Shown here: positions 1-64,000 of the stretch, in pieces
How the letters are laid out: the number at the start of each line of letters is the position of its first letter
How positions within the stretch are numbered: position 1 is the first letter of the stretch
DNA from: Nitrospinota bacterium
Lineage (GTDB): Bacteria; Nitrospinota_A; UBA7883; JACRLM01
Assembly (NCBI GenBank): GCA_016208975.1
Contig: JACQXA010000003.1
Coordinates: 1 to 64,000 of the forward strand
Length of the DNA: 64,000 nucleotides
Direction of reading: 5' to 3'
Made by a program: the position numbers and the translations under genes
The notes under the pieces: model-generated
Database searches by the model: none
Told to the model about the DNA's origin: nothing
Seen by the model: only the letters and a program-made list of their open reading frames with translations

Positions 1-219
1 CCGTGGTCGCCCGACCACGGATTCCTGTGCGGAGTAGAAAAGACCGGGGCAACCCCGGTGAAGCGCAACATTTTATTGCGGCTCGTTCCATGTCACCCTT
101 CGATAAACTCGCGGTGCGCCATTTGTCATCCCGGCCAAGCGTAGCGCGAGCCGGGATCAGGGCCTCAACGAGGAATGAACGAAGCCCCGATGCCGGGTCA
201 AGCCCGGCATGACAATGTT
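1..219 (+). repeat. Composite intergenic repeat A-linker-A'-C (left end cut by window)
   Basis: Bases 1-20 are the palindrome CCGTGGTCGCCCGACCACGG (module A). A linker of about 20 bases and an inverted A' unit with CCGG arms (to about 64) follow, then the roughly 155-bp module C (65-219). Module C starts GCAACATTTTATTGCGGC and ends in a GCCGGG/CCCGGC hairpin and CATGACAATG. The same order recurs near 41.7, 49.3, 53.3 and 56.4 kb. The frame open through this block has no gene-like features and I treat it as non-coding. Confidence 0.9.
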
Positions 220-305
220 CGCTACCCCGTGGTCGCTGACCACGGCTGACCGCTTCCCCGTGGCATTCTTTCGATGCTTCCCCGTGGTCGCCAGACCACG
301 GTTTC
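220..305 (+). repeat. Three degenerate module A units
   Basis: Copies of the A core lie near 222, 250 and 276 (CCCCGTGGTCGCTGACCACGG and variants). Two keep the inverted arms and one is truncated after CCCCGTGG. Bases 306-399 hold no further recognised element and lead into exbB. Confidence 0.8.
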
Positions 306-399
306 CTTCCCCCTGGACAGGGGCGCCATGTTTCTTCCCAACTCCCTTTGCCCCCATTACCCCCTGCAAAACCAACCCTGTTTGTGATATAAATTCCGG

Positions 400-1167
400 A
401 TGAAAATATCTTCGTTGTCCCGCATGATGTCCGTTTTTTGCGCCGCTATGGCTTTATGGCCCTCAGCCGCCCTGGCCCAGGCCGGGGAACAGTCCGCCGC
501 CAGCGTTTGGGTGACCGCGTTCTTCCAGCGGGGCGGGCCGGTTATTTGGGTAATCGTGCTGTGTTCCGTGCTTTCCATAACCATCGCCCTGGAAAGGGCG
601 TACACCCTGCGCAAGAAGAAAATAATAAACACCGATTTTCTGCATGACGTAAAGAAATACGCCGTGAAAGGCGAGTTCGAAAAAGCCCTCATGGTCTGCA
701 GGAAGGTGGACGTGGCCATGTCCCGCATTACCCACGCCGGGCTCCTGCGGAGCAGGTTCGGCGTGCTGGAGGTGGAGCGGGCGCTGGAGGCCGCCGGGGC
801 GCACGAGGCAACCCTGCTGGAGGCCAACCTGCGTGGGTTGGGCGTCATAGCCAGCCTGGCCCCGATGCTGGGGCTTTTGGGCACCGTAACCGGCATGATA
901 AACGCGTTCTCCGCCATTTCGCTGGAGGGGGTGGGCAACCCCACGGTGGTGGCCGGCGGTATCGCCGAAGCCCTTATCAACACCGCCGCCGGGCTCGTGG
1001 TGGCCATCTACACCCTGGGTTTTTACCACTATTTCCGGGGCAAGGTGGACAAGCTTATCTACGAGATGGAGGAAATAAGCCTCCGCCTGGTGGAAGACAT
1101 CATGCACACCGTGGAGGCGGTGTCCCGCAGGCATAACGAGAAGGTGGCGTTCGAAGATGAAGTTTAA
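400..1167 (+). CDS. exbB: ExbB/TolQ-type proton channel protein
   Basis: The product is an inner-membrane subunit of the MotA/TolQ/ExbB family, which with ExbD uses the proton gradient to energize outer-membrane processes. The 255-aa protein starts with a signal-like segment (residues 1-27, ending ALAQA) followed by transmembrane spans near 47-66, 146-171 and 190-212. The family core is the Gly-rich stretch MLGLLGTVTGMINAF at about 156-170. The exbD start overlaps its last codons by 11 bp, showing translational coupling. No tonB, tolA or tolB is nearby, so TonB-type, Tol-type or other use cannot be decided. The Shine-Dalgarno is weak; the ATG was chosen because it includes the signal-like segment. 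Confidence 0.88.
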   Translation: MKISSLSRMMSVFCAAMALWPSAALAQAGEQSAASVWVTAFFQRGGPVIWVIVLCSVLSITIALERAYTLRKKKIINTDFLHDVKKYAVKGEFEKALMVCRKVDVAMSRITHAGLLRSRFGVLEVERALEAAGAHEATLLEANLRGLGVIASLAPMLGLLGTVTGMINAFSAISLEGVGNPTVVAGGIAEALINTAAGLVVAIYTLGFYHYFRGKVDKLIYEMEEISLRLVEDIMHTVEAVSRRHNEKVAFEDEV

Positions 1168-1558
1168 ACGAAACCGGGAGGAGGACTACGCCCTCCAGCT
1201 GATTCCCCTGATAGACGTCGTCTTCTTCCTTCTGGCTTTCTTCATGATCTCCACCACCTTCGCCGACCCCACCAAAAGCATGGACATCGAACTGCCGGAC
1301 TCACAGGCGGGCGCCGCCGCAAACGACCTTAAGGTGGTGGAGATAGACATCAACCGCGAAGGGGAGATTTTCTTCAACGGGGAGCCCGCCGACCCAAAAA
1401 CCCTCAAGGCCCTCATAACCGAAAAAATGCGGGGCATGAAAAAACGCTCGGCCATCGTGCGGGCGGACACATCGTCAAACCACGGCAAGGTGGTTCAGGT
1501 GATGGGCATCTGCAAAGAGGCCGGGGTGAACGATATCGGGGTGGCTGTGCGGCCATGA
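1157..1558 (+). CDS. exbD: ExbD/TolR-type energy transducer
   Basis: This 133-aa partner of the upstream ExbB has a short cytoplasmic N-terminus, one transmembrane helix (about residues 15-34) and a periplasmic domain. The helix carries the conserved Asp (D20, in LIPLIDVVFFLL) that serves as the proton-relay residue in this family. The length is normal for ExbD/TolR. Its stop overlaps the ATG of the next gene, so the three genes look like one operon. The assignment as ExbD rather than TolR is by general resemblance only. Confidence 0.9.
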   Translation: MKFKRNREEDYALQLIPLIDVVFFLLAFFMISTTFADPTKSMDIELPDSQAGAAANDLKVVEIDINREGEIFFNGEPADPKTLKALITEKMRGMKKRSAIVRADTSSNHGKVVQVMGICKEAGVNDIGVAVRP

Positions 1559-2340
1559 CGCTACGCGTTGTCTTCTGCGCCCTGATGGCCCTGTTAATCG
1601 CCATCCCCCCCGCTTCCGGCTGGCGGGACCGCGTCAAATCAAATGAAAAACCAACCCCCATCCCGTTTGACCGCAAGAAACTTTCCCACCGGGACGTCAG
1701 GCTGGCCGTGGCCCTGGCCCAGCAACCGCTAATGGTCCGGTACTCTGGATTTTCCACCCCCATGCGCACGGCCCTTTTTTTCCTGGATCACCCGACGCTG
1801 GCCTATAAACTTTATAGCCTTATGATCATCCGCCCGTCTTTCGTGCTCGCCGATGAGGGGCCGGGCGTTGGATGGAGCGCCACGTTTTACCCCGGCGCCA
1901 AGTACTTTGTATCCCCGATCACCTGGATCGGGGATACCATGTTCATCAAGTTCAGTTTCGTGGAGCGGACGGACTACTGGTTCGAGTTGAAAACAACCGG
2001 TTACGGGGTGGTGGTAGCGAAAATGGAACCGTACGGGCCGGTGGACACCAACCTGTCGTATGACATTTACGCGGTTAATGGCTCCTCAGCCCTTGATAAG
2101 CCGAAGCCCCTCTCTTTCCTCCAGAAAAGGATGATTCTGGAGGATTTCAGCCTGGCTGTCAGCGAATTAAACAAGATAATCGTTGAGGTGTACGAAGACC
2201 CGGTGTGGGCGCTGGGTAAAATGGAGGACGATATCCTGGATGGGGATGACAACACATATACCAAAGAAGAAATAAAGATTTTAAGGGAACATTTCACCGA
2301 GCGTTTGAAAAATCCCCCTAAGTCGAACATAAGGCGTTAG
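1555..2340 (+). CDS. Hypothetical exported protein of the exbBD operon
   Basis: The 261-aa protein begins with a signal peptide (residues 1 to about 22, ending PPASG); the rest is hydrophilic with no repeats or known motif. Its ATG overlaps the exbD stop codon by 4 bp, so it is co-translated with the proton-channel pair and probably works with it in the periplasm. A DGDDN acidic stretch near residues 226-232 might bind a divalent ion, but this is speculative. I do not recognise the family. It ends 11 bp from the convergent folP gene. Confidence 0.7.
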   Translation: MTLRVVFCALMALLIAIPPASGWRDRVKSNEKPTPIPFDRKKLSHRDVRLAVALAQQPLMVRYSGFSTPMRTALFFLDHPTLAYKLYSLMIIRPSFVLADEGPGVGWSATFYPGAKYFVSPITWIGDTMFIKFSFVERTDYWFELKTTGYGVVVAKMEPYGPVDTNLSYDIYAVNGSSALDKPKPLSFLQKRMILEDFSLAVSELNKIIVEVYEDPVWALGKMEDDILDGDDNTYTKEEIKILREHFTERLKNPPKSNIRR

Positions 2341-2351
2341 CCCCCCCCAAA

Positions 2352-3251
2352 CTATACTTTCCTGTCCCGAATGGAGGCGGCCACGATGGCCGCATGCCGG
2401 TTCATCACCACGTTGTGCGCCCTTATTATCGCCGCGCCTTTCATTACCGCCAGCGCGGTGACTGCCGCCGTGCCCGCGTCGCGCTCCTGGGGCGGCGCGC
2501 CCAGGATCTTGCCCAAAAACGATTTCCTGGAGGCGCCCACCAGCACCGGATAGCCCAGCTCCACAAGCTCGTCAAGCCTGTTTAGTATCTCGATATTGTG
2601 TTTTGCGGTCTTGGCGAACCCAAGCCCCGGGTCTATTATGATTTTCGATACTCCAGCCCGCCCCAACGAAGTTATGCGGCCCGTAAAATAACTTTTCAGC
2701 TCCCCCATCAGGTCGGCGTACCTGGCCTTTTTAGCCATGTCCCGGGGTGAGCCTTTCATGTGCATCACCACCACCGGCAGGTTGTATTGCGCCGCTATCC
2801 GGGCCATTTGAGGGCTGGAAACCCCGGTCACGTCATTTATTATCACGGCCCCGGCTTCCACGGCCTCCCGGGCCACCTCTGGTTTGCTTGTGTCCACCGA
2901 AACGGGGACTTTTGGATGGCGGGATACTATGCCCCGGATGACCGGTATAACGCGGCTGATTTCCTCCGGCGCGCTTACTGGTGGGGCGCCGGGGCGGGTG
3001 GATTCGCCCCCGATGTCCAGTATGTCCGCCCCATCGGCCACAAGCCTGTCGGCCTGGGCCATGGCGTCGGCTGTGTTTGAGTACAGGCCCCCGTCTGAAA
3101 AAGAGTCGGGCGTGATGTTTATCACGCCCATGATGAGCGGCCGGTTGAAAGGAAGCCTTAGCTTCCCGCAACGGTATTGCCGGGGAAACCCTGGCGGAGG
3201 GTTACTCCCCTCTCTTTTCGGACTTTTCGACGACGAAGGTTTCGATGGCAT
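2352..3251 (-). CDS. folP: Dihydropteroate synthase
   Basis: This folate-pathway enzyme condenses 6-hydroxymethyl-dihydropterin diphosphate with p-aminobenzoate. The first family signature is IMGVINITPDSFSDGG and the second is DILDIGGESTRPGA. The pterin/sulfa-site motifs GAVIINDVTG, DPGLGFAKT and VGASRKSFLG follow in order. The ATG at 3251 gives a 299-aa protein overlapping the end of infB by 50 bp and adds a Lys/Ser/Pro-rich leader. A shorter form from a TTG near the CGKLRLPF segment is possible. It is transcribed with infB, an unusual placement, since folP more often sits beside ftsH or glmM. Confidence 0.95.
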   Translation of the reverse strand: MPSKPSSSKSPKREGSNPPPGFPRQYRCGKLRLPFNRPLIMGVINITPDSFSDGGLYSNTADAMAQADRLVADGADILDIGGESTRPGAPPVSAPEEISRVIPVIRGIVSRHPKVPVSVDTSKPEVAREAVEAGAVIINDVTGVSSPQMARIAAQYNLPVVVMHMKGSPRDMAKKARYADLMGELKSYFTGRITSLGRAGVSKIIIDPGLGFAKTAKHNIEILNRLDELVELGYPVLVGASRKSFLGKILGAPPQERDAGTAAVTALAVMKGAAIIRAHNVVMNRHAAIVAASIRDRKV

Positions 3252-6006
3252 CGCCCACCTTGAGGTCGCTATAGCCTATGCCTATGCCACACTCGTACCC
3301 GGCCACCACCTCTTTCACGTCGTCTTTGAGCCTGCGAAGGGATGTGACCTTGCCGCTGTAGATAACCACGTTGTCGCGGATGAGCCGGGCTTCGTTCCCA
3401 CGGTTCACTTTGCCGGAAGCCACCAGACACCCGGCGATTATCCCAACCTTGCTCACGTTGAACACCTGGCGCACCTCGGCCTTGCCGGTGACCTTCTCCA
3501 CGAACACAGGCTCCAGCATGCCTTCAAGGGCCGCCTTGATGTCGTCAATGGCGTTGTAGATGATGCTGTAAAGGCGCACGTCCACGTCTTCGGCTTCGGC
3601 CTGGGCCTTGGCCTTCTCGCTGGGGCGCACGTTGAACCCGATAACGATGGCGTCTGACGCGGCGGCCAGGGCCACGTCCGTTTCGGTGATGCCGCCCACG
3701 GCGCCGTGTAGCACCCGGATGCGGACATCGCCCACCTTGATGTCTTCCAGCGCCTTCTTCACCGCTTCGATGGAACCCTGGAAGTCCGCCTTGATGATGA
3801 TGTTCAGCTCTTTTACGCCGCCCTTGGTTACCTGGGCGTGCAGGTTTTCAAGTTTCAGGTGCCCCTTGGCCTTGGCGCCTTCCTGCCGCTCGGCGTTCAT
3901 CCTGTTTATGGCCACCTGGTGGGCGCGCCGCTCGCTCTCCATCACCATGAAAGTCTCGCCCGCCGTGGGAACGCCGGAAATGCCCAGCACTTCCACCGGC
4001 GTGGAGGGGCCTGCGCTGTCTATCCTGTGCCCCTTGTCGTCTATCAGCGCCCTCACCTTGCCGTGATGCACGCCAGCCACAAAGGGGTCGCCTATTTTTA
4101 GCGTGCCTTTCTGCACCAGCACCGTGGCCACGGGGCCTCGGCCCTTGTCCAGCTTGGACTCGATTATGGCGCCGAACGCGGGCCTGTCCGGGTCCGCCTT
4201 CAGCTCCAGCACGTCCGCCTGCAGAAGGAGCATTTCCAGAAGATGGTCTATACCTATGCTCTTCTTGGCCGACACCTCGCAGAATATGGTGGAGCCGCCC
4301 CATTCCTCCGACACCAGCTCGTGCCCCGCCAGCTCCTCGCGTATGCGCTGGATGTTGGCTCCGGGCTTGTCTATCTTGTTCACCGCCACCAGCACCGGAA
4401 CGCCCGCCGCCTTGGCGTGATGGATGGCCTCCACCGTCTGCGGCATCACGCCGTCGTCTGCGGCCACCACCAGCACCACCAAGTCGGTCACAGCCGCGCC
4501 GCGGGCCCGAAGGGCCGTGAACGCCTCGTGGCCCGGGGTGTCCAGAAACACCACGGTGCCTTTGCCCAGCTTTACCGTGTAGGCGCCGATGCGCTGGGTT
4601 ATGCCGCCAGCCTCGCCTTCGGTGACGTTGGTTTTGCGTATCGTGTCCAGCAAAGAGGTTTTACCGTGATCCACGTGGCCCATGATGGTGACCACCGGCG
4701 GGCGGTGTTGCAACAGCGAGGCGTCTTCCACCTCCACCTCTTTGGCGCCAATCTCGGTCTCCTCGCGGGTGACGATCTCGTACCCCATCTCCAGGGCTAT
4801 TTCCTTGGCCACGTCCGCCTCGATGGTCTGGTTGAGGGTGGCCATTATCCCTTTGCCGATGAGTTTGCGGATGATCTCGTTGACGCCCACCCGCAGTTTC
4901 TCGGCGAATTCCTTCACCGTGGTGGCTTCGTCTATAACTATCTTGCGGGCTTCGGCCTCCTGCTTTTCCCGCTCTTCCTCGGCGATGAGGCGTTGTATCT
5001 CCGCCTCCTCCTCGCGCTCTTTGCGTCTTTTCTCCTCCAGCTCCCGGTTGGCGCGGCGGGTTTCCTCATCCTCACGGCGGCGCGCCTCGCCACCTTCGTG
5101 GCGTTTCAGCTTATCCAGCTTCTTGGAGTCATCATCCTCCCACCGGCGGTCGCGCTTGTGATCCTCTTTTTTCTTGCCGAACTTGTCCGCGCTATCTGGT
5201 TTTTTGGGCAAAATAGGCGGAGCGCTGGGCCCCTTGCCTCCCGGGCGCGGCGGCTCCCCGGGCCTGGTGAATCCCGGCCTTGGGCCGCGGAACTGCTCAC
5301 CACCGCCGGGCCGCCGGTCTTGCCGGAACCCTCCAGGGGCGCCCGGCCTCGGGGGCTGGCCACCACCGGGCCGCTGGCCTGATGGGCCTGTATATGGCGG
5401 CCTGGCGGGCTGGCCGCCGACGGGCTTCTGACCAGGGGGCACTGTATATGTGGGCCTGTAAGGCGCGGGCCTGGGCGCAAGCGGCGCGCGTTCCACCGGA
5501 GGTTTTGGCGCTGGCGCAGGAGCGGGCGCGGCTGGCGCCGGTTTAATCTCCACGGGAACTGGCGCAGGCGCGGGAGGGGCGGGAGGGGGCGTTACTTCCA
5601 CCACCGGGGCCGGAGCCTCCGCCTTCGTCTCCACCGGCGGTTTCTCTTCCACGACGTCGGGTTTTATCTCAAGTTGCGCCGGTTCTTCCTTCACAGCCTC
5701 CACATGCTCTTCATGGGCCGGAGCAGGTTTCTCCGCTGTTTTCGCGGCGGCCTTCTTGCCGGATGCGGCTTTGGGCGCGGGTATCTCTTCCTGTTTGGAC
5801 TCGGCGGGTTTGGCTTTGGCTTTGGTCTTCACCGTTCCGGCGATCCCCATGGCATGGGTCTGGCGGCGAAGCCTGTCCGCCAGGCTGTTCTCTATGGTGG
5901 AAGAGTGGCTCTTAACCGGGTATCCCATCTTGCTGAGAAGGTCCACCAAAGTCTTGCTTTGCACGCCAATTTCTTTGGCTAGCTCGTAAACGCGAATACC
6001 GGACAA
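3202..6006 (-). CDS. infB: Translation initiation factor IF-2
   Basis: This GTPase delivers initiator tRNA to the 30S subunit and promotes subunit joining. The 934-aa protein has an N-terminal IF2_N domain (residues 1 to about 50), then a long Ala/Pro/Lys/Gly-rich linker with PGGGQPPRP-type runs (about 60-300). A charged coiled segment and a second IF2_N-like domain (about 355-415) follow. The G domain has P-loop GHVDHGKT near residue 442, DTPGHEAF (G3) and NKID (G4), and is followed by the beta-barrel and IF2 C-terminal domains. The start is ATG, preceded by a good promoter. The rimP-nusA genes that normally precede infB are about 48 kb away. folP follows with an overlap. Confidence 0.98.
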
Positions 6007-6082
6007 ATCGCTCTCCTAACAAAATATTTCAAGCCCTTTTGGCCGTTCCCGCCCAGTGGGCCACCTATACGGTGAATTGTTT

Positions 6083-6111
6083 ATGATAATAACTGTTTAA
6101 CGTCTGTTCAA
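6083..6111 (-). promoter_or_regulatory. Probable sigma-70 promoter of infB
   Basis: On the minus strand TTGAAC (6106-6111) and TATCAT (6083-6088) are separated by exactly 17 bp. They lie 77 bp upstream of the infB ATG in an AT-rich stretch between infB and uppP. This would drive infB-folP. Confidence 0.5.
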
Positions 6112-6200
6112 TCTTTAAATTAAGCTAGTACGGGTTGTCTCGGTGGGATTGACCGGATGGACCTCCCGCAAAATGGCCCGCTCCGGATGGAAATGGCCGG

Positions 6201-7019
6201 TCAAACCAGGGTCAGTATCACTCCGCCCAGGGCTATGCAGTAATAACCGAAGTATGAGAAATGCCCTTTCTTCAACAGCGCCACCAGCAGAATCAGGCAA
6301 AGATAGCCCGACACCAGCGAAGCGGTGAACCCCCAGGCCAGGGAGGGCAAGGGATAGTTAAGCCCGGGCGACTCGAATTTCAGGACCAGCGCCCCCAGGA
6401 TGGCCGGTATGGAAAGCAGGAAAGAGAATTCCGCCGCGGTTTCCTTTTTTATCCCCATGAACAGCGCCAGGGTTATGGTGGCTCCGCTCCGGCTGATGGC
6501 GGGGATGATGGCCACCCCTTGGGCCACGCCGATCAGCGCCGCCTCCCACCAGGCGACATCGCTTATCTTCCGCTCCCGGTCTTTGGCCCAGATGGTGGTC
6601 AACAGCATCAGCCCGTTGAGGATCAGGGTTACCCCCGTCCAGTACATGGAGCCGAAAAGGCTTTCCAACTGGTCTTTAAAGGAAAGCCCGATGACAGCGG
6701 TGGGAACACTGCCCACCACGATGAGGAAAGCCATGCGGAACCCGGCGTTGCCCTCCAGCGCCCGGGAAAACTTCATTCCTGAGGATATGTCTTTCAGCCC
6801 GTCCAGGGAGCCCGACAGGGCCCCGGCTATGCCGGCCCGGTAAAACCAGATCACCGCCACCAGCGTGCCGATGTGCAGGATTATGTCGAAGAACACCGCG
6901 GGATCTTCCAGGCCGAACAGGTGATGGGCAATGACAAGATGGCCGGAAGAGCTTACCGGCAGGTATTCCGTAAGCCCCTGCACAAGACCAAGCACCACCG
7001 CCTGAAAAGTGTCTATCAT
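6201..7019 (-). CDS. uppP: Undecaprenyl-diphosphatase (UppP/BacA)
   Basis: This integral membrane phosphatase recycles undecaprenyl diphosphate to the lipid carrier used for peptidoglycan and surface glycans, and overexpression confers bacitracin resistance. The 272-aa protein has the family motif LTEYLPVSSSGHL (about residues 16-28, with the catalytic Glu/Ser/His region). The second motif IPAISRSGATI matches the PGxSRSG consensus. About eight hydrophobic helices cover the rest. Length and motif order are normal. It is followed at 195 bp by the infB start on the same strand, but infB has its own promoter. Confidence 0.96.
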   Translation of the reverse strand: MIDTFQAVVLGLVQGLTEYLPVSSSGHLVIAHHLFGLEDPAVFFDIILHIGTLVAVIWFYRAGIAGALSGSLDGLKDISSGMKFSRALEGNAGFRMAFLIVVGSVPTAVIGLSFKDQLESLFGSMYWTGVTLILNGLMLLTTIWAKDRERKISDVAWWEAALIGVAQGVAIIPAISRSGATITLALFMGIKKETAAEFSFLLSIPAILGALVLKFESPGLNYPLPSLAWGFTASLVSGYLCLILLVALLKKGHFSYFGYYCIALGGVILTLV

Positions 7020-7209
7020 CCGGCTATTTTCCCGCTATTATAATTTAATTCTGGAACCCCGGCGCGTTACAGGCGCCTGCAAGGAGATAAGAAGATACAT
7101 TACGAATACCTGTGTAACAAGAAAATTCAAACGGACGTGATTGCGCCGGGGGCGTTCAAGCGCATATAATGGGGCACAACAATATCCGGTTCATGTTCAA
7201 AGCCCCTTT

Positions 7210-8154
7210 ATGAGTGATAAAAAACACACGGTCGCCCTTATTGAGGACGAGTTCATCCGCGCCCATCCTATAAAGCGGAAATTCATGGAGGAAGGGTTCG
7301 CGGCCGAAACGTTCCCCTACGCGCTGGAGTCTTTGGATAAAATAGCGGCCATGGCGCCGGACATCATCGTGCTGGACTGCGACCCGGGTCACAAGACAGA
7401 CCCCTATTACCTGGCCGAGAAAATCCGGGCCGATGACAGGCTGAAAGGCGCCGAGGTGTTTTTTTACACCCAGGCCATAGACGTGCAGACCGAGATAATG
7501 TTGCGCAAACTCAAAATAACCTCCTACTTCACCAAGACCGAGAAAATTGAGTATCTAGTGGACGCGGCCCAACAGCATTTCGTGAACCTGGAGGCCGAAA
7601 AAGACAAGGGCAGGTGGGAAGACCAGATAAGCTCCCTGGACGTGCCGGAGCGGGAAAACGACGTTCAAAGCCCGGACACCCCCGCGGGTGAAGGGTTCGA
7701 AAGCACCCACGAGTTCTCCAGCATCCTGTCGGAGTTTGGCGCGGGGCTGGAGCGCCACCTGGCCAAGGACGAAAATTATCATGAGACCCGGTACAACCTG
7801 GGTGTGTCATACTACGAGATGGAGCTTTACGACAAGGCTCTGGAAGAGCTGACGATCAGCCTCCAGTCGCCGGACTTTTATTTTAAGAGCCTCAACATGA
7901 TGGGAATGGCCCACAGGCGCCTGGGGGAAACGGAAAAAGCCATCGAGAATTTCAAGAAGGGCTACCAGGAGGCCAAGGAGGAGTTCGTCAAACTCGGTTT
8001 TCTTTATGAGATCGGAGACACATACGACGCCGTAGGCAAACACCAGGACGCTTACCGGATGTTCGCGGCGGTGTACAAACAGAACAAGGAGTTTAAGGAC
8101 GTGCGCTCCAGGCTTATCACTCTTAAGAACCTGTTAGAGCCGAAGAACCCCTGA
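7210..8154 (+). CDS. Response-regulator receiver with C-terminal TPR repeats
   Basis: An N-terminal receiver-like domain (residues 1-120) has the acidic pocket VALIEDE, phospho-acceptor Asp56 in IIVLDCDPG and the conserved Lys in YFTKTE. A linker follows, then about three TPR units (from about 195), each with the YNLGVSYYEMELYDKALEEL pattern. There is no DNA-binding or enzymatic output domain, so output is likely protein-protein contact. I chose the ATG at 7210 because the longer frame from a TTG at 7141 adds 23 non-conserved residues. The stop lies 1 bp before the MglA-like GTPase, so the two probably work together. Confidence 0.85.
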   Translation: MSDKKHTVALIEDEFIRAHPIKRKFMEEGFAAETFPYALESLDKIAAMAPDIIVLDCDPGHKTDPYYLAEKIRADDRLKGAEVFFYTQAIDVQTEIMLRKLKITSYFTKTEKIEYLVDAAQQHFVNLEAEKDKGRWEDQISSLDVPERENDVQSPDTPAGEGFESTHEFSSILSEFGAGLERHLAKDENYHETRYNLGVSYYEMELYDKALEELTISLQSPDFYFKSLNMMGMAHRRLGETEKAIENFKKGYQEAKEEFVKLGFLYEIGDTYDAVGKHQDAYRMFAAVYKQNKEFKDVRSRLITLKNLLEPKNP

Positions 8155-8155
8155 C

Positions 8156-9037
8156 ATGGCTGTATTCAACTACGCCAACCGGGAGATAACGGCCAAGATA
8201 GTTTATTACGGCCCCGCCCTCTGCGGCAAAACCACCAACCTGGAGATCATCCATAAAAAAATAGCGCCCCAGAACCGGGGCCAGATGCTCTCCCTGGCCA
8301 CCGAAAGCGACAGGACGCTGTTCTTCGACCTGCTCCCGGTGGACATAGGGACCATCGGCGGCTTCTCCGTGCGCATCCAGCTTTACACCGTCCCTGGGCA
8401 GACCTATTACAACAAGACGCGCCAAATGGTGCTCCGCGGAGCCGACGGGGTGGTTTTCGTGGCCGACAGCCAGGAAAAAATGCTGGACGCCAACGCCGAA
8501 AGCATGAAGAACCTTGAGGAAAACATTACCGCCAACAATCTGGACTTCTCCTCTATCCCCCTGGTCATCCAGTTCAACAAGCAGGACTTGCCGCCGTTAA
8601 GCGCGGTGGAAGCCATGAACCAGGCCTTCAATCCGCGCAATGTCCCCACCACAAAGGCCGTGGCCATAAAGGGCGAAGGGGTGATGGAAACGTTCCGCCT
8701 CATCGTAAAAGAGGTGCTCACCGCCATGCAGACGCGGATAGGCAAGGGGGTGGATCCGGCGCCCGCAAGCAAACCACAGCAACCCCGGCCGGAAACCGCG
8801 CCTATGAAAGTGGTCTCCGAAAAACTGGGGGCCATACACGACGCCAGAGAGGGCGCCAGCGCCAGGCCCATGCCCATCAGCGCAAATCCCGTCCAGGCCA
8901 TCGCCGAACTGCGCGCCAGGCTCTCCCAAATCTCCCAGGCCACCCGGAGCCTCCAGGTCCAGCAGGAAGAAATGAAGAAGGCGCTGGACGAACTTACATT
9001 GCGAGTCTCGCAGGCGCAAAAAACGTCACAGTCTTGA
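8156..9037 (+). CDS. MglA-type Ras-like small GTPase with C-terminal extension
   Basis: Residues 1 to about 195 are a bacterial MglA-family GTPase. The P-loop is GPALCGKTT (residues 19-27), the switch II region is YTVPGQTYY and the base-specificity motif is NKQD. MglA proteins set cell polarity and direct motility machinery in Myxococcus, and similar GTPases occur in many bacteria. This one has a Pro/Ala-rich linker and a C-terminal coiled coil (about residues 245-290) that MglA proper lacks. No mglB-type roadblock gene is adjacent. It follows the REC-TPR gene by 1 bp, suggesting that the receiver protein controls or reads the GTPase. Confidence 0.92.
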   Translation: MAVFNYANREITAKIVYYGPALCGKTTNLEIIHKKIAPQNRGQMLSLATESDRTLFFDLLPVDIGTIGGFSVRIQLYTVPGQTYYNKTRQMVLRGADGVVFVADSQEKMLDANAESMKNLEENITANNLDFSSIPLVIQFNKQDLPPLSAVEAMNQAFNPRNVPTTKAVAIKGEGVMETFRLIVKEVLTAMQTRIGKGVDPAPASKPQQPRPETAPMKVVSEKLGAIHDAREGASARPMPISANPVQAIAELRARLSQISQATRSLQVQQEEMKKALDELTLRVSQAQKTSQS

Positions 9038-9186
9038 CGCTTGGGGCCTCGCCCATCAGAACCAGCGCCGTATTATTGACGCTGGGCGCCCCACTCGTTT
9101 AACCCGCATCCGCCATACCCCATAGCCGCTAGCGGCACAAGACTTGCTTAATTTACCCGCGAGAGATTATGGTGATATGAAAAATC

Positions 9187-11784
9187 ATGTGGCAAAAACC
9201 GCTCCTTAGGCTGTTTGGGGCCGCGCTGGCGCTGGTTTCCTTCAATGCGGGCTACAACTACGCCCAAAGCTCCCCGGCCACCATCGAACAGATAAATTTT
9301 GCCGCCCAGGATGGCGGAACCCGCATGATAATCGTCACCCGGGAGGATTTAAAGCTACACCCCTTCTACGACAGGGCCTCCAAAATCATCTCCATCCGCA
9401 TGCCAGAGGCAGACGCCCTAAAGGCGGTTTTCGACGTCAGTTATAAAGACGGCCTGGTGGAGTCGGTGAAACTTGAGCGCGACCAGGCCGGTGGCGGCCT
9501 GCGCCTGATACTGTCATTCACCACGCCAGACGTGGCGTTCCACCGGGTAAAGGTGGAGAACAGCCAGAACATCGCGCTGGATTTTACCCCAAGGGAAAAG
9601 GGGGTGAAGATAAAGGGTGTAACCCCGGAACAGTTCATGGCCAGGTTCACGGCCAGGCCGGAGGAGCCCAAGGCTGAAACCGCCGCTCCAATGGAGCCCG
9701 CGCCGGAGCAGGCCGTTGTGGCCGAAACCGCGTCCCCGGCGCCGGAGGAGCCCGCGCCGAAAACGGAGATGACACCGGAAGATCAAGCCCGATACGAGGC
9801 AATGTTCGCCAGCCAGGACGAAAAATACACCATCATGGAGCAAAACTCCGGCAGGGCGGAGTTCATTGCTATCATGTATTCCCTGCAGAAACAGAAGTTC
9901 GAGGATGTAACGGCCCAGGCCGACGCGTTCTTCGCCAAATACCCGAAGTCCGTTTACCTGGAGCGGGTATATTTCACCAAGGCCGACGCCCTTTACATGC
10001 TGGCCAAGAAAGACAAAATAAAGATCTCCGAAGCCCTGGAGGCTTTCGAGACGGCGCTGGAGCTGTACCCCCAATCCCCCATGAGCCAGATGGGCATGAT
10101 GCGCCGGGCCTCCCTTTACGAGGACCTGGAGTTCAACATGGAGGCCATGGTGGAGCTGAACATGGCCCGGAAATACAAACCGGACAGCAAATACGCCGTA
10201 CATGCCATGATCGGGCGGGCAAAAATACTTATCCGGCAGAAGAAGTACAACAAGGCTTACGACGAGCTTCAGAAGATCCTCCTGCTGTATCCCAACCGGC
10301 GGGAGGTGCGCGACGTAAAATACCTTATAGCCGAGGCGTATCACGACCAGGGCAAATACGGGCTGGCCAAGGTGGTCTTCGACGAGTCCATGAGGCTGTG
10401 GCCCACCTACCCCAAGGCCCATCCCACCGTATTCATGAAGATCGCCGAGAACTTCTACAAGCTCGGCGAGAAAGAAAAGGCGCTGGAGTTTTTCACGAAC
10501 ATAAGTAACCTGTTCCCCAGCGCGTCCGTGGGGCGCAAGGCCATGTTGCGCATGGGAGACCTTTACGCAGAAAAATCGTTGAAGAAAGACGCGGCGCAAA
10601 TATTCGAGACCGTGGCCGTTCGCTTCCCGGACACCAGCGAGTCTGTATTGGCCCGTTTGCGGCTGGCCACCATGGGCGCCGAAGATCCGGAATTGATAAA
10701 GCATAGCGACATATTCGACTATCGCGCCTTCGAAGACCCCCTCAAGACATTCGACGAGATAGTAGCCAGGTATGCCGAGGTTCATGGCGAGGAGGCGCTG
10801 ATAAGAAAAGGCAAGGCGCTGGCCTTGCGCAAACGCTATGTGGCCTCCATTTTGGCGTACAAGGAGCTTTTGAGAAACTATCCGGGCACACGGATGTCCG
10901 AGGAGGTGTTCGGGCTGGTGCGGGGTAATTTCCTTAAACTTATCGACACATTCCACGAGCAGGACGGGTTTTTCCTGGTGCTCCTCACCTATTACGACAA
11001 TTTCAACCCGTTCCTGCGAAGCGTCACGGAAACGGAAACGCTCATAAAAATAGCCGACAGTTTCGGCGCCATGACCCTGTACGACAGGTCCGCCGAATAT
11101 TATCGCCTTGCCAACGCCAGCGACCCTGAAGGCAAATACCGGGAGGTTACGGATTTCCGCATGGCCAAGGCGCGGCTGTTCAACGGGCAGGTGATAGAGT
11201 CTGAAAAGCTCCTTCGCAAATACATGGAGGATTTCCCCAAAAGCCCCAACGCCATTACCGCCCGGCATTTCCTGGGCCATGCGTTGCTCAACCAGAACAA
11301 GCCTGCGGAGGCGGCCACCGAATGGCGGCTGGCCATAGAAAAAGACCCGCGGAACCAGCTGGTTTCAAACACCGCCTACCAGTTGGGCAGGCTGTACAGG
11401 GGCCAGAAGCAATACAGCCTGGCCATAGACGCGTTCAACATGGCCCTGGCCTCCTGGCGTCCATTGATCAAAACCATGGAAGATCCTGCCCATGTGAAGG
11501 ACTCCCTCTATTACCTTGCCGAGTCCCTTTACCGCGACGGTGATTACGCCATGGCCATCCGCGAAGCCAACCGGTTCGTGGGACGATACCCCGATGACGG
11601 CAGAAACAGCTGGATGGAGTACATAATTTCAGCCTCCCTCTCCAACGTGAACGAAGACGAAAAAGCCAACGCCAGGCTAAAGTCGCTGGCGGAAAAAGAC
11701 AAAGGGCTCATCGGCAAAGTGGCCTCCGCCAAACTGCGCAACGAGGACTGGAAACGCAAGAACCCCGAGGTGTTCCCGGATTAA
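9187..11784 (+). CDS. Large TPR-repeat envelope protein with AMIN-like N-terminus
   Basis: The 865-aa protein starts with a signal/anchor segment (about residues 8-27). An AMIN-like beta domain follows (about 30-145, pattern ATIEQINFAAQDGG to NIALDFTPREKG), a fold that localizes periplasmic proteins to peptidoglycan or secretin machines. A Pro/Glu/Ala linker (about 155-200) leads into a long array of TPR-type helical pairs that fills the remainder. It resembles periplasmic scaffold proteins of motility or pilus systems. It sits 149 bp after the MglA-like gene, which hints at a role in the same polarity or motility system. The exact function is unknown. Confidence 0.8.
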   Translation: MWQKPLLRLFGAALALVSFNAGYNYAQSSPATIEQINFAAQDGGTRMIIVTREDLKLHPFYDRASKIISIRMPEADALKAVFDVSYKDGLVESVKLERDQAGGGLRLILSFTTPDVAFHRVKVENSQNIALDFTPREKGVKIKGVTPEQFMARFTARPEEPKAETAAPMEPAPEQAVVAETASPAPEEPAPKTEMTPEDQARYEAMFASQDEKYTIMEQNSGRAEFIAIMYSLQKQKFEDVTAQADAFFAKYPKSVYLERVYFTKADALYMLAKKDKIKISEALEAFETALELYPQSPMSQMGMMRRASLYEDLEFNMEAMVELNMARKYKPDSKYAVHAMIGRAKILIRQKKYNKAYDELQKILLLYPNRREVRDVKYLIAEAYHDQGKYGLAKVVFDESMRLWPTYPKAHPTVFMKIAENFYKLGEKEKALEFFTNISNLFPSASVGRKAMLRMGDLYAEKSLKKDAAQIFETVAVRFPDTSESVLARLRLATMGAEDPELIKHSDIFDYRAFEDPLKTFDEIVARYAEVHGEEALIRKGKALALRKRYVASILAYKELLRNYPGTRMSEEVFGLVRGNFLKLIDTFHEQDGFFLVLLTYYDNFNPFLRSVTETETLIKIADSFGAMTLYDRSAEYYRLANASDPEGKYREVTDFRMAKARLFNGQVIESEKLLRKYMEDFPKSPNAITARHFLGHALLNQNKPAEAATEWRLAIEKDPRNQLVSNTAYQLGRLYRGQKQYSLAIDAFNMALASWRPLIKTMEDPAHVKDSLYYLAESLYRDGDYAMAIREANRFVGRYPDDGRNSWMEYIISASLSNVNEDEKANARLKSLAEKDKGLIGKVASAKLRNEDWKRKNPEVFPD

Positions 11785-11810
11785 CCTATACCAAGGCCGC
11801 CCCTCTAACG

Positions 11811-12115
11811 CTTCCCCGAGGTCGCCTGACCTCGGTTCCCGCTTCCCCGTGGTCGCCGACCACGGTTTCCCCTTCTCGCTTCCCCGTGGTCGCCTCGGGC
11901 TGTTGCCCAAATTGTTTCCCGCAATGTCACCCCGGCCAAGCGAAGCGCGAGCCGGGGCCACGACCTTATATGTATTTGAAAAAAGGCCCTGATCCCGGGT
12001 CTCCGCTTGCGCTACGCCCGGGACGACATCGCTGAAACGGCGCTAAACTATTTGGGCAACAGCCCGGCCTGACCTCGGTTCCCGCTACCCCGAGGTCGCC
12101 GGACCACGGTTCCCC
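11811..12115. repeat. Module A units interrupted by element E
   Basis: The 397-bp gap between the TPR protein and the kinase (11785-12181) holds module A palindromes with both GTGGTC and GAGGTC arms. They occupy 11811-11895 and resume at 12067-12115. The unit at 11883-11895 is split by a 171-bp element E. Bases 12116-12181 are unique and carry AGGAAG about 7 bp before the kinase ATG. Confidence 0.85.
11896..12066 (-). mobile_element. Element E copy 1 (171-bp MITE-like, intact)
   Basis: Both ends carry the 17-bp inverted repeat CGGGCTGTTGCCCAAAT. The element is flanked by a direct repeat GCCT (11892-11895 and 12067-12070). Removing the element and one GCCT restores a continuous module A unit. 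It has no coding capacity. Relative to the copies at 59.1 and 62.6 kb it is inverted. Confidence 0.9.
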
Positions 12116-12181
12116 CTTCCCGCTCCCCCTCTTTGTTGTATAATTCCTCTCACCATCCCGCTCATCAAAGGAAGACAGATA

Positions 12182-13297
12182 ATGAAGCCCCCCCGCGACG
12201 AAATCAAAAAACTCCAGGAAGCGTTCGAGGCGCTAAACTCCTCCACTGAAAAGCTTACGGCCGCTTACGAGTCCATCCAGTCCGAGGCGGAATCGCTCCG
12301 CAAAGGGCTGGCGGAGAGTGGCGATTTCCTTCGCGACATCCTGGCCAGTCTCCGGTGTGGCGTGGTGGTGGCAAACGACAATGGGGAGATAGCCCTGGCC
12401 AATCCAGAGGCGGCCCGGCTTGGTGTGGACAAACCGGAGTTCATCGCCCGGCTGAATACGCCCCCGTCCCGCGCGGGTTCGCTGGAAACGCAATTGGAGG
12501 GCAAACAGCTGGAGGTGACCATATCACCCCTCAACCATGGCGGCCAGCCCGCCGGGCATGTGTTCGTCATAGAGGATGTCACGGAGCTTTCGCGGCTCAA
12601 ACGGCAAGAGTCGCGCAACGAAAGGCTCTCGGCCCTGGGCAGGATGGCCGCCGGAATGGCCCACGAGATCCGCAACCCGCTGGGCGGGATGGAGCTGTTC
12701 GCGTCCATACTCCGGCGCGACCTTGTGGACGATCCCGAAAAACTGAAACTGCTGGACCATCTGGGCGTGGGCATCCAGTCCATCAATAACGTGGTATCAA
12801 ACTTCCTGCTGTTCACCAGGGAGCCAACCCCCCGCAGACAGTGGTTCGACCTGGCCAAGCTAATAACCGATACACTGGAGTTCGCCGGATACGCGTTCCG
12901 GGAAAGCGGCGTGTCGGCCATAGTCAGCATGCCCGAAGGCGGCCTGGATGTTTACGCCGACGCGGGCCTGCTAAGACAGGCGTTGCTTAACCTGATAAAC
13001 AACGCCACCCAGGCAATGCCGGAAGGAGGCAGGATAACAGTAACCGCCGGGATTCACATTGTCAGCGCCGGGGATGAGCAGGTAAGAATCGTGGTTGAAG
13101 ACACCGGGCCGGGGATCCCGGCCCAGGCGCGCGACAGGATATTCGACCCGTTCTTCACAACAAAAGAGTCCGGCGCGGGGCTGGGCCTTGCCATAGTCAG
13201 CCAGATAGCCCAGGCCCACGGCGGTTATGTGGACATGCTGGAGCCGGAAAGAAAAGGCGCGCGGATACTGATATCTTTTCCCCGGGACCGTAGCTGA
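12182..13297 (+). CDS. PAS-domain sensor histidine kinase, soluble
   Basis: The 371-aa cytoplasmic kinase has an N-terminal coiled coil (residues 5-45), a PAS-like domain (about 48-138), then HisKA with the H-box MAAGMAHEIRNPLGG (phospho-His161). The ATPase domain shows the N box (NLINNATQAMPEGG), G1 (VEDTGPGIP), F (DPFFTTKESG) and G2 (GAGLGLAI). This is the NtrB-like subgroup of kinases. There is no transmembrane segment and no adjacent response regulator, so it is an orphan. A Shine-Dalgarno AGGAAG at about 12170 supports the ATG. It converges on otsAB with a 25-bp gap. Confidence 0.93.
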   Translation: MKPPRDEIKKLQEAFEALNSSTEKLTAAYESIQSEAESLRKGLAESGDFLRDILASLRCGVVVANDNGEIALANPEAARLGVDKPEFIARLNTPPSRAGSLETQLEGKQLEVTISPLNHGGQPAGHVFVIEDVTELSRLKRQESRNERLSALGRMAAGMAHEIRNPLGGMELFASILRRDLVDDPEKLKLLDHLGVGIQSINNVVSNFLLFTREPTPRRQWFDLAKLITDTLEFAGYAFRESGVSAIVSMPEGGLDVYADAGLLRQALLNLINNATQAMPEGGRITVTAGIHIVSAGDEQVRIVVEDTGPGIPAQARDRIFDPFFTTKESGAGLGLAIVSQIAQAHGGYVDMLEPERKGARILISFPRDRS

Positions 13298-13322
13298 CAG
13301 GCAGGGTTACAGCGTAACTTCA

Positions 13323-15560
13323 TCAGGAAACAACCAGGGACAGCTCATCAAGGAAGGACACCACGTTTTCCGGCGATTCCAGGTTGTATTTCGCCGCGGT
13401 CGGCGGTAAACCCACTTTAATTGTAATCGCGTTTTCGGGCAACGACCGGAACATGTCCTCATCCGTCCAGTCGTCCCCAACGGCCAGAATGAAGTCATGG
13501 GCGGTCCTGGCCGTATAACCTAAAGCGGCCTTCCCCTTATTGACGCCAGCGTTGCGCACATCTATAACTTTGCTCCCCTCCTGGACCTGCAAACCCAGAT
13601 TCGCTATAAACGCTTTCAAGTTGTCCTTAAGCTCGTTGGCCCGTAAGGCGCCCAATTCAGGATCCGACTTCCTGTAATGCCACACCAGCGAGAATTCCTT
13701 CTCCTCCACAAAAGCCCCTGGCGTCCGGTCGGCGTAGAACTCCAGTATCTGCCGGATGTCATCTTTCCACGCGGTGGAAACCTGTTCGGTTACTTTCCAT
13801 TCGCCCGCCTCCTTCAAGGCAACCCCGTGCTCTGATATCAGGTCTATGTTAATGTCCGAAAACCAGTTGTCCATCACCGCCCTGTCCCGCCCGCTTATGA
13901 TGACAACGCTGTTCTTCGGATTGGCGGCAAGCCTGGTGAGGATCAGCCTAAGACCATCGCCAGGCCTGGCGTCCGCGGGGTTTGGATAAAAACCGGTAAG
14001 GGTGCCGTCATAATCCAGCAGAAAAAGCCGTTGCGCCGAATTCTTGTAGATGGACTTGATTTCTGCCTTTGTACGCCATGAAACCAGTTTCGCCCCCATT
14101 TCCTCCTGCGCCTTCTTTACGCTCTGGAGCCTCGATATGAAATCATCCCCCCACCGGGCCGCGTTATACCTCTGCACCCTCCTTCGCATGGCCCGCATCC
14201 GCTCCTTGCGTTCCTCCTCGGGCATTTCCAGCGCCATGGCGATGGAATCGGCCATGCTCTCTATATCGTTCGGATTCACTATTACCGCCTCGCCCAGTTC
14301 CTTGGCGGCTCCGGTCATCTCGCTCAATATCAGGGCGCCGTCCAAGCTGTTCTTGCAGGCCAGGTATTCCTTGGCCACAAGGTTCATCCCGTCACGGACA
14401 GGGGTTATCAAAGCCACGTCGGCCAGATTATAGAGCGCGCAGATGGACTGGAAAGACATCGTGCGGTAAAGGTACTGGATCGGCGCCCACCCTATCGCGC
14501 CATGGCGGCCGTTTATATCCCCCACAAGCTCGTCCACCTCTTTCTTCAGGTATCTGTATTGATCCACCTGGTCCCGCGATGGCGCCGCGATGGCCACGTT
14601 GGTCACCTTCTCCCGCCATTTCGGGTACCGGGTGAAAAAGGAGTCCAGCGCCTTCAATCTCTGGGTTATACCCTTGGTGTAATCCAGCCTGTCTATGGAG
14701 AGGATCATCTTCCTGCCGCCAAGGCTGGCCCTGAAACCTTCCATCTCGCCTATCACCGCCGGATCGCTGGAGGCCTGGGAGAACCGGTCGAAATCTATTC
14801 CTATGGGAAACGTGTCCGCCTTCACCGTGCGGGTGGGAAGGGTTATCACCCCCAGGTGGGACTCCATACCCAGCAAGCGGTGGACGGAGCGGAGGAAATA
14901 CAGCGTGTAGTCGTAGGTGTGAAACCCCACCAGGTCGGAGCCCAGCAGACCCATGAGGATTTCCTCCCGCCAGGGCAACAGCCTGAACACCTCGAAGGTG
15001 GGAAACGGGATATGGAGGAAAAAGCCTATGGACGCGTTGGGTATCTCTTTCCGGAGCATTTCCGGGAGAAGCATCAGGTGGTAATCCTGTATCCATATCA
15101 TGTCCCCGTCCTTCGCCACGCGCAAAACGGCGTCGCGGAAAAGGGCGTTAACGCGCTTGTAGGTCTCCCAATGGGATCTGTTGTATGTGGTCATCTTCGG
15201 GAAATAATGGAACAGGGGCCACACGGTCTTGTTCGAAAACCCGTGGTAATAATCGTCCACATCGTCCCGCGAAAGCCACACCGGGTGGCAGGAATGCTCA
15301 TGCTCCAGCGCGCGCTCTATCTGGCCCATCCCCTTCCTGGCCTTCTCGGAGGAGATGCCGGGCCAGCCCACCCATGCGCTCTTGTATTGCTTGTATATGG
15401 ATCCCAGCGCCGTGGCAAGGCCTCCCGCGCTCGGGCTGTACGTATAGCCGTCACGGCGGTACTCCACGCTTACGGGAAGCCGGTTTGACACGATTATCAA
15501 ACGTGACGTTTCGGTTTTTGGCCTGGCGCCGGTAAGCCCGAGCATCTCCAGAATGTTCAT
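13323..15560 (-). CDS. Trehalose-6-phosphate synthase/phosphatase fusion (OtsA-OtsB)
   Basis: The 745-aa bifunctional enzyme joins a GT20 trehalose-6-phosphate synthase (residues about 20-485) to a HAD phosphatase (about 510-745). The synthase half begins RLIIVSNRLPVSVE and contains GGLATALGS, WIQDYHL and DGMNLVAKEYLA. The phosphatase half has the HAD nucleophile motif LFLLDYDGTL, the Lys-containing VNKGKAALG and the acidic motif AVGDDWTDEDMF. It makes trehalose from UDP-glucose and glucose-6-phosphate in one polypeptide, a form common in eukaryotes and found in some bacteria. It is last in a minus-strand cluster after treT, 50 bp away. Confidence 0.96.
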   Translation of the reverse strand: MNILEMLGLTGARPKTETSRLIIVSNRLPVSVEYRRDGYTYSPSAGGLATALGSIYKQYKSAWVGWPGISSEKARKGMGQIERALEHEHSCHPVWLSRDDVDDYYHGFSNKTVWPLFHYFPKMTTYNRSHWETYKRVNALFRDAVLRVAKDGDMIWIQDYHLMLLPEMLRKEIPNASIGFFLHIPFPTFEVFRLLPWREEILMGLLGSDLVGFHTYDYTLYFLRSVHRLLGMESHLGVITLPTRTVKADTFPIGIDFDRFSQASSDPAVIGEMEGFRASLGGRKMILSIDRLDYTKGITQRLKALDSFFTRYPKWREKVTNVAIAAPSRDQVDQYRYLKKEVDELVGDINGRHGAIGWAPIQYLYRTMSFQSICALYNLADVALITPVRDGMNLVAKEYLACKNSLDGALILSEMTGAAKELGEAVIVNPNDIESMADSIAMALEMPEEERKERMRAMRRRVQRYNAARWGDDFISRLQSVKKAQEEMGAKLVSWRTKAEIKSIYKNSAQRLFLLDYDGTLTGFYPNPADARPGDGLRLILTRLAANPKNSVVIISGRDRAVMDNWFSDINIDLISEHGVALKEAGEWKVTEQVSTAWKDDIRQILEFYADRTPGAFVEEKEFSLVWHYRKSDPELGALRANELKDNLKAFIANLGLQVQEGSKVIDVRNAGVNKGKAALGYTARTAHDFILAVGDDWTDEDMFRSLPENAITIKVGLPPTAAKYNLESPENVVSFLDELSLVVS

Positions 15561-15610
15561 GCGTATATTCTCCGTGGTCCATTGTGGCCGGGAAGGCCCG
15601 CAGGCCCTTC

Positions 15611-16846
15611 CTAATTAAGCTCTATCCTGTCGCTGTCGGTGTGGAGTATGCCGTGCATCAGGGTCAGGTACTCCCGTAAATGGCGGGTTATAAGGAAATT
15701 CTCGCGGACAAACTCTTTTCCCTTTCTGCCCATCTCCTCCATCTTCCGCCTGTCGCCCATCAGGTAGCGTATCCGCAGGGCCGCCCCTTCAGGCGAGTCC
15801 ACAAGAAAGCCTGTATGGTAGTTGACCAGCTGGAGCCGGATCCCTCCCGTGTTGCCGCCTATCACCGGTTTGCTTTTCCATAAAGCCTCGGTTACGGTAA
15901 GCCCGAAACCCTCCTTGGTGGATTTCTGCAACACAATGTCGGATATCCTTTGCAACGCGTTTATGACGCGATGCTCATCCGGAGGCAACGCCAGGACATG
16001 GATAGAGTCGTCATCCTCCGCCGCCGCCCGCACTTCGTTGAGCACGATTTCACCCTCCGGATCATCCGAAGCCCCTCCTCCGGCCAGCGCAAGCTGTAAA
16101 TTCGGGGTAAACTTCTTCGCCATCTTGTAGGCGTAAATCACCCCCACAGGATCCTTGAACCGGTCGAACCTGGATACCTGCGTTATCAACGGCCGCTCCG
16201 GGTCTATGCCGAACCTCTGGTAAACGGCTATCAGCTCGGCCACGGTCAATTCCATGTTCTTGTCGCCAAGCGGGTCTATGCTGGGCGGGATAAGGTATTG
16301 CGGATGCGGCAATGTCTGCGCGAAAGCGGCCAGGGAAAATATGGAGGCGTCATACCCCTCCACATGCTCCCGCAAGCGTTTCCATACGGGCCTGTATGGA
16401 AAACTGAGGTCTATATGGCACCGCCATATCCATTTACCCTTCCGGCCTGGCGTCATCTTGAGCAGACCCGCGGGTTGCGGGTCGTGTATGAACACCACGT
16501 CCGCATCCTCCAGGACTTGCCGCAGACGCTCGGCGTTCTCCCGGGTGGTGGAGTCGTAAACTTTCCACAGCCTTTCGGCGATAGGCGCCTGCCCTCCCTG
16601 CAGGGCGTTGTGGATGGCCTTGGTGCAATCGAAAAAATCCGAGGGGCCGCTTATCACTTCCCAGCTGGCGTCTATCTCCAGGTTCCTCATCAGGGGCACG
16701 AGAATGTTCAGGATCTCCGCCACCCCGCCGCCGGACCGGGTGGAGTTTACATGGACCACCTTCAGCCCTTTTAACTGCCTGGCCAATTGGCGCAGTTGAT
16801 TTATGACATCCTCCCCCACGACAGGAACGTATGACTCAAGGTTCAT
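15611..16846 (-). CDS. TreT-type trehalose synthase (GT4 glycosyltransferase)
   Basis: The 411-aa protein has the GT4 fold and N-terminal signature VVHVNSTRSGGGVAEIL typical of the glycosyltransferring trehalose synthases (TreT), which reversibly make trehalose from NDP-glucose and free glucose. The retaining GT4 motif is present as EGFGLTVTE (E-x7-E), followed by KPVIGGNTGGI. The fold and length match archaeal and bacterial TreT; substrate is inferred from family and neighbours. It overlaps the upstream DUF5752-type gene by 4 bp and precedes otsAB, giving two independent trehalose routes in one cluster. Confidence 0.88.
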   Translation of the reverse strand: MNLESYVPVVGEDVINQLRQLARQLKGLKVVHVNSTRSGGGVAEILNILVPLMRNLEIDASWEVISGPSDFFDCTKAIHNALQGGQAPIAERLWKVYDSTTRENAERLRQVLEDADVVFIHDPQPAGLLKMTPGRKGKWIWRCHIDLSFPYRPVWKRLREHVEGYDASIFSLAAFAQTLPHPQYLIPPSIDPLGDKNMELTVAELIAVYQRFGIDPERPLITQVSRFDRFKDPVGVIYAYKMAKKFTPNLQLALAGGGASDDPEGEIVLNEVRAAAEDDDSIHVLALPPDEHRVINALQRISDIVLQKSTKEGFGLTVTEALWKSKPVIGGNTGGIRLQLVNYHTGFLVDSPEGAALRIRYLMGDRRKMEEMGRKGKEFVRENFLITRHLREYLTLMHGILHTDSDRIELN

Positions 16847-17559
16847 AACCGCTCTCTCCCGGAAAAATACTCGGCCATAGTCCGTGAAAGCATTTCGCGG
16901 ATATGGATAAGAGAGGTGAAATACGGATCAATGTTCTTCAGGCTCCCGCACAGGCCGGCGTAACCGGCGCCGCAAGACGTCAGCCACGCCGAAAAATCGT
17001 CCTGCCCGGCGGGAGGGCGCCTTCTGGAGTCTATGAAGTGGAAGAAAATAGAACTCCCCGAAAGCTTGCGCACCGCGCCGGGGAGCTGTTCCGGGCGCTC
17101 AATCCTCTGATATGTGTCGAACACCACTATCTTGGAATGGATGAACTCGAACTCCATGTTCCTTTTGGCCCATGGAATGTATTCGCTCTCGTCCAGCCTC
17201 TGCTCTATCACATCCACTATTTCCTGGCGAAGGCGCTCAAGATCCGCGAATTCCGTTGGGTCTATAACGGCCAGCTTCTCGGCCAGCTTGTCCTCGTGCA
17301 GGCCGTGGCGCGCCCACGAGGCGAAATCGTTGTTGAACTCCCGGTGTTCAAACCTGGGCAACAGCAGGCCGCCCCAGAAATGGTGATAAATACTGCCCAG
17401 GCTCACCGTAAGCAGGTGGTCCCGCATTTCCCGCAGGTTTCGCGCCTTGCGCCCGGTGGCCAGGGCTATAAGGGCGCAATCCTTTACGGCGAATGGAGTT
17501 GTTGGATCGCCGTTTGGTTCGCCGCTGGAGTTGCGACGGTCATGTTTGTTAACGGCCAT
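16843..17559 (-). CDS. DUF5752-type protein of the trehalose cluster
   Basis: The 238-aa soluble protein is probably mostly alpha-helical. From memory it resembles the DUF5752 family, which often neighbours TreT-like glycosyltransferases; biochemical function is not known to me. Visible features are a Lys/Arg-rich start, the stretch HLLTVSLGSIYHHFWGGLL (about residues 48-66) and an internal FFHFIDSRRR motif. The gene overlaps the treT start by 4 bp and is first in the three-gene cluster. A role in controlling or tethering the trehalose enzymes is inference. Confidence 0.75.
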   Translation of the reverse strand: MAVNKHDRRNSSGEPNGDPTTPFAVKDCALIALATGRKARNLREMRDHLLTVSLGSIYHHFWGGLLLPRFEHREFNNDFASWARHGLHEDKLAEKLAVIDPTEFADLERLRQEIVDVIEQRLDESEYIPWAKRNMEFEFIHSKIVVFDTYQRIERPEQLPGAVRKLSGSSIFFHFIDSRRRPPAGQDDFSAWLTSCGAGYAGLCGSLKNIDPYFTSLIHIREMLSRTMAEYFSGRERL

Positions 17560-17768
17560 TTTTTCACCTCTCGCATTTCAAGCCACCGGCTGGTAAAAGG
17601 CATTGCCCGGCGTTTTCAGGATTTGCGTTCAGCGGCGGTTTCCCGCCTGGCGGCCGGGGTTTGGGAAAACAGGTTCTCAAGACCCCCGCGCTCTTCATAT
17701 CTCGCTTCTAATTTGGACTATAAACCACACGGCCACCGATGGAAACCCTTTTTTGCCACGGGAAGGGG

Positions 17769-19121
17769 TTACACGCCGGTTACGTTCAACAACGCCGTGG
17801 CGATCCCAAGATAAAGGACCAGCGCTATTATGTCGTTGAGCGCCAGGGTTAGCGGCCCTCCGGCTATGGCCGGATCCAGCTTGAGCCACCTGAACAGGAG
17901 AGGGATAAGCGTTCCCGTAACCGAAGCCAGAACCACCGATATGAACAACGCCCCGCCCACGGAAGCCCCCACTATAACGCTCTCCTGCCAAAGATAAGCC
18001 ACCGCGCCACACAGCGTGGAGCATAGGAAAGCAAGAAGGATGGCCACTTTCATCTCCTTGAAAATGTACCGCCGCCTGGATCCGGAATTCAGCCTTCCCG
18101 TGGCGATGCCCCGGATGACAAGCGCGGAGCTTTGCGTGCCCACGTTTCCCGTGAGCCCCATCACCATGGGTATGAAAGTGGCCAGCGCCACCATGGAATT
18201 TATCGTGGGGCTGAACTGCCACATCGCAATGCCCGTCACCCCCCCGGCGGCCATCGAGGAGCCGAGCCACGGCGCCCGGAGCCACGCGAGCTTTAGCGAG
18301 GATGCGGTCCGCACGGTGGATTCGTCCCCCGCGCCGGCCATCCGCAGTATGTCCTCACCGGCCTCAGCCTCCATGATGTCCACCACGTCGTCCACCGTCA
18401 CCGCGCCCAGCAGGACACCGGCGGAATCCAGGACCGGCAGGGTGATAAGGTCGTATTTCTTGAATATTCTCGCCACATCCTCCTGGTCGGTCTCGGCGGT
18501 GACGGATTGCGGCTTGTCTGTGACCAACGACTCCACCCTGGCCCCCGGCGGCGCGAAAAGCAGGGCGCTGGACGGGAAAACACCCGCCAGCCGGTGGCCG
18601 GGATCCACCACGAAAACGTTGTGGGTGTCCCCTGAAAGGCCGGCCATGCGCCTCAACCTCCCGATGGTTTCATCCACGGTAGATCCCACCGGCATTGTGA
18701 AAACCTCCGACTTCATGACGCCGCCCGCCGTCTGGGCGCCATACTCCATCAGGTGGGAGATGCGCTTCCCCCATTCCTCCGAAACGGTCTCCAGAATGTC
18801 CTCGGCCACTTCTTCGCGCACGTTCCCCAGCACATCAGCGGCGTCGTCGCTCTCCATCTCCTCGATGATCTCGCCGATCTTTTCCGGCGGGGAGTTCTCT
18901 ATAATGAGGTTTAACGCCCGAACCTCAAGGAACGGGATCACCAGCGAATCAACCCCCTCGGGCAGGGAATATACGGCCCGCAACAGTTTGTCCGGCTCGT
19001 CAATATTGTTCAGGGCGGCGGCGATGTCTTCCGGATGGTGTTTCTTGATGAATTCGCCGGGCGGGCCACCGGCCAAGTCCGGATGTTTCAATATCTGGGA
19101 AATAAAATCTGTTTCTTTCAT
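17769..19121 (-). CDS. mgtE: MgtE-type magnesium transporter
   Basis: The 450-aa protein has the full MgtE plan: an N-terminal superhelical domain (about residues 1-130), two CBS domains (about 135-255) that sense cytosolic Mg2+, a connecting helix and five transmembrane helices (about 285-450). Family signatures in the pore domain are MVMGLTGNVGTQSSAL and DPAIAGGPLTLALNDI, whose Asn/Asp residues line the pore. It is separated from the trehalose genes by 209 bp of unremarkable sequence. It is divergent from sdhA across a repeat-filled gap. No Mg2+ riboswitch was recognised upstream. Confidence 0.95.
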   Translation of the reverse strand: MKETDFISQILKHPDLAGGPPGEFIKKHHPEDIAAALNNIDEPDKLLRAVYSLPEGVDSLVIPFLEVRALNLIIENSPPEKIGEIIEEMESDDAADVLGNVREEVAEDILETVSEEWGKRISHLMEYGAQTAGGVMKSEVFTMPVGSTVDETIGRLRRMAGLSGDTHNVFVVDPGHRLAGVFPSSALLFAPPGARVESLVTDKPQSVTAETDQEDVARIFKKYDLITLPVLDSAGVLLGAVTVDDVVDIMEAEAGEDILRMAGAGDESTVRTASSLKLAWLRAPWLGSSMAAGGVTGIAMWQFSPTINSMVALATFIPMVMGLTGNVGTQSSALVIRGIATGRLNSGSRRRYIFKEMKVAILLAFLCSTLCGAVAYLWQESVIVGASVGGALFISVVLASVTGTLIPLLFRWLKLDPAIAGGPLTLALNDIIALVLYLGIATALLNVTGV

Positions 19122-19305
19122 AGCCTGGCATTTTGTCCATTATTGGCGGAAGCCCGGAGCGGCCTTTTGTTCGCGCCCCGCGTGACATTAAATCTTTAAT
19201 TTGTTTAAGCGCGGCTTGTCAAAAGGAAAAATGCCCCGTTTCGATATTTTATGCGATCTTAACGCTGTCGTGTTTGCGGACCGCTACCCCGTGGTCTGTC
19301 TCCGG

Positions 19306-19365
19306 CCGCTTCCCCGCGCCCTGTCTCAAAGCGCTTCCCCGTGGTCGCTGACCACGGTTCCTAAC
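19306..19365 (+). repeat. Module A units upstream of sdhA
   Basis: There is one truncated core (CGCTTCCCCG) and one full unit with GTGGTC/GACCAC arms at about 19336-19362. Together with element D copy 1 they fill most of the 461-bp divergent gap between mgtE and sdhA (19122-19582). Bases 19122-19305 show nothing else recognised. Confidence 0.75.
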
Positions 19366-19389
19366 CTGCCCTGTATCATCACGCCGCCG

Positions 19390-19530
19390 GGTAGTGTCTC
19401 AGTTTGAAAGTACAGGGGAGATTCTTCACTTACGCTCAGAATGACAATATAAAAGCCGTTGATAACATTGTCATCCTGAACGAAGCGCAAGCGAAGTGAA
19501 GGATCTGTCTATTATTTGAGATTCAAACTG
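19390..19530 (+). mobile_element. Element D copy 1 (right end degenerate)
   Basis: The left terminal repeat is GGTAGTGTCTCAGTTTGAA. The internal inverted pair CGCTCAGAATGACAAT / ATTGTCATCCTGAACG and the outer pair CTTCACTT / AAGTGAAG follow. The right end stops after ATTCAAACTG and lacks the terminal CACCACC. It ends about 50 bp before the sdhA start, so any sdhA promoter lies in or upstream of it. Confidence 0.85.
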
Positions 19531-19582
19531 GTTTGAGGGGGCGGCCGTTTTTCAAGGAAAATCCCGCCACGGCAGGAGAATT

Positions 19583-21298
19583 ATGTACACACATGACGTT
19601 ATTATAGTTGGCTCCGGGCTGGCCGGCCTTCGCGCCGCCATGGAGCTTGTGGGCCGGTTCGACGTGGCCATCCTCACAAAAGTCTATCCCAGCCGGAGCC
19701 ACTCCGGCGCGGCGCAGGGTGGTGTGGCCGCCGCCTTGGGCAACGTGGACGGGGACACGCCCGAAGCCCACATTTTCGACACCGTAAAAGGGTCGGACTA
19801 CCTGGGTGACCAGGACGCCATCGAGATAATGTGCAACGACGCGCCCGCGGCCATATATGAGATGGAAAAGCTGGGCTGTCCCTTCTCCCGCACCGGAGAG
19901 AATAAAATAGCCCAGCGGGCTTTCGGCGGCCACTCGTTCCAGAGGGCCTGTTTCTCGGCGGACCGCACTGGTCACGCCCTGCTTCACACCCTGTTCGAGC
20001 AGTCCATGAAGAACGCCGGGAAGCTTCAGGTTTATTCCGAATGGTACGTCACCCGCCTTATAGTTGAAGACGGCGTGGCCAGGGGCGTTGTGGCGTTCGA
20101 CATAAAAACCGGCCGGCTGGAGGTTTTCCACGGCAAGACCATACTCTTCGCCACCGGCGGTTACGGAAGGGCTTACCAGATAACCTCCAACGCCTACGCC
20201 AACACCGGCGACGGAATCACCGCCGCCTACCGCGCGGGCGTGCCGCTGATGGACATGGAGTTCGTGCAGTTCCACCCCACGGGACTATACCAGCACGGCA
20301 TATTGCTCTCCGAAGCCGCCCGCGGCGAGGGGGGTTACCTGCTAAACGGCCTTGGGGAGCGGTTCATGAGCAAATACGCCCCGTCTAAAATGGAGCTTGG
20401 GCCACGGGACATTGTCTCCCGCTCCGCCCAGACCGAGATAGACGAAGGACGCGGCGCCGGGCCGAACAAGGATTACGTTTATCTGGACCTGCGTCATCTG
20501 GGCAAGGAAAAGCTTATGGAGCGCCTGCCGCAGATATACAACCTGGCTAAAGATTTCATCGGCGTGGACGCCATGAAAAATCCGGTTCCCATACAGCCCA
20601 CGGCCCATTATTCCATGGGTGGCATCCCCGCCGATAACGACTGCCAGGTGCTTGCGGACGAAAAGGGGAACCTGGTTAAAGGCTTCTTCGCCGCCGGGGA
20701 ATGCTCTTGCGTCTCCGTGCATGGGGCCAACCGGCTTGGCACAAACTCCCTGCTGGACGCGCTGGTGTTCGGCAGGCGGGCAGGTAAAAAACTGGCGGAA
20801 GTCACCGGCGGAATGGACTGGTCGCCGGTGGACGAGCGTAAAGAGCTGGACGCGGCGCTAAACGAGATAAGGGCCCTGCGCGAAGCCAGCGGAAGCGAGG
20901 ACATGACTTCCATCCGCTCGGAGCTGAAAAACACCATGACCTACAAGGCCGGGGTGTACAGGAACGGGGATGACCTGGGCCAGGCCCATAAAAAGATAAA
21001 AGAGCTTCAGGAAAGGTTTAAGCGCGCCCCCATGGCCGACAAGGGCAACACCTTCAACACGAACATGGTGGAGTCGCTGGAGCTTGCCCACATGCTGGAG
21101 TATTCGGAGCTTATCGTGGCCGGCGCCATAGAGCGCAAGGAAAGCCGCGGCGCCCACGCCAGGAAAGACCACCCCACCCGGGACGACGCCGGGTGGCTGA
21201 AACATACCATGGCTTTCAAGACGGCGGACGGCGGATATGAACTGCGCTACAAACCCGTGCGCATAACCAGGTTCCAGCCGCAGGAACGGAAGTATTAA
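19583..21298 (+). CDS. sdhA: Succinate dehydrogenase/fumarate reductase flavoprotein subunit
   Basis: This 571-aa catalytic subunit interconverts succinate and fumarate with covalent FAD. The FAD-binding Rossmann motif is GSGLAGLRAA and the His-containing flavinylation region is SRSHSGAAQGG. Active-site segments are QFHPTGLYQHGILLSEAARG and ANRLGTNSLLDALVFGRRAG. A clear AGGAG Shine-Dalgarno precedes the ATG. It is the first gene of sdhA-sdhB-CCG subunit (35- and 27-bp gaps), with no heme-b anchor genes. This indicates a type E enzyme. Direction (oxidation or reduction) cannot be told from sequence. Confidence 0.97.
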   Translation: MYTHDVIIVGSGLAGLRAAMELVGRFDVAILTKVYPSRSHSGAAQGGVAAALGNVDGDTPEAHIFDTVKGSDYLGDQDAIEIMCNDAPAAIYEMEKLGCPFSRTGENKIAQRAFGGHSFQRACFSADRTGHALLHTLFEQSMKNAGKLQVYSEWYVTRLIVEDGVARGVVAFDIKTGRLEVFHGKTILFATGGYGRAYQITSNAYANTGDGITAAYRAGVPLMDMEFVQFHPTGLYQHGILLSEAARGEGGYLLNGLGERFMSKYAPSKMELGPRDIVSRSAQTEIDEGRGAGPNKDYVYLDLRHLGKEKLMERLPQIYNLAKDFIGVDAMKNPVPIQPTAHYSMGGIPADNDCQVLADEKGNLVKGFFAAGECSCVSVHGANRLGTNSLLDALVFGRRAGKKLAEVTGGMDWSPVDERKELDAALNEIRALREASGSEDMTSIRSELKNTMTYKAGVYRNGDDLGQAHKKIKELQERFKRAPMADKGNTFNTNMVESLELAHMLEYSELIVAGAIERKESRGAHARKDHPTRDDAGWLKHTMAFKTADGGYELRYKPVRITRFQPQERKY

Positions 21299-21333
21299 CC
21301 CACTAAAGTGGCGATAACGAAAGAGTAAGCGGG

Positions 21334-22293
21334 ATGGCTAAAGTAACGTTTCGGATATTCCGGTACAACCCGGACAAAGAGCAGGCTTCGCGCTACCAGG
21401 ATTACATTGTAAGCCTGGAGCCGGGCGTAACGCTGTTAAACTGCCTTAACAAGATCAAGTGGGAGATAGACCCCACGCTCTCCTACCGCATGTCCTGCGG
21501 GTCGGCCATCTGCGGCTCCTGCGCCATGAAGGTTAACGGCCACGCCCTGCTGGCCTGCAAAACCCAGGCTTCGGAGCTGGTGAGGGACGGCGTGATACAG
21601 ATAGACCCCATCGGCAACTCGCCGGTCATGCGGGACCTGGTGGTGGACCTGGAGCCTTTCTGGGGCGCTTTCCGCAAGGTTGAGCCGTACCTTATGCCCG
21701 ACAGCCGGGACAACCCGGAAAGGGAGCGGCTCCAGACCGCCGCGCAGTTCCTCAAGATAGACGCCGCCACCCAGTGCATCATGTGCGCCGCCTGCTGGTC
21801 GGACTGCAACTCGCTGGAGGTGGACAACCTTTTCTACGGCCCAGCCGCGCTGGCCAAGGCCCAGCGGTTCATATACGACTCCCGCGACGCCAAAAAGCGC
21901 GACCGGCTGGTTGAGATAAGCAAACTTCACGGCATGTGGGACTGCACCCATTGCGGCGAGTGTTCCACCCGTTGCCCCACCGAGGTTAAACCCCTGGCGC
22001 GCATCGAGGAGATCCGCGAGGCGGCCATGGCCGAAGGGGTCCACGGCAACAACGGCGCCCGGCACGCCCTGGCGTTCCGCGAAACCGTAAGCAAACGGGG
22101 CCTGCTGGACGAGAACTACGTTCCCGTGCGGAGCGTGGGGTTCTTCAACATAATGGGGCTTCTGGAGTTGCTTCCCGTGGGTCTGCGCATGTTCATCCGC
22201 CGGAAGAACCCGCCCATAATTCCTCACGGCATAGACAACCGCAAGGAAGTTAGGAAGATATTCTCCCGCCAGAAAGAATTCAGGCGGGACTGA
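21334..22293 (+). CDS. sdhB: Succinate dehydrogenase/fumarate reductase iron-sulfur subunit
   Basis: The 319-aa electron-transfer subunit has the [2Fe-2S] Cys set C55, C60, C63 and C75 (CGSAICGSC then LLAC). The ferredoxin-like region has CIMCAACWSDC and CTHCGECSTRCP for the other clusters. Length is longer than the about 240 aa of classical SdhB because of a C-terminal extension (about residues 235-319). That fits type E complexes, where SdhB docks to a soluble CCG-domain subunit. It sits between sdhA and that subunit. Confidence 0.96.
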   Translation: MAKVTFRIFRYNPDKEQASRYQDYIVSLEPGVTLLNCLNKIKWEIDPTLSYRMSCGSAICGSCAMKVNGHALLACKTQASELVRDGVIQIDPIGNSPVMRDLVVDLEPFWGAFRKVEPYLMPDSRDNPERERLQTAAQFLKIDAATQCIMCAACWSDCNSLEVDNLFYGPAALAKAQRFIYDSRDAKKRDRLVEISKLHGMWDCTHCGECSTRCPTEVKPLARIEEIREAAMAEGVHGNNGARHALAFRETVSKRGLLDENYVPVRSVGFFNIMGLLELLPVGLRMFIRRKNPPIIPHGIDNRKEVRKIFSRQKEFRRD

Positions 22294-22320
22294 CCGGAAG
22301 AAAGATGGAGTGAACCCATA

Positions 22321-23181
22321 ATGAAATACGCTTTATATACCGGATGCGTGGCCAAGGGCGCCGGGCGCGAACTTCTGGCCGCCACTTATTCCGCTTGCGG
22401 CAAGCTGGGCATCGAGCTTGTGGAAATGACGGATGCGGCCTGTTGCGGCGCCGGGGTGATTAACGAGGACAATCCCATCCTAGGCGACATCATCAACGCC
22501 CGCACCTTCGCCCAGGCGGAGAAAATGGGCCTGCCCATCATGAACATCTGCACCACCTGCCAGGGCGTCCACCGCAAATGCCAGATAAAGCTTGCGGCGG
22601 ACCCGGCGCGGATGGAAAAAGTGAACGCCGAGCTTAAGAAAGACACCGGGCTGGAATACAAGGGTCAGGTGAAGGTGCGCCATTTTTACGAGGCGCTTCT
22701 GGAGGAATACGGGCTTGAACGGCTTGCCAAGGCGGTGACGCGGCCCCTCACCGGCATGAAGGTGGCCGCTTTCTACGGCTGTTACGCCATGCGCCCCCAC
22801 GAATATTCGGATCTGACGGATCCGGACGACCCCAATGAGCTGGAGCGGATAATAACCACCCTGGGCGCCACGCCGGTGAAGTATGGCGAAAGGCTCAAAT
22901 GTTGCGGGTTCCCCATCCTTATGATGAACAAGCGCAACGCCTTGAAGCTTACGGGCAACGCTGTGGCGGGCGCAAAAAACGCCGGAGCCACTGGCATGGT
23001 GACACCCTGCCCTCTTTGCCATCTGAATCTGGACGCCTATCAGCCGGAGATAGACAAGAGCCTGAGAATGCCGGTGTGGCACATACCCCAGCTTGTGGCG
23101 TATGCGTTGGGAGCCACCCCGGAGGAGTTGATGCTTAAGACCCACATCATCCGCCCCAAGGAAGCGTTCGCGCTGGTGTAA
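22321..23181 (+). CDS. CCG-domain (HdrB-like) third subunit of type E succinate dehydrogenase
   Basis: The 286-aa soluble protein has two Cys-rich CCG domains like the heterodisulfide reductase B subunit. Visible motifs are AACCGAGV and CTTCQGVHR in the first, and LKCCGFPIL with PCPLCHLNLDAY in the second. In type E succinate:quinone or 8-methylmenaquinol:fumarate reductases this subunit (SdhE/MfrE) replaces the membrane-embedded cytochrome b and contacts the membrane peripherally. It is last in the sdh operon and is followed by a strong terminator 25 bp on. The quinone partner is not identifiable here. Confidence 0.93.
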   Translation: MKYALYTGCVAKGAGRELLAATYSACGKLGIELVEMTDAACCGAGVINEDNPILGDIINARTFAQAEKMGLPIMNICTTCQGVHRKCQIKLAADPARMEKVNAELKKDTGLEYKGQVKVRHFYEALLEEYGLERLAKAVTRPLTGMKVAAFYGCYAMRPHEYSDLTDPDDPNELERIITTLGATPVKYGERLKCCGFPILMMNKRNALKLTGNAVAGAKNAGATGMVTPCPLCHLNLDAYQPEIDKSLRMPVWHIPQLVAYALGATPEELMLKTHIIRPKEAFALV

Positions 23182-23205
23182 CCGGAATGATGGTTTGATC
23201 TTAAC

Positions 23206-23232
23206 GGCGGCCCGCAAGGCCGCCTTTTTTTC
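23206..23232 (+). terminator. Intrinsic terminator of the sdh operon
   Basis: A perfect 7-bp stem GGCGGCC/GGCCGCC with 5-base loop CGCAA is followed by eight T residues. It ends 3 bp before the convergent kinase stop codon. Confidence 0.93.
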
Positions 23233-23234
23233 GC

Positions 23235-24395
23235 CTAGCCCGCCAGCGGCAGGCTGAAAATGAAACTTGCGCCCTCCCCCGGCTGGCTCTCCACCCACAG
23301 TTTTCCGCCGTGAAGCTCCACCACTTTTTGGGCGATGGTAAGTCCCAGCCCCGCGCCTTTCTCCCCGCCGGTGGCCTTGGTCTTCAACTGGGTGAACTTT
23401 TCGAACAGCTTGCCTGTATCCTCCGGGGCTATGCCCGGGCCCGTGTCTTTCACCCGCGTTACAGCCTCGCCGCCGGTGATGGAATATGTGACCGTAACGC
23501 TCCCCCCTTGCGGCGTGAACTTTATGGCGTTGGCCACCAGGTTGTTGATGGCCTGGATTATCTTCGTTTCATCAAGGTTTATCTCCGGCTCGCCCTCCGG
23601 CGCTTCCAGCGTCAGGGATATGTTCTTTATATCCGCCACCACGCCCACCCCCTTCACGCATTCGCTCAGAAGGTCGCCCAGCCTTGCCGGTTTTTTCTCC
23701 AGCGTCATGGCCCCCGCCTCTATCCGGGCCAGGTCCAGCAGGTTGTCCACCAGCGCCAACTGGCGTTTGGCGGATTTGTTTATTATGTCCAGCGCCATGG
23801 TGGCCTGCTGGTCGGCGCTTCCCATCATGCCGGAGATGACCGCATGCGAATAACCGATGATGATGGACAAAGGCGTTCGCAAGTCATGCGAAAGGATGGA
23901 GATGAACTCATCCTTCATCTTGTTGAGTTCTTTTAAGCTTTCGTTGGCGTCCACCAGCTCAAGCTTCATCCGCCGCTCCCGCAGGGCGGCCTTTACCCGG
24001 GCCAATAGCTCCATCCTGTCCACGGGTTTTCGCAGATAATCGTTGGCGCCGGTATCCAGCCCCTCTTTTAAATCTTCCGGGCCGGAACGGGCCGTCACCA
24101 TTATCACCGGTATCAGGCTCAAGGCCGGGTCGGCCTTTATGGCGCGCAGAACCTCCAGCCCTGTCATCTCCGGCATCATCCAGTCCAGCAGAACCACGTC
24201 CACAGGGCGCGAACGGAGGATTTCCAAAGCATCGGGGCCGGACATGGCGGTGATTAACAGATACCCCTCCTTGGTCAGCGGACGTTTGAGCATAAGCAGG
24301 TTGCTCTCATCGTCGTCCACGGCGAGTATCACGGGCGCGGAAGGAGGAACGGTAATGATTTTGGAAGAGTCTTCAGCGTTCAAGTTCACCATCAC
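23235..24395 (-). CDS. Response regulator-histidine kinase hybrid (receiver at N-terminus)
   Basis: The 386-aa soluble signalling protein has an N-terminal receiver (residues 22-138, phospho-acceptor Asp71 in VVLLDWMMPEMTG) followed by HisKA (phospho-His170 in ISILSHDLRTPLS). The ATPase domain carries N box NLVANAIKFTPQGG, G1 DTGPGIAPED and G2 GEKGAGLGL. The REC-HisKA order means the kinase is probably gated by phosphorylation of its own receiver from another kinase. No partner gene is adjacent. A good ATG start lies about 200 bp from the divergent DUF1538 gene. Confidence 0.93.
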   Translation of the reverse strand: MMVNLNAEDSSKIITVPPSAPVILAVDDDESNLLMLKRPLTKEGYLLITAMSGPDALEILRSRPVDVVLLDWMMPEMTGLEVLRAIKADPALSLIPVIMVTARSGPEDLKEGLDTGANDYLRKPVDRMELLARVKAALRERRMKLELVDANESLKELNKMKDEFISILSHDLRTPLSIIIGYSHAVISGMMGSADQQATMALDIINKSAKRQLALVDNLLDLARIEAGAMTLEKKPARLGDLLSECVKGVGVVADIKNISLTLEAPEGEPEINLDETKIIQAINNLVANAIKFTPQGGSVTVTYSITGGEAVTRVKDTGPGIAPEDTGKLFEKFTQLKTKATGGEKGAGLGLTIAQKVVELHGGKLWVESQPGEGASFIFSLPLAG

Positions 24396-24550
24396 AGCTA
24401 TTCCGGGTGTACATCATAAACATGCCCAATGACGGAATGTTCGCTCGACAAATTCTAGCATAACAGCGCTGGCGGGTGGTTTCAAAGGCTTCGCCTGAAA
24501 ATTCCGGGGCTTAACGCGCCGTTTTTTTACCACCGGCCTTTCCGGCAAAA

Positions 24551-24556
24551 TATAAT
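24551..24556 (+). promoter_or_regulatory. Candidate -10 element of the DUF1538/P-II operon
   Basis: A perfect TATAAT lies 46 bp upstream of the DUF1538 start in the 207-bp divergent gap. The best -35 (TTTACC, 24526-24531) is at a long 19-bp spacing, so the promoter call is moderate. Confidence 0.35.
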
Positions 24557-24602
24557 ATGCCACACCCGGTTATAAAACAAAAACAGGTTTTGCTGGAACA
24601 GG

Positions 24603-26339
24603 ATGCAAAAAAAGCCTTTGTCCATCCGCTATGGCGAATACATGGGCCATGTGGCGGTAAGGCACAATAAAGTCAGTTTTAACGACATAACCCGCCACCA
24701 CGCCCCCGTGGGCGACACCGCCGAAAGGACCTATGCACTATTGAAGGTGAAACTCCTGCCCCGGGACGTTTACCGCCTGCTCGCCCCCTATGTTAGTGCC
24801 AGGTTCGTGGAACAGTTGAAAAACGTGGCCCCGCTGGGGCTTTACCTGGCGATGTTCCAGCTGTTGGCGCTGGCTGTCCAGATAAACGAACCGTGGATTA
24901 TCCTCGGCGGGTTCCTCTCCGTGGTGGCCGGGCTGGCCTGTTTCATGGAAGGTATCAAGGTGGGCCTGATGCCCCTTGCCGAAACCCTGGGGGACAGGCT
25001 ACCGGCCAAATCCTCCTTGCCGGTGGTGCTCATTATCACGTTCATCCTCGGCGTGGGGGTCACGTTCGCCGAACCGGCCATCGGGGCGCTCCAGATGGCT
25101 GGCAAATCCGCGGATCCCGTCCGGGCCGCGCTGTTGAGCGAGCTGTTGGGCCAATGGCGGTGGCCGCTGGTATTGGTCATAGGCCTTGGGGTGGGCGTGG
25201 CGGCGGTGGTGGGCGCGTTGCGGTTCATATACGGGTGGAGCTTGAAACCCATCATCTACATAAGCCTGCTTCCAACCGCCTTGCTTACGGCTTACGCAAT
25301 GACCGACGAACAGCTGGAAAAAGCCGTGGGGCTGGCGTGGGATTGCGGCGCCATCACCACCGGCCCCATCACCGTTCCATTGGTGCTGGCGATGGGCATC
25401 GGCATAGCTTCCGCCGCGGGCAAAGGGGACGAGCCTTTGTCCGGATTCGGTGTGGTAACCATGGCCTCCATATTCCCCGTGTTCGGCGTGCTGGCGCTGG
25501 CCTATTACGTTCACTGGCAGTCGCCCGGCATGCTCCCAGCCTACGCTATCGAACCGGCTTTGGCGCCCAATATGGTTCCATGGCACGAAACGCCCCCTTT
25601 CGCGGACATGGTCGCAGGATTGCGGGCGGTGGCCCCGGTGGCGGTTTTCCTTTACCTGGTATTGCGCCTTGTGGTGCGGGAGCGGATCAAACGCGCCAAC
25701 ATCGTGATATACGGCATCACCCTGTGCCTCGTGGGAATGGCCCTGTTCAACGTGGGGCTTACATTCGGCCTGACCCGGCTTGGGGAACAGTCCGGCTCCA
25801 TAGCCCCGGCCGCTTTCGAGAGTATCAAGGGCGTGGCCGGATCGCCCCTGTTTTCCTGGTGGGTGGGTGTGCCGGTGGCGCTGGCTTTCACCGCCATCCT
25901 GGGTTTTGGCGCCACCATGGCCGAGCCTGCGCTGGCGGCCACGGGCATGACCGTGGAGAACCTCACCAACGGCGCTTACAAGAAAACCTTCCTGATCTAT
26001 TCCGTGTCCGCCGGAGTGGGCGCAGGCATGGCGCTGGGCATCGCCAAAACCGTATTCGCGCTGAAACTGGGCTGGCTGTTGTTACCCGCTTACGCCATGG
26101 CCGTGGCTCTTACATATTTTTCCTCCGAAGAGTTCGTCAACATAGCGTGGGACTGCGCCGGGGTAACCACCGGGCCGGTGACAGTTCCATTGGCGCTGGC
26201 GTTGGGCCTTGGGTTCGGCGGGGCGGTGGGCGCCAGCGAAGGGTTCGGCATTTTGGCGCTGGCCTCGGCGGGGCCGGTGATTTCCGTGCTGGCCACGGGG
26301 CTTTGGATAAAATGGAAGATCAGGATGAGCCATAAGTGA
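24603..26339 (+). CDS. DUF1538-family polytopic membrane protein with internal duplication
   Basis: The 578-aa integral membrane protein has two homologous halves. Each contains a GVTFAEPAIGAL / GATMAEPALAAT motif and, later, AWDCGAITTGPITVPL / AWDCAGVTTGPVTVPL. Between them lie about five hydrophobic helices per half, plus a hydrophilic N-terminal segment of about 75 residues. The duplicated inverted-half architecture is typical of secondary transporters; the substrate is unknown. The stop overlaps the first P-II-like gene, so transport is probably controlled by P-II-type sensing, in the way AmtB is by GlnK. The DUF1538 name is from memory of the AEPA and TTGP motifs. Confidence 0.88.
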   Translation: MQKKPLSIRYGEYMGHVAVRHNKVSFNDITRHHAPVGDTAERTYALLKVKLLPRDVYRLLAPYVSARFVEQLKNVAPLGLYLAMFQLLALAVQINEPWIILGGFLSVVAGLACFMEGIKVGLMPLAETLGDRLPAKSSLPVVLIITFILGVGVTFAEPAIGALQMAGKSADPVRAALLSELLGQWRWPLVLVIGLGVGVAAVVGALRFIYGWSLKPIIYISLLPTALLTAYAMTDEQLEKAVGLAWDCGAITTGPITVPLVLAMGIGIASAAGKGDEPLSGFGVVTMASIFPVFGVLALAYYVHWQSPGMLPAYAIEPALAPNMVPWHETPPFADMVAGLRAVAPVAVFLYLVLRLVVRERIKRANIVIYGITLCLVGMALFNVGLTFGLTRLGEQSGSIAPAAFESIKGVAGSPLFSWWVGVPVALAFTAILGFGATMAEPALAATGMTVENLTNGAYKKTFLIYSVSAGVGAGMALGIAKTVFALKLGWLLLPAYAMAVALTYFSSEEFVNIAWDCAGVTTGPVTVPLALALGLGFGGAVGASEGFGILALASAGPVISVLATGLWIKWKIRMSHK

Positions 26340-26347
26340 AGGTGAAC

Positions 26348-26725
26348 ATGGACAATAACACCGGCGAACAGATAACCGCGCTCACCGATGTGGCGCTCAT
26401 AACCTGCATCGTGCAGAAAGGCATGGCCGACGAAGTTACCCGCGCCGCCATGGAGGCCGGGGCGCAAGGCTCCACGGTGTATTACGCCCGGGGCCACGGC
26501 ATGCGGGAGCGGCTGGGCGTGCTAGGCGTGGCGGTGGACGCGGAAAAAGAGGTGATAAACATAGTGGTGTCCACGGAGCAGGCCAACCGGGTGTTCGAGA
26601 AAATGTGCGTGGCCGGGAAACTGTCCACCCCCGGCATGGGTTTCATGTACATGACCCATCTGGACAAGGCGGCCACCTACGTTCCGCCGGAGGTTATAGA
26701 GAAATACTCCCGCAAGGCCAGGTAG
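26348..26725 (+). CDS. P-II-like regulatory protein 1
   Basis: This small protein of about 125 aa has the P-II ferredoxin-like fold pattern (ALITCIVQKGMADEVTRAAMEAGAQGSTVYYARG) with the T-loop region after it. The classical uridylylated Tyr context is absent, so control by small-molecule binding rather than modification is likely. An in-frame GTG at 26336 overlaps the DUF1538 stop. I prefer the ATG at 26348 because AAGGTG lies just before it. It is co-transcribed with DUF1538 and a second P-II-like gene. Confidence 0.85.
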   Translation: MDNNTGEQITALTDVALITCIVQKGMADEVTRAAMEAGAQGSTVYYARGHGMRERLGVLGVAVDAEKEVINIVVSTEQANRVFEKMCVAGKLSTPGMGFMYMTHLDKAATYVPPEVIEKYSRKAR

Positions 26726-26736
26726 CGGCGCAACGA

Positions 26737-27045
26737 ATGAACGTAAATCACAAGGTTATCACCTGCTTTATCCCCATGGGGAACGGCCATGCCCTGCTGG
26801 AGGCGCTGGTGGGGGAAAAGGGGATAACCACGGTATATCTCCACCACGCCCGGGGCGCCGGGGCCAAAGGCGCGACAAGGCGCAAGGGGCTTGCCAGACT
26901 CACTGAAAAAGATGTTTTAACCGTAACGGTCCCCGAAGAGCGGGCGGAGGAGATATTCGCGTTCATTTATGAGCGCGGGCAGGTGAACCGCCCCCATGGC
27001 GGGCTTATGTTCATGCAAAGCCCCATGCTGTTCATGCCTTTTTAG
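26737..27045 (+). CDS. P-II-like regulatory protein 2
   Basis: The 102-aa P-II-like protein starts MNVNHKVITCFIPMGNGHALLEAL. It has the paired pattern of a first beta strand and helix, a Gly/Arg-rich T-loop-like segment (residues 37-53, HHARGAGAKGATRRKG) and a C-terminal Phe/Met-rich tail ending FMQSPMLFMPF. The upstream open frame extends into the previous gene; the ATG 12 bp after the preceding stop is the sensible start. Two different P-II-like paralogues in one operon suggest a heteromeric or two-signal sensor for the membrane protein. Confidence 0.82.
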   Translation: MNVNHKVITCFIPMGNGHALLEALVGEKGITTVYLHHARGAGAKGATRRKGLARLTEKDVLTVTVPEERAEEIFAFIYERGQVNRPHGGLMFMQSPMLFMPF

Positions 27046-27061
27046 GGCATGGCCGCCCGGC

Positions 27062-27170
27062 GTTTGAAAGTGCAGGGGGGATTCTTCACTTACGCTCAGA
27101 ATGACAATATAAAAGCCGTTGATAACATTGTCATCCTGAGCGAAGCGCAAGCGAAGTGAAGGATCTGTTT
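27062..27170 (+). mobile_element. Element D copy 2 (both ends truncated)
   Basis: It begins within the left terminal repeat at TTTGAAAGTGCAGG and runs to GGATCTGTTTT, where module A sequence replaces the right end. The internal inverted pair around TGACAAT / ATTGTCA is intact. It lies 17 bp after the second P-II-like gene. Confidence 0.85.
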
Positions 27171-27359
27171 TAAAAGCTTCCCCGTGGCCGCCTATTAAAA
27201 GCTTCCCCGTGGCCGCCTATTAAAAGCTTCCCCGTGGTCGCCAGACCACGGTTCCTGTGCGGAGTGGAGAAGACCGGGGTCAGGCGACCCCGGTGAAGCA
27301 TAGAAGGCGACCTATTTCCCATGCTTCCCCGTGGTCGCTGACCACGGATTCTTCAACCA
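27171..27359 (+). repeat. Module A tandem array and A-linker-A' unit
   Basis: Three cores at about 27176, 27201 and 27226 have a strict 25-bp period with the same TATTAAAA linker. The third opens an A-linker-A' composite ending at 27299 (CCGGGGTC/GACCCCGG arms on the inverted unit). A further unit at about 27324-27350 has a GCTGAC loop. Confidence 0.88.
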
Positions 27360-27540
27360 GGTAGTGTCTCAGTTTGAAAGTACAGGGGAGATTCTTCACT
27401 TACGCTCAGAATGACAATATAAACGCCGTTGATAACATCGTCATCCTGAGCGAAGCGCAGGCGAAGTGAAGGATCTGTTTTAAAAGCTTCCCCGTGGCCG
27501 CCTATTAAAAGCTTCCCCGTGGTCGCCCGACCACGGTTCC
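27360..27540 (+). mobile_element. Element D copy 3 with module A tail
   Basis: D copy 3 spans 27360-27480 with an intact left terminal repeat. Its right end is fused to TTAAAAGCTTCCCCG at the same point as copy 2, followed by two A cores to 27540. The shared junction shows that a D-A block was duplicated in tandem here. The 539-bp gap 27046-27584 contains nothing else except a TTGACA at 27551-27556. Confidence 0.85.
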
Positions 27541-27584
27541 TGATATTGGCTTGACATTAAAATCGCGCCTGCCGATGATATTGT

Positions 27585-27899
27585 ATGCTGTCTAAATTTC
27601 GCTTTGGCGGATCCACCCTCAGGCGGGTTGGCAATGGCTTCCTGATCGCCTCTGTGCTTGTGCTGGCGCAATTCATGTTGCTGGCCGGGGAATCCGCCCA
27701 TCATCACGACGATCCCCATGGCGGCGCCGAATGCGGCCTGTGCCTTGCTCTCCATAACGCCGGGACGGGGATAGCCGTTCCGCCTTTCGCCCTTTTTTCC
27801 AGCCATATGACGGTGGCGATAGCCTTTTCCCCGGACATTGTATTACCTGCCCCCCAGTATTACGGCGCCATCCCGGCAAGGTCGCCCCCGCTTTATTAA
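27585..27899 (+). CDS. Small membrane protein with metal-binding-like His/Cys motif
   Basis: The 104-aa protein has one N-terminal hydrophobic helix (about residues 17-34) then an HHHDD cluster (39-43) and a CGLC motif (50-53), a combination suited to binding Zn2+ or Cu+. A second hydrophobic stretch follows at about 63-85. It resembles small DUF2946-type proteins found next to metal transport genes, but I cannot confirm the family. It is upstream of a metal-type ABC cluster. A TTGACA lies 28-34 bp upstream of the ATG, so the transcript leader would be very short. Confidence 0.6.
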   Translation: MLSKFRFGGSTLRRVGNGFLIASVLVLAQFMLLAGESAHHHDDPHGGAECGLCLALHNAGTGIAVPPFALFSSHMTVAIAFSPDIVLPAPQYYGAIPARSPPLY

Positions 27900-27995
27900 T
27901 TTGACTCCATTTTTTCGGAACCGCCGTTTGGCGTTTCTGTTTCAAAGGACAATTTCCGCTCGCGCCCAAAGCGCGCTGGCAAATTAGGGGTATCC

Positions 27996-28625
27996 ATGCT
28001 TGGCATCGAAAATTTGCGGGCCGGGTTCGGCGGCAAAACCGTTCTGGATATTAAGGAATGGCGGGTAAACCAGGGGGAGCATTGGGCGGTCCTGGGCCCG
28101 TCCGGGTGCGGTAAAACCACTCTATTGAACATAGTGGCAGGGCTGTTGGCGCCCAGTTCCGGCAGGGTGATAGTGGCCGGGGAAGACATCACCGCCATGC
28201 CCCAACCGGCCAAAGACAGGTTCCGGGGGGCCAACATAGGCGTCATGTTCCAGCGGTTCCACCTGGTGGAGGCCATGACGGTATCGGAGAACCTTTTGCT
28301 GGCGCAGTACATGGCGGGAGTGAAACAGGACCGGGCCAGGGTGGCCGAAACTTTGGCGGATCTGAACATTTCAGACAAGGCGGGGTCGCGCCCGTCCCGC
28401 TTAAGTTCCGGCCAGGCGCAACGGGCGGCGGTGGCCCGCGCCGTGGTGAACAGACCGAAAGTGATTTTGGCGGACGAGCCAACCTCCAGCCTGGACGACG
28501 GGCATTGCCAGTCCACCGTGGGCCTGCTGGAGTCGGTGGCCAGGGAATTCAACGCCACTCTTGTCATCGTCACCCACGACGGCAGGATAAAGCCCAGGTT
28601 CACAAACCGGCTGGAGCTTGAGTGA
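27996..28625 (+). CDS. ABC transporter ATP-binding protein (LolD/MacB type)
   Basis: The 209-aa ATPase has Walker A GPSGCGKTT, a Q-loop region, signature LSSGQAQRAAVARA, Walker B VILADEPTSSLD and the switch His in VIVTHDG. The shape matches ATPases that pair with FtsX/LolC-type permeases. Its stop overlaps the permease start, so the two form a complex. The context of a His-rich permease, a small His/Cys protein and DUF3299 resembles zinc-related clusters such as ZrgABCDE of Vibrio (from memory). A role in metal handling is inference. Confidence 0.92.
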   Translation: MLGIENLRAGFGGKTVLDIKEWRVNQGEHWAVLGPSGCGKTTLLNIVAGLLAPSSGRVIVAGEDITAMPQPAKDRFRGANIGVMFQRFHLVEAMTVSENLLLAQYMAGVKQDRARVAETLADLNISDKAGSRPSRLSSGQAQRAAVARAVVNRPKVILADEPTSSLDDGHCQSTVGLLESVAREFNATLVIVTHDGRIKPRFTNRLELE

Positions 28626-28630
28626 ACGCC

Positions 28631-29860
28631 ATGAATCTAATCAAAATCAGCCTTATATATATACGGCGGCAGTCGTTGAATACCCTGCTCAACGCCTTGC
28701 TGATGGCCTTGGGCGTGGGCGGCGTGGTGGCGCTGGTGGTGGTCATGGACCAGGTGGAGGGCAAGCTCCAGAAAGACGCCGCGGGCATAGACCTGGTGGC
28801 GGGCGCCAAAGGGAGCCCGGCCCAGCTGATCATGTCCGCCATTTTCCATATAGACGCGCCCACCGGCAACATATCCGCCGCGGATGCGGAGAGCATATCT
28901 AAAAACCGGTTTGTCAAAAAAGCCATTCCCCTGGCCCTTGGCGATAGCGCCCAGGGTTTCCGCATAATCGGGACCACTGCGGAATATCCGGCCCATTACG
29001 GCGCGAATGTTGCCCAGGGGAAGTTATGGGCGGCGCCCATGGAGGCTGTTATTGGCGCCAGCGTCGCTAAAACCACAGGATTAAGGCCAGGCGCCAGTTT
29101 TACAGGCTCCCACGGATTGACTGCAGGCGGTGAGGAGCATCACGACAATCCCTATAAGGTTACGGGTGTTCTTTCCCCCACGGATTCGGCGCTGGACAAC
29201 CTCATCCTCACTTCCGTGGAGAGCGTCTGGAAAGTTCATGAAGCGCATGGCCACCACGAGGAAGAGGCTGGCGATCACCATGAAGCGGAGCATGACCATG
29301 ATGAAGAAGGCGGTGAGATCACTGCCCTGCTGATCCAATACTCCACCCCCATGGCCGCCGCTTCGTTCCCCCGTTACGTCAACAGCATAAGCTCATTGCA
29401 GGCCGCCTCGCCCGCCTTTGAGACCGCCCGCATAATGACGGCGCTGGGCGCAGGGGTTCAGGTTATGAAAGGTTTCTCGTTCGCATTGATATTCTCCGCG
29501 GGGCTGGGGGTTTTCATCGCCCTGTACAACGCCATGAAAGAGCGTAAATACGACCTGGCCATCATGCGGGCGCTGGGCGCGTCACGGCGAAAACTTTTCC
29601 TGCACGTGATCTGCGAAGGGTTTATTTTGACCACCATTGGCGTGGTTGCTGGAATCGTGGCGGGCCATCTGGCGGTGGCGTTCCTTGGCGCATGGCTGGG
29701 CGAAACCAGGCAAATGGCCATAAGCTGGGCCTATTGGTCGCCAAAGGAGTTTTACCTCGTTCCAGTGGCTTTTGTGGTGGGTTTTAGCGCGTCGCTGATT
29801 CCCGCCATCCAGGCATATTCCACTGATGTAGCCAACACGTTGACCGATGGAGGGAAATGA
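28631..29860 (+). CDS. FtsX/MacB-type ABC permease with His-rich periplasmic insertion
   Basis: The permease of about 409 aa has one N-terminal transmembrane helix (about residues 18-40), a large periplasmic domain and three C-terminal helices (about 275-300, 330-355 and 375-400), the FtsX layout. The periplasmic domain contains a striking His/Glu/Asp-rich loop at about residues 202-227 (pattern HEAHGHHEEEAGDHHEAEHD). That strongly suggests Zn2+ or a similar ion. The in-frame GTG at 28622 overlaps the ATPase stop; the ATG at 28631 is the likelier start. Confidence 0.9.
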   Translation: MNLIKISLIYIRRQSLNTLLNALLMALGVGGVVALVVVMDQVEGKLQKDAAGIDLVAGAKGSPAQLIMSAIFHIDAPTGNISAADAESISKNRFVKKAIPLALGDSAQGFRIIGTTAEYPAHYGANVAQGKLWAAPMEAVIGASVAKTTGLRPGASFTGSHGLTAGGEEHHDNPYKVTGVLSPTDSALDNLILTSVESVWKVHEAHGHHEEEAGDHHEAEHDHDEEGGEITALLIQYSTPMAAASFPRYVNSISSLQAASPAFETARIMTALGAGVQVMKGFSFALIFSAGLGVFIALYNAMKERKYDLAIMRALGASRRKLFLHVICEGFILTTIGVVAGIVAGHLAVAFLGAWLGETRQMAISWAYWSPKEFYLVPVAFVVGFSASLIPAIQAYSTDVANTLTDGGK

Positions 29861-29861
29861 A

Positions 29862-30353
29862 ATGAACTATTCTAGATGGCTCATCATCGTTTTCGTTCTG
29901 TCGCCTGTGGCGCTCGTCGCATGGGTCATGACTAAAAACGTTTCCGGGTTTCAAGCCGCAAAGCCGGTTACTGCAAGCCAAAAAGCGGCGGACGGGTTAA
30001 TCGCCATAGACTGGGACATTCTGGGTCTGGTTAAACCAAACCAGCTGTCACCGGAAATGAGCGAAGAGTTCGACCCAAGGATAAAAGCGCTGGATGGGAA
30101 AAAGGTGAAGTTGACAGGGTTTATGTTGCCCTCCAGCGCTTCCAGGGAGCAAACGCTTTTCCTTATCTCCCGCAATTCCTCCACATGCTTTTTCTGCCTG
30201 CCCGGCGGCCCGGAAAGCCTTGTGATGGTCCATGCGGTAAAACCGGTGACGTATGTTTATGACCCTGTCACGGTGACCGGGAGATTCAAACTGCCAGCCA
30301 AACCGGGGGACGATATTTTTTATGAAATGGAAGATGCCGTGGGGGTGAAATAG
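29862..30353 (+). CDS. DUF3299-type exported protein of the metal ABC cluster
   Basis: The protein of about 163 aa has an N-terminal membrane anchor or signal (about residues 6-24). Its domain has the family-typical sequence KKVKLTGFMLPSS and the C-x2-C motif CFFCLPGGPE (C109, C112), then YDPVTVTGRFKL. DUF3299 proteins are periplasmic and co-occur with this kind of ABC cluster; the Cys pair may bind metal or form a disulfide. GGAGGG at 29850-29855 favours the ATG at 29862 over one at 29847. A decayed duplicate of its central part lies 300 bp downstream. Confidence 0.85.
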   Translation: MNYSRWLIIVFVLSPVALVAWVMTKNVSGFQAAKPVTASQKAADGLIAIDWDILGLVKPNQLSPEMSEEFDPRIKALDGKKVKLTGFMLPSSASREQTLFLISRNSSTCFFCLPGGPESLVMVHAVKPVTYVYDPVTVTGRFKLPAKPGDDIFYEMEDAVGVK

Positions 30354-30395
30354 ACGCAGACGCAATCACCCTCGCCTTCCGGAGCGCCACGCTTT

Positions 30396-30665
30396 TTGGC
30401 TTCCCCATGGCCGCCCGACCATGGATTACCAGGGACGGAATTTAGGACCGGGGTGAGCAAGGGGGAAGCGTATCGTTATGGCGCCGTACCGCAACCGCAG
30501 GAACCGCCCCGGCGTAAGGCTTCGCCTTCTATGCTTCACCGGGGTCGCTGACCCCGGTCTTCTCCACTCCGCATAGGAATCCGAGGTCGGGCGACCTCGG
30601 GGAAGCGGTTAAACGGCGACCTCGGGGAAGCGGTTAAACGGCGACCCCGGTGAAGCGGTTAAAAA
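30396..30665 (-). repeat. Module A array in reverse orientation
   Basis: This is the only A'-linker-A composite in the window running on the minus strand (30533-30606, with TTCTCCACTCCGCATAGGAA as linker). It is followed by three inverted cores at a 25-bp period sharing a GGTTAAACG/GGTTAAA linker. A degenerate unit with CATGGCC arms lies at about 30398-30425. Stem arms occur as CCGGGGTC, CGAGGTC and CATGG variants. Confidence 0.85.
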
Positions 30666-30748
30666 GCGCTGAAGGGGAAAAAGGCGAAGTTCACCTGGTT
30701 TAGGTTGCCCTCCAGCGCATCGGGGGAACAAACGTTTTTTCATCCTCC
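30666..30748 (+). pseudogene. Decayed fragment of the DUF3299 gene
   Basis: Its conceptual translation ALKGKKAKFTWFRLPSSASG parallels ALDGKKVKLTGFMLPSSASR of the intact gene at 29862-30353. About 12 mismatches occur in the first 70 aligned bases, and similarity stops on both sides. There is no start codon or continued frame. The fragment abuts the repeat array, so a duplication followed by loss at repeats is likely. Bases 30749-30878 hold only AT-rich sequence with a TATACT at 30786-30791. Confidence 0.85.
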
Positions 30749-30878
30749 CCTATACCCCGAATCCAGTCCAATAAATTATATTAAATATACTGTTGATTAG
30801 TATCTCACCTCCGCGTTATCATTCGCCCAAACAGCGGGCTAAACCGCCTCGCCAGCGGAAGTTTTAAGGGGATAGGCA

Positions 30879-32261
30879 ATGAGAAGTAATATTTTTAAGC
30901 CTTGCGCCACTATACTGGCGGCCGTTCTTTCCCTTGCGCTGGTCTCTTGCGGGCAGGGTGGGCAGGACAAAGAAAGCTCCGGCCAGCCGGGCCAGTCTAA
31001 AACCCTCAACATGTCTTTAAACTTCCCCTCCGGTTACAGCTATAACCGGGACACTCATGAACTTGTTACCGGTAGCTCTCCGGTGAACGCCCTTTCGCTG
31101 GCGCCATATATCACCCAGGTGGCCCTTTCCATATCCGGCCCGAACATAGAAACCATCGTGTTAAGCGTTCCGCTGGACACATTGACGGTCACGGTATATC
31201 TGCCCGATGGCGAATACACCTTCTACGTGGTGGTGTTCACCAACCTGGGGCTGACCTTTACGGACTCGCAGACCGGCGTTGTGGGGGCGGGCCTGGCGCT
31301 GGACCTGAATTTCAACCTGGAGGTTAACGCGCCCCCGGTGATAGACGGCATCTCGGTGGGAACATCCGTCACGCCGAAAAGAACGCCGGTGTCCATAACC
31401 GTGAACGCCTCCGACCCGGACGGTGACGCTCTCTCATACTCGTTCAGCGGCGGCGGAAGCGTAAGCGGCTCCGCTCCCAATTTCAGCTGGTCGGCGGACC
31501 ATTCGGGCAATTACACCATAACCGTCACCGTGGACGACGGCCACGGCGCCGCGTCCATCGCAAGTTTCGGCATAACCGTCACTAACCAGGCGCCGGTCAT
31601 AAACAGCGTTTCCGCGGACAACACCGAGCCGACCACCGCCGAAACCGTTGGATTATCATGTTCCGCCTCCGATCCTGATGGAGACTCCATCACATACACA
31701 TGGTCCGACGGCGCCGGGTGGAGCGCCAGCGGCTCTTCTGTCAGCTACAGCCCCACAACCGCCGGTTCCGTAACCGTTACATGCACAGCCAGCGACGGTG
31801 ACGGCGGAACGGATACGGGCTCGGTCACGCTGAATGTGACCAACGCCAACAACTCGCCAGCCATATCCTTTGTGGACGTGTTCGAGCTGGACGCGCTGGA
31901 CGACTGGCTTTCGCATAACGGGGTTATCGTTAATAACCTTGGGTGTTTTGACAACACATTCCAGTTCGAGTGTTTCGCCAGCGATCCGGACGGGGACGGC
32001 ATCACATATACCTGGTCGGTCTCTGTCATTTATTGGTTGAACGGCGCCAACTCGGATTCCACCACTTTGTCCGGCCATTACAATCCGTTCCCCCAAGGCG
32101 CCGTTCTGAACAGCAACGCTATTGTATGGGATGTATGGAATAACTGGCTGGGCGTGCTGGACGGCGCGTTCCTGACTCAACTATCGGTAACCTGCACAGC
32201 CACAGACGGTAAAGGTGGTAGCGCTAGCAAGACCGTGACCTTTACGGGAGGCGGTTGTTAA
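30879..32261 (+). CDS. Lipoprotein with tandem Ig-like (PKD/cadherin-type) domains
   Basis: The 460-aa protein has a lipoprotein signal peptide with lipobox LVSC (Cys24). A beta-rich N-terminal domain (about 40-155) follows, then three Ig-like repeats, each starting near a NxxPxI strand and carrying the SDPDGDxxxYxxS motif (about residues 178-192, 265-278 and 369-382). Such DPDGD loops bind Ca2+ in PKD/cadherin-like modules used for cell-surface adhesion. It is the first of three closely packed genes (6-bp gap to FecR). Function as a surface adhesin or matrix component is inference. Confidence 0.85.
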   Translation: MRSNIFKPCATILAAVLSLALVSCGQGGQDKESSGQPGQSKTLNMSLNFPSGYSYNRDTHELVTGSSPVNALSLAPYITQVALSISGPNIETIVLSVPLDTLTVTVYLPDGEYTFYVVVFTNLGLTFTDSQTGVVGAGLALDLNFNLEVNAPPVIDGISVGTSVTPKRTPVSITVNASDPDGDALSYSFSGGGSVSGSAPNFSWSADHSGNYTITVTVDDGHGAASIASFGITVTNQAPVINSVSADNTEPTTAETVGLSCSASDPDGDSITYTWSDGAGWSASGSSVSYSPTTAGSVTVTCTASDGDGGTDTGSVTLNVTNANNSPAISFVDVFELDALDDWLSHNGVIVNNLGCFDNTFQFECFASDPDGDGITYTWSVSVIYWLNGANSDSTTLSGHYNPFPQGAVLNSNAIVWDVWNNWLGVLDGAFLTQLSVTCTATDGKGGSASKTVTFTGGGC

Positions 32262-32267
32262 AAAATA

Positions 32268-33131
32268 ATGAGAGCGTTAAACCTTATTCTGGTGGTTTTC
32301 ATCCTTTTGGCGGCGCCCGCCATGGCCGACACTCCCATAGGCGCCAAGGCTGTTTATGTGCGGGGCGACGTGAGCGTTACCGCCAAAGCGGATGGCAAAA
32401 CATACAAGGTGGATAAAGGCGCCACTTTCGCCGCTGGAGACAGGCTTGTTACCTCCGCCAATGGCGTGGTGGAGGTGCAGTTCGACACCGGCAACCTGAT
32501 ACGGCTGGACAAGGGGAGCGACCTGGTAATAAAAAACCTGCATCGCAACGAGCGGGGCTCCACCTTCTCCATATTCGGCCTCACGCTGGGCCGGGTGAAA
32601 TCCGCCGTCAGCAAGCTGGCCAGTTCCGAGTCCAAGTTCGAATACCACACCAAGGCGGCCATAGCCGGGGTGGCGGGCACGCCGGACTGGGTTGTGGAAG
32701 TGATTGGAGACACCACCAATGTGGACCTGCTGGGCGAGGAAGGCGAGCCGGGCCAGGTGTACGTGCTGGGTGGAGATAAAAAGGTTTTCCTGTCGGCCCA
32801 GTTCCGCACAACCATCACCTACGGCCTGCCCCCGGTGGATCCTTTCAAAATAGACCCCAACCGCCTGCAGATACTTCGGATGGACATACCGTTCCAGAGC
32901 CGGATAGAAAGCCCCCACCTGGTAACCACCATGGCGGAGCAGATAGTGGTGGACAATATCCGGCGCAGGATTTCCATCCCACCCGTGGTAACCCCCGATA
33001 ACTCCAGATCCCTCGAAGAGCTGGAGCGGCATTACGATGTCGGCGGCACGGGCGGCGGGTCGCAGGGCGGCGGTGGTGGGCAGGCCGCGCCAGGGTTGAA
33101 CCCGGTAACCATAAGGATAAACATAAATTGA
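32268..33131 (+). CDS. FecR-domain exported protein
   Basis: The 287-aa protein has a cleavable signal peptide (residues 1-20, ending AMA) and a FecR domain (about 25-175; GAKAVYVRGDVSV, GDRLVTSANGVVEVQF, TKAAIAGVAGTPDWVVEV). The C-terminus is a Gly/Gln-rich tail. There is no transmembrane helix and no adjacent ECF sigma factor, so it is not a classical FecR anti-sigma regulator. Free periplasmic FecR domains are thought to bind ligands or glycans. It overlaps the next gene by 4 bp. Confidence 0.88.
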   Translation: MRALNLILVVFILLAAPAMADTPIGAKAVYVRGDVSVTAKADGKTYKVDKGATFAAGDRLVTSANGVVEVQFDTGNLIRLDKGSDLVIKNLHRNERGSTFSIFGLTLGRVKSAVSKLASSESKFEYHTKAAIAGVAGTPDWVVEVIGDTTNVDLLGEEGEPGQVYVLGGDKKVFLSAQFRTTITYGLPPVDPFKIDPNRLQILRMDIPFQSRIESPHLVTTMAEQIVVDNIRRRISIPPVVTPDNSRSLEELERHYDVGGTGGGSQGGGGGQAAPGLNPVTIRININ

Positions 33132-34306
33132 GCTCAAGCCGCGCCATTCTCACCGCCCTTACGCTCTCCACCGCCATGTTCCTCCAACCGGCCCACGCCC
33201 AGGAGGGTAGTGAGAACGTTAAACCGTGGCTTGTCTCCATATTCGCAAACTACGGCCACTGGGGCTCCGGAGACACAGGCGGGGACGGGTCTCAGTCTTT
33301 AGCCTATACCCAAGTCGCTTACGATACGCAGAAATGGGGCGTATATCTTACCGGCACTTATGTGAACACCTCATACAAGCCCAGCGACACTTTTGCGGAC
33401 AGGCTTAATATAAACTCACTTACAGACACCGCTATAGCCACCTATTACTCCATGAAATTGGCGGACGTCTCGTTGCGGGCCGGGCTGGATTTCACGTTGC
33501 CCACCGGTAAACACGCCTATTCCACCAGCGAGCTTGCCAAAGTGATAGTGGAAGACATCAGCCAGGACCTGATGCTGGTGAACTCGTATGGCGCGGGATT
33601 CAACATGACGCCCCATTTCATGGCGTCGTGGCAGTCTTCCTGGGGCGCGGCGGGTATCGGCGCGCGGTACACTTTCGCCGGGGAGTTCGACCCCACCACC
33701 GGAGCCGAAAATGACAACTTCAAACCGGGCGACCGGTTTTTCGCCGTGGCCACCGGCATGGTTAACATCACCGAGAATAAGGATTTCGCGCTTCTCACCG
33801 CCACATATACCAAGGCCGCCAACGACAGGCAGGGCGGGCAGGACATTTTCCATTCCGGCGACCTGTTGGGCCTGGAGGGGCGCTACATAAGGCGATGGGC
33901 CGAGAATTGGGAAAGCTCCCTGGGCCTTATAGCCCGGTGGCAGGGTAAAAATGAATCCATCGGGGAGAACGGCGCCCTGGGCCCTGAAACGGGGAACGCC
34001 AATGGCAACTCGGTGGAGCTATTCTTCAACAACGTTTACATTTATTCCGACGAACTGACTCTGACAGGGGTTGTGGGCCTGCGGAACGTGTCGGCCAACG
34101 GATACGCCGAGGGGGACGCTTTATACGACGCCGGGCGGCTGAAGATGTATCTGGAGCCAGGCATCGGCTGGCGGCTCACCCCTTCCCTCTGGCTCAGCGG
34201 CAAGCTACGATACGCCCGCCTTATGGATAAAAAAGACGCCTTCTCCCCCCGGGACGCCACGTATAACATTTATAATCTGGACATGGGGCTGGTTCATACT
34301 TTCTAA
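33128..34306 (+). CDS. Outer-membrane beta-barrel candidate
   Basis: The 392-aa protein starts with a signal peptide (ending PAHAQ). Alternating amphipathic strands fill the rest, and it ends in Phe (GLVHTF), the recognition signature for BAM-assembled barrels. I do not recognise the family; it resembles uncharacterised outer-membrane transport proteins. The TTG start overlapping the FecR stop was chosen because the next ATG would remove the signal peptide. Together with the Ig lipoprotein and FecR protein it may form a surface secretion or adhesion unit. Confidence 0.75.
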   Translation: MSSSRAILTALTLSTAMFLQPAHAQEGSENVKPWLVSIFANYGHWGSGDTGGDGSQSLAYTQVAYDTQKWGVYLTGTYVNTSYKPSDTFADRLNINSLTDTAIATYYSMKLADVSLRAGLDFTLPTGKHAYSTSELAKVIVEDISQDLMLVNSYGAGFNMTPHFMASWQSSWGAAGIGARYTFAGEFDPTTGAENDNFKPGDRFFAVATGMVNITENKDFALLTATYTKAANDRQGGQDIFHSGDLLGLEGRYIRRWAENWESSLGLIARWQGKNESIGENGALGPETGNANGNSVELFFNNVYIYSDELTLTGVVGLRNVSANGYAEGDALYDAGRLKMYLEPGIGWRLTPSLWLSGKLRYARLMDKKDAFSPRDATYNIYNLDMGLVHTF

Positions 34307-34323
34307 CGCCGGGTAGAGGTGGC

Positions 34324-34490
34324 TGATGTCATCCTGAGCGAAGCGAAGGACGGGGCGAATGTCATCCTGAGCGAAGCGAAGGACGGGGCGAATGTCATCC
34401 TGAGCGAAGCGCTGGACGAGACGGATGTCATCCTGAGCGAAGCGCTGGACGAGACGGATGTCATCCTGAGCGAAGCGAAGGATCTCCCAT
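34324..34490 (+). repeat. Five-copy 33-bp tandem repeat
   Basis: Copies begin (GTCATCCTGAGCG) at 34328, 34361, 34394, 34427 and 34460 with an exact 33-bp period. Copies 1-2 and copies 3-4 form sub-pairs differing in GAAGGACGGGGC versus GCTGGACGAGAC. The unit is the same TGTCATCCTGAGCGAAGCG core found inside element D. Confidence 0.92.
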
Positions 34491-34499
34491 CTTCGATAA

Positions 34500-34650
34500 T
34501 ATAGAAGAGATTCTTCGGCTCTGCCTCAGAATGACAACGGCTCTACCCCTCAATGACAGCGGCCAGGCGCCACAATGACAACATAGAAACCGTTGATTAC
34601 ATTGTCATCCTGAGCGAAGCGAAGGATCTACCCATTAATTGGAATTCATA
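34500..34650 (+). repeat. Diverged element D-like remnant
   Basis: The stretch contains GAGATTCTTCGGCTCTGCCTCAGAATGACAA, then ACATAGAAACCGTTGAT and ATTGTCATCCTGAGCGAAG. This follows the D order but lacks terminal repeats. The remaining gap to rho (34651-34947) is unique leader sequence. Confidence 0.65.
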
Positions 34651-34671
34651 CTGGCGCACTATCGTTTTTTC

Positions 34672-34699
34672 TTTACCTAATCTCATTTCCTGATATACT
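34672..34699 (+). promoter_or_regulatory. Candidate rho promoter
   Basis: TTTACC (34672-34677) and TATACT (34694-34699) are 16 bp apart, giving a leader of about 240 bases before rho. A long leader would fit the autoregulation known for rho genes, but no rut-like or hairpin structure was identified. Confidence 0.35.
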
Positions 34700-34947
34700 T
34701 CTTTAACGGATCATTTCCGGTCCGGCTCGGAGAGTTTTATATTAACCCGGCGGGATAGCTGGCGGCTCTGAAAGAATCACCCTTAAATTAATCAGCGCCA
34801 CGTCATTCTAGACAACAGCGCCAGGCGAAAGGCTAAAAAAAACCTGCGCCCTCTTCCGATTTAACCCGGAGCAGTAACCACCAGGGATTATTAACCGCGC
34901 CGCGGTTTTAGGCGCATTGCATCGTAAAGGCTTGTAAAAAAGGATAT

Positions 34948-36069
34948 ATGCCAGATATGGAGCCGGTTTCCGGCGTTTTGGACATTACAGACAAGGGGTT
35001 CGGGTTCCTGCGCTCGATTGACAGGGGCTACGCCATGGACGCTATGGACCCGTACGTGGGGCAAAACCTCGTCCGGAAATTCCGGCTCATGCCGGGCATG
35101 TTCGTGGAAGGGTTCGGCATCCAGAAAAGCCAGAAACAACCCAACGTGGCCGTGGAGCGGATTGATAAAATAGACGGGCTTTCCGTGGAGCAGTCCATGC
35201 GAAGGACCCATTTCAACCGGCTCACCGTGATCGACCCGCAAAAGAAAATAAAACTGGAAACCGGTACAAAACCTTTGACCACCAGGATTATGGACCTGTT
35301 CTCCCCCATCGGCAAAGGCCAGCGGGCCTTGCTGGTGTCGCCTCCCAAGGCGGGCAAGACCACCTTTTTAGAAGACATCGCCAAGGGGATGAAAAAGAAC
35401 CATCCGGAATTAAGGGTGATAATTTTCCTGATAGACGAGCGCCCCGAGGAGGTCACCCAGTTCAACCGCAACGTTGGCGGCGAAGTGGTGGCCACCAGTT
35501 TCGACGCTCCGTTGAGCGAGCAGATAAGGACTTCGGAGCTTGTTTTGGAGCGGGTCCAGCGGCTGGTGGAAGCGGGCGAGCACGTGGCGCTTATTGTGGA
35601 CTCCATCACCCGGCTGGGCCGGGCCTTCAACAAGGCTACGGACAACAGGGGCGGCAAGACCCTCTCCGGCGGCGTGGCGTCCACAGCCCTGGAATTCCCC
35701 CGCAAGTTCTTCGGCTCCGCCAGGAACATCGAAGGGGGCGGCAGTCTCACCATCATCGCCACCTGCCTGGTGGATACCGGAAGCAAAATGGACGAGGTGA
35801 TTTTCCAGGAGTTCAAAGGCACCGGCAACACCGAAGTGGTGCTGGACAGGACCCTGGCCGAGGAACGCATTTTCCCCGCCGTAAACCTGGGGCAAACCGG
35901 CACACGCAAAGAGGAAAAACTGCAGACCGCCGATGACCTGAAAAAGATTTGGATACTGGTGAAGGCCCTGGCGGGGGACAAGAATTTCACCAAGTACCGG
36001 TCGCTCTTGGACAAGATGGAGAAATCCCGCTCCAACTCCGAGTTCCTCTCCACCATCCCAACCATGTAG
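34948..36069 (+). CDS. rho: Transcription termination factor Rho
   Basis: This hexameric RNA helicase terminates transcription at unstructured C-rich RNA. The 373-aa protein contains the OB-fold RNA-binding domain from the very start (SGVLDITDKGFGFLRS, about residues 8-23). Next come Walker A SPPKAGKTTF, the motif IIFLIDERPEEVTQ, the R-loop/Q-loop region and SITRLGRAFN. It is shorter than E. coli Rho (419 aa) because it lacks the N-terminal helical Rho_N module. No upstream in-frame start restores it. cca follows 8 bp after the stop. Confidence 0.97.
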   Translation: MPDMEPVSGVLDITDKGFGFLRSIDRGYAMDAMDPYVGQNLVRKFRLMPGMFVEGFGIQKSQKQPNVAVERIDKIDGLSVEQSMRRTHFNRLTVIDPQKKIKLETGTKPLTTRIMDLFSPIGKGQRALLVSPPKAGKTTFLEDIAKGMKKNHPELRVIIFLIDERPEEVTQFNRNVGGEVVATSFDAPLSEQIRTSELVLERVQRLVEAGEHVALIVDSITRLGRAFNKATDNRGGKTLSGGVASTALEFPRKFFGSARNIEGGGSLTIIATCLVDTGSKMDEVIFQEFKGTGNTEVVLDRTLAEERIFPAVNLGQTGTRKEEKLQTADDLKKIWILVKALAGDKNFTKYRSLLDKMEKSRSNSEFLSTIPTM

Positions 36070-36077
36070 TCGCGGCC

Positions 36078-37550
36078 ATGGGCCTTATCGCCAACGCTCC
36101 CGGGAAACTTTCTAACGCCATCCGGGAGCATGGCGCGGCCGTGGGTGAGTTGATGTCAGCCCTCTCCCGGCGTGGCATCCCCTGCTGGATTGTGGGGGGC
36201 GCCATCAGGGATTCGGCGCTGGGCCTGCCCGTCCATGATGTGGACATCGTAACGCTCACCGATCCAACCCGCGCCGTCAAATCCTTCTGCGCGGATTCGG
36301 CGCTGGGCTTTGTGATACTGGACGAAGGGCGCAAGATAGCCCGCATAATAACCAGCGCCCCGCCAGACATTAAAACCGTGGACGTGGCCATGGCGCAAGG
36401 CGGCGCCCTGGATGCCGATTTAACCCGTCGTGATTTCACCATCAACGCCGTGGCCGCCGAGCCTGTCGGCGGCGGGTTCGAGATTTACGACCCCTTGGGC
36501 GGGCTAAAAGACCTGCAAAACAAAATCCTCCGCCTCGCCTCCCCCGGCTCCATGGCCGAAGACCCTGTGCGGGTACTGCGGGCCCACAGGTTTTTGTTAA
36601 GCCATCAGCTGGAGCCCGAAGCTTCCATGGCCCAGGCCATAAAGGCTTCCATGGCGGAAATGGGCCGCATGCCCGGCGAAAGGCTTTTGAGGGAGCTTGT
36701 GGTGATATTGGGCCATCCCCAATCCCACATGGCGTTCAACCGCATGGCCGGTGACGGAACTTTGTTCAGCCTGTTCCCGGAACTTGCGGCCACCCGTGGA
36801 GTGACCCAGAACCGGTGGCATCATCTGGACGTGCTTGGGCATACGCTGGAGACCCTGCGCTTGATGGACGCTATCCTCTCGGCTCCGCCGGAATGGATGA
36901 ACCCATGGATCAACGCCATGTCCCCCATCCTTTCCGAACCGGTATCGTTCGGCTGGCCCCGCGCAAGCGTATTAAAACTGGCGGCCCTATTGCACGACAT
37001 CGGCAAACCTTCGACCAAAGCCGTGGATGACACCGGCAAGGCGACATTCCACGCCCACGAAAAGGCCAGCGCTGAATTGGCAAAACAGGCGTTAACCCGC
37101 CTGCGGGCCCCAAACGCCGTGACGGACGGTGTGGTGACGCTGATAAAAAACCATCTGCGGCCATTCATAGGGATTGTGGACGGAGGCTTGTCTCCCAAGG
37201 CCGCCTCCCGGTTCATCCGGGACATGGGCTTCTGGCTGATACCGGCGATGTTCCACACCCTGGCCGACTCCCAGGCCACCCGGGGCGTGATGAAAACGGA
37301 AGAGCGGTTCGCGCTGGAGATAAAAGTGGCCGGTGAGATATTCACCATGTGGGAGAAAACCCTCCGCGTAGAAGGCAAACAGGAGCCCCTTCTGGACGGT
37401 ACGGAACTAATGAAACTGTTCCATCTGCCCCAGGGCAAGCTTATCGGTTCCCTGCTCAACGAAGTGGCCGTGGCGCGGCTGGCCGGGGAGATACACACGA
37501 AAGAAGAGGCGATGACGTTTGTCGAGAAGCTTCTTTCCAGCGAGGAATGA
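36078..37550 (+). CDS. cca: CCA-adding tRNA nucleotidyltransferase with HD domain
   Basis: The protein of about 490 aa belongs to the class II poly(A) polymerase/CCA-adding family, which repairs or builds the 3' CCA of tRNA. The nucleotidyltransferase signature is WIVGGAIRDSALG with catalytic acids in HDVDIVT. The template motif is in TRRDFTINAVA and the DPVRVLRAHRF helix follows. An HD phosphohydrolase domain is present (LAALLHDIGKP, then HAHEKASAELA). The frame is open back into rho; the ATG at 36078 is the natural start. AlaTail-only or poly(A) activity cannot be excluded. Confidence 0.93.
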   Translation: MGLIANAPGKLSNAIREHGAAVGELMSALSRRGIPCWIVGGAIRDSALGLPVHDVDIVTLTDPTRAVKSFCADSALGFVILDEGRKIARIITSAPPDIKTVDVAMAQGGALDADLTRRDFTINAVAAEPVGGGFEIYDPLGGLKDLQNKILRLASPGSMAEDPVRVLRAHRFLLSHQLEPEASMAQAIKASMAEMGRMPGERLLRELVVILGHPQSHMAFNRMAGDGTLFSLFPELAATRGVTQNRWHHLDVLGHTLETLRLMDAILSAPPEWMNPWINAMSPILSEPVSFGWPRASVLKLAALLHDIGKPSTKAVDDTGKATFHAHEKASAELAKQALTRLRAPNAVTDGVVTLIKNHLRPFIGIVDGGLSPKAASRFIRDMGFWLIPAMFHTLADSQATRGVMKTEERFALEIKVAGEIFTMWEKTLRVEGKQEPLLDGTELMKLFHLPQGKLIGSLLNEVAVARLAGEIHTKEEAMTFVEKLLSSEE

Positions 37551-37601
37551 ACCTTTCGTCCCAAGCGCGGCTTTCTGCGGCTTTCCCTGGAAACCGATAC
37601 G

Positions 37602-38285
37602 CTATAAATGTTCAGGCGCGCCCGGCTGTTTCAGTTTTCCGGCCTTTCTTGAGTCCAGCCAGCTCCGGGTGAAATGATAAACTCCAGGCGTGATGGATAT
37701 AACTATGATGCCCATGATGACAAGGGTGAAATTTTGCTTCACCACGGGAATGGCGCCGAAATAATAACCCCCGAACACGAACAGGGCCACCCATGAAATC
37801 GCCCCGGTCACGTTGTAGGCGAAGAACCGGGCGTATCTCATCCTGCCTATGCCCGCCACGAAGGGGGCGAAGGTGCGGATGATGGGCATGAACCGGGCGA
37901 TGATGATGGTCTTCCCCCCGTGGCGTTCGAAGAAATCCCTGGTCTTGATAAGGTTCTTCTTGTCTATCAGCCAGGAGTTTTCCTTGTAAAACACCTTCGG
38001 GCCAACGTAATAGCCTATCCAGTAGTTGAGCATATCCCCCAGCACAGCGGCGATAATCAGCAGGCCAGCAACGAGGTAAACGTCGAAATGCCCCAGCGCT
38101 GAAAAAGCCCCCACGGCGAAAAGCAAAGAGTCCCCCGGAAGGAACGGCGTTACCACCAGCCCAGTTTCCATGAAGATGATGGCGAACAGGATCACATAAG
38201 TCCACGCGCCGTAAAGCCCTATGATGTAGCCCAGATACTTGTCCAGGTGCAACATCACGTCCACGAACCACTTGACGTATTCCAT
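37602..38285 (-). CDS. DedA-family membrane protein
   Basis: The 227-aa protein of the DedA/VTT family has about five membrane segments. Signatures are the acidic motif METGLVVTPFLPGDSLLF (about residues 40-57) and the basic motif RFMPIIRTFAPFVAG (about 130-144). These Glu/Asp and Arg residues are essential in E. coli YqjA/DedA, and members are now linked to undecaprenyl phosphate or phospholipid flipping. It is a single gene, convergent with cca and divergent from argS. Confidence 0.93.
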   Translation of the reverse strand: MEYVKWFVDVMLHLDKYLGYIIGLYGAWTYVILFAIIFMETGLVVTPFLPGDSLLFAVGAFSALGHFDVYLVAGLLIIAAVLGDMLNYWIGYYVGPKVFYKENSWLIDKKNLIKTRDFFERHGGKTIIIARFMPIIRTFAPFVAGIGRMRYARFFAYNVTGAISWVALFVFGGYYFGAIPVVKQNFTLVIMGIIVISITPGVYHFTRSWLDSRKAGKLKQPGAPEHL

Positions 38286-38407
38286 CCAAACTCCAAAATT
38301 GCGCCATGCGGATTATAAATGGCGCGGGGGTAAGTGGGCAATTATAAGAGAACGGCCATTACATTGGAACAGAATACGCGGAACCGCCGGGGACAGCGAT
38401 TGTTTGT

Positions 38408-38602
38408 CATGGCGAACCTGCCGAACCATGGTTCTTGAACGCTTCCCCGTGGTCGCCCGACCACGGATTAACTGCTTCCCCGTGGTCGCCAGTTAACTGC
38501 TTCCCCGTGGTCGCCCGACCACGGATTCCTGTGCTGGCAACCCGATACTTACCCTGGGCGATTTGCAAATCGCCCCTACTGGATATCGCCCGGCCACGGA
38601 TT
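38408..38602 (+). repeat. Repeat cluster G + A + F upstream of argS
   Basis: A short palindromic relic (CATGGCGAACCTGCCGAACCATGG type, module G) is followed by three A units (38438-38530). Module F (38531-38602) has GTGCTGGCAACCCG, the perfect hairpin GGGCGATTTGCAAATCGCCC and TACTGGATATCGCCCGGCCA. Module F occurs again near 53650. The remaining divergent dedA-argS gap (38286-38719) is unique. Confidence 0.85.
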
Positions 38603-38719
38603 CATATTCCTTGAATGGGCTCGCCCCTACGAAAATACCCATTCCATGATATGGTAGCTGTTTGACATCTATCGCCGAAGGTTTTAGCCTATTTAATTTC
38701 CGCAATTATCGCAGGGAAG

Positions 38720-40375
38720 ATGAAAGAAGCTGTAAAACGTGTTGTTGAACGGGCTTTCGCCCGGATCGCCCCGGTGGAGGGGTGGGACGCCACCGCTCCG
38801 GCGTCGCTCGAAATATCCGTGCCCAAAGATGAAAAATTCGGCGATTTCTCTTGCAACATCGCCATGATACTGGCATCCCGGTTAAAGTCCAACCCCAGGG
38901 CCATCGCCACGAAGATCGCCGAGGGGATAACCGCCGAGGGGGAGTTCGCCGAGGTTACCGTAGCCGGGCCGGGATTTATAAACCTGCGGCTCAAGCCGGA
39001 GAAATGGGCCGGATCGCTGGGCTCCATCCTCAACGAGGGGGAAGCTTTCGGCAAATCCGCCTTCGGCGGGGGCCAGAGGGTTATCGTGGAATATGTCTCC
39101 GCCAACCCCACGGGGCCTTTGCACATAGGCCATGGCCGGGGCGCGGCCTTTGGCGATTCCCTGTCGCGCATCCTTTCATGGGCCGGTTTCGACACCCACA
39201 GGGAATATTACATAAACGACGTGGGTTTACAGATGGACAACCTGGGGCGCTCCACCCTGGCCCGCGCCCGGGAGCTATTGGGCCAGCCTTTCGACGAGCC
39301 TGCCTACAAGGGCGAATACATGAAAGACGTCGCCCGGGACTTTTTGAAAGCCGAGGGCGAGGCCGTCCTTAGCCTGCCTCCCGAAGAGGCGCTGGCCAAG
39401 GCCCGCAAATTCTCCGCCGACGCCATACTTGAAGGGATAAAAAAAGACCTGGCCGATTTCCGCGTGGGGTTCGACCAGTGGTTCTCCGAAAATTCGCTCC
39501 ACGAAGACGGCGAGGTGAACGCCCTCATCGAGCAGTTCCTGCGGGACGGCCATATTTATGAGCATGAAGGCGCCCTGTGGCTTAAGACCGACACCGTGGG
39601 GGACGATAAAGACCGCGTGGTGAAAAGGGCCAACGGCCCCACCACCTACCTGGCGGCGGACATCGCCTATCACAAGAACAAGGTGGACCGCGGATATAAG
39701 ACCATGGTGGACATCTGGGGGGCGGACCATCACGGCTACGTCCCCCGCCTGAAAGCCGTGGTGAGCGCGCTTGGCGCCAATCCCGACAACCTCGTGGTGC
39801 GGCTGGTGCAAATCGTAAACCTCAAACGCGGGGGTGAGCTTATCGCCATGTCCACCCGGAGCGGCGTGTTCACCACCCTGAGGGAGATAATGGACGAAGT
39901 GGGGGCGGACGCCACCCGCTACTTCTTCCTCATGCGCTCCATTGAAAGCCAGATGGAATTCGACGTGGACCTGGCGAAAAAGCAGAGCGACGAAAACCCG
40001 GTGTACTACATCCAGTACGCCCACGCCCGGTGCGTTAACATATTCGTCACCGCCCGTGAGCGGGGCGTGCCGCTGGTTCCTTTCGCCCAAATCGGCGTTA
40101 ACAACCTTTTGGGTGAAGACGAGTTGCGGCTTGTAAAGAAGCTTCTCATGTTCCCGGACGTGGTGGCCGATTGCGCCCGGGATTTCCAGACCCACCCCAT
40201 CCCGCAATACCTGCTGGAAGTGGCCGGGCTTTTCCATTATTTTTACAAGCATAACCGGGTTGTCACGGAAGACCTGGAATTGAGCAAGGCAAGGCTTGCG
40301 CTGGTGGAAGCGGCCAGGATAGTGTTCAGGAACGGGCTTTGGCTATTGGGCGTAAACGCGCCGGAACGGATGTAA
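38720..40375 (+). CDS. argS: Arginyl-tRNA synthetase
   Basis: The 551-aa class I synthetase charges tRNA-Arg. The N-terminal Add-1 domain (about residues 1-110) is followed by the HIGH motif in ANPTGPLHIGHGRGAA. KMSKS is replaced by the degenerate IAMSTRSG usual for this enzyme. The C-terminal DALR anticodon-binding domain ends at ERM. AGGGAAG precedes the ATG. Downstream genes follow at 10 and 9 bp, suggesting an argS-SPOR-DUF4149 operon. Confidence 0.98.
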   Translation: MKEAVKRVVERAFARIAPVEGWDATAPASLEISVPKDEKFGDFSCNIAMILASRLKSNPRAIATKIAEGITAEGEFAEVTVAGPGFINLRLKPEKWAGSLGSILNEGEAFGKSAFGGGQRVIVEYVSANPTGPLHIGHGRGAAFGDSLSRILSWAGFDTHREYYINDVGLQMDNLGRSTLARARELLGQPFDEPAYKGEYMKDVARDFLKAEGEAVLSLPPEEALAKARKFSADAILEGIKKDLADFRVGFDQWFSENSLHEDGEVNALIEQFLRDGHIYEHEGALWLKTDTVGDDKDRVVKRANGPTTYLAADIAYHKNKVDRGYKTMVDIWGADHHGYVPRLKAVVSALGANPDNLVVRLVQIVNLKRGGELIAMSTRSGVFTTLREIMDEVGADATRYFFLMRSIESQMEFDVDLAKKQSDENPVYYIQYAHARCVNIFVTARERGVPLVPFAQIGVNNLLGEDELRLVKKLLMFPDVVADCARDFQTHPIPQYLLEVAGLFHYFYKHNRVVTEDLELSKARLALVEAARIVFRNGLWLLGVNAPERM

Positions 40376-40385
40376 AGAAAAGGTT

Positions 40386-41216
40386 ATGGGTAACAAATCT
40401 CAAGGGAAACAGGGGAAAAAAGGGGTAATGCTCAGCGGCAAGCAGTTGGCCATACTCTTGTCTAGCCTGGCCGCCATAGCGGGCTTGACGTTCGCCATAG
40501 GGTTTGTAACCGGCACAGTCAAGGATAGCAACCAGGAAACCGCTACGGGTGAAGACACCGGCGGCGAGGACTCCCCGGCCATAGCGGGCGTCACCCCCAA
40601 ACGGCTGGACGCGGAAGCCATCATCAAAGAGCGGCAGATTGAAAAAGAGGCCGTGGCTCCGGAGCAGTTCACGTTCCTGAAAACCTTGTCCAAGGATCAA
40701 CCCAAACCGGGGGATTTCGCCCCCCGCTCACCGGAACCCGCCGCCAAACCCGTAGAGGCCGAGCCCGTGAAACCGGCGGTAGAATCAAAAACCGGATCCG
40801 CGAAAAGCGCCCCGGCGGTGCAGGCCAAACCCGTAGCGCCTATGGAAGAGAAGAAACAGGAAAAACCCAAAGCGGAAGTTAAACCCGTAGCGGAAAAGGC
40901 CGCGCAAAAATCCGCCGTGGCGCCTCAAAAACCGGAGAATGAAAAACCGGCGCCTGACGCTGTCCAGCCCGGCAAGCCCGGCGTGAAAGCATGGACGGTC
41001 CAGGTAGGCGCTTTCGCCACCAAACCGGAGGCGGAAAAACTGGCCGCCCGGCTGAAGGCAAAACAGCACATGACGAACATCCAGCCTTTCAGCAAGAACG
41101 GGGCCACCTGGTACCGGGTTCGCGTAGGGTCTTACAAAACCGAGTCCGCCGCGCGCCGCGCCGCCGAACAAATGAAGAACGATGAAAAGGTCTCAGCGTT
41201 CATCACCGCGTATTAA
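40386..41216 (+). CDS. SPOR-domain membrane protein
   Basis: The 276-aa protein has a short basic cytoplasmic tail, one transmembrane helix (about residues 20-41) and a long Lys/Pro/Ala/Glu-rich periplasmic linker (about 50-195). The C-terminal SPOR domain (about 200-276) begins WTVQVGAFATKPEAEKLA and ends YRVRVGSYKTESAARRAAEQ. SPOR domains bind denuded glycan strands and localize to the division septum (FtsN, DamX). The argS-SPOR pairing is common in proteobacteria. Confidence 0.92.
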   Translation: MGNKSQGKQGKKGVMLSGKQLAILLSSLAAIAGLTFAIGFVTGTVKDSNQETATGEDTGGEDSPAIAGVTPKRLDAEAIIKERQIEKEAVAPEQFTFLKTLSKDQPKPGDFAPRSPEPAAKPVEAEPVKPAVESKTGSAKSAPAVQAKPVAPMEEKKQEKPKAEVKPVAEKAAQKSAVAPQKPENEKPAPDAVQPGKPGVKAWTVQVGAFATKPEAEKLAARLKAKQHMTNIQPFSKNGATWYRVRVGSYKTESAARRAAEQMKNDEKVSAFITAY

Positions 41217-41225
41217 AGAGAAAAG

Positions 41226-41714
41226 ATGATGACTATCGTCAAATACTTCCACCTTCTCTCCATGGCCATCTGGACAGGCTCCATGATCTTCTTTTCGTTC
41301 ATCGGCGCCCCAGCCGTGTTCAAGGCGCTGGACCGGCAAACCGCCGGTGACGTGGTGGGGGAGATCTTCCCGAAATATTTCGCCATGGGCATCATCTGTT
41401 GCCTTATCGCCATCGTTACTCTGGCCATGATGGGGAAGATGACCGGATACACCTCCGAAGTCCGGATCGGGCTGGGCATCCTGCTGGTCATGGCCTGTCT
41501 CGCCTCCTATTCTGGGCTGGTAAACGGCCCGCAGGCGCGGGAGGTGAAGCGGTTGACCAGGATAGAGCAGGACACGGTAAAAAAAGAAGAGCTTCGAAAA
41601 CAGTTCGGCAAACTGCACGGGATATCGGTGATGGTGAACCTTACCACCATAGCCATGGCGCTGGGGGTGTTGTGGCTCCTGCCCCGTTACATCAGCCAGA
41701 CGCCGCCACAGTAA
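41226..41714 (+). CDS. DUF4149-type four-helix membrane protein
   Basis: The 162-aa protein has four hydrophobic helices (about residues 10-30, 50-70, 78-98 and 130-153) and the family-like start YFHLLSMAIWTGSMIFFSF. It resembles DUF4149/TMEM205-like proteins, whose function is unknown. It is the last gene of the argS operon. An ATG doublet at 41226/41229 makes the exact start uncertain by one residue. Confidence 0.8.
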   Translation: MMTIVKYFHLLSMAIWTGSMIFFSFIGAPAVFKALDRQTAGDVVGEIFPKYFAMGIICCLIAIVTLAMMGKMTGYTSEVRIGLGILLVMACLASYSGLVNGPQAREVKRLTRIEQDTVKKEELRKQFGKLHGISVMVNLTTIAMALGVLWLLPRYISQTPPQ

Positions 41715-41724
41715 GATTTTTAGA

Positions 41725-42185
41725 CGCCCCCCCTTGGTCGCCCGACCTCGGATTCCTGTGCGGAGTGGAGAAGACCGGGGTCAGGCGACCCCGGTGAAGC
41801 ATAAGCAGACCGGGGCGACCCCGGTGAAGCGCAACATTTTATTGCGGCTCGTTCCATATCACCCTTCGATAAACTCGCGGTGCGCCATTTGTCATCCCGG
41901 CCAAGCGATAGCGCGAGCCGGGATCAGGGCCTCAATGGGGAATGGACGAAGCCCCGATGCCGGGTCAAGCCCGGCATGACAATGTTCCCACTATTGGGGA
42001 TATTCTTATGCTTCCCCGAGGTCGCCATTTAACTGCTTCCCCGAGGTCGCCCGACCTCGGATTCCTGTGCGGAGTGGAGAAGACCGTGGTCAGGCGACCC
42101 CGGTGAAGCATAGAAGGCGACCTATTTCCCATGCTTCCCCGTGGCCGCCCTTTAACCGCTTCCCCGTGGTCGCCCGACCTCGGAT
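41725..42185 (+). repeat. Large repeat block: A-linker-A'-A'-C, then A, A-linker-A', A, A
   Basis: The first composite spans 41725-41801, a second A' unit lies at 41808-41830 and module C at 41831-41987 (ends CATGACAATGTTC). A second array from about 42009 contains an A-linker-A' unit at 42035-42109 with mixed CGAGGTC and CGTGGTC arms, then two more A cores to 42185. The remaining bases to the chemoreceptor (42186-42439) are unique. Confidence 0.9.
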
Positions 42186-42439
42186 TCCTGTTCCGCATAT
42201 GTTTTGCAATCCGCCCGTGTAACTCGCGCCTTCCTTGTGTCCCGCTCCCAAAAGTCGCCCCGTCCTCTGGAGCAAGTATAATTTGCGCTTAACAGGCGCC
42301 AATAACAACAAAGGTTTTGACAAGCAAATCCTACAAGGAGCAAAATCAACCTAACACGCCGGCTACGTTTCGTAGCATTCCCGGCGCTCCCGCAGGACGG
42401 CCGGTCCTATATACGTTTGCGTCGCTCATGGGGGATGAA

Positions 42440-44107
42440 ATGTTCCGCTGGTTTGCGCGTCTCGGATTGGGACAAAAACTGATGATCTCCCTGGCGGGGA
42501 TCATGGGATTGTTCTATACCTTTAACATCCTGTTTTCCCTGCAAAGGGCCGAAGAGCAAGCCATCGAACAGATGGACGCCTTCGCCGGCGGCATCGCCGA
42601 GACGGTCCTAAGCTCCCTTAACACCATGATGGTCCAGGGGACCATCGGCGAACGCGAATCCTTTTTCAAGCTTATGAAAAGCACCACCAGCGGCCTTGAA
42701 GACATCCGGGTTTTCCGGAGCAAATCCCTGGCGGAACAGTATGGCGGGGGGACAGCCGAAGAGCATCCCAGGGATGGGATGGAAAAGCGGATCCTGGAAA
42801 CCGGCGTCAAGGAATACACGGTGGAGAAAAAAGACGGCCGCAGGGTTTTCCGGGCGGTTGTGCCGTTCATAATGTCTGAAAACCGCGGCGGCTCCATCAA
42901 TTGCATGGACTGCCACGAGGGCAAGGCCGGTTCGGTGAACGGCGGCGTGAGCATGACCATATCCATGGAAGCCATAGACCACCGCCGCAACGTGGACGCG
43001 GCGTGGATGATAGGATCGCTGGTAGTGGAGCTTGGCGCGATAATGGGAATGGTGGCTTTCCTGGCCAGCAGGAATATCACGCGCCCACTCCGGTTAACGA
43101 TGGGAAGGCTTATCGAAAGCGCCGAATCGGTGGACTCCGCCGCGTCCAACGTGGCCGAGGCCAGCCAGTACATAGCCGATTCCGCCACGAAACAGGCGGC
43201 GGCGCTGGAGCAGACTACCGCGAGCGTCCAGACAATTTCAGAGATGACCGCCCATAACGCCACCGACGCGGACAACGTGAACACCCACGTTATCAGCATG
43301 AAAACAGAATCCGAAAGCGGCTCCACGCTGATGAAGGAGCTGTTGGATACCATGGGCCGGATAAAGAACCTGTCCGGCGGCTCCCGCGACCTTGCGGAGA
43401 ACGGCAAGCGGGACGTGGGCGAAATGACGGAGGCCATGAAGTCCCTGCTCGTCTCCACCGAAAGGATAAGCAAGATCATAAAGGCCATAGACGAAATCGC
43501 GTTCCAGACAAACCTGCTGGCGTTAAACGCCGCCGTGGAGGCGGCAAGGGCTGGAAGGGCCGGCAAAGGGTTCGCCGTGGTGGCCGAGGAGGTGAGGAAC
43601 CTGGCGGGCCGTAGCGCGGAGGCGGCCAAGGAGACATCCACTATCATTGACGAAGTGGTGGACCGGATCGGCAAAGGCAACAGCGTGGCCGTTAAAGCTG
43701 GCGCCACGCTGGGAAACATAATAGCCAGCGTCCAGAACGTGGCCAAAGCCGTGGAGGATGGCAACCTGACCGCCCAGAAAGCCGGAATGGCGCTGGATGG
43801 CATCAATAAAAACGTCAGCGAGGTGGCCACCCTTGTGGAGAACATCACCAACGCCTCGCAAGACCAGGCGGCCAACGTCAAACAGGTGAACCTGGCCATA
43901 AGGCACATGGACGACGTCACCCAGCAAAACGCCGCCACCGCCGAGGAAACCGCCGCTTCCGCGCAACAACTCAAGGAGCAGGCCAAAATTTTCGAAACCA
44001 TTGTGCGGGAGCTTGTGGATGTGGTGGAAGGATCAAAGGCGAAACCGGCCCCGCCGGGCGGCTCGCGCAAAACCGGGGACAACAACTGGCTGGAGGAGAA
44101 CGTTTAA
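42440..44107 (+). CDS. Methyl-accepting chemotaxis protein with periplasmic c-type heme motif
   Basis: The chemoreceptor of about 555 aa has TM1 (about residues 13-33) and a periplasmic sensor of about 150 residues resembling Tll0287/DUF3365-type domains. The sensor carries a CMDCH (CxxCH) heme-attachment motif (C155, C158, H159) just before TM2 (about 187-209). A short HAMP and the methyl-accepting coiled coil follow, with the conserved tip DEIAFQTNLLALNAAVEAAR. The sensor may detect redox state, O2 or NO. Starts at 42317 (TTG) and 42428 are in frame; GGGGGA at 42430-42435 supports 42440. No C-terminal CheR-binding pentapeptide is seen. It faces the cheD-cheA genes. Confidence 0.93.
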   Translation: MFRWFARLGLGQKLMISLAGIMGLFYTFNILFSLQRAEEQAIEQMDAFAGGIAETVLSSLNTMMVQGTIGERESFFKLMKSTTSGLEDIRVFRSKSLAEQYGGGTAEEHPRDGMEKRILETGVKEYTVEKKDGRRVFRAVVPFIMSENRGGSINCMDCHEGKAGSVNGGVSMTISMEAIDHRRNVDAAWMIGSLVVELGAIMGMVAFLASRNITRPLRLTMGRLIESAESVDSAASNVAEASQYIADSATKQAAALEQTTASVQTISEMTAHNATDADNVNTHVISMKTESESGSTLMKELLDTMGRIKNLSGGSRDLAENGKRDVGEMTEAMKSLLVSTERISKIIKAIDEIAFQTNLLALNAAVEAARAGRAGKGFAVVAEEVRNLAGRSAEAAKETSTIIDEVVDRIGKGNSVAVKAGATLGNIIASVQNVAKAVEDGNLTAQKAGMALDGINKNVSEVATLVENITNASQDQAANVKQVNLAIRHMDDVTQQNAATAEETAASAQQLKEQAKIFETIVRELVDVVEGSKAKPAPPGGSRKTGDNNWLEENV

Positions 44108-44194
44108 TCGTTACCCAAGGCCCGCATTATTGTCACCCCGGGCCTGCCGAGGGGTGAACCGGGCGCAGGCCCGGAAACGCCCGTCCGCATAACG

Positions 44195-44695
44195 CTTCCC
44201 CGTGGCCGCCAGTTAATTGCTTCCCCGTGACCGCCTATTTAAACGCTTCCCCGTGGTCGCCCGACCACGGATTCCTGTCGCTACTGTCGTTGTTTAAAGA
44301 AGACCGGGGTCAGGCGACCCCGGTGAAGCGCATATAAGGCGACCTCATTGAAGCGCAACATTTTATTGCGGCTCGTTCCATGTCACCCTTCGATAAACTC
44401 GCTGTGCGCCATTTGTCATCCCGGCCAAGCGACAGCGCGAGCCGGGATCAGGGCCTCAACGGGGAATGGACGAAGCCCCGATGCCGGGTCAAGCCCGGCA
44501 TGACAATGTTCCCACTATTGGGGATATTCTTATGCTTCCCCGTGGTCGCCCGACCACGGATTCCTGATATTTATGTGGGAGCGGATGAAGTAGGACCCGG
44601 GGTCAGGCGACCCCGGTGAAGCATAGAAGGCGACCTATTTCCCATGCTTCCCCGTGGCCGCCCTTTAACCGCTTCCCCGTGGTCGCCGACCACGG
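44195..44695 (+). repeat. Repeat block between chemoreceptor and cheD fusion
   Basis: A cores at about 44196 and 44219 precede an A-linker-A' unit (44247-44330, unrelated linker). Module C is at 44355-44511 and another A-linker-A' at 44532-44622. Two A cores end with the palindrome at 44671-44695. The last palindrome ends 4 bp before the stop codon of the cheD-receiver fusion. Bases 44108-44194 contain a CCGGGCCTG/CAGGCCCGG inverted pair. Confidence 0.9.
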
Positions 44696-44699
44696 ATCC

Positions 44700-45650
44700 T
44701 CAAATGTTAGCCACTTCCTCGTGGTTTCTTTTCTTCACGTGGGTGTGCGCGGCCATCTTCACCTTGGCGGAAAGCACCCGCTGAACGGTGTCCAGCCCCT
44801 GGTAAAGTTTCAGATCCTCCTTGTCCACCACGTCCACGGCGCCTATGTCCTGGGCGCGGAACCGCATCTTGCTCCCTTTCTGGGCCACGGAGCTTACTAT
44901 GATCACCGGCTTGGGGTAATGGATCATCAGCTTCTTCAGGAAAGACACCCCGTCCAGCTTGGGCATTATGATGTCCAGCGTTATCACGTCCGGGTCCAGC
45001 TCCACTATTTTTGTGCGGGCGTCGAAAGCGTCCTCCGCCTCTCCCACCACGTGGATCTCGTCGTCCATCTCCAGCGCCTTGCGAAGGATGCTCCGCACGG
45101 TGGAGGAGTCGTCCACTATGAGGGTGCGTATCTTCCTTCCGGCCAGGTCGCGCTTTTTGGCCTCCAGCTGTTGGGTAAGCTCCGATTTCTGGATCATCCT
45201 CATCTCCACCTCGCCGGTGTAGTTGTCGAAGAATATCTTGCGCCCGCTGTCGCCGCCGGTAAGCTTTTCGGCTATTTGTATCCTTCTGCCACCCAACACC
45301 TGCAGGGCCACTTCTATGTTTCGCCGGCCAATGTCGAACCCGCTGTTCAGATGGCCCACCACAGCGCCGCCGCCGTACACCTTGGCAACCAGGTTGCCCG
45401 GGTTCGGATCCACCTGGAGCATGGAGGAAACCAGCTTTTCCGTGGAATAATCGCCGTATTTGCCAAGCATGCCCCTGTCTGTGCCCGTTGGAAGCATGTA
45501 ATGGTTCATTCCCCCGAACCGTTCCCTGCTGTTGTACAGACATACGGCAACGCACGAGCCCAGCAGGGTGGCGATCACCGCGGGCTGTTTTGTAAGGGCT
45601 ATCTCACCTGGCAGGACGAATATCCTTTTCTTCTCAATGGGCTTTTCCAT
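44700..45650 (-). CDS. cheD: CheD deamidase fused to a CheB-like receiver, no methylesterase
   Basis: Residues 1 to about 155 are CheD, the chemoreceptor glutamine deamidase, with catalytic Cys33 (LLGSCVAVCL) and His50 (GMNHYMLP). Residues 172 to about 295 are a receiver with acidic VDDSS, phospho-acceptor Asp226 (ITLDIIMPKLDG) and the continuation QDIGAVDVVDK resembling a CheB receiver and linker. The CheB methylesterase domain (STGG Ser, His, Asp) is absent. The frame stops at TGA 4 bp from a module A repeat, so truncation by repeat insertion is possible. It is 3 bp downstream of cheA. Confidence 0.9.
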   Translation of the reverse strand: MEKPIEKKRIFVLPGEIALTKQPAVIATLLGSCVAVCLYNSRERFGGMNHYMLPTGTDRGMLGKYGDYSTEKLVSSMLQVDPNPGNLVAKVYGGGAVVGHLNSGFDIGRRNIEVALQVLGGRRIQIAEKLTGGDSGRKIFFDNYTGEVEMRMIQKSELTQQLEAKKRDLAGRKIRTLIVDDSSTVRSILRKALEMDDEIHVVGEAEDAFDARTKIVELDPDVITLDIIMPKLDGVSFLKKLMIHYPKPVIIVSSVAQKGSKMRFRAQDIGAVDVVDKEDLKLYQGLDTVQRVLSAKVKMAAHTHVKKRNHEEVANI

Positions 45651-45653
45651 CGG

Positions 45654-47795
45654 TCACGCTTGCTCCCGAAACTGTTTTATGATGCCTTCCACGCTTAGTA
45701 TGAGCGCCATGTTCCTGCCGTCGAGTATTGAGATCCCCTCAAACGCGTTGGGCTCCCTCGTTTTAACGGTAAGCTGTTTATAGACTATCTGGCGCTGGCC
45801 TATCATTTCGTCCACCACCAGGCAAACCGCCTGCCCCTTGGATTCGGCCAGGACGCAGATGGAGTCCCACACGGTAGTTTTCCTGGCCTTAACGCCGAAC
45901 AGCTCAGCCAGCCTTATTACAGGATACAACATCCCCCAGCGGCTAACCACCTCCCCTTTCCCCTCCACGGTGGAAACGTCTTCCTTCGAGGCTTTAAATG
46001 ACTCCCTAACGTTCTCCGCCGGAATAAGGAAAGCGCTGGCGCCAACCCCCAACGTAAGCCCCAGCTTTATCCTGGTGGCGTAGGCCAGGGGTAGCGAGAA
46101 GTCTATCCTTAACCCGCGGCCCGGCGTATTGGCCATTTTCAACGACCCGCCCATTCCAGCCACCGAGGCCATAAGCACATCCATCCCCACACCCCGGCCA
46201 GAGGTTTCCGTGACCTCCTCCGCCGTGGAGAATCCGGGGCGAAGGAGCAGGTTCAGCGACTCCGTCTCCGGCAGTTTCGCCGCCGCGTCAATGGAAAGCA
46301 TTCCCTTCTCCACGGCTTTGCGTTTCACCACCGCCACGTCCACCCCGCGCCCGTCGTCGTATATGGCTATGTAAAGGTTGCTCCCGTCGGAATGCACATC
46401 TATGCGAATAGTCCCTTCGGCTGGTTTTCCGCCGGCTATCCGCGCTTCGGGTGGTTCAAGCCCGTGGTCCGCGCTGTTACGCACGCAATGGATAAGGATG
46501 TTCTCTATCTTGTCCAGCAGGCTCTTGTCCACCTCGGTGTCGCCGCCGGTCATTATCAGCCGCATCTGTTTCCCGGTTTCCTTGGCTATCCCCCGCACGA
46601 TGCTGGGAAGCTTGCTTAAGCCACGCTCCACCGGGGCCTTGCGCACCTCGTACAGGCTCTTCTGCATCTGGCCCGAAAGCTCGCGGAACGCCTGGTTGTT
46701 GCTCTTCATGTCCACCGACAACCCGTCAAACTCGCCACCGTCCAGTTTCCGCTGGATGTTGTTGAACAGCTCGTTGATGGTGATAAGCTCCCCCATCTGG
46801 TCCAAAAACTCGTCCAGAAGGCTCTCCCGCACGCGGACTGTTTTGACTTTGGCCGCCTCCCCGCCGGGCGCCGTTTCCGGCCTGGCCCCCGGGGCGGAAG
46901 GTTTTGATGGGGCCGCCGGTTTTTCCTCCTGGATGTCCGCGGCGTATTTTCCGAGCCCCTCGGAAATCATCCCCGCCAGCATGGAGTCCATCCCTATCTC
47001 GTCCTGGAAGAACATCTCGAAGTTCTCTTTCATTTCCTCCAGCATGGCCACGGCCTCGCCATCGCCGGAGGCGGAGCTTATGGACACCAGGCTTTCAACG
47101 TTCTCCATGAATATCTTGTACCCGTTCTCCACGGGCTTGTCGGCCATGGCGTCCGCTATAAGGCTCTTTAGCGCCATGTACTCCCGGCTGATGTCCTGCC
47201 CGGCCCGGATCCATCTCGTCCCGTTGGTGATGGCGCTTTTCCGCCGGTCTTCCACCAGCTCGGGGGCTATCTTGCCTATGATGTCGAACACCTCTTTAGC
47301 CTGCGAGTCCTCCTCGAACTCCCCTTCGTCCTTCACCTTGTTCATGTAGCGGAGCAGTTCCACCCGGAGGGTTTCGTACCTGCGCTCGGCGCTCCGCTCG
47401 CCTATCTTCTCGTCTATGCTTTCCAGATACTCCTGCTCGTTGGCGGCCAGCTCCGTGTCTGTCCCGTAGGCGCGCAGACGGTTGAAAATGTTCTTCAGGT
47501 GGTCGGCCCCGTCCAGGATGAAATGGACGATCTCCTGGTTCACCTCTATCTGTTTTTCCCTTACGAGGTCCAGAAAGCTCTCAAACTCGTGGCTGAAGCT
47601 TTTGAGATGGGTGAGGTTGAAGAACGAGCTCATCCCCTTCAGGGAATGGACACCGCGGAATATCTCGTGGATAGGTTCAAGGTCTTCGGGCTTGGCCTCC
47701 AGCCTGGCGGAGTTTTGCTCCACCATGGACACCATGTCCTCGGCCTCTTCGAGGAAATCGTGCAACAGCCTGTCTTCAGGCTCGGCGGCGCTCAT
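45654..47795 (-). CDS. cheA: Chemotaxis histidine kinase CheA
   Basis: The 713-aa kinase has an N-terminal HPt domain (phospho-His50 in GVHSLKGMSSFF) and a long middle region (about 110-320) with a Pro-rich linker. The H3 dimerization segment, then the catalytic domain, show LIHCVRNSADHGLEPP (N box), IYDDGRGVD (G1) and TSGRGVGMDVL (G2). The C-terminal CheW-like domain is about residues 575-713. No separate CheW, CheY or CheR gene is in the window. It is the first gene of a two-gene operon with the CheD-receiver fusion. Confidence 0.96.
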   Translation of the reverse strand: MSAAEPEDRLLHDFLEEAEDMVSMVEQNSARLEAKPEDLEPIHEIFRGVHSLKGMSSFFNLTHLKSFSHEFESFLDLVREKQIEVNQEIVHFILDGADHLKNIFNRLRAYGTDTELAANEQEYLESIDEKIGERSAERRYETLRVELLRYMNKVKDEGEFEEDSQAKEVFDIIGKIAPELVEDRRKSAITNGTRWIRAGQDISREYMALKSLIADAMADKPVENGYKIFMENVESLVSISSASGDGEAVAMLEEMKENFEMFFQDEIGMDSMLAGMISEGLGKYAADIQEEKPAAPSKPSAPGARPETAPGGEAAKVKTVRVRESLLDEFLDQMGELITINELFNNIQRKLDGGEFDGLSVDMKSNNQAFRELSGQMQKSLYEVRKAPVERGLSKLPSIVRGIAKETGKQMRLIMTGGDTEVDKSLLDKIENILIHCVRNSADHGLEPPEARIAGGKPAEGTIRIDVHSDGSNLYIAIYDDGRGVDVAVVKRKAVEKGMLSIDAAAKLPETESLNLLLRPGFSTAEEVTETSGRGVGMDVLMASVAGMGGSLKMANTPGRGLRIDFSLPLAYATRIKLGLTLGVGASAFLIPAENVRESFKASKEDVSTVEGKGEVVSRWGMLYPVIRLAELFGVKARKTTVWDSICVLAESKGQAVCLVVDEMIGQRQIVYKQLTVKTREPNAFEGISILDGRNMALILSVEGIIKQFREQA

Positions 47796-48005
47796 CTTCC
47801 CTTACAGCCCTATACACATGTTTGACTCTACCGCGCTGGGACTAATTGCTTTACTGATGAGAAAAAACCGCCACTCTCCCCGTGCCGTGGACGGCATTTC
47901 CAAACGCCGCCATTCCCAATCAAAATAAAGGCTTTAAAAGGCGCTGAAACCCCGGAACGTTACTCCCCCGGGAGAATAACACTGTAACGATTCATTGATT
48001 CAACA

Positions 48006-48014
48006 AGTATACCA
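48006..48014 (-). promoter_or_regulatory. Candidate extended -10 promoter of cheA
   Basis: On the minus strand TGGTATACT gives a TGn extended -10 about 200 bp upstream of cheA, in AT-rich DNA. There is no good -35. Element D copy 4 is inserted just upstream (from 48041). Confidence 0.35.
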
Positions 48015-48040
48015 TTTTTTAATATTTCTAATCATTTGAT

Positions 48041-48191
48041 GGTAGTGTCCCGGTTTGAAAGTACAGGGGAGATTCTTCACTTACGCCCAGAATGACAATA
48101 TAAAAGCCGTTGGTAACATTGTCATCCTGGGCGAAGCGCAAGCGAAGTGAAGTATCTGTCTGTTATTTGAGATTCAAACTGATACACCACC
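48041..48191 (+). mobile_element. Element D copy 4 (151 bp, complete, with 8-bp target duplication)
   Basis: The ends are GGTAGTGTCCCGGTTTGAA and, inverted at the right, GGTGGTGTATCAGTTTGAA. The flanks carry the perfect 8-bp direct repeat CATTTGAT (48033-48040 and 48192-48199). An internal inverted pair CGCCCAGAATGACAAT / ATTGTCATCCTGGGCG shows a compensated stem change relative to other copies. It has no coding capacity. The rest of the cheA-lipoprotein gap (47796-48275) holds only promoter-like AT-rich DNA. Confidence 0.93.
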
Positions 48192-48275
48192 CATTTGATA
48201 TATGGTTTGTTCTGTGCTATGTTTCCAGTTTATTTTGCCCTAAGTAACAACAACAAGCTTCAGGAGAATAAAACC

Positions 48276-48770
48276 TTGAGTTCCGGTTTTTATAGATATT
48301 CGCTCTATTTTCTTATGGCCTTCGCCCTGGCTTTCCCCGCCTGTTTCGGCGGCGGAAGCGACGGGCCTAAAAACATCGTGCTGGGGCCCGGCTGGCACAA
48401 CCTTGAAAGATCGCCCGACGGCAAGAACTGGTGGTTGTGGACCAAAGATAAGGGCCAGATTGTGGTTGAGGTTGATACGGATGTCACCCTCACCATGCGC
48501 GGCGGCGTGGGCTCCATCCAGTTGCCGAACAAAATAGAAGTAACGCTTAACGGTCAAAAAGCGGCCACCTGGGAAATCGGGGGGGACAAGTACGAGCAGA
48601 AACCATTCCAGCCCTTGCCGTTGAATCTAAAGGTGGGCCGGAACATCATCGAATTTACCAGCGCAAACAAGGCCACAACCATCCCAACAGACACGCGGGA
48701 GCTTGCCATCGCCATAGATGACATAAGCCTCACCGCTGGCGACGGGAAAGTGGTTTTCGCCCTGCAATAA
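48276..48770 (+). CDS. Hypothetical lipoprotein, beta-rich
   Basis: From the TTG at 48276, preceded at 9 bp by AGGAG, the 164-aa product begins with a lipoprotein signal ending FPAC (lipid-modified Cys23). The frame is open further upstream (48195), but that part enters the flank of element D. The mature part, about 140 residues, has alternating beta-strand patterns and Trp-rich segments such as NWWLWTKDKG. It may be a jelly-roll or carbohydrate-binding fold, but I do not recognise a family. A strong terminator follows. Confidence 0.75.
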   Translation: MSSGFYRYSLYFLMAFALAFPACFGGGSDGPKNIVLGPGWHNLERSPDGKNWWLWTKDKGQIVVEVDTDVTLTMRGGVGSIQLPNKIEVTLNGQKAATWEIGGDKYEQKPFQPLPLNLKVGRNIIEFTSANKATTIPTDTRELAIAIDDISLTAGDGKVVFALQ

Positions 48771-48787
48771 GCCGGTTGATTTGCGCG

Positions 48788-48820
48788 CGGGAGGGTTTTA
48801 TACGCCCTCCCGTTTTTTTT
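48788..48820 (+). terminator. Intrinsic terminator after the lipoprotein gene
   Basis: An 8-bp stem CGGGAGGG/CCCTCCCG with a 9-base loop is followed by eight T residues, 18 bp after the stop codon. Confidence 0.93.
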
Positions 48821-48881
48821 CGCCTTGGCGACTCCAATGTTTGAGATAATCTACCAATCAACCATTAGCTATTAACGGAAC

Positions 48882-49172
48882 ATGTTCGGTATCGGTATCC
48901 CTGAAATGCTGGTCATCCTGGTAGTGGCCCTGCTGGTGCTTGGCCCATCCAAACTGCCGGAGATAGCCCGGGCCCTGGGCAAGGGTTACGCCGAGTTCAC
49001 CAGGTCCATGCGCGAAGTGAAAGAAAGCTTCAACGACATGGCGTCAGACTTCGAAAAAGAAACCGAAATCGTTCGAGACCCAAAGAAATATATCCAGACC
49101 GCCATAGAGGAAACCCTCACCGCCGAGGATGTGGACAAGGAATCCACCCCAAAACCGGAAGCCAAAAGCTGA
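48882..49172 (+). CDS. tatA: Twin-arginine translocase subunit TatA/TatB
   Basis: The 96-aa protein begins MFGIGIPEMLVILVVALLVLG, a short hydrophobic helix followed by the Gly hinge (PSKLPEIARALGKG) and an amphipathic helix, then a charged tail. This is the standard TatA/TatB plan for export of folded proteins. The Gly-Pro hinge and short length allow either TatA or TatB. No tatC is adjacent. A partial module C begins 17 bp after the stop. Confidence 0.92.
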   Translation: MFGIGIPEMLVILVVALLVLGPSKLPEIARALGKGYAEFTRSMREVKESFNDMASDFEKETEIVRDPKKYIQTAIEETLTAEDVDKESTPKPEAKS

Positions 49173-49188
49173 AAATGCCGCGGTGAGT

Positions 49189-49608
49189 CATTTGTCATCC
49201 CGGCCAAGCGACAGCGCGAGCCGGGATCAGGGCCTCAACGGGGAATGGACGAAGCCCCGATGCCGGGTCAAGCCCGGCATGACAATTTTCGCTTCCCCGT
49301 GGCCGCCTCTGTACGCTTCCCCGTGGCCGCCTCTGTACGCTTCCCCGTGGTCGCCCGACCACGGATTCCTATGCGGAGTAGAAAAGACCGGGGCGACCCC
49401 GGTGAAGCGCAACATTTTGTTGCGGCTCGTTCCATGTCACCCTTCGATAAACTCGCGGTGCGCCATTTGTCATCCCGGCCAAGCGTAGCTCGAGCCGGGA
49501 TCAGGGCCTCAACGGGGAATGGACGAAGCCCCGATGCCGGGTCAAGCCCGGCATGACAATGTTCCCACTATTGGGGATATTCTCACCCGGACTCCTTCCC
49601 TACATTTG
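49189..49608 (+). repeat. Repeat block: partial C, A array, A-linker-A', C
   Basis: A partial module C (49189-49290) begins at CATTTGTCATCCCGG. It is followed by three A cores with a 25-bp period and shared TCTGTAC linker (about 49291-49365), an A-linker-A' composite (49339-49408) and full module C (49409-49564). The block fills the convergent gap between tatA and the pseG-like gene (49173-49608). Confidence 0.9.
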
Positions 49609-50706
49609 TCATGGTGAGCCCCTCGGCAAGCTCTGGACAGGCTCTGCCGAACCATGGCTCGCAATTCTCCTCATCCGCTCCCTCACCGCCAAATGCAGTA
49701 TCTCCGCCACCCGTTTAGCGCCTAGCCCGTCCACCACCCTCAGCGCCGATGACGCCATGACCGAAAGCCGGGCCGGGTCTTTCAAGAGCCCTTCCACCAG
49801 CCGGGCCAGTTCCGCTCCATTGAATTCAGGCGACCTGGAAAAATAGATAGCCATCCCTTCCCTCGCAAGCCCATCCGCAAACCGCTCCTGCCCCTCGAAA
49901 AAAGTGACGAGAATGGAAGGAGTCCCTACACATGCCAGCTCCCATGCGGTATTGCCCACCGAACACACCGCCAGCGCCGATTCCGCCATTTCCAGCGACA
50001 GGTCATCCACCCCCGAAAGTAATTCAAACGGATATCCCGCCAAATCAAGCCGGGCGGAAAGCCCTTTCAGATCGCCATACCCGTTACCCACCGCCACGGT
50101 GGCTTTTAACCCGGCGTGTTCAACCATATTCAGCGCATCTATAACCCTGGGGGTGATTTTATGCGGATCCGACCCGCCGAAAGAGATGAATACCCTTGAG
50201 GGATCTTTGGCTGGCGCCGCCTCCCGTCTTATCGCGTACTGCGGGCGGATAAGCAGATATTCCGGCCCCAGCAGAAGTTCGGCTTTCATGTTCGCGTATC
50301 TGGCCCGGTCGGCCCCAAGCCCGGCGTTCACCACTATGTGGGCGTTGCGGTTGTTGCCGTAAACATCGTCTATGGCCAGAACCACGGAACAGCAACGCCC
50401 TGCGGCTTCCATAAAATCTTCCTGGGAATGCAGAAGGTCCACCACTATCCCCACGGGTTTTAGCTCGTCCGCCAAACCCTCAAGGCAAGCCACCTCATCG
50501 GATGGGGTGGCGTCTTTTAGAAGCCTGGCCACCCGCCTGCCGCCACCCATGATTTTTTCCGAGACGCCGGACCCGTCATGATTCACCAGATAGGCAAAGC
50601 CGTACCCCAACCCCGAAAGCGCCAGTTCCAGCGCCATGCACCGGTAAAGATGCCCATACCCCGTGGCCGGATCGGCGTTTAGGCGGAACAGGATGGTCTG
50701 ATTCAT
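49609..50706 (-). CDS. PseG-like sugar nucleotide hydrolase/glycosyltransferase fold
   Basis: The 365-aa protein resembles PseG/SpsG, the GT-B-fold UDP-sugar hydrolase of pseudaminic acid synthesis. It has the N-terminal GYGHLYRCMALELAL (G-x-GH-x2-R) and a C-terminal VCSVGNTAWELACVGTPS acceptor-site pattern. No other pseudaminic or legionaminic genes are present. The last 17 residues (ASHGSAEPVQSLPRGSP) are encoded by palindromic module G (49610-49657), so the original stop was probably lost to a repeat. Specificity is uncertain. Confidence 0.8.
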   Translation of the reverse strand: MNQTILFRLNADPATGYGHLYRCMALELALSGLGYGFAYLVNHDGSGVSEKIMGGGRRVARLLKDATPSDEVACLEGLADELKPVGIVVDLLHSQEDFMEAAGRCCSVVLAIDDVYGNNRNAHIVVNAGLGADRARYANMKAELLLGPEYLLIRPQYAIRREAAPAKDPSRVFISFGGSDPHKITPRVIDALNMVEHAGLKATVAVGNGYGDLKGLSARLDLAGYPFELLSGVDDLSLEMAESALAVCSVGNTAWELACVGTPSILVTFFEGQERFADGLAREGMAIYFSRSPEFNGAELARLVEGLLKDPARLSVMASSALRVVDGLGAKRVAEILHLAVRERMRRIASHGSAEPVQSLPRGSP

Positions 50707-50761
50707 AGGGAAAGGTTACCAGCTTTCGGGCGCTTTAAAGACAGTTTTATAAGGCGCCTGT

Positions 50762-50907
50762 CATGGCAAGCTTGCCGGACCATGGACCCTTGCAGGCAAA
50801 TCCCTTCCCCCTCGGCAGGCTCGGGGTGACAATCCCCCGTTATCCGTGGAGTTTATCACCACTGCCGCCCATCGAACGCTTCCACGTGGCCGCCCGACCA
50901 CGGTTCC
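50762..50907 (+). repeat. Degenerate repeat relics (G and A modules)
   Basis: A module G palindrome CATGGCAAGCTTGCCGGACC... lies at 50762-50785, a CTCGGCAGGCTCGGGGTGACAAT fragment near 50813-50835 and one A unit with CACGTGG arms at about 50874-50907. The remaining bases of the 316-bp divergent gap (50707-51022) are unremarkable. Confidence 0.6.
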
Positions 50908-51022
50908 CCTCCCAAATTAAATCCTCCACCCTAAATCCTTTCCAGAAAAACGTCATCTAAAGGGGTTGAATTCTCAGGTAACCAGCTTACCAGGCTGTTT
51001 CATATTGACCGGAGGGGCGTTT

Positions 51023-51988
51023 TTGAATCTTTCAAGCTGTAAAACCGTCGCGTTAACCTTTATAACCCTGGCGATTTTCGCCGGGGCCGCGCTGGCGGCG
51101 GACGGCGCTTTGCCAGTGGAAGCCGCCCAGGCGGTAGCTCCATCCACAACCCCATGGTGGGTGTGGCCTCTGGCGCTTTTCGTGGTCACCTTTTTCATAG
51201 GCATCGTGGCGGTGCTGGGGGGCGTGGGGGGCGGCGTGCTGTTCGTTCCCATCGTCAGCGGGTTTTTCCCGTTCCATCTGGACTTTGTGCGGGGCGCCGG
51301 GTTGCTGGTAGCCCTTTCGGCGGCGCTGGCGGCCGGCCCGGGCCTTTTAAGAAAGGGCCTGGCGGATCTGCGGCTGGCCCTGCCCATGGGGCTTATCGCC
51401 TCCACCTCCGCCATCGGCGGAGCCCTGATCGGCCTGGCCCTCCCCACCAACGTGGTGCAGATAGCCTTGGGTGTCACCATCCTTGGCATAGTGGCGGTCA
51501 TGTTCAAGGCCAAAAAGTCGGATTATCCCAATGTGCCCCAGTCGTGCGCCCTGTCCAGGGCCCTGCGGATCCACGGCATCTATTTCGAGGAGACGCTGGA
51601 AAAGAACGTGGACTGGAAAATCCACCGTGGCCCGGCGGGCATGGCCCTGTTCGTGTTAATAGGCGTCATGGCTGGCATGTTCGGGCTGGGCGCCGGATGG
51701 GCCAACGTGCCGGTGTTGAACCTTTTGCTGGGCGCGCCGTTAAAACTTTCGGTGGCCACCAGCATGTTCCTCCTTTCCATCACGGACACCTCGGCGGCCT
51801 GGGTGTATGTGAACAAGGGCGCGGTCCTACCCATGCTGGTCACCCCTTCGCTATTGGGCATCATGCTAGGCTCCATGACCGGGGTTAGAATATTGTCCAA
51901 GACCCGGCCCGCCTCGGTGCGATATATTGTTATCGTGATGCTGTTCCTGGCTGGCGCGCGCTCTGTGCTTAAAGGGTTTGGAATTTAA
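51023..51988 (+). CDS. TSUP (TauE/SafE) family permease
   Basis: The integral membrane protein of about 321 aa belongs to the TSUP family of sulfite/organosulfur exporters. It has an N-terminal signal/anchor, then about eight helices in two related halves. Family-typical segments are FFIGIVAVLGGVGGGVLFVPI and GVMAGMFGLGAGWANVPVLN. The TTG at 51023 has GGAGGGG 5 bp upstream and is preferred over TTG 50966. It forms a tight operon with a small membrane protein (3-bp gap) and a UspA protein. The substrate is unknown. Confidence 0.88.
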   Translation: MNLSSCKTVALTFITLAIFAGAALAADGALPVEAAQAVAPSTTPWWVWPLALFVVTFFIGIVAVLGGVGGGVLFVPIVSGFFPFHLDFVRGAGLLVALSAALAAGPGLLRKGLADLRLALPMGLIASTSAIGGALIGLALPTNVVQIALGVTILGIVAVMFKAKKSDYPNVPQSCALSRALRIHGIYFEETLEKNVDWKIHRGPAGMALFVLIGVMAGMFGLGAGWANVPVLNLLLGAPLKLSVATSMFLLSITDTSAAWVYVNKGAVLPMLVTPSLLGIMLGSMTGVRILSKTRPASVRYIVIVMLFLAGARSVLKGFGI

Positions 51989-51991
51989 CCG

Positions 51992-52435
51992 ATGGCTGAT
52001 AAAAAGAACAACAATAACCACGTAAACCGGGCCCAACCCACCGATAAACAGCTGGTGTACGCCAACATGCTGGACGTGGGGGTGAAAATCGGATGGCTTA
52101 TCCTTGTCACAACTTTCACCCTTTACGTTAGCGGGATAATGCCCCCTCACGTGCCGCTGGATAAACTGCCGGAATTGTGGAAATTGCCGGTGAACGAATA
52201 TCTTCACGAGGCGGGGCTGGGCGCCGGGTGGTCTTGGGCGGGCATGCTACACAAGGGGGACATGCTCAATTTTGTGGGCGTGGCGTTCCTGTCAGGCGTC
52301 ACCATAGCCTGTTTCCTGCGCATCATGCCGTTACTGGCCAGGAAGAAAGACACCATATATCTTGCCATCGTCATTCTTGAAATTGGCGTCCTGTCGCTGG
52401 CGGCGTCGGGCATCTTGACCGCTGGAGGGCATTAA
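51992..52435 (+). CDS. Small DUF1634-like membrane protein
   Basis: The 147-aa protein has an Asn/Lys-rich hydrophilic N-terminus and three hydrophobic helices (about residues 30-50, 90-110 and 120-142). It resembles DUF1634-type proteins that accompany TSUP permeases, though it is longer and I cannot confirm the family. It lies between the permease and the UspA gene, with gaps of 3 bp on each side. A role as permease partner is inference. Confidence 0.65.
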   Translation: MADKKNNNNHVNRAQPTDKQLVYANMLDVGVKIGWLILVTTFTLYVSGIMPPHVPLDKLPELWKLPVNEYLHEAGLGAGWSWAGMLHKGDMLNFVGVAFLSGVTIACFLRIMPLLARKKDTIYLAIVILEIGVLSLAASGILTAGGH

Positions 52436-52438
52436 ACC

Positions 52439-53284
52439 ATGGGCGTTTACAAAAACTTCCTTGTGGCCCTCGACGAGTCGGACTCCAGCCATACCGCCTT
52501 CAAGGAAATCGTAAAACTCATCCTGCAAGACACCGAGACCGAAAGCATAAACCTCACCGCCATGACCGTGGCCCCCGCCTACACCGGCGAATACGGCGTT
52601 ATGGAGATGGACAAGGTCTGGGACTCTGTATGCCAGCCCTGCAAGGCCGCTTTGGCGTATGCCGAGCAAGAAGCCTTGTCGCTGGGGCTCAAGTTGAAAA
52701 AAGTTTGCGTGGAGGGGGAAGCGTTCCAGCGCATAGCCGATTACGCCAACGAGAACGATTGCGATTTGATCGTACTGGGCAGGCGCGGCATTTCAAGGCT
52801 GGCCCGGGCGCTTATGGGTAGCATAACCTTCCGCGTGATAGGTTATTCCACCCGGGACGTGCTGGTGGTGCCGAGGGATTCGTCCATAGGTTTCAAAAAC
52901 ATCGTGCTGGCCATGGACGGCTCCAAATGCAGTAACGCCGCCGCCATAAAGGCTATCGACGTGGCCAGATCCTACGGCGGCAAAATCACCGCCGTATCCG
53001 TGGTGGAACCTTCCAGCCAGAAAAACGAGGAAACGGCCACCAAAGCCGCGGAAGGTTTTTTGGCCGGTGTGCTGGAAATGGCGAAATCAGCCGGCGTGCC
53101 CGCCAAATCCGACATATTAAAAGGCCCGGTTTACTCGGCCGTAACGGATTTCGCCGCATTACAGCAGGCGGACGTGATAATCATAGGCTCCCACGGCAGG
53201 ACGGGCCTTATGCGGCTTATCATGGGCAACACGGCGGAAAAAATCATCGGCCACGCCCATTGCCCGACCCTGGTGGTGAGATAG
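52439..53284 (+). CDS. Tandem universal stress protein (UspA x2)
   Basis: The 281-aa protein consists of two Usp domains (about residues 3-145 and 150-281). The second has the ATP-binding signature GSHGRTGLMRLIMGNTAEKI (G-x2-G-x9-G-S/T) and HCPTLVV at the end. The first has a related GRRGISRLARALMGSIT. ATP-binding Usp proteins act in stress and membrane-transport regulation. Placement after a TSUP permease suggests regulation of that transporter. Confidence 0.92.
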   Translation: MGVYKNFLVALDESDSSHTAFKEIVKLILQDTETESINLTAMTVAPAYTGEYGVMEMDKVWDSVCQPCKAALAYAEQEALSLGLKLKKVCVEGEAFQRIADYANENDCDLIVLGRRGISRLARALMGSITFRVIGYSTRDVLVVPRDSSIGFKNIVLAMDGSKCSNAAAIKAIDVARSYGGKITAVSVVEPSSQKNEETATKAAEGFLAGVLEMAKSAGVPAKSDILKGPVYSAVTDFAALQQADVIIIGSHGRTGLMRLIMGNTAEKIIGHAHCPTLVVR

Positions 53285-53301
53285 CCCGGCCTAATACAAT
53301 A

Positions 53302-53725
53302 CGCTTCCCCGTGGCCGCCATGTGAACGCTTCCCCGTGGTCGCCCGACCACGGATTCCTATTCGGAATGGAGAAGACCGAGGTCAGGCGACCTCGGCGAA
53401 GCGCAACATTTTATTGCGGCTCGTTCCATGTCACCCTTCGATAAACTCGCGGTGCGCCATTTGTCATCCCGGCCAAGCGTAGCGCGAGCCGGGATCAGGG
53501 CCTCAACGAGGAATGGACGAAGCCCCGATGCCGGGTCAAGCCCGGCATGACAATGTTCGCTTCCCCGTGGTCGCCTCTGTACGCTCCCCCGTGGTCGCTG
53601 ACCACGGATTCCTTTTTTCGCTTCCCCGTGGTCGCCCGACCACGGATTCCTGTGCTGGCAACCCGTTGACTTACCTTGGGCGATTAGCAAATCGCCCCTA
53701 CTGGATATCGCCCGGCCACGGATTC
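53302..53725 (+). repeat. Repeat block: A, A-linker-A', C, A units, F
   Basis: A core at about 53304, A-linker-A' at 53327-53402 (inverted unit with GAGGTC/GACCTC arms), module C at 53403-53558, three A units (53559-53650) and module F (53650-53725) fill the convergent gap between the UspA gene and nusA. The order matches the block at 38.4 kb for A-F and at 41.7/49.3 kb for A-C. Confidence 0.9.
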
Positions 53726-53771
53726 CCCGGTATGGCGGCCACATAGGCCCAAGAATCCCCTCTGGAATTCC

Positions 53772-54899
53772 TTAACCGCCCGATTGTTCTCCGGCGGGTT
53801 TTGCGCCCTTCCTGTCTTCACGGGCTGGGCGGTCTTCAGCGCCCTGCCCGGCTTTCCTGGCCTGAAACTCTTCCCATTCCTTGGCGCTCATCACGTCCAA
53901 CTGCCAGCCGGTCACTTTCTGCGCCAGTTTAACGTTCACCCCTTTTTTGCCGATGGCGGCCAACAACTGGTCGTCGGGCACTATCACCTCGGCCCGCTTT
54001 TCCTTCTCCGCCGGGAACACTTTCATATTCTTGGCGGGGATAAGCGCCGCGCTGATAAGTTTCTTCGGGTCCTCGCTCCAGGCGAAGATGTCTATCTTCT
54101 CCCCCGAAAGCTCACGCATCACGGGTTTTATGCGCACACCGTGGGCTCCAACGCAGGCCCCCACCGGGTCTATGTCTTTCTTGATGGTTTTCACAACCAC
54201 TTTCGACCGGCCTGTCGCGTCCCGGGCGATGGCGGCAATCTCCACCGACCCGTCCGCCAGCTCCGGCGCTTCCATCTCCATAAGCTTCCGCAAAAGCCCC
54301 GGATGGGTGCGCGAAAGGGTGATGACAGGTTCCCTCCGCCCTTCCGAAACTTCGGCTATTAATAGCCGGAAATGTTTCCCCCGCTCATACTTGTCCTGGG
54401 CCAGCTGTTCAGATTGCGGCAAAATGGCCTCCACCTCGCCGAAATCGAAAACTATGCCTCCTTCGCCCCGTTTGGCCATCCGGGCGGTAACCATTTCACC
54501 GACACGGGCTTTATAGTTTAGAAACTGCCGGTGAAGCTCCGCCTCCCGCCCTTTCTTGTGGATCATCTGCCGCACGGACTGGGCGGCTATCCTCCCCAGA
54601 TCCTCCATATGCACCCGGTTCTTCACCACCGAACCGATTACGCTGGCGGGATCCAGAAGTAGCGCCTTATCCAGGCTTATGTGGGCAAGCTTGTCGGTAG
54701 GCTCTTCCACCACCTCTAAAAGCTCGTACAGCTCGAAGTCCCCACGCGACTGGTCGAAATGGACCTCCAGGTTCTCCCGGTTAAGCCTTTTGGAGGCGGC
54801 TATGGCCACGGCGTCTTCAATGGTGGCGATAAGCGCCTCCACGGCCATGGACTTTTCGTCCGCCACCATCCGCAAAGCGTTCATCAGTTCAGAGGTCAT
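53772..54899 (-). CDS. nusA: Transcription termination/antitermination factor NusA
   Basis: The 375-aa protein contains the NusA N-terminal RNA-polymerase-binding domain (about residues 1-130), an S1 domain (about 135-200, VGEMVTARMAKRGEGG) and two KH domains (about 230-345; GACVGAHGVRIKPVMREL and AAIGKKGVNVKLAQKVTGW). It has no C-terminal acidic repeats, so it is the short form common outside gammaproteobacteria. rimP precedes it by 15 bp, but infB does not follow; the downstream DNA is a repeat block. Confidence 0.96.
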   Translation of the reverse strand: MTSELMNALRMVADEKSMAVEALIATIEDAVAIAASKRLNRENLEVHFDQSRGDFELYELLEVVEEPTDKLAHISLDKALLLDPASVIGSVVKNRVHMEDLGRIAAQSVRQMIHKKGREAELHRQFLNYKARVGEMVTARMAKRGEGGIVFDFGEVEAILPQSEQLAQDKYERGKHFRLLIAEVSEGRREPVITLSRTHPGLLRKLMEMEAPELADGSVEIAAIARDATGRSKVVVKTIKKDIDPVGACVGAHGVRIKPVMRELSGEKIDIFAWSEDPKKLISAALIPAKNMKVFPAEKEKRAEVIVPDDQLLAAIGKKGVNVKLAQKVTGWQLDVMSAKEWEEFQARKAGQGAEDRPAREDRKGAKPAGEQSGG

Positions 54900-54914
54900 A
54901 ACATTATTTCCGTC

Positions 54915-55397
54915 TTAAAATTCCAGTTCCAGGTTGGCCCGGGCGATGTCCGCATAATCCAGCCGGACCGTCTGTCCGCCCTCTTTCACCGTCACGGTGA
55001 CGCTGGTATCGTCCGCCAGGTCTATCACCGCCAATATCCTGTTCTCTCCATCCACCGGCTTTCTCAGCTTGAAAACCGCCAGTTTGCCCAGCGACCGCTG
55101 AAAGTCCAACGGCTTTTTAAGCTGTCGCGTAAGGCCCGGGGAAGATACCTCCAGAACATACCGCTCCTGGATAAAATCCTCCGCGTCCAGCGCAAAACCC
55201 ACCTGGCGCGACACGTCGGCGCAGTCCTGCACGGTCACTCCGCCCGGTTTGTCTATATAAATCCTCAAAACCCGGGAGCCGTGGCCGCCCGTAAACTCCA
55301 GGTCCCAAAGCTCCACGCCGAAGCTTTCCGCCACCGGTTGGGCAATGGACCTGATTTTTTCCAGTTCGCCCGTCAATTTAACCTGCCTATGAAACAA
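54915..55397 (-). CDS. rimP: Ribosome maturation factor RimP
   Basis: The 160-aa RimP protein is required for 30S assembly. It has an N-terminal alpha/beta domain with GVELWDLEFTGGHGSRVLRIYIDKPGGV and the linker motif YVLEVSSPGLTRQL (family signature EVSSPGxxRxL), then an SH3-like C-terminal domain. It is the first gene of rimP-nusA. The SDR gene diverges from it across 124 bp. Confidence 0.95.
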   Translation of the reverse strand: MFHRQVKLTGELEKIRSIAQPVAESFGVELWDLEFTGGHGSRVLRIYIDKPGGVTVQDCADVSRQVGFALDAEDFIQERYVLEVSSPGLTRQLKKPLDFQRSLGKLAVFKLRKPVDGENRILAVIDLADDTSVTVTVKEGGQTVRLDYADIARANLELEF

Positions 55398-55521
55398 AAA
55401 AAGTGGCCGAAACGAATCCGTCCACTTTTACGTTATAAACTCACCCGCGATTTACGATTGGTATTATTTCACAAAGCCTTTACCGCTGGCAAGAAGTTAC
55501 TGGTTTTGGTACTTTGTTGTT

Positions 55522-56259
55522 ATGACGGCAGGAAAAACAGCGTTGGTCACCGGCGGAGCCAAAAGGCTTGGCGCCCATATTTGCCTTGCCCTGGCCCAAA
55601 ACGGGTACCGGGTGGCCATCCATTTCAACAGTTCCGAATCCGAGGCGGCCGCCCTGGCCGCTCAAATCAACGGCAGGCACGGCGAAGGCTCCGCGATTAT
55701 TTTCAAAGCCGCGCTGGACTCACAGGAAGAAGCCGCCGCCCTGCCCCGGCGGGTGTTCGATACCTTCGGCGGGCTGGATTTGCTGGTGAACAACGCCTCC
55801 ATATTCGCCAAAACCCCTTTGGACTCCTTTGGCGCGTCGCTGGGCGGTTTCGTATCCGTGCATGTCACGGCCCCCGGAGTGGTGGCCATAAATTCAGCGC
55901 CGTATCTGCGGAAAGCCGCGCCGGGCCGGATAATCAACATGGTGGACGTGTATGCCGATTTCGCCAAGAAAGACTATACCCCCTACGCCGTCACCAAAGC
56001 CGCCCTCAAAAGCCTTACAAGACAACTGGCCGTGGAGCTGGCGCCGGACATACTGGTGAACGCCATCGCCCCCGGAGCCATCACGGAACCCGAAGACGGT
56101 TTAAGCCAGTCCGCATTGGAAGCGATGTTGCAACGGATACCCCTGCGCCGGTTCGGCCAGCCGGAAGATATCGCCAAGGCGGTGGTATTCCTGGCATCCG
56201 CCAATTACATAACCGGCCACACCCTGGTGGTGGACGGCGGCAGGACGCTAACGGTTTAA
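55522..56259 (+). CDS. Pteridine-reductase-like short-chain dehydrogenase
   Basis: The 245-aa NADPH-dependent SDR has the cofactor motif TGGAKRLG (residues 10-17), matching the TGxxKRxG of protozoan PTR1/bacterial FolM. Catalytic residues are Asp142 in place of the usual Ser, Tyr155 and Lys159 (YAVTK). This D-x12-Y-x3-K spacing is the same as PTR1. Likely substrates are dihydropterins or dihydrofolate; tetrahydromonapterin synthesis (FolM) is an alternative. It lies near ftr and in the same window as folP, so pterin metabolism is a fair context. Confidence 0.82.
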   Translation: MTAGKTALVTGGAKRLGAHICLALAQNGYRVAIHFNSSESEAAALAAQINGRHGEGSAIIFKAALDSQEEAAALPRRVFDTFGGLDLLVNNASIFAKTPLDSFGASLGGFVSVHVTAPGVVAINSAPYLRKAAPGRIINMVDVYADFAKKDYTPYAVTKAALKSLTRQLAVELAPDILVNAIAPGAITEPEDGLSQSALEAMLQRIPLRRFGQPEDIAKAVVFLASANYITGHTLVVDGGRTLTV

Positions 56260-56280
56260 CGCGCTCCCCACCGTTTACCA

Positions 56281-56580
56281 AAGGCCGCCATTCTAAATGC
56301 TTCCCCGTGGCCGCCTTTCTAAATGCTTCCCCGTGGTCGCCATGTGAACGCTTCCCCGTGGTCGCCATGTGAACGCTTCCCCGTGGTCGCCCGACCACGG
56401 ATTCCTATGCGGAAGACCGGGGCGACCCCGGTGAAGCTCAACATTTTATTGCGGCTCGTTCCATGTCACCCTTCGATAAACTCGCGGTGCGCCATTTGTC
56501 ATCCCGGCCAAGCGTAGCGCGAGCCGGGATCAGGGCCTCAACGGGGAATGGACGAAGCCCCGATGCCGGGTCAAGCCCGA
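56281..56580 (+). repeat. Repeat block: A tandem array, A-linker-A', truncated C
   Basis: Four A cores near 56298, 56325, 56350 and 56375 sit at about 25-bp period with two linker types (TTCTAAAT, ATGTGAAC). The last opens a shortened A-linker-A' (56376-56437). Module C (56438-56580) breaks off at GTCAAGCCCG, losing the terminal hairpin. It fills most of the gap before the cupin gene. Confidence 0.88.
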
Positions 56581-56656
56581 ATAGCCCCGGCAAATAACAT
56601 TGAACGTTACAGGGGGGCGTTTTGTTTAACTGTGATAACAGGAGGTGTTTTTTAGC

Positions 56657-57004
56657 ATGGCCATACAGAATGGTAATATCTTTTCCAGCGCCGAGTGGAA
56701 AGAGGACAGCGTCCCCAAGCTGACCCTCTGCAAAACAGATGTGGTTACTCTGGACGTTTATTACTTCAAGCCCGGCCAGCGGCTTGGCTATCACCGCCAT
56801 CCCACCGGCGACCAGATCTTCACGGTGCTGGAGGGTGAAGGCACGTTCTACCTGGACGAAAGCGGCGAGGAAAAACTGACCGTAAAACCAGGCTCCACTT
56901 TTGTGGCCCCGGCCAACGTGTGGCACGACCTGCACAACACCAGCGGTAATAACCTGGTGGCCCAGCAGGTTACCAAACAACCGGCGGGTATGGAAAAACG
57001 CTAA
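56657..57004 (+). CDS. Small cupin protein
   Basis: The 115-aa single-domain cupin has the metal-site motif GYHRHPTGDQIFTVLEG (His46, His48, Gln53-type position). The second motif GSTFVAPANVWHDLHN carries His90 and His93. AGGAGGTG ahead of the ATG at 56657 supports this start. The function could be isomerase, dioxygenase or sensor; the sequence alone cannot decide. It shares a bidirectional terminator with the convergent ftr gene. Confidence 0.85.
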   Translation: MAIQNGNIFSSAEWKEDSVPKLTLCKTDVVTLDVYYFKPGQRLGYHRHPTGDQIFTVLEGEGTFYLDESGEEKLTVKPGSTFVAPANVWHDLHNTSGNNLVAQQVTKQPAGMEKR

Positions 57005-57025
57005 GGCGTTTTTTAACGGCAAATA

Positions 57026-57063
57026 AAAAAGGCGCGGGTTTTCAACGGCCCGCGCTTTTTTTC
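57026..57063. terminator. Bidirectional intrinsic terminator between cupin and ftr
   Basis: The 7-bp stem GCGCGGG/CCCGCGC with a 10-base loop is preceded by A residues on one side and followed by seven T residues on the other. It can therefore terminate both the + cupin gene and the - ftr gene. Confidence 0.9.
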
Positions 57064-57066
57064 GTT

Positions 57067-57954
57067 TCAACCCTCAAACAGGCTCCGCAACGGGATTTTC
57101 ACATCCCCCAGCTGGCCGCCGAACTCCGCCGAGGTTATCTTAACCACACCTTCCGCCCCGCATGCGGCCATAATCCCCGCCCGCATGGCATTCCTTACGC
57201 TTGGCCCGTCCACCCCGTCTATCACTATCTCCAGCGCGCTTTGAACCCCTTCCGGAACGCGGGAATCAATCGTTCCCCGCAACTCGGGGCAAAACGCGCC
57301 GTTGGTGGAGGCTGTAAGGAACGGGTACCGTTTCGAACCCACTTTGGACGCGCACCTGGCCGCGCCGCCGGGAAACGGCAGTATCACCCCCGGCATGGGC
57401 GCTATGGCCTCCCGCGCCCGTTTTACGGCATCCAACGCCGGTTCCGCCGACCGGGCCATTATGATGAACGCGCCCCCGGCCAACCCCTCTTTTGCCCTAA
57501 AAACCTCTTCCACCAGAAACTCCCCCTCGGTAACAGGGACGCTCCACATGTTTCTGCCATAGATTGTTTTTAACGACTCATACCCGTCGCCGAAATACCG
57601 TATGCGCCGCCCCGTGTTCATAGGCTCCCCCTCGGTGAATCCGTTGAACACCGCCGTGGTGGGGCATGTCATGGCGCCCTGCCCTATCCTTTTGATCAGG
57701 CTTTTGCCAAGCTTTTCCAGACTGCGGGCGAAGATAAGTATAGATGCGCCGGGCCGCCCGTCTGGCGTTTCCACCCCGTAAAGCTCCACACCCGCCTCCG
57801 CGTCGCACCCGATGATGGAGGTGGCCAGCCCCGTGGTGGCGCGGATGGCCTCGTTCAGCCAATACCCGTCCCGGGCGGTAACGATTACCCGCCCGCAGAC
57901 CATCGGAAACGCCTCCGAAGTGGCCTCGTCTATAAGCGCGTTGTTTATTCGCAT
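57067..57954 (-). CDS. ftr: Formylmethanofuran:tetrahydromethanopterin formyltransferase
   Basis: The 295-aa Ftr/FhcD enzyme transfers a formyl group between methanofuran and tetrahydromethanopterin, a step shared by methanogens and tetrahydromethanopterin-dependent methylotrophs. Recognisable segments are MRINNALIDEATSEAFPM, GCDAEAGVELYG, RIGQGAMTCPTTAVFNG and TGRRIRYFGDGYE. The length is normal. No other genes of the pathway (fhcABC, mch, mtdB, fae) are in the window, so it is isolated here. Confidence 0.94.
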   Translation of the reverse strand: MRINNALIDEATSEAFPMVCGRVIVTARDGYWLNEAIRATTGLATSIIGCDAEAGVELYGVETPDGRPGASILIFARSLEKLGKSLIKRIGQGAMTCPTTAVFNGFTEGEPMNTGRRIRYFGDGYESLKTIYGRNMWSVPVTEGEFLVEEVFRAKEGLAGGAFIIMARSAEPALDAVKRAREAIAPMPGVILPFPGGAARCASKVGSKRYPFLTASTNGAFCPELRGTIDSRVPEGVQSALEIVIDGVDGPSVRNAMRAGIMAACGAEGVVKITSAEFGGQLGDVKIPLRSLFEG

Positions 57955-58094
57955 GGGTGGTTCGCGTTGTTACGGGGCAATTCTAACACCAGCTGGCGCA
58001 AAGAACATTGCCGGAATGAAAAACACCGGTCGAAGATTGCCTGGTTTTGCCGAAAAGGATTAAACTTATGGCGTGATTATAAGGAGAGTCTCGA

Positions 58095-58202
58095 ATGTCC
58101 GCAATTTCACCCCGGTTAGGGGAGTTGCTGATAAAAACCACCGGCGCCAGCGATGTGGTCAATGACATTTACTGGGTTATAATGACATCATTAATATGGT
58201 AG
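58095..58202 (+). CDS. Possible 35-aa peptide or gene relic
   Basis: ATG at 58095 is preceded at 9 bp by AAGGAG and gives MSAISPRLGELLIKTTGASD... ending at a TAG at 58200-58202. No family is recognised. It may be a 5' remnant of a longer gene or a spurious frame upstream of the toxin-antitoxin promoter. Confidence 0.3.
   Translation: MSAISPRLGELLIKTTGASDVVNDIYWVIMTSLIW
58156..58183 (+). promoter_or_regulatory. Probable sigma-70 promoter of the toxin-antitoxin pair
   Basis: TGGTCA (58156-58161) and a perfect TATAAT (58178-58183) are 16 bp apart. Transcription would start about 20 bp before the antitoxin ATG, enough for the AGGG Shine-Dalgarno at 58201-58204. Confidence 0.55.
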
Positions 58203-58212
58203 GGCTTGAAAC

Positions 58213-58446
58213 ATGTTGCAGGCAATAAGGGGTCATTACAAGAACGGCAAGATTGAGCTTTACGAGGAGCCGGAATTGAAGGAAGGAGAAATAATTGTGA
58301 CCTTTCTGAATTCGGGGGAAGCGGGATCGATTGATTTGCAGGCTCGCGGAATATCAATAACCGAGGCGGCTGATCTGAAAAGCAGGCTGAAAACATTTGA
58401 AGCCGACTGGAACGCCGAGGGGATGGATATTTATGACAAGGTTTAA
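58213..58446 (+). CDS. Antitoxin-like protein upstream of a MazF-type toxin
   Basis: The 77-aa protein begins MLQAIRGHYKNGKIELYEEP, the short beta-rich start seen in DUF2281/AbrB-like antitoxins, and has an acidic C-terminus (ADWNAEGMDIYDKV). It overlaps the start of the toxin by 14 bp, the usual coupled order (antitoxin first). Family identity is by context and general pattern. DNA-binding autoregulation at the promoter 30 bp upstream is expected but unproven. Confidence 0.7.
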   Translation: MLQAIRGHYKNGKIELYEEPELKEGEIIVTFLNSGEAGSIDLQARGISITEAADLKSRLKTFEADWNAEGMDIYDKV

Positions 58447-58783
58447 GAAAGGGGCGATCGTATTAGTCCTTTTTCCCAATTCTGATCTCATAACCGCAAA
58501 ACGCCGTCCTGCCTTGGTGGTTCAAGCCGATACTCCAAATACAGAATTGGATCAAGTCATCATAGCCATGATAACAAGCAACCTTGCCCGTGACGGCCAT
58601 CCCTGCCGCATAAGAATCAACAAGGATTCAAATACAGGCAAACAGGCCGGATTGCTTACCGATTCCGTGATCATGATGGACAATGTGGCTACTGTGCGGC
58701 TGGTTGAGATAGACAAAGCCCTTGGAACCATAACGGACATGACAGCAGTGAACAACGCCCTGAAAGTGACTTTTGGATTATAG
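58433..58783 (+). CDS. MazF/PemK-type endoribonuclease toxin
   Basis: The 116-aa protein has the PemK/MazF fold pattern: FKKGAIVLVLFPNSD at the start, the conserved strand RRPALVVQADT and TELDQVIIAMITSN. The helix KQAGLLTDSVIMMDNVATV precedes the C-terminal strand. Members are sequence-specific mRNA interferases. The ATG at 58433 overlaps the antitoxin stop; an upstream ATG at 58397 would cover most of its end and is less likely. Next are 193 bp of unique DNA, then element D copy 5. Confidence 0.85.
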   Translation: MTRFKKGAIVLVLFPNSDLITAKRRPALVVQADTPNTELDQVIIAMITSNLARDGHPCRIRINKDSNTGKQAGLLTDSVIMMDNVATVRLVEIDKALGTITDMTAVNNALKVTFGL

Positions 58784-58976
58784 GCTCTTGGAGACTCTAC
58801 TCTACGGTATAGGGAGCGAAAAGGTTTTTTACAGCGCGCAAAAATGCTGGAGAGCCAAACAGGGCTATGAAGCGGGAAGAATTTAATAAATATTTTACTC
58901 GTGATTTTTGGCTGGCCTTTAAAGGAATCGCTTTCCCCGTCAATATTACCAAAACAAACGAACCTAAATAAGATCG

Positions 58977-59302
58977 GGTAGTGTCTCAGTTTGAAAGTGC
59001 AGGGGAGATTCTTCACTTACGCTCAGAATGACAATATAAAAGCCGTTGATAACATTGTCATCCTGAGCGAAGCGCAAGCGAAGTGAAGGATATGTCTGTT
59101 ATTTGACGGGCTGTTGCCCAAATAGTTTAGCGCCGTTTCAGCGGTGTCGTCCCGGGCGTAGCGCAAGCGGAGACCCGGGATCAGGGCCTCTTTTCAAATA
59201 CATATAAGGTCGCGGCCCCGGCTCGCGCTTCGCTTGGCCGGTGTGACATTGCGGGAAACGGTTCGGGCAACAGGCCGTTGAAATTCAAACTGGGACACCA
59301 CC
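58977..59302 (+). mobile_element. Element D copy 5, split by element E
   Basis: D copy 5 runs 58977-59106 and 59282-59302. Its ends are GGTAGTGTCTCAGTTTGAA and, inverted, GGTGGTGTCCCAGTTTGAA. Removing the 171-bp E element and one 4-bp TTGA leaves 151 bp, exactly the length of copy 4. Flanks TAAGATCG (58969-58976) and GAAGATCG (59303-59310) match at 7 of 8 positions, a probable target duplication. Confidence 0.92.
59107..59277 (+). mobile_element. Element E copy 2 (171 bp) inserted in element D
   Basis: It has the same length as copy 1. Ends are CGGGCTGTTGCCC and, inverted, CGGCCTGTTGCCC. A 4-bp direct repeat TTGA flanks it (59103-59106 and 59278-59281). The inserted position within D (between TATTTGA and the D right end) proves E moved after D. 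Confidence 0.92.
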
Positions 59303-59332
59303 GAAGATCGGGCCATCGCCAACCGCCACTTG

Positions 59333-61162
59333 TTAAACCATCCCCTCTTCCGGCGGCTCAAGCATTATGGCGCTCTCCCGCACAAGTTTTAGCACTTCCG
59401 CGTCGTTCTTGCCGAAAACCTTGCCGAAATGCGCGGCTGAACGGCTGAGTATATGGTACGTGTTCCACTGCGTCTGTTTGATCACCCTGTCCAGCACGGC
59501 TTCCCGGGCGAAGTCCGGCTTCAGCGAGTCCACATAAGCCCCGAACAGGTCGCGCACTTCCTTCCCGTTGGCGTCCTGCACCGTTTTCGAATACATCGCA
59601 GACAGGTCTATTTTTGTGAACAGGTCGTCCAGCCCGCCTCCCTGCGCGTTTTTGCGGGTAAGGGACTCCATCTCGCTATACGCGAAATGGGGAATAACAA
59701 GCACGCCGCCAAGGGCGTAGATAAGGCGCCATTTATCCTCTTCCAGCGCCGTTTTGGCCACTTCCCTCTGAACGCTGGAAGTAAGGCCCAGCGACAGCAC
59801 CTTGGGCCAGAGGAAGCGGACCACAAGCTCCACCGGCGTCATCTTGCTTATTTTAACGGCCTCTTCTTTTTCAGCCTCCTTTTTAGCCAGGTCATAATCC
59901 ATCTCCCGGCTGTATTCGTCCAGCCGGGCCGTCACCCCCCGGTCTATCTCCCCGCATACCGCCCCCAGGAACTTTTCCCTGACCACCATCAGGTCGTACG
60001 GCAGTTTGCCATCGTATATGTCGCAAATATCGTCATAGGTGATGTTGGACGTCCTGCCCCTCATCATGAACTCATACATGGCCTGTTTGAACAAGCTCTC
60101 GAAAAGGTTGGTCCGCTCTCCGCTCCGCTCGTTTATCTCGTTCTGGATCCACCGGGCCAGGGTTGTCTTTATCAGTTTCGGGTTATCCGCGCTCCTGGCG
60201 TAAAATTCCGCCACCGGGCCCGCCGGATCTGAAAAAGTTTTTACATAGTGTTCCCGTACAATGTCCCCCAGGTTGCTAAGAAAAAACCTCCTCGAATTGA
60301 AAGTGTCAAACCTTAGCTTTATAAGGCGGACAATGGGGTGGGTTGCGGGCATATCCGCAAGGGGTTGTGGAACGGCTCCTTTTTCCCGCCCGGCGGAACC
60401 GGCCTTTTTCTTGATCGCCTCCCACTCGGCGCCGGAAACGATCCTGCCGTCGTTGATTATCATGTCCGCGGCGGCGGGCAGAAGGTCAGCCAGCCCGGTT
60501 TCCGTATTCACATGGAGCAGGTAATCCAGCGCTATCCCGGTGAACAGTGGAAGATTGGCCTTTTTCTCCCGCGCAAGCTTGATGAACATGGCGCACATGT
60601 TTCTCTCCTGCCCCTTGGCCTCTCCACCTTCCTTCCGGATTCTTTCCCCGGTTGCGGCAAGCAGGGCCCTTGTGAGATTGTCGGCGAAATTATCCGAACC
60701 CACCAGCTTGCCGATTTCACCGGGGAGCTCCGCTATCGAGCCGTACTCATAAAGAACCGCCTCTTTCTCCGGCGCTCCCATGCCGCCCAACCGCTCCATA
60801 ACCTGCGCGAAAAGCGCTTTCCCCTTTTCCGCCAGCGCGGCAAGGGCCTTGTGGCCGCTTTCGCTGATGTGAAGGCCGTACCGGGTGTCATCCACCTTGT
60901 TCACTATGGCCACGGGTATCCGCAAGCCTTCCAGCAGAAGTTGCACAGGCGCCAGCACCCCCTTCCTGGCCGCCGAAAGGAAATCTTCTATCTCGCGCCG
61001 CTGTTCGGCGCCGATGATGGAGGCTGTCACCACACCGGCTCCGGTTTTGGAGATGTCCAATACTTTTATGTCAATCGGCATGGGATCGGGATAGAGGATC
61101 AGTTGCCCTTTAATGCCTAGCTCCTCAGCCGAATATCTCTTCTCTTTTCGTCTTCCCGCCAT
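59333..61162 (-). CDS. PilZ-domain protein with large uncharacterised C-terminal region
   Basis: The 609-aa soluble protein has an N-terminal PilZ-like domain with both cyclic-di-GMP motifs: RxxxR (R5-K-E-K-R9) and D-x-S-x2-G (D36-I-S38-K-T-G41). The remaining about 480 residues are predicted mainly helical with charged segments; I do not recognise a domain. The PilZ motifs imply control by cyclic di-GMP. It stands alone, between an E-containing repeat gap and a divergent-like leader. The start ATG gives a complete PilZ N-terminus. Confidence 0.78.
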   Translation of the reverse strand: MAGRRKEKRYSAEELGIKGQLILYPDPMPIDIKVLDISKTGAGVVTASIIGAEQRREIEDFLSAARKGVLAPVQLLLEGLRIPVAIVNKVDDTRYGLHISESGHKALAALAEKGKALFAQVMERLGGMGAPEKEAVLYEYGSIAELPGEIGKLVGSDNFADNLTRALLAATGERIRKEGGEAKGQERNMCAMFIKLAREKKANLPLFTGIALDYLLHVNTETGLADLLPAAADMIINDGRIVSGAEWEAIKKKAGSAGREKGAVPQPLADMPATHPIVRLIKLRFDTFNSRRFFLSNLGDIVREHYVKTFSDPAGPVAEFYARSADNPKLIKTTLARWIQNEINERSGERTNLFESLFKQAMYEFMMRGRTSNITYDDICDIYDGKLPYDLMVVREKFLGAVCGEIDRGVTARLDEYSREMDYDLAKKEAEKEEAVKISKMTPVELVVRFLWPKVLSLGLTSSVQREVAKTALEEDKWRLIYALGGVLVIPHFAYSEMESLTRKNAQGGGLDDLFTKIDLSAMYSKTVQDANGKEVRDLFGAYVDSLKPDFAREAVLDRVIKQTQWNTYHILSRSAAHFGKVFGKNDAEVLKLVRESAIMLEPPEEGMV

Positions 61163-61404
61163 ATATTCACTGAAAATCAGGCAATTTGCGTTTTTTTAGA
61201 GCGCGCAATAACCGTTAAATCAAGGTTTGGAAGGCTGGAACCTGAATGCCTTGAAACCGTTTGACCGGATTAGGTATTTGAGCGATTTCACCGGACTTTT
61301 GAAAAGCCCGGCCACGGAAATCTGCACAGGAACTATTCTAGCATTTTTCCGGAGTGGGATGGTGGACGGCGGGGCTGGCTAATCCAAACTGGCTTTATTC
61401 CGCC

Positions 61405-62484
61405 CTACCCCGCCTGTTTCGAATAACGCTTAAGCCGTAGCCACACCGTGGAGCCTTCACCTTCTCTGGATTTTATTTCCAGCCCGCCGCCGTGCAACGC
61501 GGTTATCTCCCTGCATATGGCAAGCCCCAGCCCGGCGCCTTTTTCCCCGGCTGTGCCAAGCGTGGCCGCTTTGGAGTTTATTTCGAAAAGTTTGTTTATC
61601 CGTTCCGGCTCTATGCCCACGCCGGTGTCTTTCACCATGATAACTACATCATCACCTTCCGGCTCCGCGCAAAGGGTTACCGTTCCGCCGTGGTGTGTGT
61701 ACTTGATGGAATTGGCCAGCAGGTTGCCCAGCACCAGCGCCAGCCGCTCTTTATCGGCGAATACCCACGCCTCGGGCCGCTCCAGTACCTCCAGGCGCAC
61801 TCCCTTGTCCCCGGCCATGTTCCGGGCCGACTCCACGCATTCCCGGATCAGCGATACCGCCTCCACCGGCGCCGGCTTCATCTCCACCGTGCCCTTGTGG
61901 ATGCGCGTAAGCTCCACAAGGCTTTCAAGCAGGTTTAGTTGCTGGATCGTGGAACGCTCCAGGGTTTCCACCACGGTTTTCTGCCATTGCCCCAAAGGCT
62001 CTTTGGATGACCGTAGCAGAAGCCGCAGAAGCCCGATGCTGGAGGTGAGGGGCGACCGGATATCGTGGGAGATTACGGACATTATGCGGTTGCGGAACGC
62101 CTCAACCTCTCGAAGCTTCTCGGCTCCGTTACCCGGCGCCGCCGATACGGGCTCCATGACGATAACATGGCCCATGGCCTTGTCGCTTTTAGAGAAGCGC
62201 GTTTTGGCCAGGCGGTAATGGATGGGTATCTTTTGCCCGTTAACCAGGGCCACGGTTTGGCCCTGCGCCTCAAAAGCCTCCCCCAGCAAGGTTTTGGGCT
62301 CGTGCAACACTACGGCCCCTTCGCCCGCAAAAAACGGATGGGCCAGGACGCTCCATTTCTTTCCGAACGCCCTGGGCGCCGGTATGTTGAAAAAGGTGGA
62401 GGCCGCCCGGTTAAACTGGGCCACCCGCCCATGCGGGTCCAACACCACAACCGCTTCCCGAATCAGGTCCGCCGCGCCGTTCAT
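61405..62484 (-). CDS. PAS-domain histidine kinase, soluble
   Basis: The kinase of about 359 aa has an N-terminal PAS domain (about residues 1-115), HisKA with H-box VISHDIRSPLTSS and the ATPase domain (NLLANSIKYTHHGG, KDTGVGIEPE, GEKGAGLGLAI). The frame is open to an ATG at 62532, but the start at 62484 removes a basic, non-PAS leader (MCYLFRIKKVWWRVYG) and fits domain borders. No response regulator is adjacent. The C-terminal half resembles the receiver-kinase at 23.2 kb. Confidence 0.88.
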   Translation of the reverse strand: MNGAADLIREAVVVLDPHGRVAQFNRAASTFFNIPAPRAFGKKWSVLAHPFFAGEGAVVLHEPKTLLGEAFEAQGQTVALVNGQKIPIHYRLAKTRFSKSDKAMGHVIVMEPVSAAPGNGAEKLREVEAFRNRIMSVISHDIRSPLTSSIGLLRLLLRSSKEPLGQWQKTVVETLERSTIQQLNLLESLVELTRIHKGTVEMKPAPVEAVSLIRECVESARNMAGDKGVRLEVLERPEAWVFADKERLALVLGNLLANSIKYTHHGGTVTLCAEPEGDDVVIMVKDTGVGIEPERINKLFEINSKAATLGTAGEKGAGLGLAICREITALHGGGLEIKSREGEGSTVWLRLKRYSKQAG

Positions 62485-62558
62485 TCCATAAACCCGCCAC
62501 CAGACTTTTTTTATCCTAAATAAATAACACATTTACCGGTTCAATGGAGAGGTCTTTT

Positions 62559-62699
62559 CGGGCTGTTGCCCAAATAGTTTAGCGCCGTTTCAGCGATGTC
62601 GTCCCGGGCGTAGCGCAAGCGGAGACCCGGGATCAGGGCCTCTTTTCAAATACATATAAGGTCGCGGCCCCGGCTCGCGCTTCGCTTGGCCGGGGTGAC
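62559..62699 (+). mobile_element. Element E copy 3 (right end lost)
   Basis: The left terminal repeat CGGGCTGTTGCCCAAAT and the internal inverted motifs are intact. Similarity stops after GGGGTGAC at 62699, so about 30 bp including the right terminal repeat are missing. It lies between the kinase and mdh (gap 62533-62747), 48 bp after the mdh stop. Confidence 0.88.
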
Positions 62700-62747
62700 C
62701 GGGCTATATAAACCCGGCGGCGCAAATCAGCAAAAGTAACGGGACGG

Positions 62748-63689
<942 letters not shown>

Positions 63690-63737
63690 TTAAAAGCCCT
63701 TACATGTTTTCGATTACAACGGCCGAAGGCCGCGCGA

Positions 63738-64000
63738 TTATTTCGCGGCGGCCTTGGCGGCGGCGTAGCCTAATAAACCGCCCGCCTTCATCACGTCCAG
63801 GTCCCGGCCGCCCATGGCGTGTTTCACCGGTATCCGGGCGCCCTTGGTCTTGTTCACCACCACAAGGTTCCCCAGGTCGGAAGTGTCCAACTCCAGCTCA
63901 TCCCCCTGGTCTATCTTGTCGTAGTCCGGCTCGTTGACGAAATTCAGCGGCAGGATGCCGAAATTTATAAGGTTGGCCATGTGTATCCTGGCGAAAGACT
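63738..64000 (-). CDS. Aconitate hydratase, C-terminal part (5' end outside window)
   Basis: The visible 87 residues match the end of the aconitase swivel domain: SFARIHMANLINFGILPLNF followed by a beta-rich stretch and an Ala/Lys-rich tail. The frame continues past the window edge without a start. The sequence is of the mitochondrial/AcnA-like type. It is followed by mdh on the same strand. Confidence 0.9.
   Translation of the reverse strand, partial: SFARIHMANLINFGILPLNFVNEPDYDKIDQGDELELDTSDLGNLVVVNKTKGARIPVKHAMGGRDLDVMKAGGLLGYAAAKAAAK

Follow-up and report, generated by a model that had tools for sequence, protein, structure and literature searches.

Element E in the window

The window, a 64,000-nucleotide stretch, is positions 1–64000 of contig C3 in a host genome of 2.97 Mb and four contigs. 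It carries three copies of a short repeat, Element E (Table 1). The initial annotation had described two 171-bp copies with 17-bp terminal inverted repeats (TIRs) and 4-bp target site duplications (TSDs), and we recovered both, including the perfect TIRs and GCCT duplication of copy 1 and the TTGA duplication of copy 2. Its span for copy 1, 11892–12070, is the element plus both TSDs; the right TIR of copy 2 has three mismatches. A scan for the TIR 17-mer with at most three mismatches returned five matches in the window (0.38 expected; 0 of 100 shuffles), the fifth of which belongs to a one-ended third copy that had been missed. No ORF of at least 80 aa lies wholly inside Element E, and it has the other features of a miniature inverted repeat element (MITE): short length (below ~600 bp), multiple copies, TIRs and TSDs. 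The first internal hairpin matched about 25 separate places in the genome.

Excision in silico restored the interrupted unit at both sites, as had been claimed, giving a REP hairpin for copy 1 and a high-copy TIR element for copy 2. That copy 1 sits within a REP hairpin loop had been overlooked; this placement is part of a strong target preference described below.

Table 1. Element E copies and associated features in the window.
Feature	Position	Strand	Basis
Element E copy 1, intact, 171 bp	11896..12066	+	letters, TIR scan, copy comparison
Copy 1 left TIR, CGGGCTGTTGCCCAAAT	11896..11912	+	17-mer scan
Copy 1 right TIR, perfect	12050..12066	-	17-mer scan
Copy 1 left TSD GCCT, loop bases of the split REP hairpin	11892..11895	unstranded	
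Copy 1 right TSD GCCT	12067..12070	unstranded	
Copy 1 internal hairpin GTCACCCCGGCC..GCCGGGG, dispersed REP-like repeat	11925..11956	+	element positions 30-61
Copy 1 second internal hairpin TGATCCCGGGTCT..CCCGGGACGAC	11991..12028	+	homologous TIR-less hairpin pair in L013
Host REP hairpin GTGGTC[GCCT]GACCTC, split by copy 1	11881..12077	+	
Element E copy 2, intact, 171 bp, reversed relative to copy 1	59107..59277	-	
Copy 2 left TSD TTGA	59103..59106	unstranded	
Copy 2 right TSD TTGA	59278..59281	unstranded	
High-copy second TIR element, split by copy 2	58978..59302	+	
Copy 3, one-ended, 141 bp, single TIR, ends at internal hairpin edge GTGAC	62559..62699	-	

Copies across the host genome

Sequence searches and inspection of individual stretches of the genome gave seven intact copies of Element E inside contigs. 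Six of them, including both in the window, are exactly 171 bp, the length stated earlier, and one (C4:24275) is 175 bp. All seven have perfect 4-bp TSDs (GCCT, GCCC, CGGC, TTAA, GGGC, TTAA and TTGA). The genome also contains one-ended fragments, a TIR-less hairpin pair and a decayed copy at C4:386206–386371. Every copy without a TSD was truncated or decayed; an additional intact copy without one, which the initial annotation would have taken as contrary evidence, was not found. The intact copies are 95–98% identical to copy 1, which makes the recent mobility proposed earlier plausible but is not the direct evidence it was said to be.

For the TIR element hit by copy 2, 11 unsplit paralogues were read, most of which give the empty site directly (...TTATTTGAGATTCAAACTG...). 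The unsplit paralogues carry TTTGAGATTC at the copy 2 site, and the joined flanks of copy 2 read TTTGAAATTC. Element E was present in 0 of 144 relatives searched, so that orthologous empty sites were unavailable; the empty sites found are paralogous. The second TIR element has GGTAGTGTCTCAGTTTGAA ends and a length of ~145–150 bp when unsplit; it occupies at least 40 places in the genome at 96–98% identity, with apparent TSDs of ~8 bp, e.g. GTTTTTTA.

Contig C2 (210 kb) starts and ends inside Element E with a 108-bp self-overlap, and on reading the sequences, copy 3 apparently holds these 108 bases. Its genes include one for tRNA-Asn and many for polysaccharides; inspection by eye picked out none for plasmid replication. 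C2 could be a part of C3 that fits in at ~62.6 kb, and the window would then be misjoined there; the one-endedness of copy 3 should therefore not be over-read.

Most intact host copies lie in a REP hairpin

Four of the seven intact copies lie inside a GTGGTC-NNNN-GACCAC-like REP dyad, all in a single register, with the four central bases as the TSD. The host REP hairpin is CCGTGGTC-GCCC-GACCACGG; as single-stranded DNA it is predicted to fold into an 8-bp stem with the loop GCCC, and the TSD corresponds exactly to the four loop bases. The genome contains 36 perfect REP 16-mers and 19 with one mismatch, and a shorter form gave 50 perfect sites versus 1 for the control. The chance that at least four of seven copies landed in REPs randomly is ~1e-16 over the genome, or 3e-12 when landing is confined to 360 kb of assumed intergenic DNA holding 200 dyads. 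The remaining three copies, at TTAA, TTAA and TTGA, represent a second target class.

The host REP flanks a Y1_Tnp/RAYT-type gene on both sides, indicating that this REP family has a cognate RAYT. This gene (L219) lies at G000:C4 348126–349431 with the REP CCGTGGTCGGGCGACCACGGGGAAGC on either side, and the gene and its flanking REPs are probably a REPtron.

The ends of Element E occur on IS1182-family elements

Outside the host, more than 115 contigs, the majority from MAGs of Desulfobacterota/Deltaproteobacteria, Nitrospirae and Aminicenantes, contained the exact TIR 17-mer; part of the 115 exact matches (e.g. in Paenibacillus and Hymenobacter) are probably due to chance. In about 25 cases, paired 17-mer ends 56–355 bp apart with exact 4-bp TSDs delimited other MITEs. 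In other phyla, some MITEs that share these ends (L109 and L140, both from Nitrospiria, L185 and L117) enclose REP-like hairpins (GTCATTCTGAGCG...), as Element E does, and a hairpin core bounded by TIRs may be a design that recurs.

A few end pairs were 1.56–1.74 kb apart, each enclosing a single transposase gene. The four transposases scanned (L102, L084, L125 and L121) scored 320–339 bits against NF033551 (IS1182 family; cut-off 270 bits) and also matched PF05598 and PF13751. All seven transposase loci having both ends (L231=L121, L232=L135, L234=L084, L235, L236=L125, L238 and L239=L102) carry the TIRs within 0–4 mismatches, and the complete element L125 has the TSD ACAT/ACAT. The 4-bp TSD of Element E is likewise that of the IS1182 element ISPse1 (DR 4; PMC3281130). 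Annotated plasmid IS1182 elements showed only ~30% protein identity, and their ends share just a TGTTG-like core. No homology of Element E to IS1182 was recognised beyond the ends, and a literature search for the exact TIR returned matches only in unrelated subjects. The PF13751 matches in genomes searched by kinship (L199–L218) were without E-type ends and were set aside.

The host genome gave no match to PF01609 (DDE_Tnp_1), PF13751 or the L102 transposase protein, while the PF13751 search found matches in 14 of the 60 genomes searched alongside. The element is thus non-autonomous as annotated, with no transposase found in the window or elsewhere in the assembly; the proposed search for its termini around a transposase gene led to IS1182-family genes in other phyla and to none in the host. 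Autonomous elements with matching ends occur in other genomes only. A cognate transposase in the same genome, a feature of IS1182-derived elements that a MITE does not require, was not found, so the pairing of Element E with IS1182 is drawn from end sequences that recur in other phyla, not from a cognate in the same cell. A search of 26 genomes with these ends yielded additional transposase copies, and 18 of the 26, like the host, had no matching transposase. We infer that the host transposase was either lost or lies inside an assembly gap; such gaps are few, and some fall at tuf genes.

Targets in other phyla

In other genomes, GTCA was found exactly 12 bases outside the TIR (−12) in 42 of 115 cases, compared with 0–6 at any other offset, and GGTC at −8 in 17 cases. 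The implied target outside the host would be GTCA-GGTC-TYRA-NNNN-TGAC. A different, apparently RAYT-linked REP, GTCAGGTC-TYRA-N4-TGAC, is where the ends gather in Desulfobacterota and Dadabacteria, in a single register. Empty GTCAGGTCTCAACATTTGAC sites exist in the same genomes and some adjoin RAYT-like genes; empty sites of the full GTCA-GGTC-TYRA-NNNN-TGAC form are repeated there, e.g. GGGTCAGGTCTCAACATTTGAC, with zero in the control. Those in L258, L256 and L270 adjoin a gene whose motifs, DNHYH and YIHLNP, read as RAYT-like. In the Dadabacteria genome G146, a 141-bp MITE (L148) splits such a target with TCAA duplicated, and three unsplit copies of its target sequence are present elsewhere in the genome. 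Landing sites are thus provided by two REPs, that of the host and this one, which are unrelated. The core common to both is GGTC-N4, followed by GACC in the host REP.

Two further elements with the same ends, L101 5175–5445 and L079 5463–5628, have perfectly inverted flanks (ACATCCTAA/TTAGGATGT and GTGGTCATGA/TCATGACCGC, respectively) and no 4-bp TSD, resembling the hairpin-related insertions of IS1272.

Proposed mechanism and alternatives

We consider it highly probable (about 0.88), from sequence comparison, that Element E is a non-autonomous MITE whose movement depends on a DDE transposase of the IS1182 family, encoded elsewhere and preferring palindromic sites, above all REP dyads. Such a transposase would recognise the 17-bp end, cut the target with a 4-bp stagger and mobilise Element E in trans by cut-and-paste chemistry; it would have been lost from the host later. 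Landing at a palindrome centred on four bases, mainly a REP dyad, would leave the tetraloop duplicated. With less confidence, though we lean towards it, a subgroup of IS1182 elements and their MITEs may, in several phyla, treat RAYT REP palindromes as standing landing pads and insert at the dyad, so that only the 4-base loop is duplicated.

The insertions into REP dyads might reflect recognition of a cruciform or hairpin structure, as proposed for IS1272, and not of the base sequence. Under such recognition the TSD would be the predicted tetraloop, as it is, and duplication of the loop is what 'pathway c' of the IS1272 model predicts, a modelled pathway only (PMC5678879); the perfectly inverted flanks and missing TSDs of L101 and L079 point the same way. 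Other targets argue against it: both host TTAA targets are predicted not to fold and the TTGA target only weakly. The Desulfobacterota/Dadabacteria target also has poor predicted folding, yet a strict sequence half-site, and targets outside the host showed no pairwise palindromy beyond the half-site consensus when compared with permuted half-sites (p = 0.60). These observations would favour sequence reading, and structure recognition appears to be the less likely basis of target choice.

Assignment of Element E to another DDE family, with ends similar by coincidence, is improbable. The IS5 group and IS1380 also produce 4-bp TSDs and use TTAA/TTGA-like sites, so these features of Element E are compatible with them, but only IS1182 transposase genes were found between E-type ends, at loci in different phyla, and the host has no PF01609 protein that we could find. 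Slightly less probable still is a REPIN/BIME-type element moved by a RAYT (Y1/HUH) transposase, an idea invited by the two internal hairpins, one of them in a dispersed repeat family, and by the RAYT encoded in the genome. REPINs and BIMEs are inverted REPs moved by RAYT without TSDs, whereas Element E has perfect 4-bp TSDs and 17-bp TIRs of IS1182 type, which are not expected from Y1/HUH transposition; moreover, what borders the RAYT gene is the other REP (GTGGTC-GCCC-GACCAC) and not the ends of Element E, which are found on IS1182 elements. Recombination between REPs carrying Element E, conceivable for repeated sequences, is a very poor explanation of the duplicated loop bases without transposition, given that the four REP-dyad TSDs (GCCT, GCCC, CGGC and GGGC) differ, each runs directly into the REP arm at its own site, and the flanks beyond the REP are unrelated.

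Relation to known elements and significance

As a kind of element, Element E is not undescribed, as had been stated: its ends match those of a subgroup of the IS1182 family found in other phyla, and IS1182-type MITEs of 159–169 bp with 4-bp repeats have been published (PMC11578231, PMC3852290). MITEPye1 of Paracoccus yeei (IS1182/ISPye18 type) is 159 bp long with 18-bp TIRs and 4-bp DRs; like Element E, it is intergenic, lacks an ORF and has IS1182-like TIRs, and its copies are 96–100% identical with a long stem-loop fold. It differs in its host class, in its 1–3 copies per chromosome and in the IS1182 relatives present in several host genomes, and the available part of that report does not mention the REP targeting described here for Element E (PMC11578231). 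The ISMac2-associated MITEs of Methanosarcina acetivorans are similarly IS1182-linked, with lengths of 160 bp (14 copies, DR 4) and 169 bp (7 copies), but have an archaeal host and IRs of 25–26 bp, and no target preference is given in the part of the source available (PMC3852290).

IS1272/TnSha1 of staphylococci also belongs to the IS1182 family and targets inverted repeats or hairpins (PMC5678879, PMC4923244). IS1272 replaces the inverted repeat, deleting all or part of the hairpin without a TSD, whereas Element E retains the REP arms and duplicates the 4-base centre. Insertion into REP palindromes has been described for the IS3, IS110, IS4, IS256 and IS5 families, and in some genomes an IS has most of its copies, or all of them, at such sites; IS1182 is not among the families of that study, while a MITE and autonomous IS1182 elements are both involved here (PMC1525189). 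A non-exhaustive literature search found no report of IS1182 targeting REP dyads with loop duplication. Thus, IS1182-type MITEs of similar size and TSD, IS1182 elements with 4-bp TSDs and hairpin targeting by IS1272/TnSha1 are already known, as are insertions of five other IS families into REPs; less ordinary is the landing of more than half of the intact Element E copies in a REP dyad with the loop copied on both sides.

These results assign an orphan repeat to a transposase family and link two repeat systems. If the loop-duplicating outcome is true, it would realise the hypothetical IS1272 pathway, and target choice would nest HUH-type REPs with DDE-type IS1182, a mobile system unrelated to them. 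If the aim at REP dyads is true, the REPs would provide an intergenic landing pad renewed by another transposon, on which elements could multiply without gene disruption. The insertions also offer a natural data set for asking what IS1182 transposases recognise, sequence or an extruded hairpin, a question dating from IS1272.

Follow-up and report, generated by a model that had tools for sequence, protein, structure and literature searches.

Bacterial MITEs such as RUP, NEMIS/Correia, ERIC and Nezha are described, in the sections of Di Nocera et al. (2013, PMC3733652) that concern them, as non-coding elements of 70-300 bp with inverted ends of 15-30 bp, a target duplication, an intergenic location and strong folding. 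The same sections treat the CGTC/TGTC-tagged REPs, which carry a TGTC tag outside a stem that starts with complementary AT, occur in many phyla, frequently form inverted dimers and, like REPs in general, are mostly situated downstream of genes. These REPs are presented there as having no dedicated transposase, and a broad spectrum of transposases is considered as what might move them. In A. variabilis and H. neapolitanus, REP dimers (GTAG-15 and CGTC-1, respectively) are regularly enclosed by a longer palindrome, no copies of which without REPs are recorded for either organism in that account. Members of the IS1 family and of the IS1-IS1595 clade, for their part, make 8-bp duplications and combine short inverted ends starting with GGT with a DDE transposase that carries ERxNLxxR..FSK.

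Element D, a 151-bp repeat in a Nitrospinota genome, resembles each of these systems. It shares the size, ends, target duplication, location and folding of the MITEs, the tag, stem base and dimeric arrangement of the REPs, the enclosure of a REP dimer by a longer inverted structure, and the end type and duplication length of the IS1 clade. Element D is very probably a non-autonomous MITE on whose ends an IS1-like DDE transposase acted in trans and whose interior is a captured inverted REP pair.

Element D and its family in the host genome

The host genome (G000) comprises 2.97 Mb on four contigs, and the window, the whole stretch of DNA analysed here, is the first 64,000 nucleotides of one of them (C3:1-64000). 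Element D occupies 48041-48191 on its plus strand. A sequence-only reading had described it as a transposon-derived short repeat of 151 bp with imperfect 19-bp inverted ends, a perfect 8-bp duplication and a central inverted pair. Direct reading of the letters bears out this architecture, and many host copies share it. The left terminal inverted repeat (48041-48059, plus strand; GGTAGTGTCCCGGTTTGAA) is an IS1-like end that elsewhere flanks IS1-like transposases, and it pairs imperfectly with the right one (48173-48191, minus strand; TTCAAACTGATACACCACC, reverse complement GGTGGTGTATCAGTTTGAA). Both 8-bp flanks, at 48033-48040 and 48192-48199, read CATTTGAT, and the inner inverted pair is CGCCCAGAATGACAAT / ATTGTCATCCTGGGCG. 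Between the ends lie two REP-like hairpins, ATTGTCATTCTGGGCGTAAGTGAAGAATCT on the minus strand at 48070-48099 and a longer variant, ATTGTCATCCTGGGCGAAGCGCAAGCGAAGTGAAGTATCT, on the plus strand at 48118-48157. Each points its TGTC tag toward the centre.

A first search of the host genome with element D, which itself matched over 100% of the query, returned 40 scored full matches, the other copies being 93-96% identical. A script search covering 94% of the genome, everything up to the last 188 kb of C4, raised the number of complete copies to at least 91; of these, 84 measure exactly 151 bp, too short to encode a transposase. Alignment to the family consensus gives 105 matches that span 140 bp or more, together with 18 shorter ones, and the mean difference between a copy and the consensus is 5.8 of 151 positions (about 3.8%). 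The host genome matches the end motif at 207 places, and the same motif written backwards, used as a control, has no match. The host carries about a hundred short, gene-less mobile copies. With its 19-bp ends, constant 8-bp duplication, high copy number and uniform length, the family has the properties by which MITEs are recognised.

Target duplications of 8 bp are perfect in 40 of the 91 copies and carry one mismatch in a further 23, so that 63 fall within one mismatch; shuffling left against right flanks predicts 0.41 perfect cases. There is no rival mode, since perfect direct repeats of exactly 7 bp occur at three copies and of 9 bp at none. Loss of the duplication did not serve as a mark of age, copies with and without it being equally diverged (p = 0.97).

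No open reading frame contains any of the 90 placed copies, though about 89% of the sequence was called coding by a simple caller (frames of at least 100 codons, longest first). The flanking genes run in the same direction at 53 copies, divergently at 30 and convergently at 7, and the corresponding shares of intergenic regions are 0.58, 0.27 and 0.15. The duplicated targets have a GC content of 33%, against 48% in nearby flanks and 56% in the genome. Such AT-rich intergenic siting is a transposon-like landing pattern, unlike that of the REPs placed downstream of genes in the account of PMC3733652.

These positions also bear on whether the core is functional cargo, namely a bidirectional terminator, an mRNA stabiliser or an outward promoter, with copies retained for their function and not as selfish DNA. 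Element D folds strongly as single-stranded DNA (z = -7.0), and its centre holds a promoter-like pair, ATGACA-17-TATATT (48097-48125, minus strand), which recurs in the family consensus and is aimed at a cheA-like gene at 45654-47795; to judge from this motif, the centre might act as an outward promoter. Against a functional role, no terminator-like site was found in element D, the orientation classes show no enrichment at gene 3' ends, and the divergence among copies looks neutral. We regard retention for function as unlikely and continue with a transposed MITE as the preferred reading.

The sequence-only reading had also proposed that the stem changes in a compensated way between copies. Within the family this is weakly supported: the stem pair is T-A in 47 copies, C-G in 12 and unmatched in 25 (Fisher p = 0.016). 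Support is strong for the core across genera, as set out below.

Several further copies, all on the plus strand, lie in the window. One at 19390-19530 has lost its right end (consensus positions 1-141), one at 27062-27168 is truncated (13-119), and two retain an intact left end, at 27360-27478 (1-119) and at 58977-59106 (1-130), the latter accompanied by an orphan right end at 59284-59302. An older, diverged relative occupies 34327-34653 on the plus strand. It consists of five tandem 33-bp units (34327-34480), each beginning TGTCATCCTGAGCG, and then a decayed element half (34571-34653) that is 76% identical to consensus positions 48-141. The tandem-unit locus, which has a paralogue at C4:1117340-1117560, is possibly an older family that preceded the present ends or stands outside them. 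A separate repeat, TGTCGTCCCGGGCGTAGCGCAAGCGGAGACCCGGGATCAGGGCCT, occurs at 59145-59190, 62597-62640 and 12010-12028, with about a dozen copies in the host genome and a constant tail past its palindrome.

Elsewhere in the genome, a family copy at C1:322657-322850 has its right REP unit tandemly duplicated and is flanked by the duplication AACGCTTG. C3:141171-142545, the sole IS-sized pair of ends that holds a transposase, was considered as a full-length parent and is a MITE copy later interrupted by another element, whose two open reading frames look like an IS3-type transposase pair. C4:1076233-1077254, a second such candidate, is a chance pair of ends over an unrelated gene.

An IS1-like transposon group with the same ends

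A further check suggested by the sequence-only reading was a search of this genome for an insertion sequence family with matching ends and 8-bp duplications. Such a group exists in other bacteria, and its transposase is lacking in the host genome itself. The ends GGTRGTGTCYCRGTTTGAA are those of a group of IS1-like transposons found in roughly ten phyla, with elements of 0.1-4 kb, ends of the type GGTAGTGTCTCAGTTTGAA, 8-bp duplications and a transposase of about 290 aa. The pattern GGTAGTGTCYCAGTTTGAAB matched at least 119 stretches across 85,000 species genomes and, in a second scan, at least 120 loci in viral contigs; both counts are lower bounds and, with a pattern picked to avoid the host copies, are not frequencies. 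The titles of the genome matches listed name Pseudomonadota, Bacteroidota, Acidobacteriota, Nitrospirota, Planctomycetota and Chloroflexota, as well as Desulfobacteraceae, Binatota, Ignavibacteriae/Chlorobiota and FCPU426.

Genome and viral contigs together yielded at least 69 complete elements of 142-4236 bp with inverted ends and at least seven of eight bases matching in the duplication. Among the matches listed, 38 of the 69 contain a transposase match, covering at least 250 residues in 29 cases, and 31 contain none. Several of the transposase-less elements that were inspected hold another open reading frame, by eye methyltransferase-like, reductase-like and others. Five complete elements that combine these ends with 8-bp duplications (L224, L227, L228, L229 and L256) each hold a single non-transposase frame of a type judged by eye, and appear to be mobile gene cassettes without a transposase of their own.

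The combination of an 8-bp duplication with ends starting GGT, seen in these at least 69 complete elements, is a trait of the IS1 family. The transposase matches the Pfam model DDE_Tnp_IS1 at its cut-off and retains the motifs DEIW, T.D and ER.NL..RM...RFT.LTN.FSK. Against the NCBIfam IS1 model it reaches E = 8e-19 and 4e-14 (68 and 53 bits), below the curated cut-off of 100 bits, and the parent is for this reason named IS1-like and not IS1; the IS1595 model NF033547 scores 18.7 bits against a cut-off of 75. In 15 of the 29 long transposase matches among the matches listed, the distance from the stop codon to the element end is exactly 9 bp, and in 10 of those 15 the protein finishes with NSN and the stop, encoded by the element end (TTCAAACTGA). 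The right end thus doubles as the 3' end of the transposase gene.

Closer to the host, the end motif is present in 11 of 24 searched genomes of its phylum, the host included. One of these relatives (G014) carries the transposase between two perfect ends (C45:7679-10559), and in two others (G013 and G016) the transposase stands beside an end. In a fourth (G015), ends are paired at exactly 141-bp spacing at least seven times, around an interior that does not match element D, and these copies form a separate MITE family. In the whole host genome, no IS1-like transposase of the parent type was found, nor did self-BLAST reveal a high-copy insertion sequence. IS256 was rejected as the origin of the ends, as the host genome has no Transposase_mut gene. 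Because no such transposase is left in the host, the enzyme is assigned only through the shared ends: an IS1-like transposase probably moved the element D family and would later have disappeared from this lineage.

The REP-like core and the probable capture of palindromes

The DNA mini-hairpin GCGAAGC is very stable, and stems of this type gain stability from tandem GA steps. The core of element D has the structure TGTC - ATTCT - GA - GC(GAA)GC - GA - AGAAT, that is, a stem of 5 + 2 pairs split by GA/GA, a 3-base loop and the tail CT. Of 385 genomes, 49 carry the 28-mer TTGTCATTCTGAGCGAAGCGAAGAATCT with up to two mismatches, and they represent 46 of 330 genera; the control has no hits. This agrees with the earlier suggestion of a core shared by many unrelated bacteria. 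Each arm of element D on its own matches this TGTCATTCTGAGCG core family.

The compensated stem change has its strong form here. Among the 54 distinct variants listed, which carry at most two mismatches, eight have two stem changes, and in seven of these the two compensate within one predicted pair. The compensating changes touch six of the seven pairs; at a chance of 0.034 per double change, p is about 4e-10 if variants are independent. The TGTC tag and the AT at the stem base recur in both arms and across genera, as in CGTC-tagged REPs. The stem of 8-9 bp, loop of 4-5 bases and CCA tail of those REPs are absent, so the core is called REP-like and is not assigned to CGTC-1 to CGTC-4.

Such architecture invites the reading of element D as a REP or BIME that owes its movement to a REP-associated tyrosine (HUH) transposase, with incidental outer repeats. 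The TGTC tag, the stem starting with AT and the compensating double changes fit it, and the host genome does contain one Y1/RAYT-like gene. That sole gene is flanked by a different repeat, of CCGGGGTCGCCTGACCCCGG type, so mobilisation by it was set aside, and what is copied is always the whole 151-bp segment, both ends included. HUH enzymes are not known to make 8-bp target duplications, and the frequency of these duplications within the family largely refutes this reading, to which we give almost no credence. The RAYT-like gene lies at C4:347083-350286 amid many copies of the palindrome GCTTCACCGGGGTCGCCTGACCCCGG / CCGTGGTCGCCTGACCACGG, which recurs in the window around 27200-27350 and 19340-19360.

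The core and the ends occur apart from each other. A joined pattern of end plus core was found in the host only, 1 of 385 genomes, and none of the 93 core sites in the closest relative (G001) has element D ends. The 83 distinct core sites found in viral contigs divide into 27 that have an inverted half-core within 150 bp and 56 single units without an inverted partner; in the same contigs, 14% of random points have a half-core nearby. Since core and ends are found apart and fused only in the host, they have separate origins, and the core, judged by its sequence distribution, is an independent unit. The sequence-only reading had asked whether core repeats of other genomes share the termini of element D; in the other genomes sampled they do not, the case in which it expected the mobile interpretation to hold only locally. 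Mobile carriage of the core, as first proposed, stands within the host genome, where ends and duplications document it, and falls as a general explanation: with ends lacking the core and cores lacking the ends elsewhere, the transposon ends explain its spread inside this genome only.

Cores also appear in other surroundings. In a genome of another phylum (G028), the same core pair lies between outer repeats other than those of element D at three loci (L174, L183 and L190), with GAGACCTTTGCRTAA repeats at L174 and L190, and in G001 it stands beside CTTTGCATAATC repeats (L182). By their layout, these loci are candidates for other MITE families with the same cargo. Four related phage-like contigs (L318, L335, L338 and L339) carry single cores just upstream of genes at comparable positions, so that phage genomes, too, transport the core.

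Conversely, other palindromes are found between the same ends. Each of the seven complete elements of up to 200 bp from other bacteria among the matches listed has a palindromic interior (z -3.4 to -10.9, with most flanks near 0 and the lowest at -1.8); two of them, L264 and L304, are related, which leaves six independent short elements. Among elements of 207-431 bp in the matches listed, one of eight passes z -3. The interior of L269 consists of two different TGTC-tagged REPs, TGTCATTGCCGGGCTTGGCCCGGCAATCCAG and TGTCACCCCCGGGCTTGACCCGGGGGTCCAG, while L264/L304 and L275 hold GTAG-tagged pairs, and L253, L196 and L232 hold other palindrome pairs. Two interior REPs from other bacteria, which may be widespread, are rare in viral contigs, with 2 and 4 stretches.

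These elements also speak to an origin of the interior from the MITE itself through inverted duplication, its likeness to widespread REPs then being convergence. MITEs are frequently long inverted repeats, and L232 shows a near-perfect long inverted duplication. The arms of element D, in contrast, are unequal in length and sequence, each alone matches a core family spread over 46 genera, and L269 contains two different REPs instead of a duplicated one. We judge such an origin very unlikely.

The preferred reading, capture of a REP pair, supposes the following course. An IS1-like transposase once present in the lineage would have recognised 19-bp ends flanking a REP pair, and the segment would have been copied from end to end about a hundred times into AT-rich intergenic sites, leaving 8-bp duplications before the transposase was lost. 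The interior would descend from a captured pair of REP palindromes, inverted with the TGTC tags inward, and not from a deleted transposase gene. The REP pair was probably captured between the ends and not the reverse; the older relatives at 34327-34653 and C4:1117340 bear on this order. Palindromic interiors may favour short elements: palindromes may aid transposition, or REP-rich intergenic DNA may merely lie between the ends. The recurrence of REP-like interiors suggests repeated capture of REP dimers by IS1-like MITEs, a possible route of spread for REPs without a known transposase. A wider proposal gives IS1-like MITEs a general role as carriers of REP dimers: one set of ends spanning several phyla would have captured unrelated REP pairs repeatedly, and such captures, also by other ends, would amplify transposase-less REP families within genomes and carry them between phyla. 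This generalisation we hold as tentative and rather doubtful.

Comparison with described systems

A plasmid collection gave no match to element D. In literature searches by sequence string, the core was absent and the ends appeared in no relevant paper, and a search for work linking REP, MITE and IS1595 found none. Element D thus offers a concrete case in which a TGTC-tagged REP pair has been amplified about a hundred times in one genome with a DDE-type 8-bp signature. The presence of the same ends around other REP dimers in other phyla makes it possible to test where intergenic repeats come from. The analysis also brings out an IS1-like group that is widespread, carries passenger genes and has many derivatives lacking a transposase.

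Compared with the IS1 family, the parent transposase has NCBIfam transpos_IS1 as its best family match, yet it is a single open reading frame of about 290 aa that scores below the curated IS1 cut-off. The parent elements measure 2-4 kb and include passenger genes, and many of the complete ones have passenger DNA but no transposase. What sets element D apart from known bacterial MITEs is an interior made of an inverted pair of REP-type hairpins that exists independently in other bacteria.

The GTAG- and TGTC-tagged interiors found between these ends fit the pair of REP superfamilies that Di Nocera et al. present (PMC3733652). Relative to the CGTC/TGTC-tagged REPs of that account, the core has a stem interrupted by GA/GA, a 3-base loop and no CCA tail, and the tags of element D face inward, tail-to-tail, whereas CGTC dimers are mostly head-to-head. 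Finally, the sections on the palindromes enclosing REP dimers in A. variabilis and H. neapolitanus report no transposon ends, target duplications or transposase, whereas the present analysis documents all three.

Follow-up and report, generated by a model that had tools for sequence, protein, structure and literature searches.

The IS1 family (single-ORF, PF03400/NF033558), together with MITEs derived from it, is the closest described system for the first of the two repeats treated here, and two further systems are close to the second. REP-targeting insertion sequences (ISPsy8, ISPa11, ISPpu9/10 and ISRm19/22) insert specifically into a dispersed palindromic repeat (PMC1525189). Members of the IS1182 family have been reported to target palindromes; among them, IS1272 takes the place of the stem-loop that it targets, without a duplication, and duplication of the loop only corresponds to a hypothetical pathway, pathway c, drawn for IS1272 (PMC5678879).

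At the locus described here, one repeat (E) lies inside another (D). D shares with the IS1 family the 8-bp target duplication, and in relatives and viral contigs an IS1-type transposase lies between identical ends; D differs in that it keeps only the ends, without the gene, in a host genome without the transposase. E resembles the REP-targeting elements (PMC1525189) in that its subtype E1 inserts specifically into a dispersed palindromic repeat, here called A, but E1 is a 171-bp non-coding element. Some members of the IS1182 family share with E1 the targeting of palindromes, and an E-like end lies beside an IS1182-type gene fragment, which makes this family a lead; unlike IS1272, which leaves none, E leaves a 4-bp duplication (equal to the loop in E1), and an intact autonomous element was not found. 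The nest very probably consists of two non-autonomous, non-coding transposable elements, of which E (subtype E2) entered later into D, an IS1-family MITE. The nest itself is routine and the locus ordinary overall; the targeting of hairpin loops is the interesting part. The nest leads to a genome in which orphan MITEs of the IS1 family number about 100 and in which a second MITE homes into other repeats, a warning against reading nested repeats as a simple clock.

Structure of the nest and the D family

The window is the stretch of 64,000 nucleotides at the start of contig C3 of genome G000 (2.97 Mb, 4 contigs, 100% complete). The initial annotation had placed a D copy interrupted by E at 58969-59310, and these limits were exact to the base, with both outer duplications included. 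The features of the nest, followed by the other D and E copies discussed below, are as follows.

58969-58976, no strand: left 8-bp target duplication of D, TAAGATCG
58977-59106, plus strand: left 130 bp of D copy 5, ending in the first TTGA; left terminal inverted repeat at 58977-58995
59103-59106, no strand: left 4-bp target duplication of E, TTGA, part of D
59107-59277, plus strand: E, 171 bp, subtype E2, ends CGGGCTGTTGCCC...GGGCAACAGGCCG
59278-59302, plus strand: second TTGA (59278-59281) and right end of D; right terminal inverted repeat at 59284-59302
59303-59310, no strand: right 8-bp target duplication of D, GAAGATCG, 7/8
48041-48191, plus strand: intact 151-bp D copy with a perfect 8-bp duplication, CATTTGAT
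19390-19531, plus strand: D copy with a degraded right terminal inverted repeat
27360-27480, plus strand: left part of D, 121 bp, right end replaced by A units
11896-12066, minus strand: E, subtype E1, in an A-hairpin loop, 4-bp duplication GCCT (AGGC on the opposite strand)
62559-62699, plus strand: E, subtype E2, right end truncated, 141 of 171 bp

D copy 5 (58977-59302, 326 bp) is composed of a 151-bp D, a 171-bp E and one duplicated TTGA, with GGTAGTGTCTCAGTTTGAA as its left end from 58977 and TTCAAACTGGGACACCACC as its right end to 59302. Without E and one TTGA, 151 bp remain (326 - 171 - 4), as in the intact copy at 48041-48191, and this remainder can be aligned with intact D copies over its full length. 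The outer duplications are equal at 7 of 8 positions. Both points had been claimed beforehand and were borne out. A gene pair for an AF2212-like antitoxin and a PemK/MazF-like toxin (58213-58783) adjoins the nest, and a relative of this pair, 84% identical, is located at C4:2113112-2113594.

The D and E counts derive from searches and from fetched stretches of the genome. The D end, with up to 3 mismatches, gave 212 matches genome-wide, compared with 2 for the reversed control pattern. The fetched stretches contained 104 D matches, including 88 full-length copies, and 78 of these 88 were exactly 151 bp long. Target duplications matched at 8/8 positions in 40 and at 7/8 positions in 23 of the full copies (63 in total), the chance of a 7/8 or 8/8 match being 3.8e-4 per copy. 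Since E duplications were also perfect in 7/7 complete copies, the structure of the nest is not due to chance. D, a short non-coding element of 151 bp with 19-bp terminal inverted repeats, is thus a real MITE family with about 100 copies in the genome. The length of its interior is not fixed, as a 194-bp copy with an internal 43-bp tandem duplication (L038, C1:322657-322850) has a perfect 8-bp duplication. A D-ended element of 1375 bp (C3:141171-142545) was considered as the autonomous parent of D and rejected; it is a D copy whose sequence is split by an IS3-family element that has both OrfA and OrfB. Its junctions repeat 13-14 bp of D, longer than is usual for IS3.

IS1-type transposases between D-type ends

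In the same phylum, for which 24 genomes were covered, D-type ends also enclose other short elements, 131-264 bp in length and flanked by 8-bp duplications. In one relative (G014), a 2881-bp element (L117) has 19-bp ends identical to those of D and an 8/8 duplication, GCAAAGTC/GCAAAGTC, and codes for a 310-aa IS1-type transposase and an AAA_21 ATPase. The transposase matched PF03400 above the Pfam cut-off and NF033558 at 1e-18; its score of 68 bits against NF033558 is below the NCBIfam curated IS1 cut-off of 100, so this transposase represents a divergent branch of IS1. More than 80 stretches of viral contigs contained an exact match to the D end, and in 27 of them the ends formed a pair. Among these 27, at least 7/8 positions of the duplication matched in 20, and a homologous transposase or its remnant was enclosed in 19; the elements ranged from 396 bp to 3.8 kb. 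The D ends, GGTRGTGTCYCAGTTTGAA, track IS1-type genes. They begin with a GGTRRTG-like sequence, as IS1 ends do.

No homologue of the L117 transposase was found in the 100% complete genome G000, and D is therefore an orphan IS1-family MITE. It cannot move at present unless a transposase comes from outside; a partner in the same genome is not a requirement for a MITE. An IS256/Mutator element was rejected as the parent of D, since a PF00872 transposase is absent from the genome and the ends track IS1-type genes. D would have been mobilised in trans by an IS1-type transposase since lost from this genome.

The autonomous IS1-family elements with D-type ends (L117, L239, L277, L289, L300, L304, L306 and L312) often carry passengers, namely an AAA_21 ATPase, an HTH with Peptidase_M78, a P63C domain, an NYN domain or a STAND-like ATPase. 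An ORF of 77-90 aa like MPKGPxGQKRPADVIGNAxxxxxIATGE, without a Pfam match, recurs in them.

Subtypes, targets and candidate transposase of E

Eleven strong matches to E were identified, of which 7 were complete, with a length of 171 bp (175 bp in one copy) and inverted ends. All 7 complete copies were flanked by perfect 4-bp duplications (TTGA, TTAA, TTAA, CGGC, GCCC, AGGC and GCCC). With inverted ends, a constant length and a constant length of the duplication, E is a MITE. It falls cleanly into two subtypes that differ at the right end and at one internal base. E1 has the diagnostic sequence AAGGTCGTGG and the right end CAGCCC, and 4/4 copies were located in A-hairpin loops of the GTGGTC-NNNN-GACCAC type, the four duplicated bases being the loop. 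E2 has the diagnostic sequence AAGGTCGCGG and, where this end is present, the right end CAGGCCG; its sites were TTGA or TTAA in the 3 complete copies and T-rich in the partial copies. The E2 target, read from the flanks, is asymmetric and TTRAGAYY-like.

About 66 unoccupied A hairpins within one mismatch were listed genome-wide, and the binomial chance of 4 out of 7 E insertions falling within roughly 70 A-type loops is near 1e-17. The A hairpin folds well as single-stranded DNA and the E2 sites do not; the preference for palindromic targets was seen in E1, and E2 was not found in strong hairpins. It is possible, though we put it forward tentatively, that E1 is a DDE-type element whose target is recognised as a stem-loop and whose duplication is exactly the 4-nt loop, and that the subtypes have different target modes (stem-loop or TTRA). 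Duplication of exactly the loop would be the outcome of the pathway c drawn for IS1272 (PMC5678879). If loop targeting by E1 is true, E1 would offer a small natural system in which to test how structure guides a DDE transposase to its target.

Another DDE transposase probably moved E in trans; its identity is uncertain, with an IS1182-like enzyme as the lead. In a single case, in a member of the Desulfobacterales (L228), an E-like end was located about 30 bp from one decayed IS1182-type gene fragment. This genome contains no PF13751/IS1182 transposase, no autonomous element with E ends was found at the PF13751 loci of the phylum, and the viral contigs gave no match to an intact autonomous element with E ends (CGGGCTGTTGCCCAAA).

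In the Desulfarculales, an E-like element (L230) is likewise flanked by arms, GGCAAGGTC and GACCTTGCC, and its 4-bp duplication has diverged. Together with L226, L221 and L231 from the same order, it is short and has E-like ends around a different inner palindrome of the TCATTCCCGC...GCGGGAAT type. In the Desulfarculales elements, as in D and E, common dispersed palindromes seem to be enclosed by the ends of transposons. Genome G012 has MITEs whose ends are similar, and these did not show the 4-bp duplication.

Order of the insertions

E lies inside D, so D sequence was present before E arrived. The order of the two insertions is thereby fixed; the D and E families and the palindromic repeat A are not dated against each other. 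The earlier reading that E jumped after D holds in that this E entered pre-existing D sequence, but it does not establish that the insertion took place at this locus, as indicated by a second nested copy on contig C2 (L008). This copy is a shortened D[E] of 202 bp, with 31 bp of the D left end, 142 bp of E2 and 25 bp of the D right end. E occupies the same D position in the same orientation, the D right end starts at the same TTGA, and the copy has its own perfect 8-bp duplication, GGGGAGGG. With a second D that has E2 at the same site, E is seen to home to repeats, and D[E] may move as a unit.

The L008 copy also bears on whether the nest is an assembly chimera formed at a repeat. Both ends of contig C2, from this same assembly, lie within copies of E, which means that E did break the assembly. 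However, the D halves of the nest are in the right order and register, with matching outer and TTGA duplications, a chimera would still require an E inside a D, and L008 independently has the same TTGA junction; a chimera is very improbable. The end of C2 (whose two terminal E copies are L009 and L011) falls at the base at which the truncated E departs at position 62699 of the window, as expected for a branch of an assembly graph. C2 as a circle closed at E was not supported, as the end copies differ in their flanks (TTGA and TTTA).

It is rather unlikely that E entered D elsewhere and that the 326-bp D[E] was then transposed here by means of the D ends, in which case the outer duplication would date the arrival of the composite and E may predate the arrival of D at this locus. 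The outer duplication of L008 makes such an arrival at 59 kb possible, and D-type ends tolerate varied interiors, as in the 194-bp D copy and the elements of 396 bp to 3.8 kb. Against this, the full 326-bp composite was found at no second locus. L008 and the nest have no private E mutation in common, and divergence is far greater in the D arms of L008; the two therefore do not resemble recent duplicates of a single composite, and the asymmetric TTRAGAYY-like target of E2 independently accounts for the same site and orientation. We infer that E2 was inserted at this locus, and not before D[E] moved here; it would have entered the resident D at TTGA near the right end, with a 4-bp duplication.

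Divergence agrees with an E2 younger than D. In L008, the D arms differed from the D consensus at 8/56 positions and the E part at 1/142 (Fisher p 2e-4, mismatches counted by hand). Mean distance to the consensus was 2.2% for E and about 3.6-3.7% for D (p 0.014, with only 7 E copies). At the nest itself, private mutations were alike, with about 3/151 in D copy 5 and about 3/171 in its E. Among 29 relatives, the nearest of them from a different genus of the same family, none yielded an orthologous locus, whether occupied by E or D or empty.

The initial annotation had extended the order to the A units, with D and E both later than A. E does interrupt an A unit at 11.9 kb, where the hairpin is split at 11896-12066 with a GCCT duplication. 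That D followed A found no support: an A-like motif lay within 40 bp of 3/88 full D copies and an A unit was interrupted by 0/88. The E at 11.9 kb and the nested E cannot be taken as one wave either, because they belong to E1 and E2, with different diagnostic bases and target types. A succession of three waves, in which A spread first, then D and then E, is consistent with E interrupting both A units (4 copies) and D units (2 copies) and with the lower divergence of E. The missing interruptions of A by D argue against it, as do the two E subtypes, which make E in A and E in D different events, and the A units joined inside D at 27.36-27.54 kb, and we consider it unlikely. At that last site D has lost its right end and continues from position 121 into A units, whereas the copy at C4:909 kb, which shares the left flank of this D, is intact and has a TTCAACCA duplication; the histories of A and D are accordingly interleaved.
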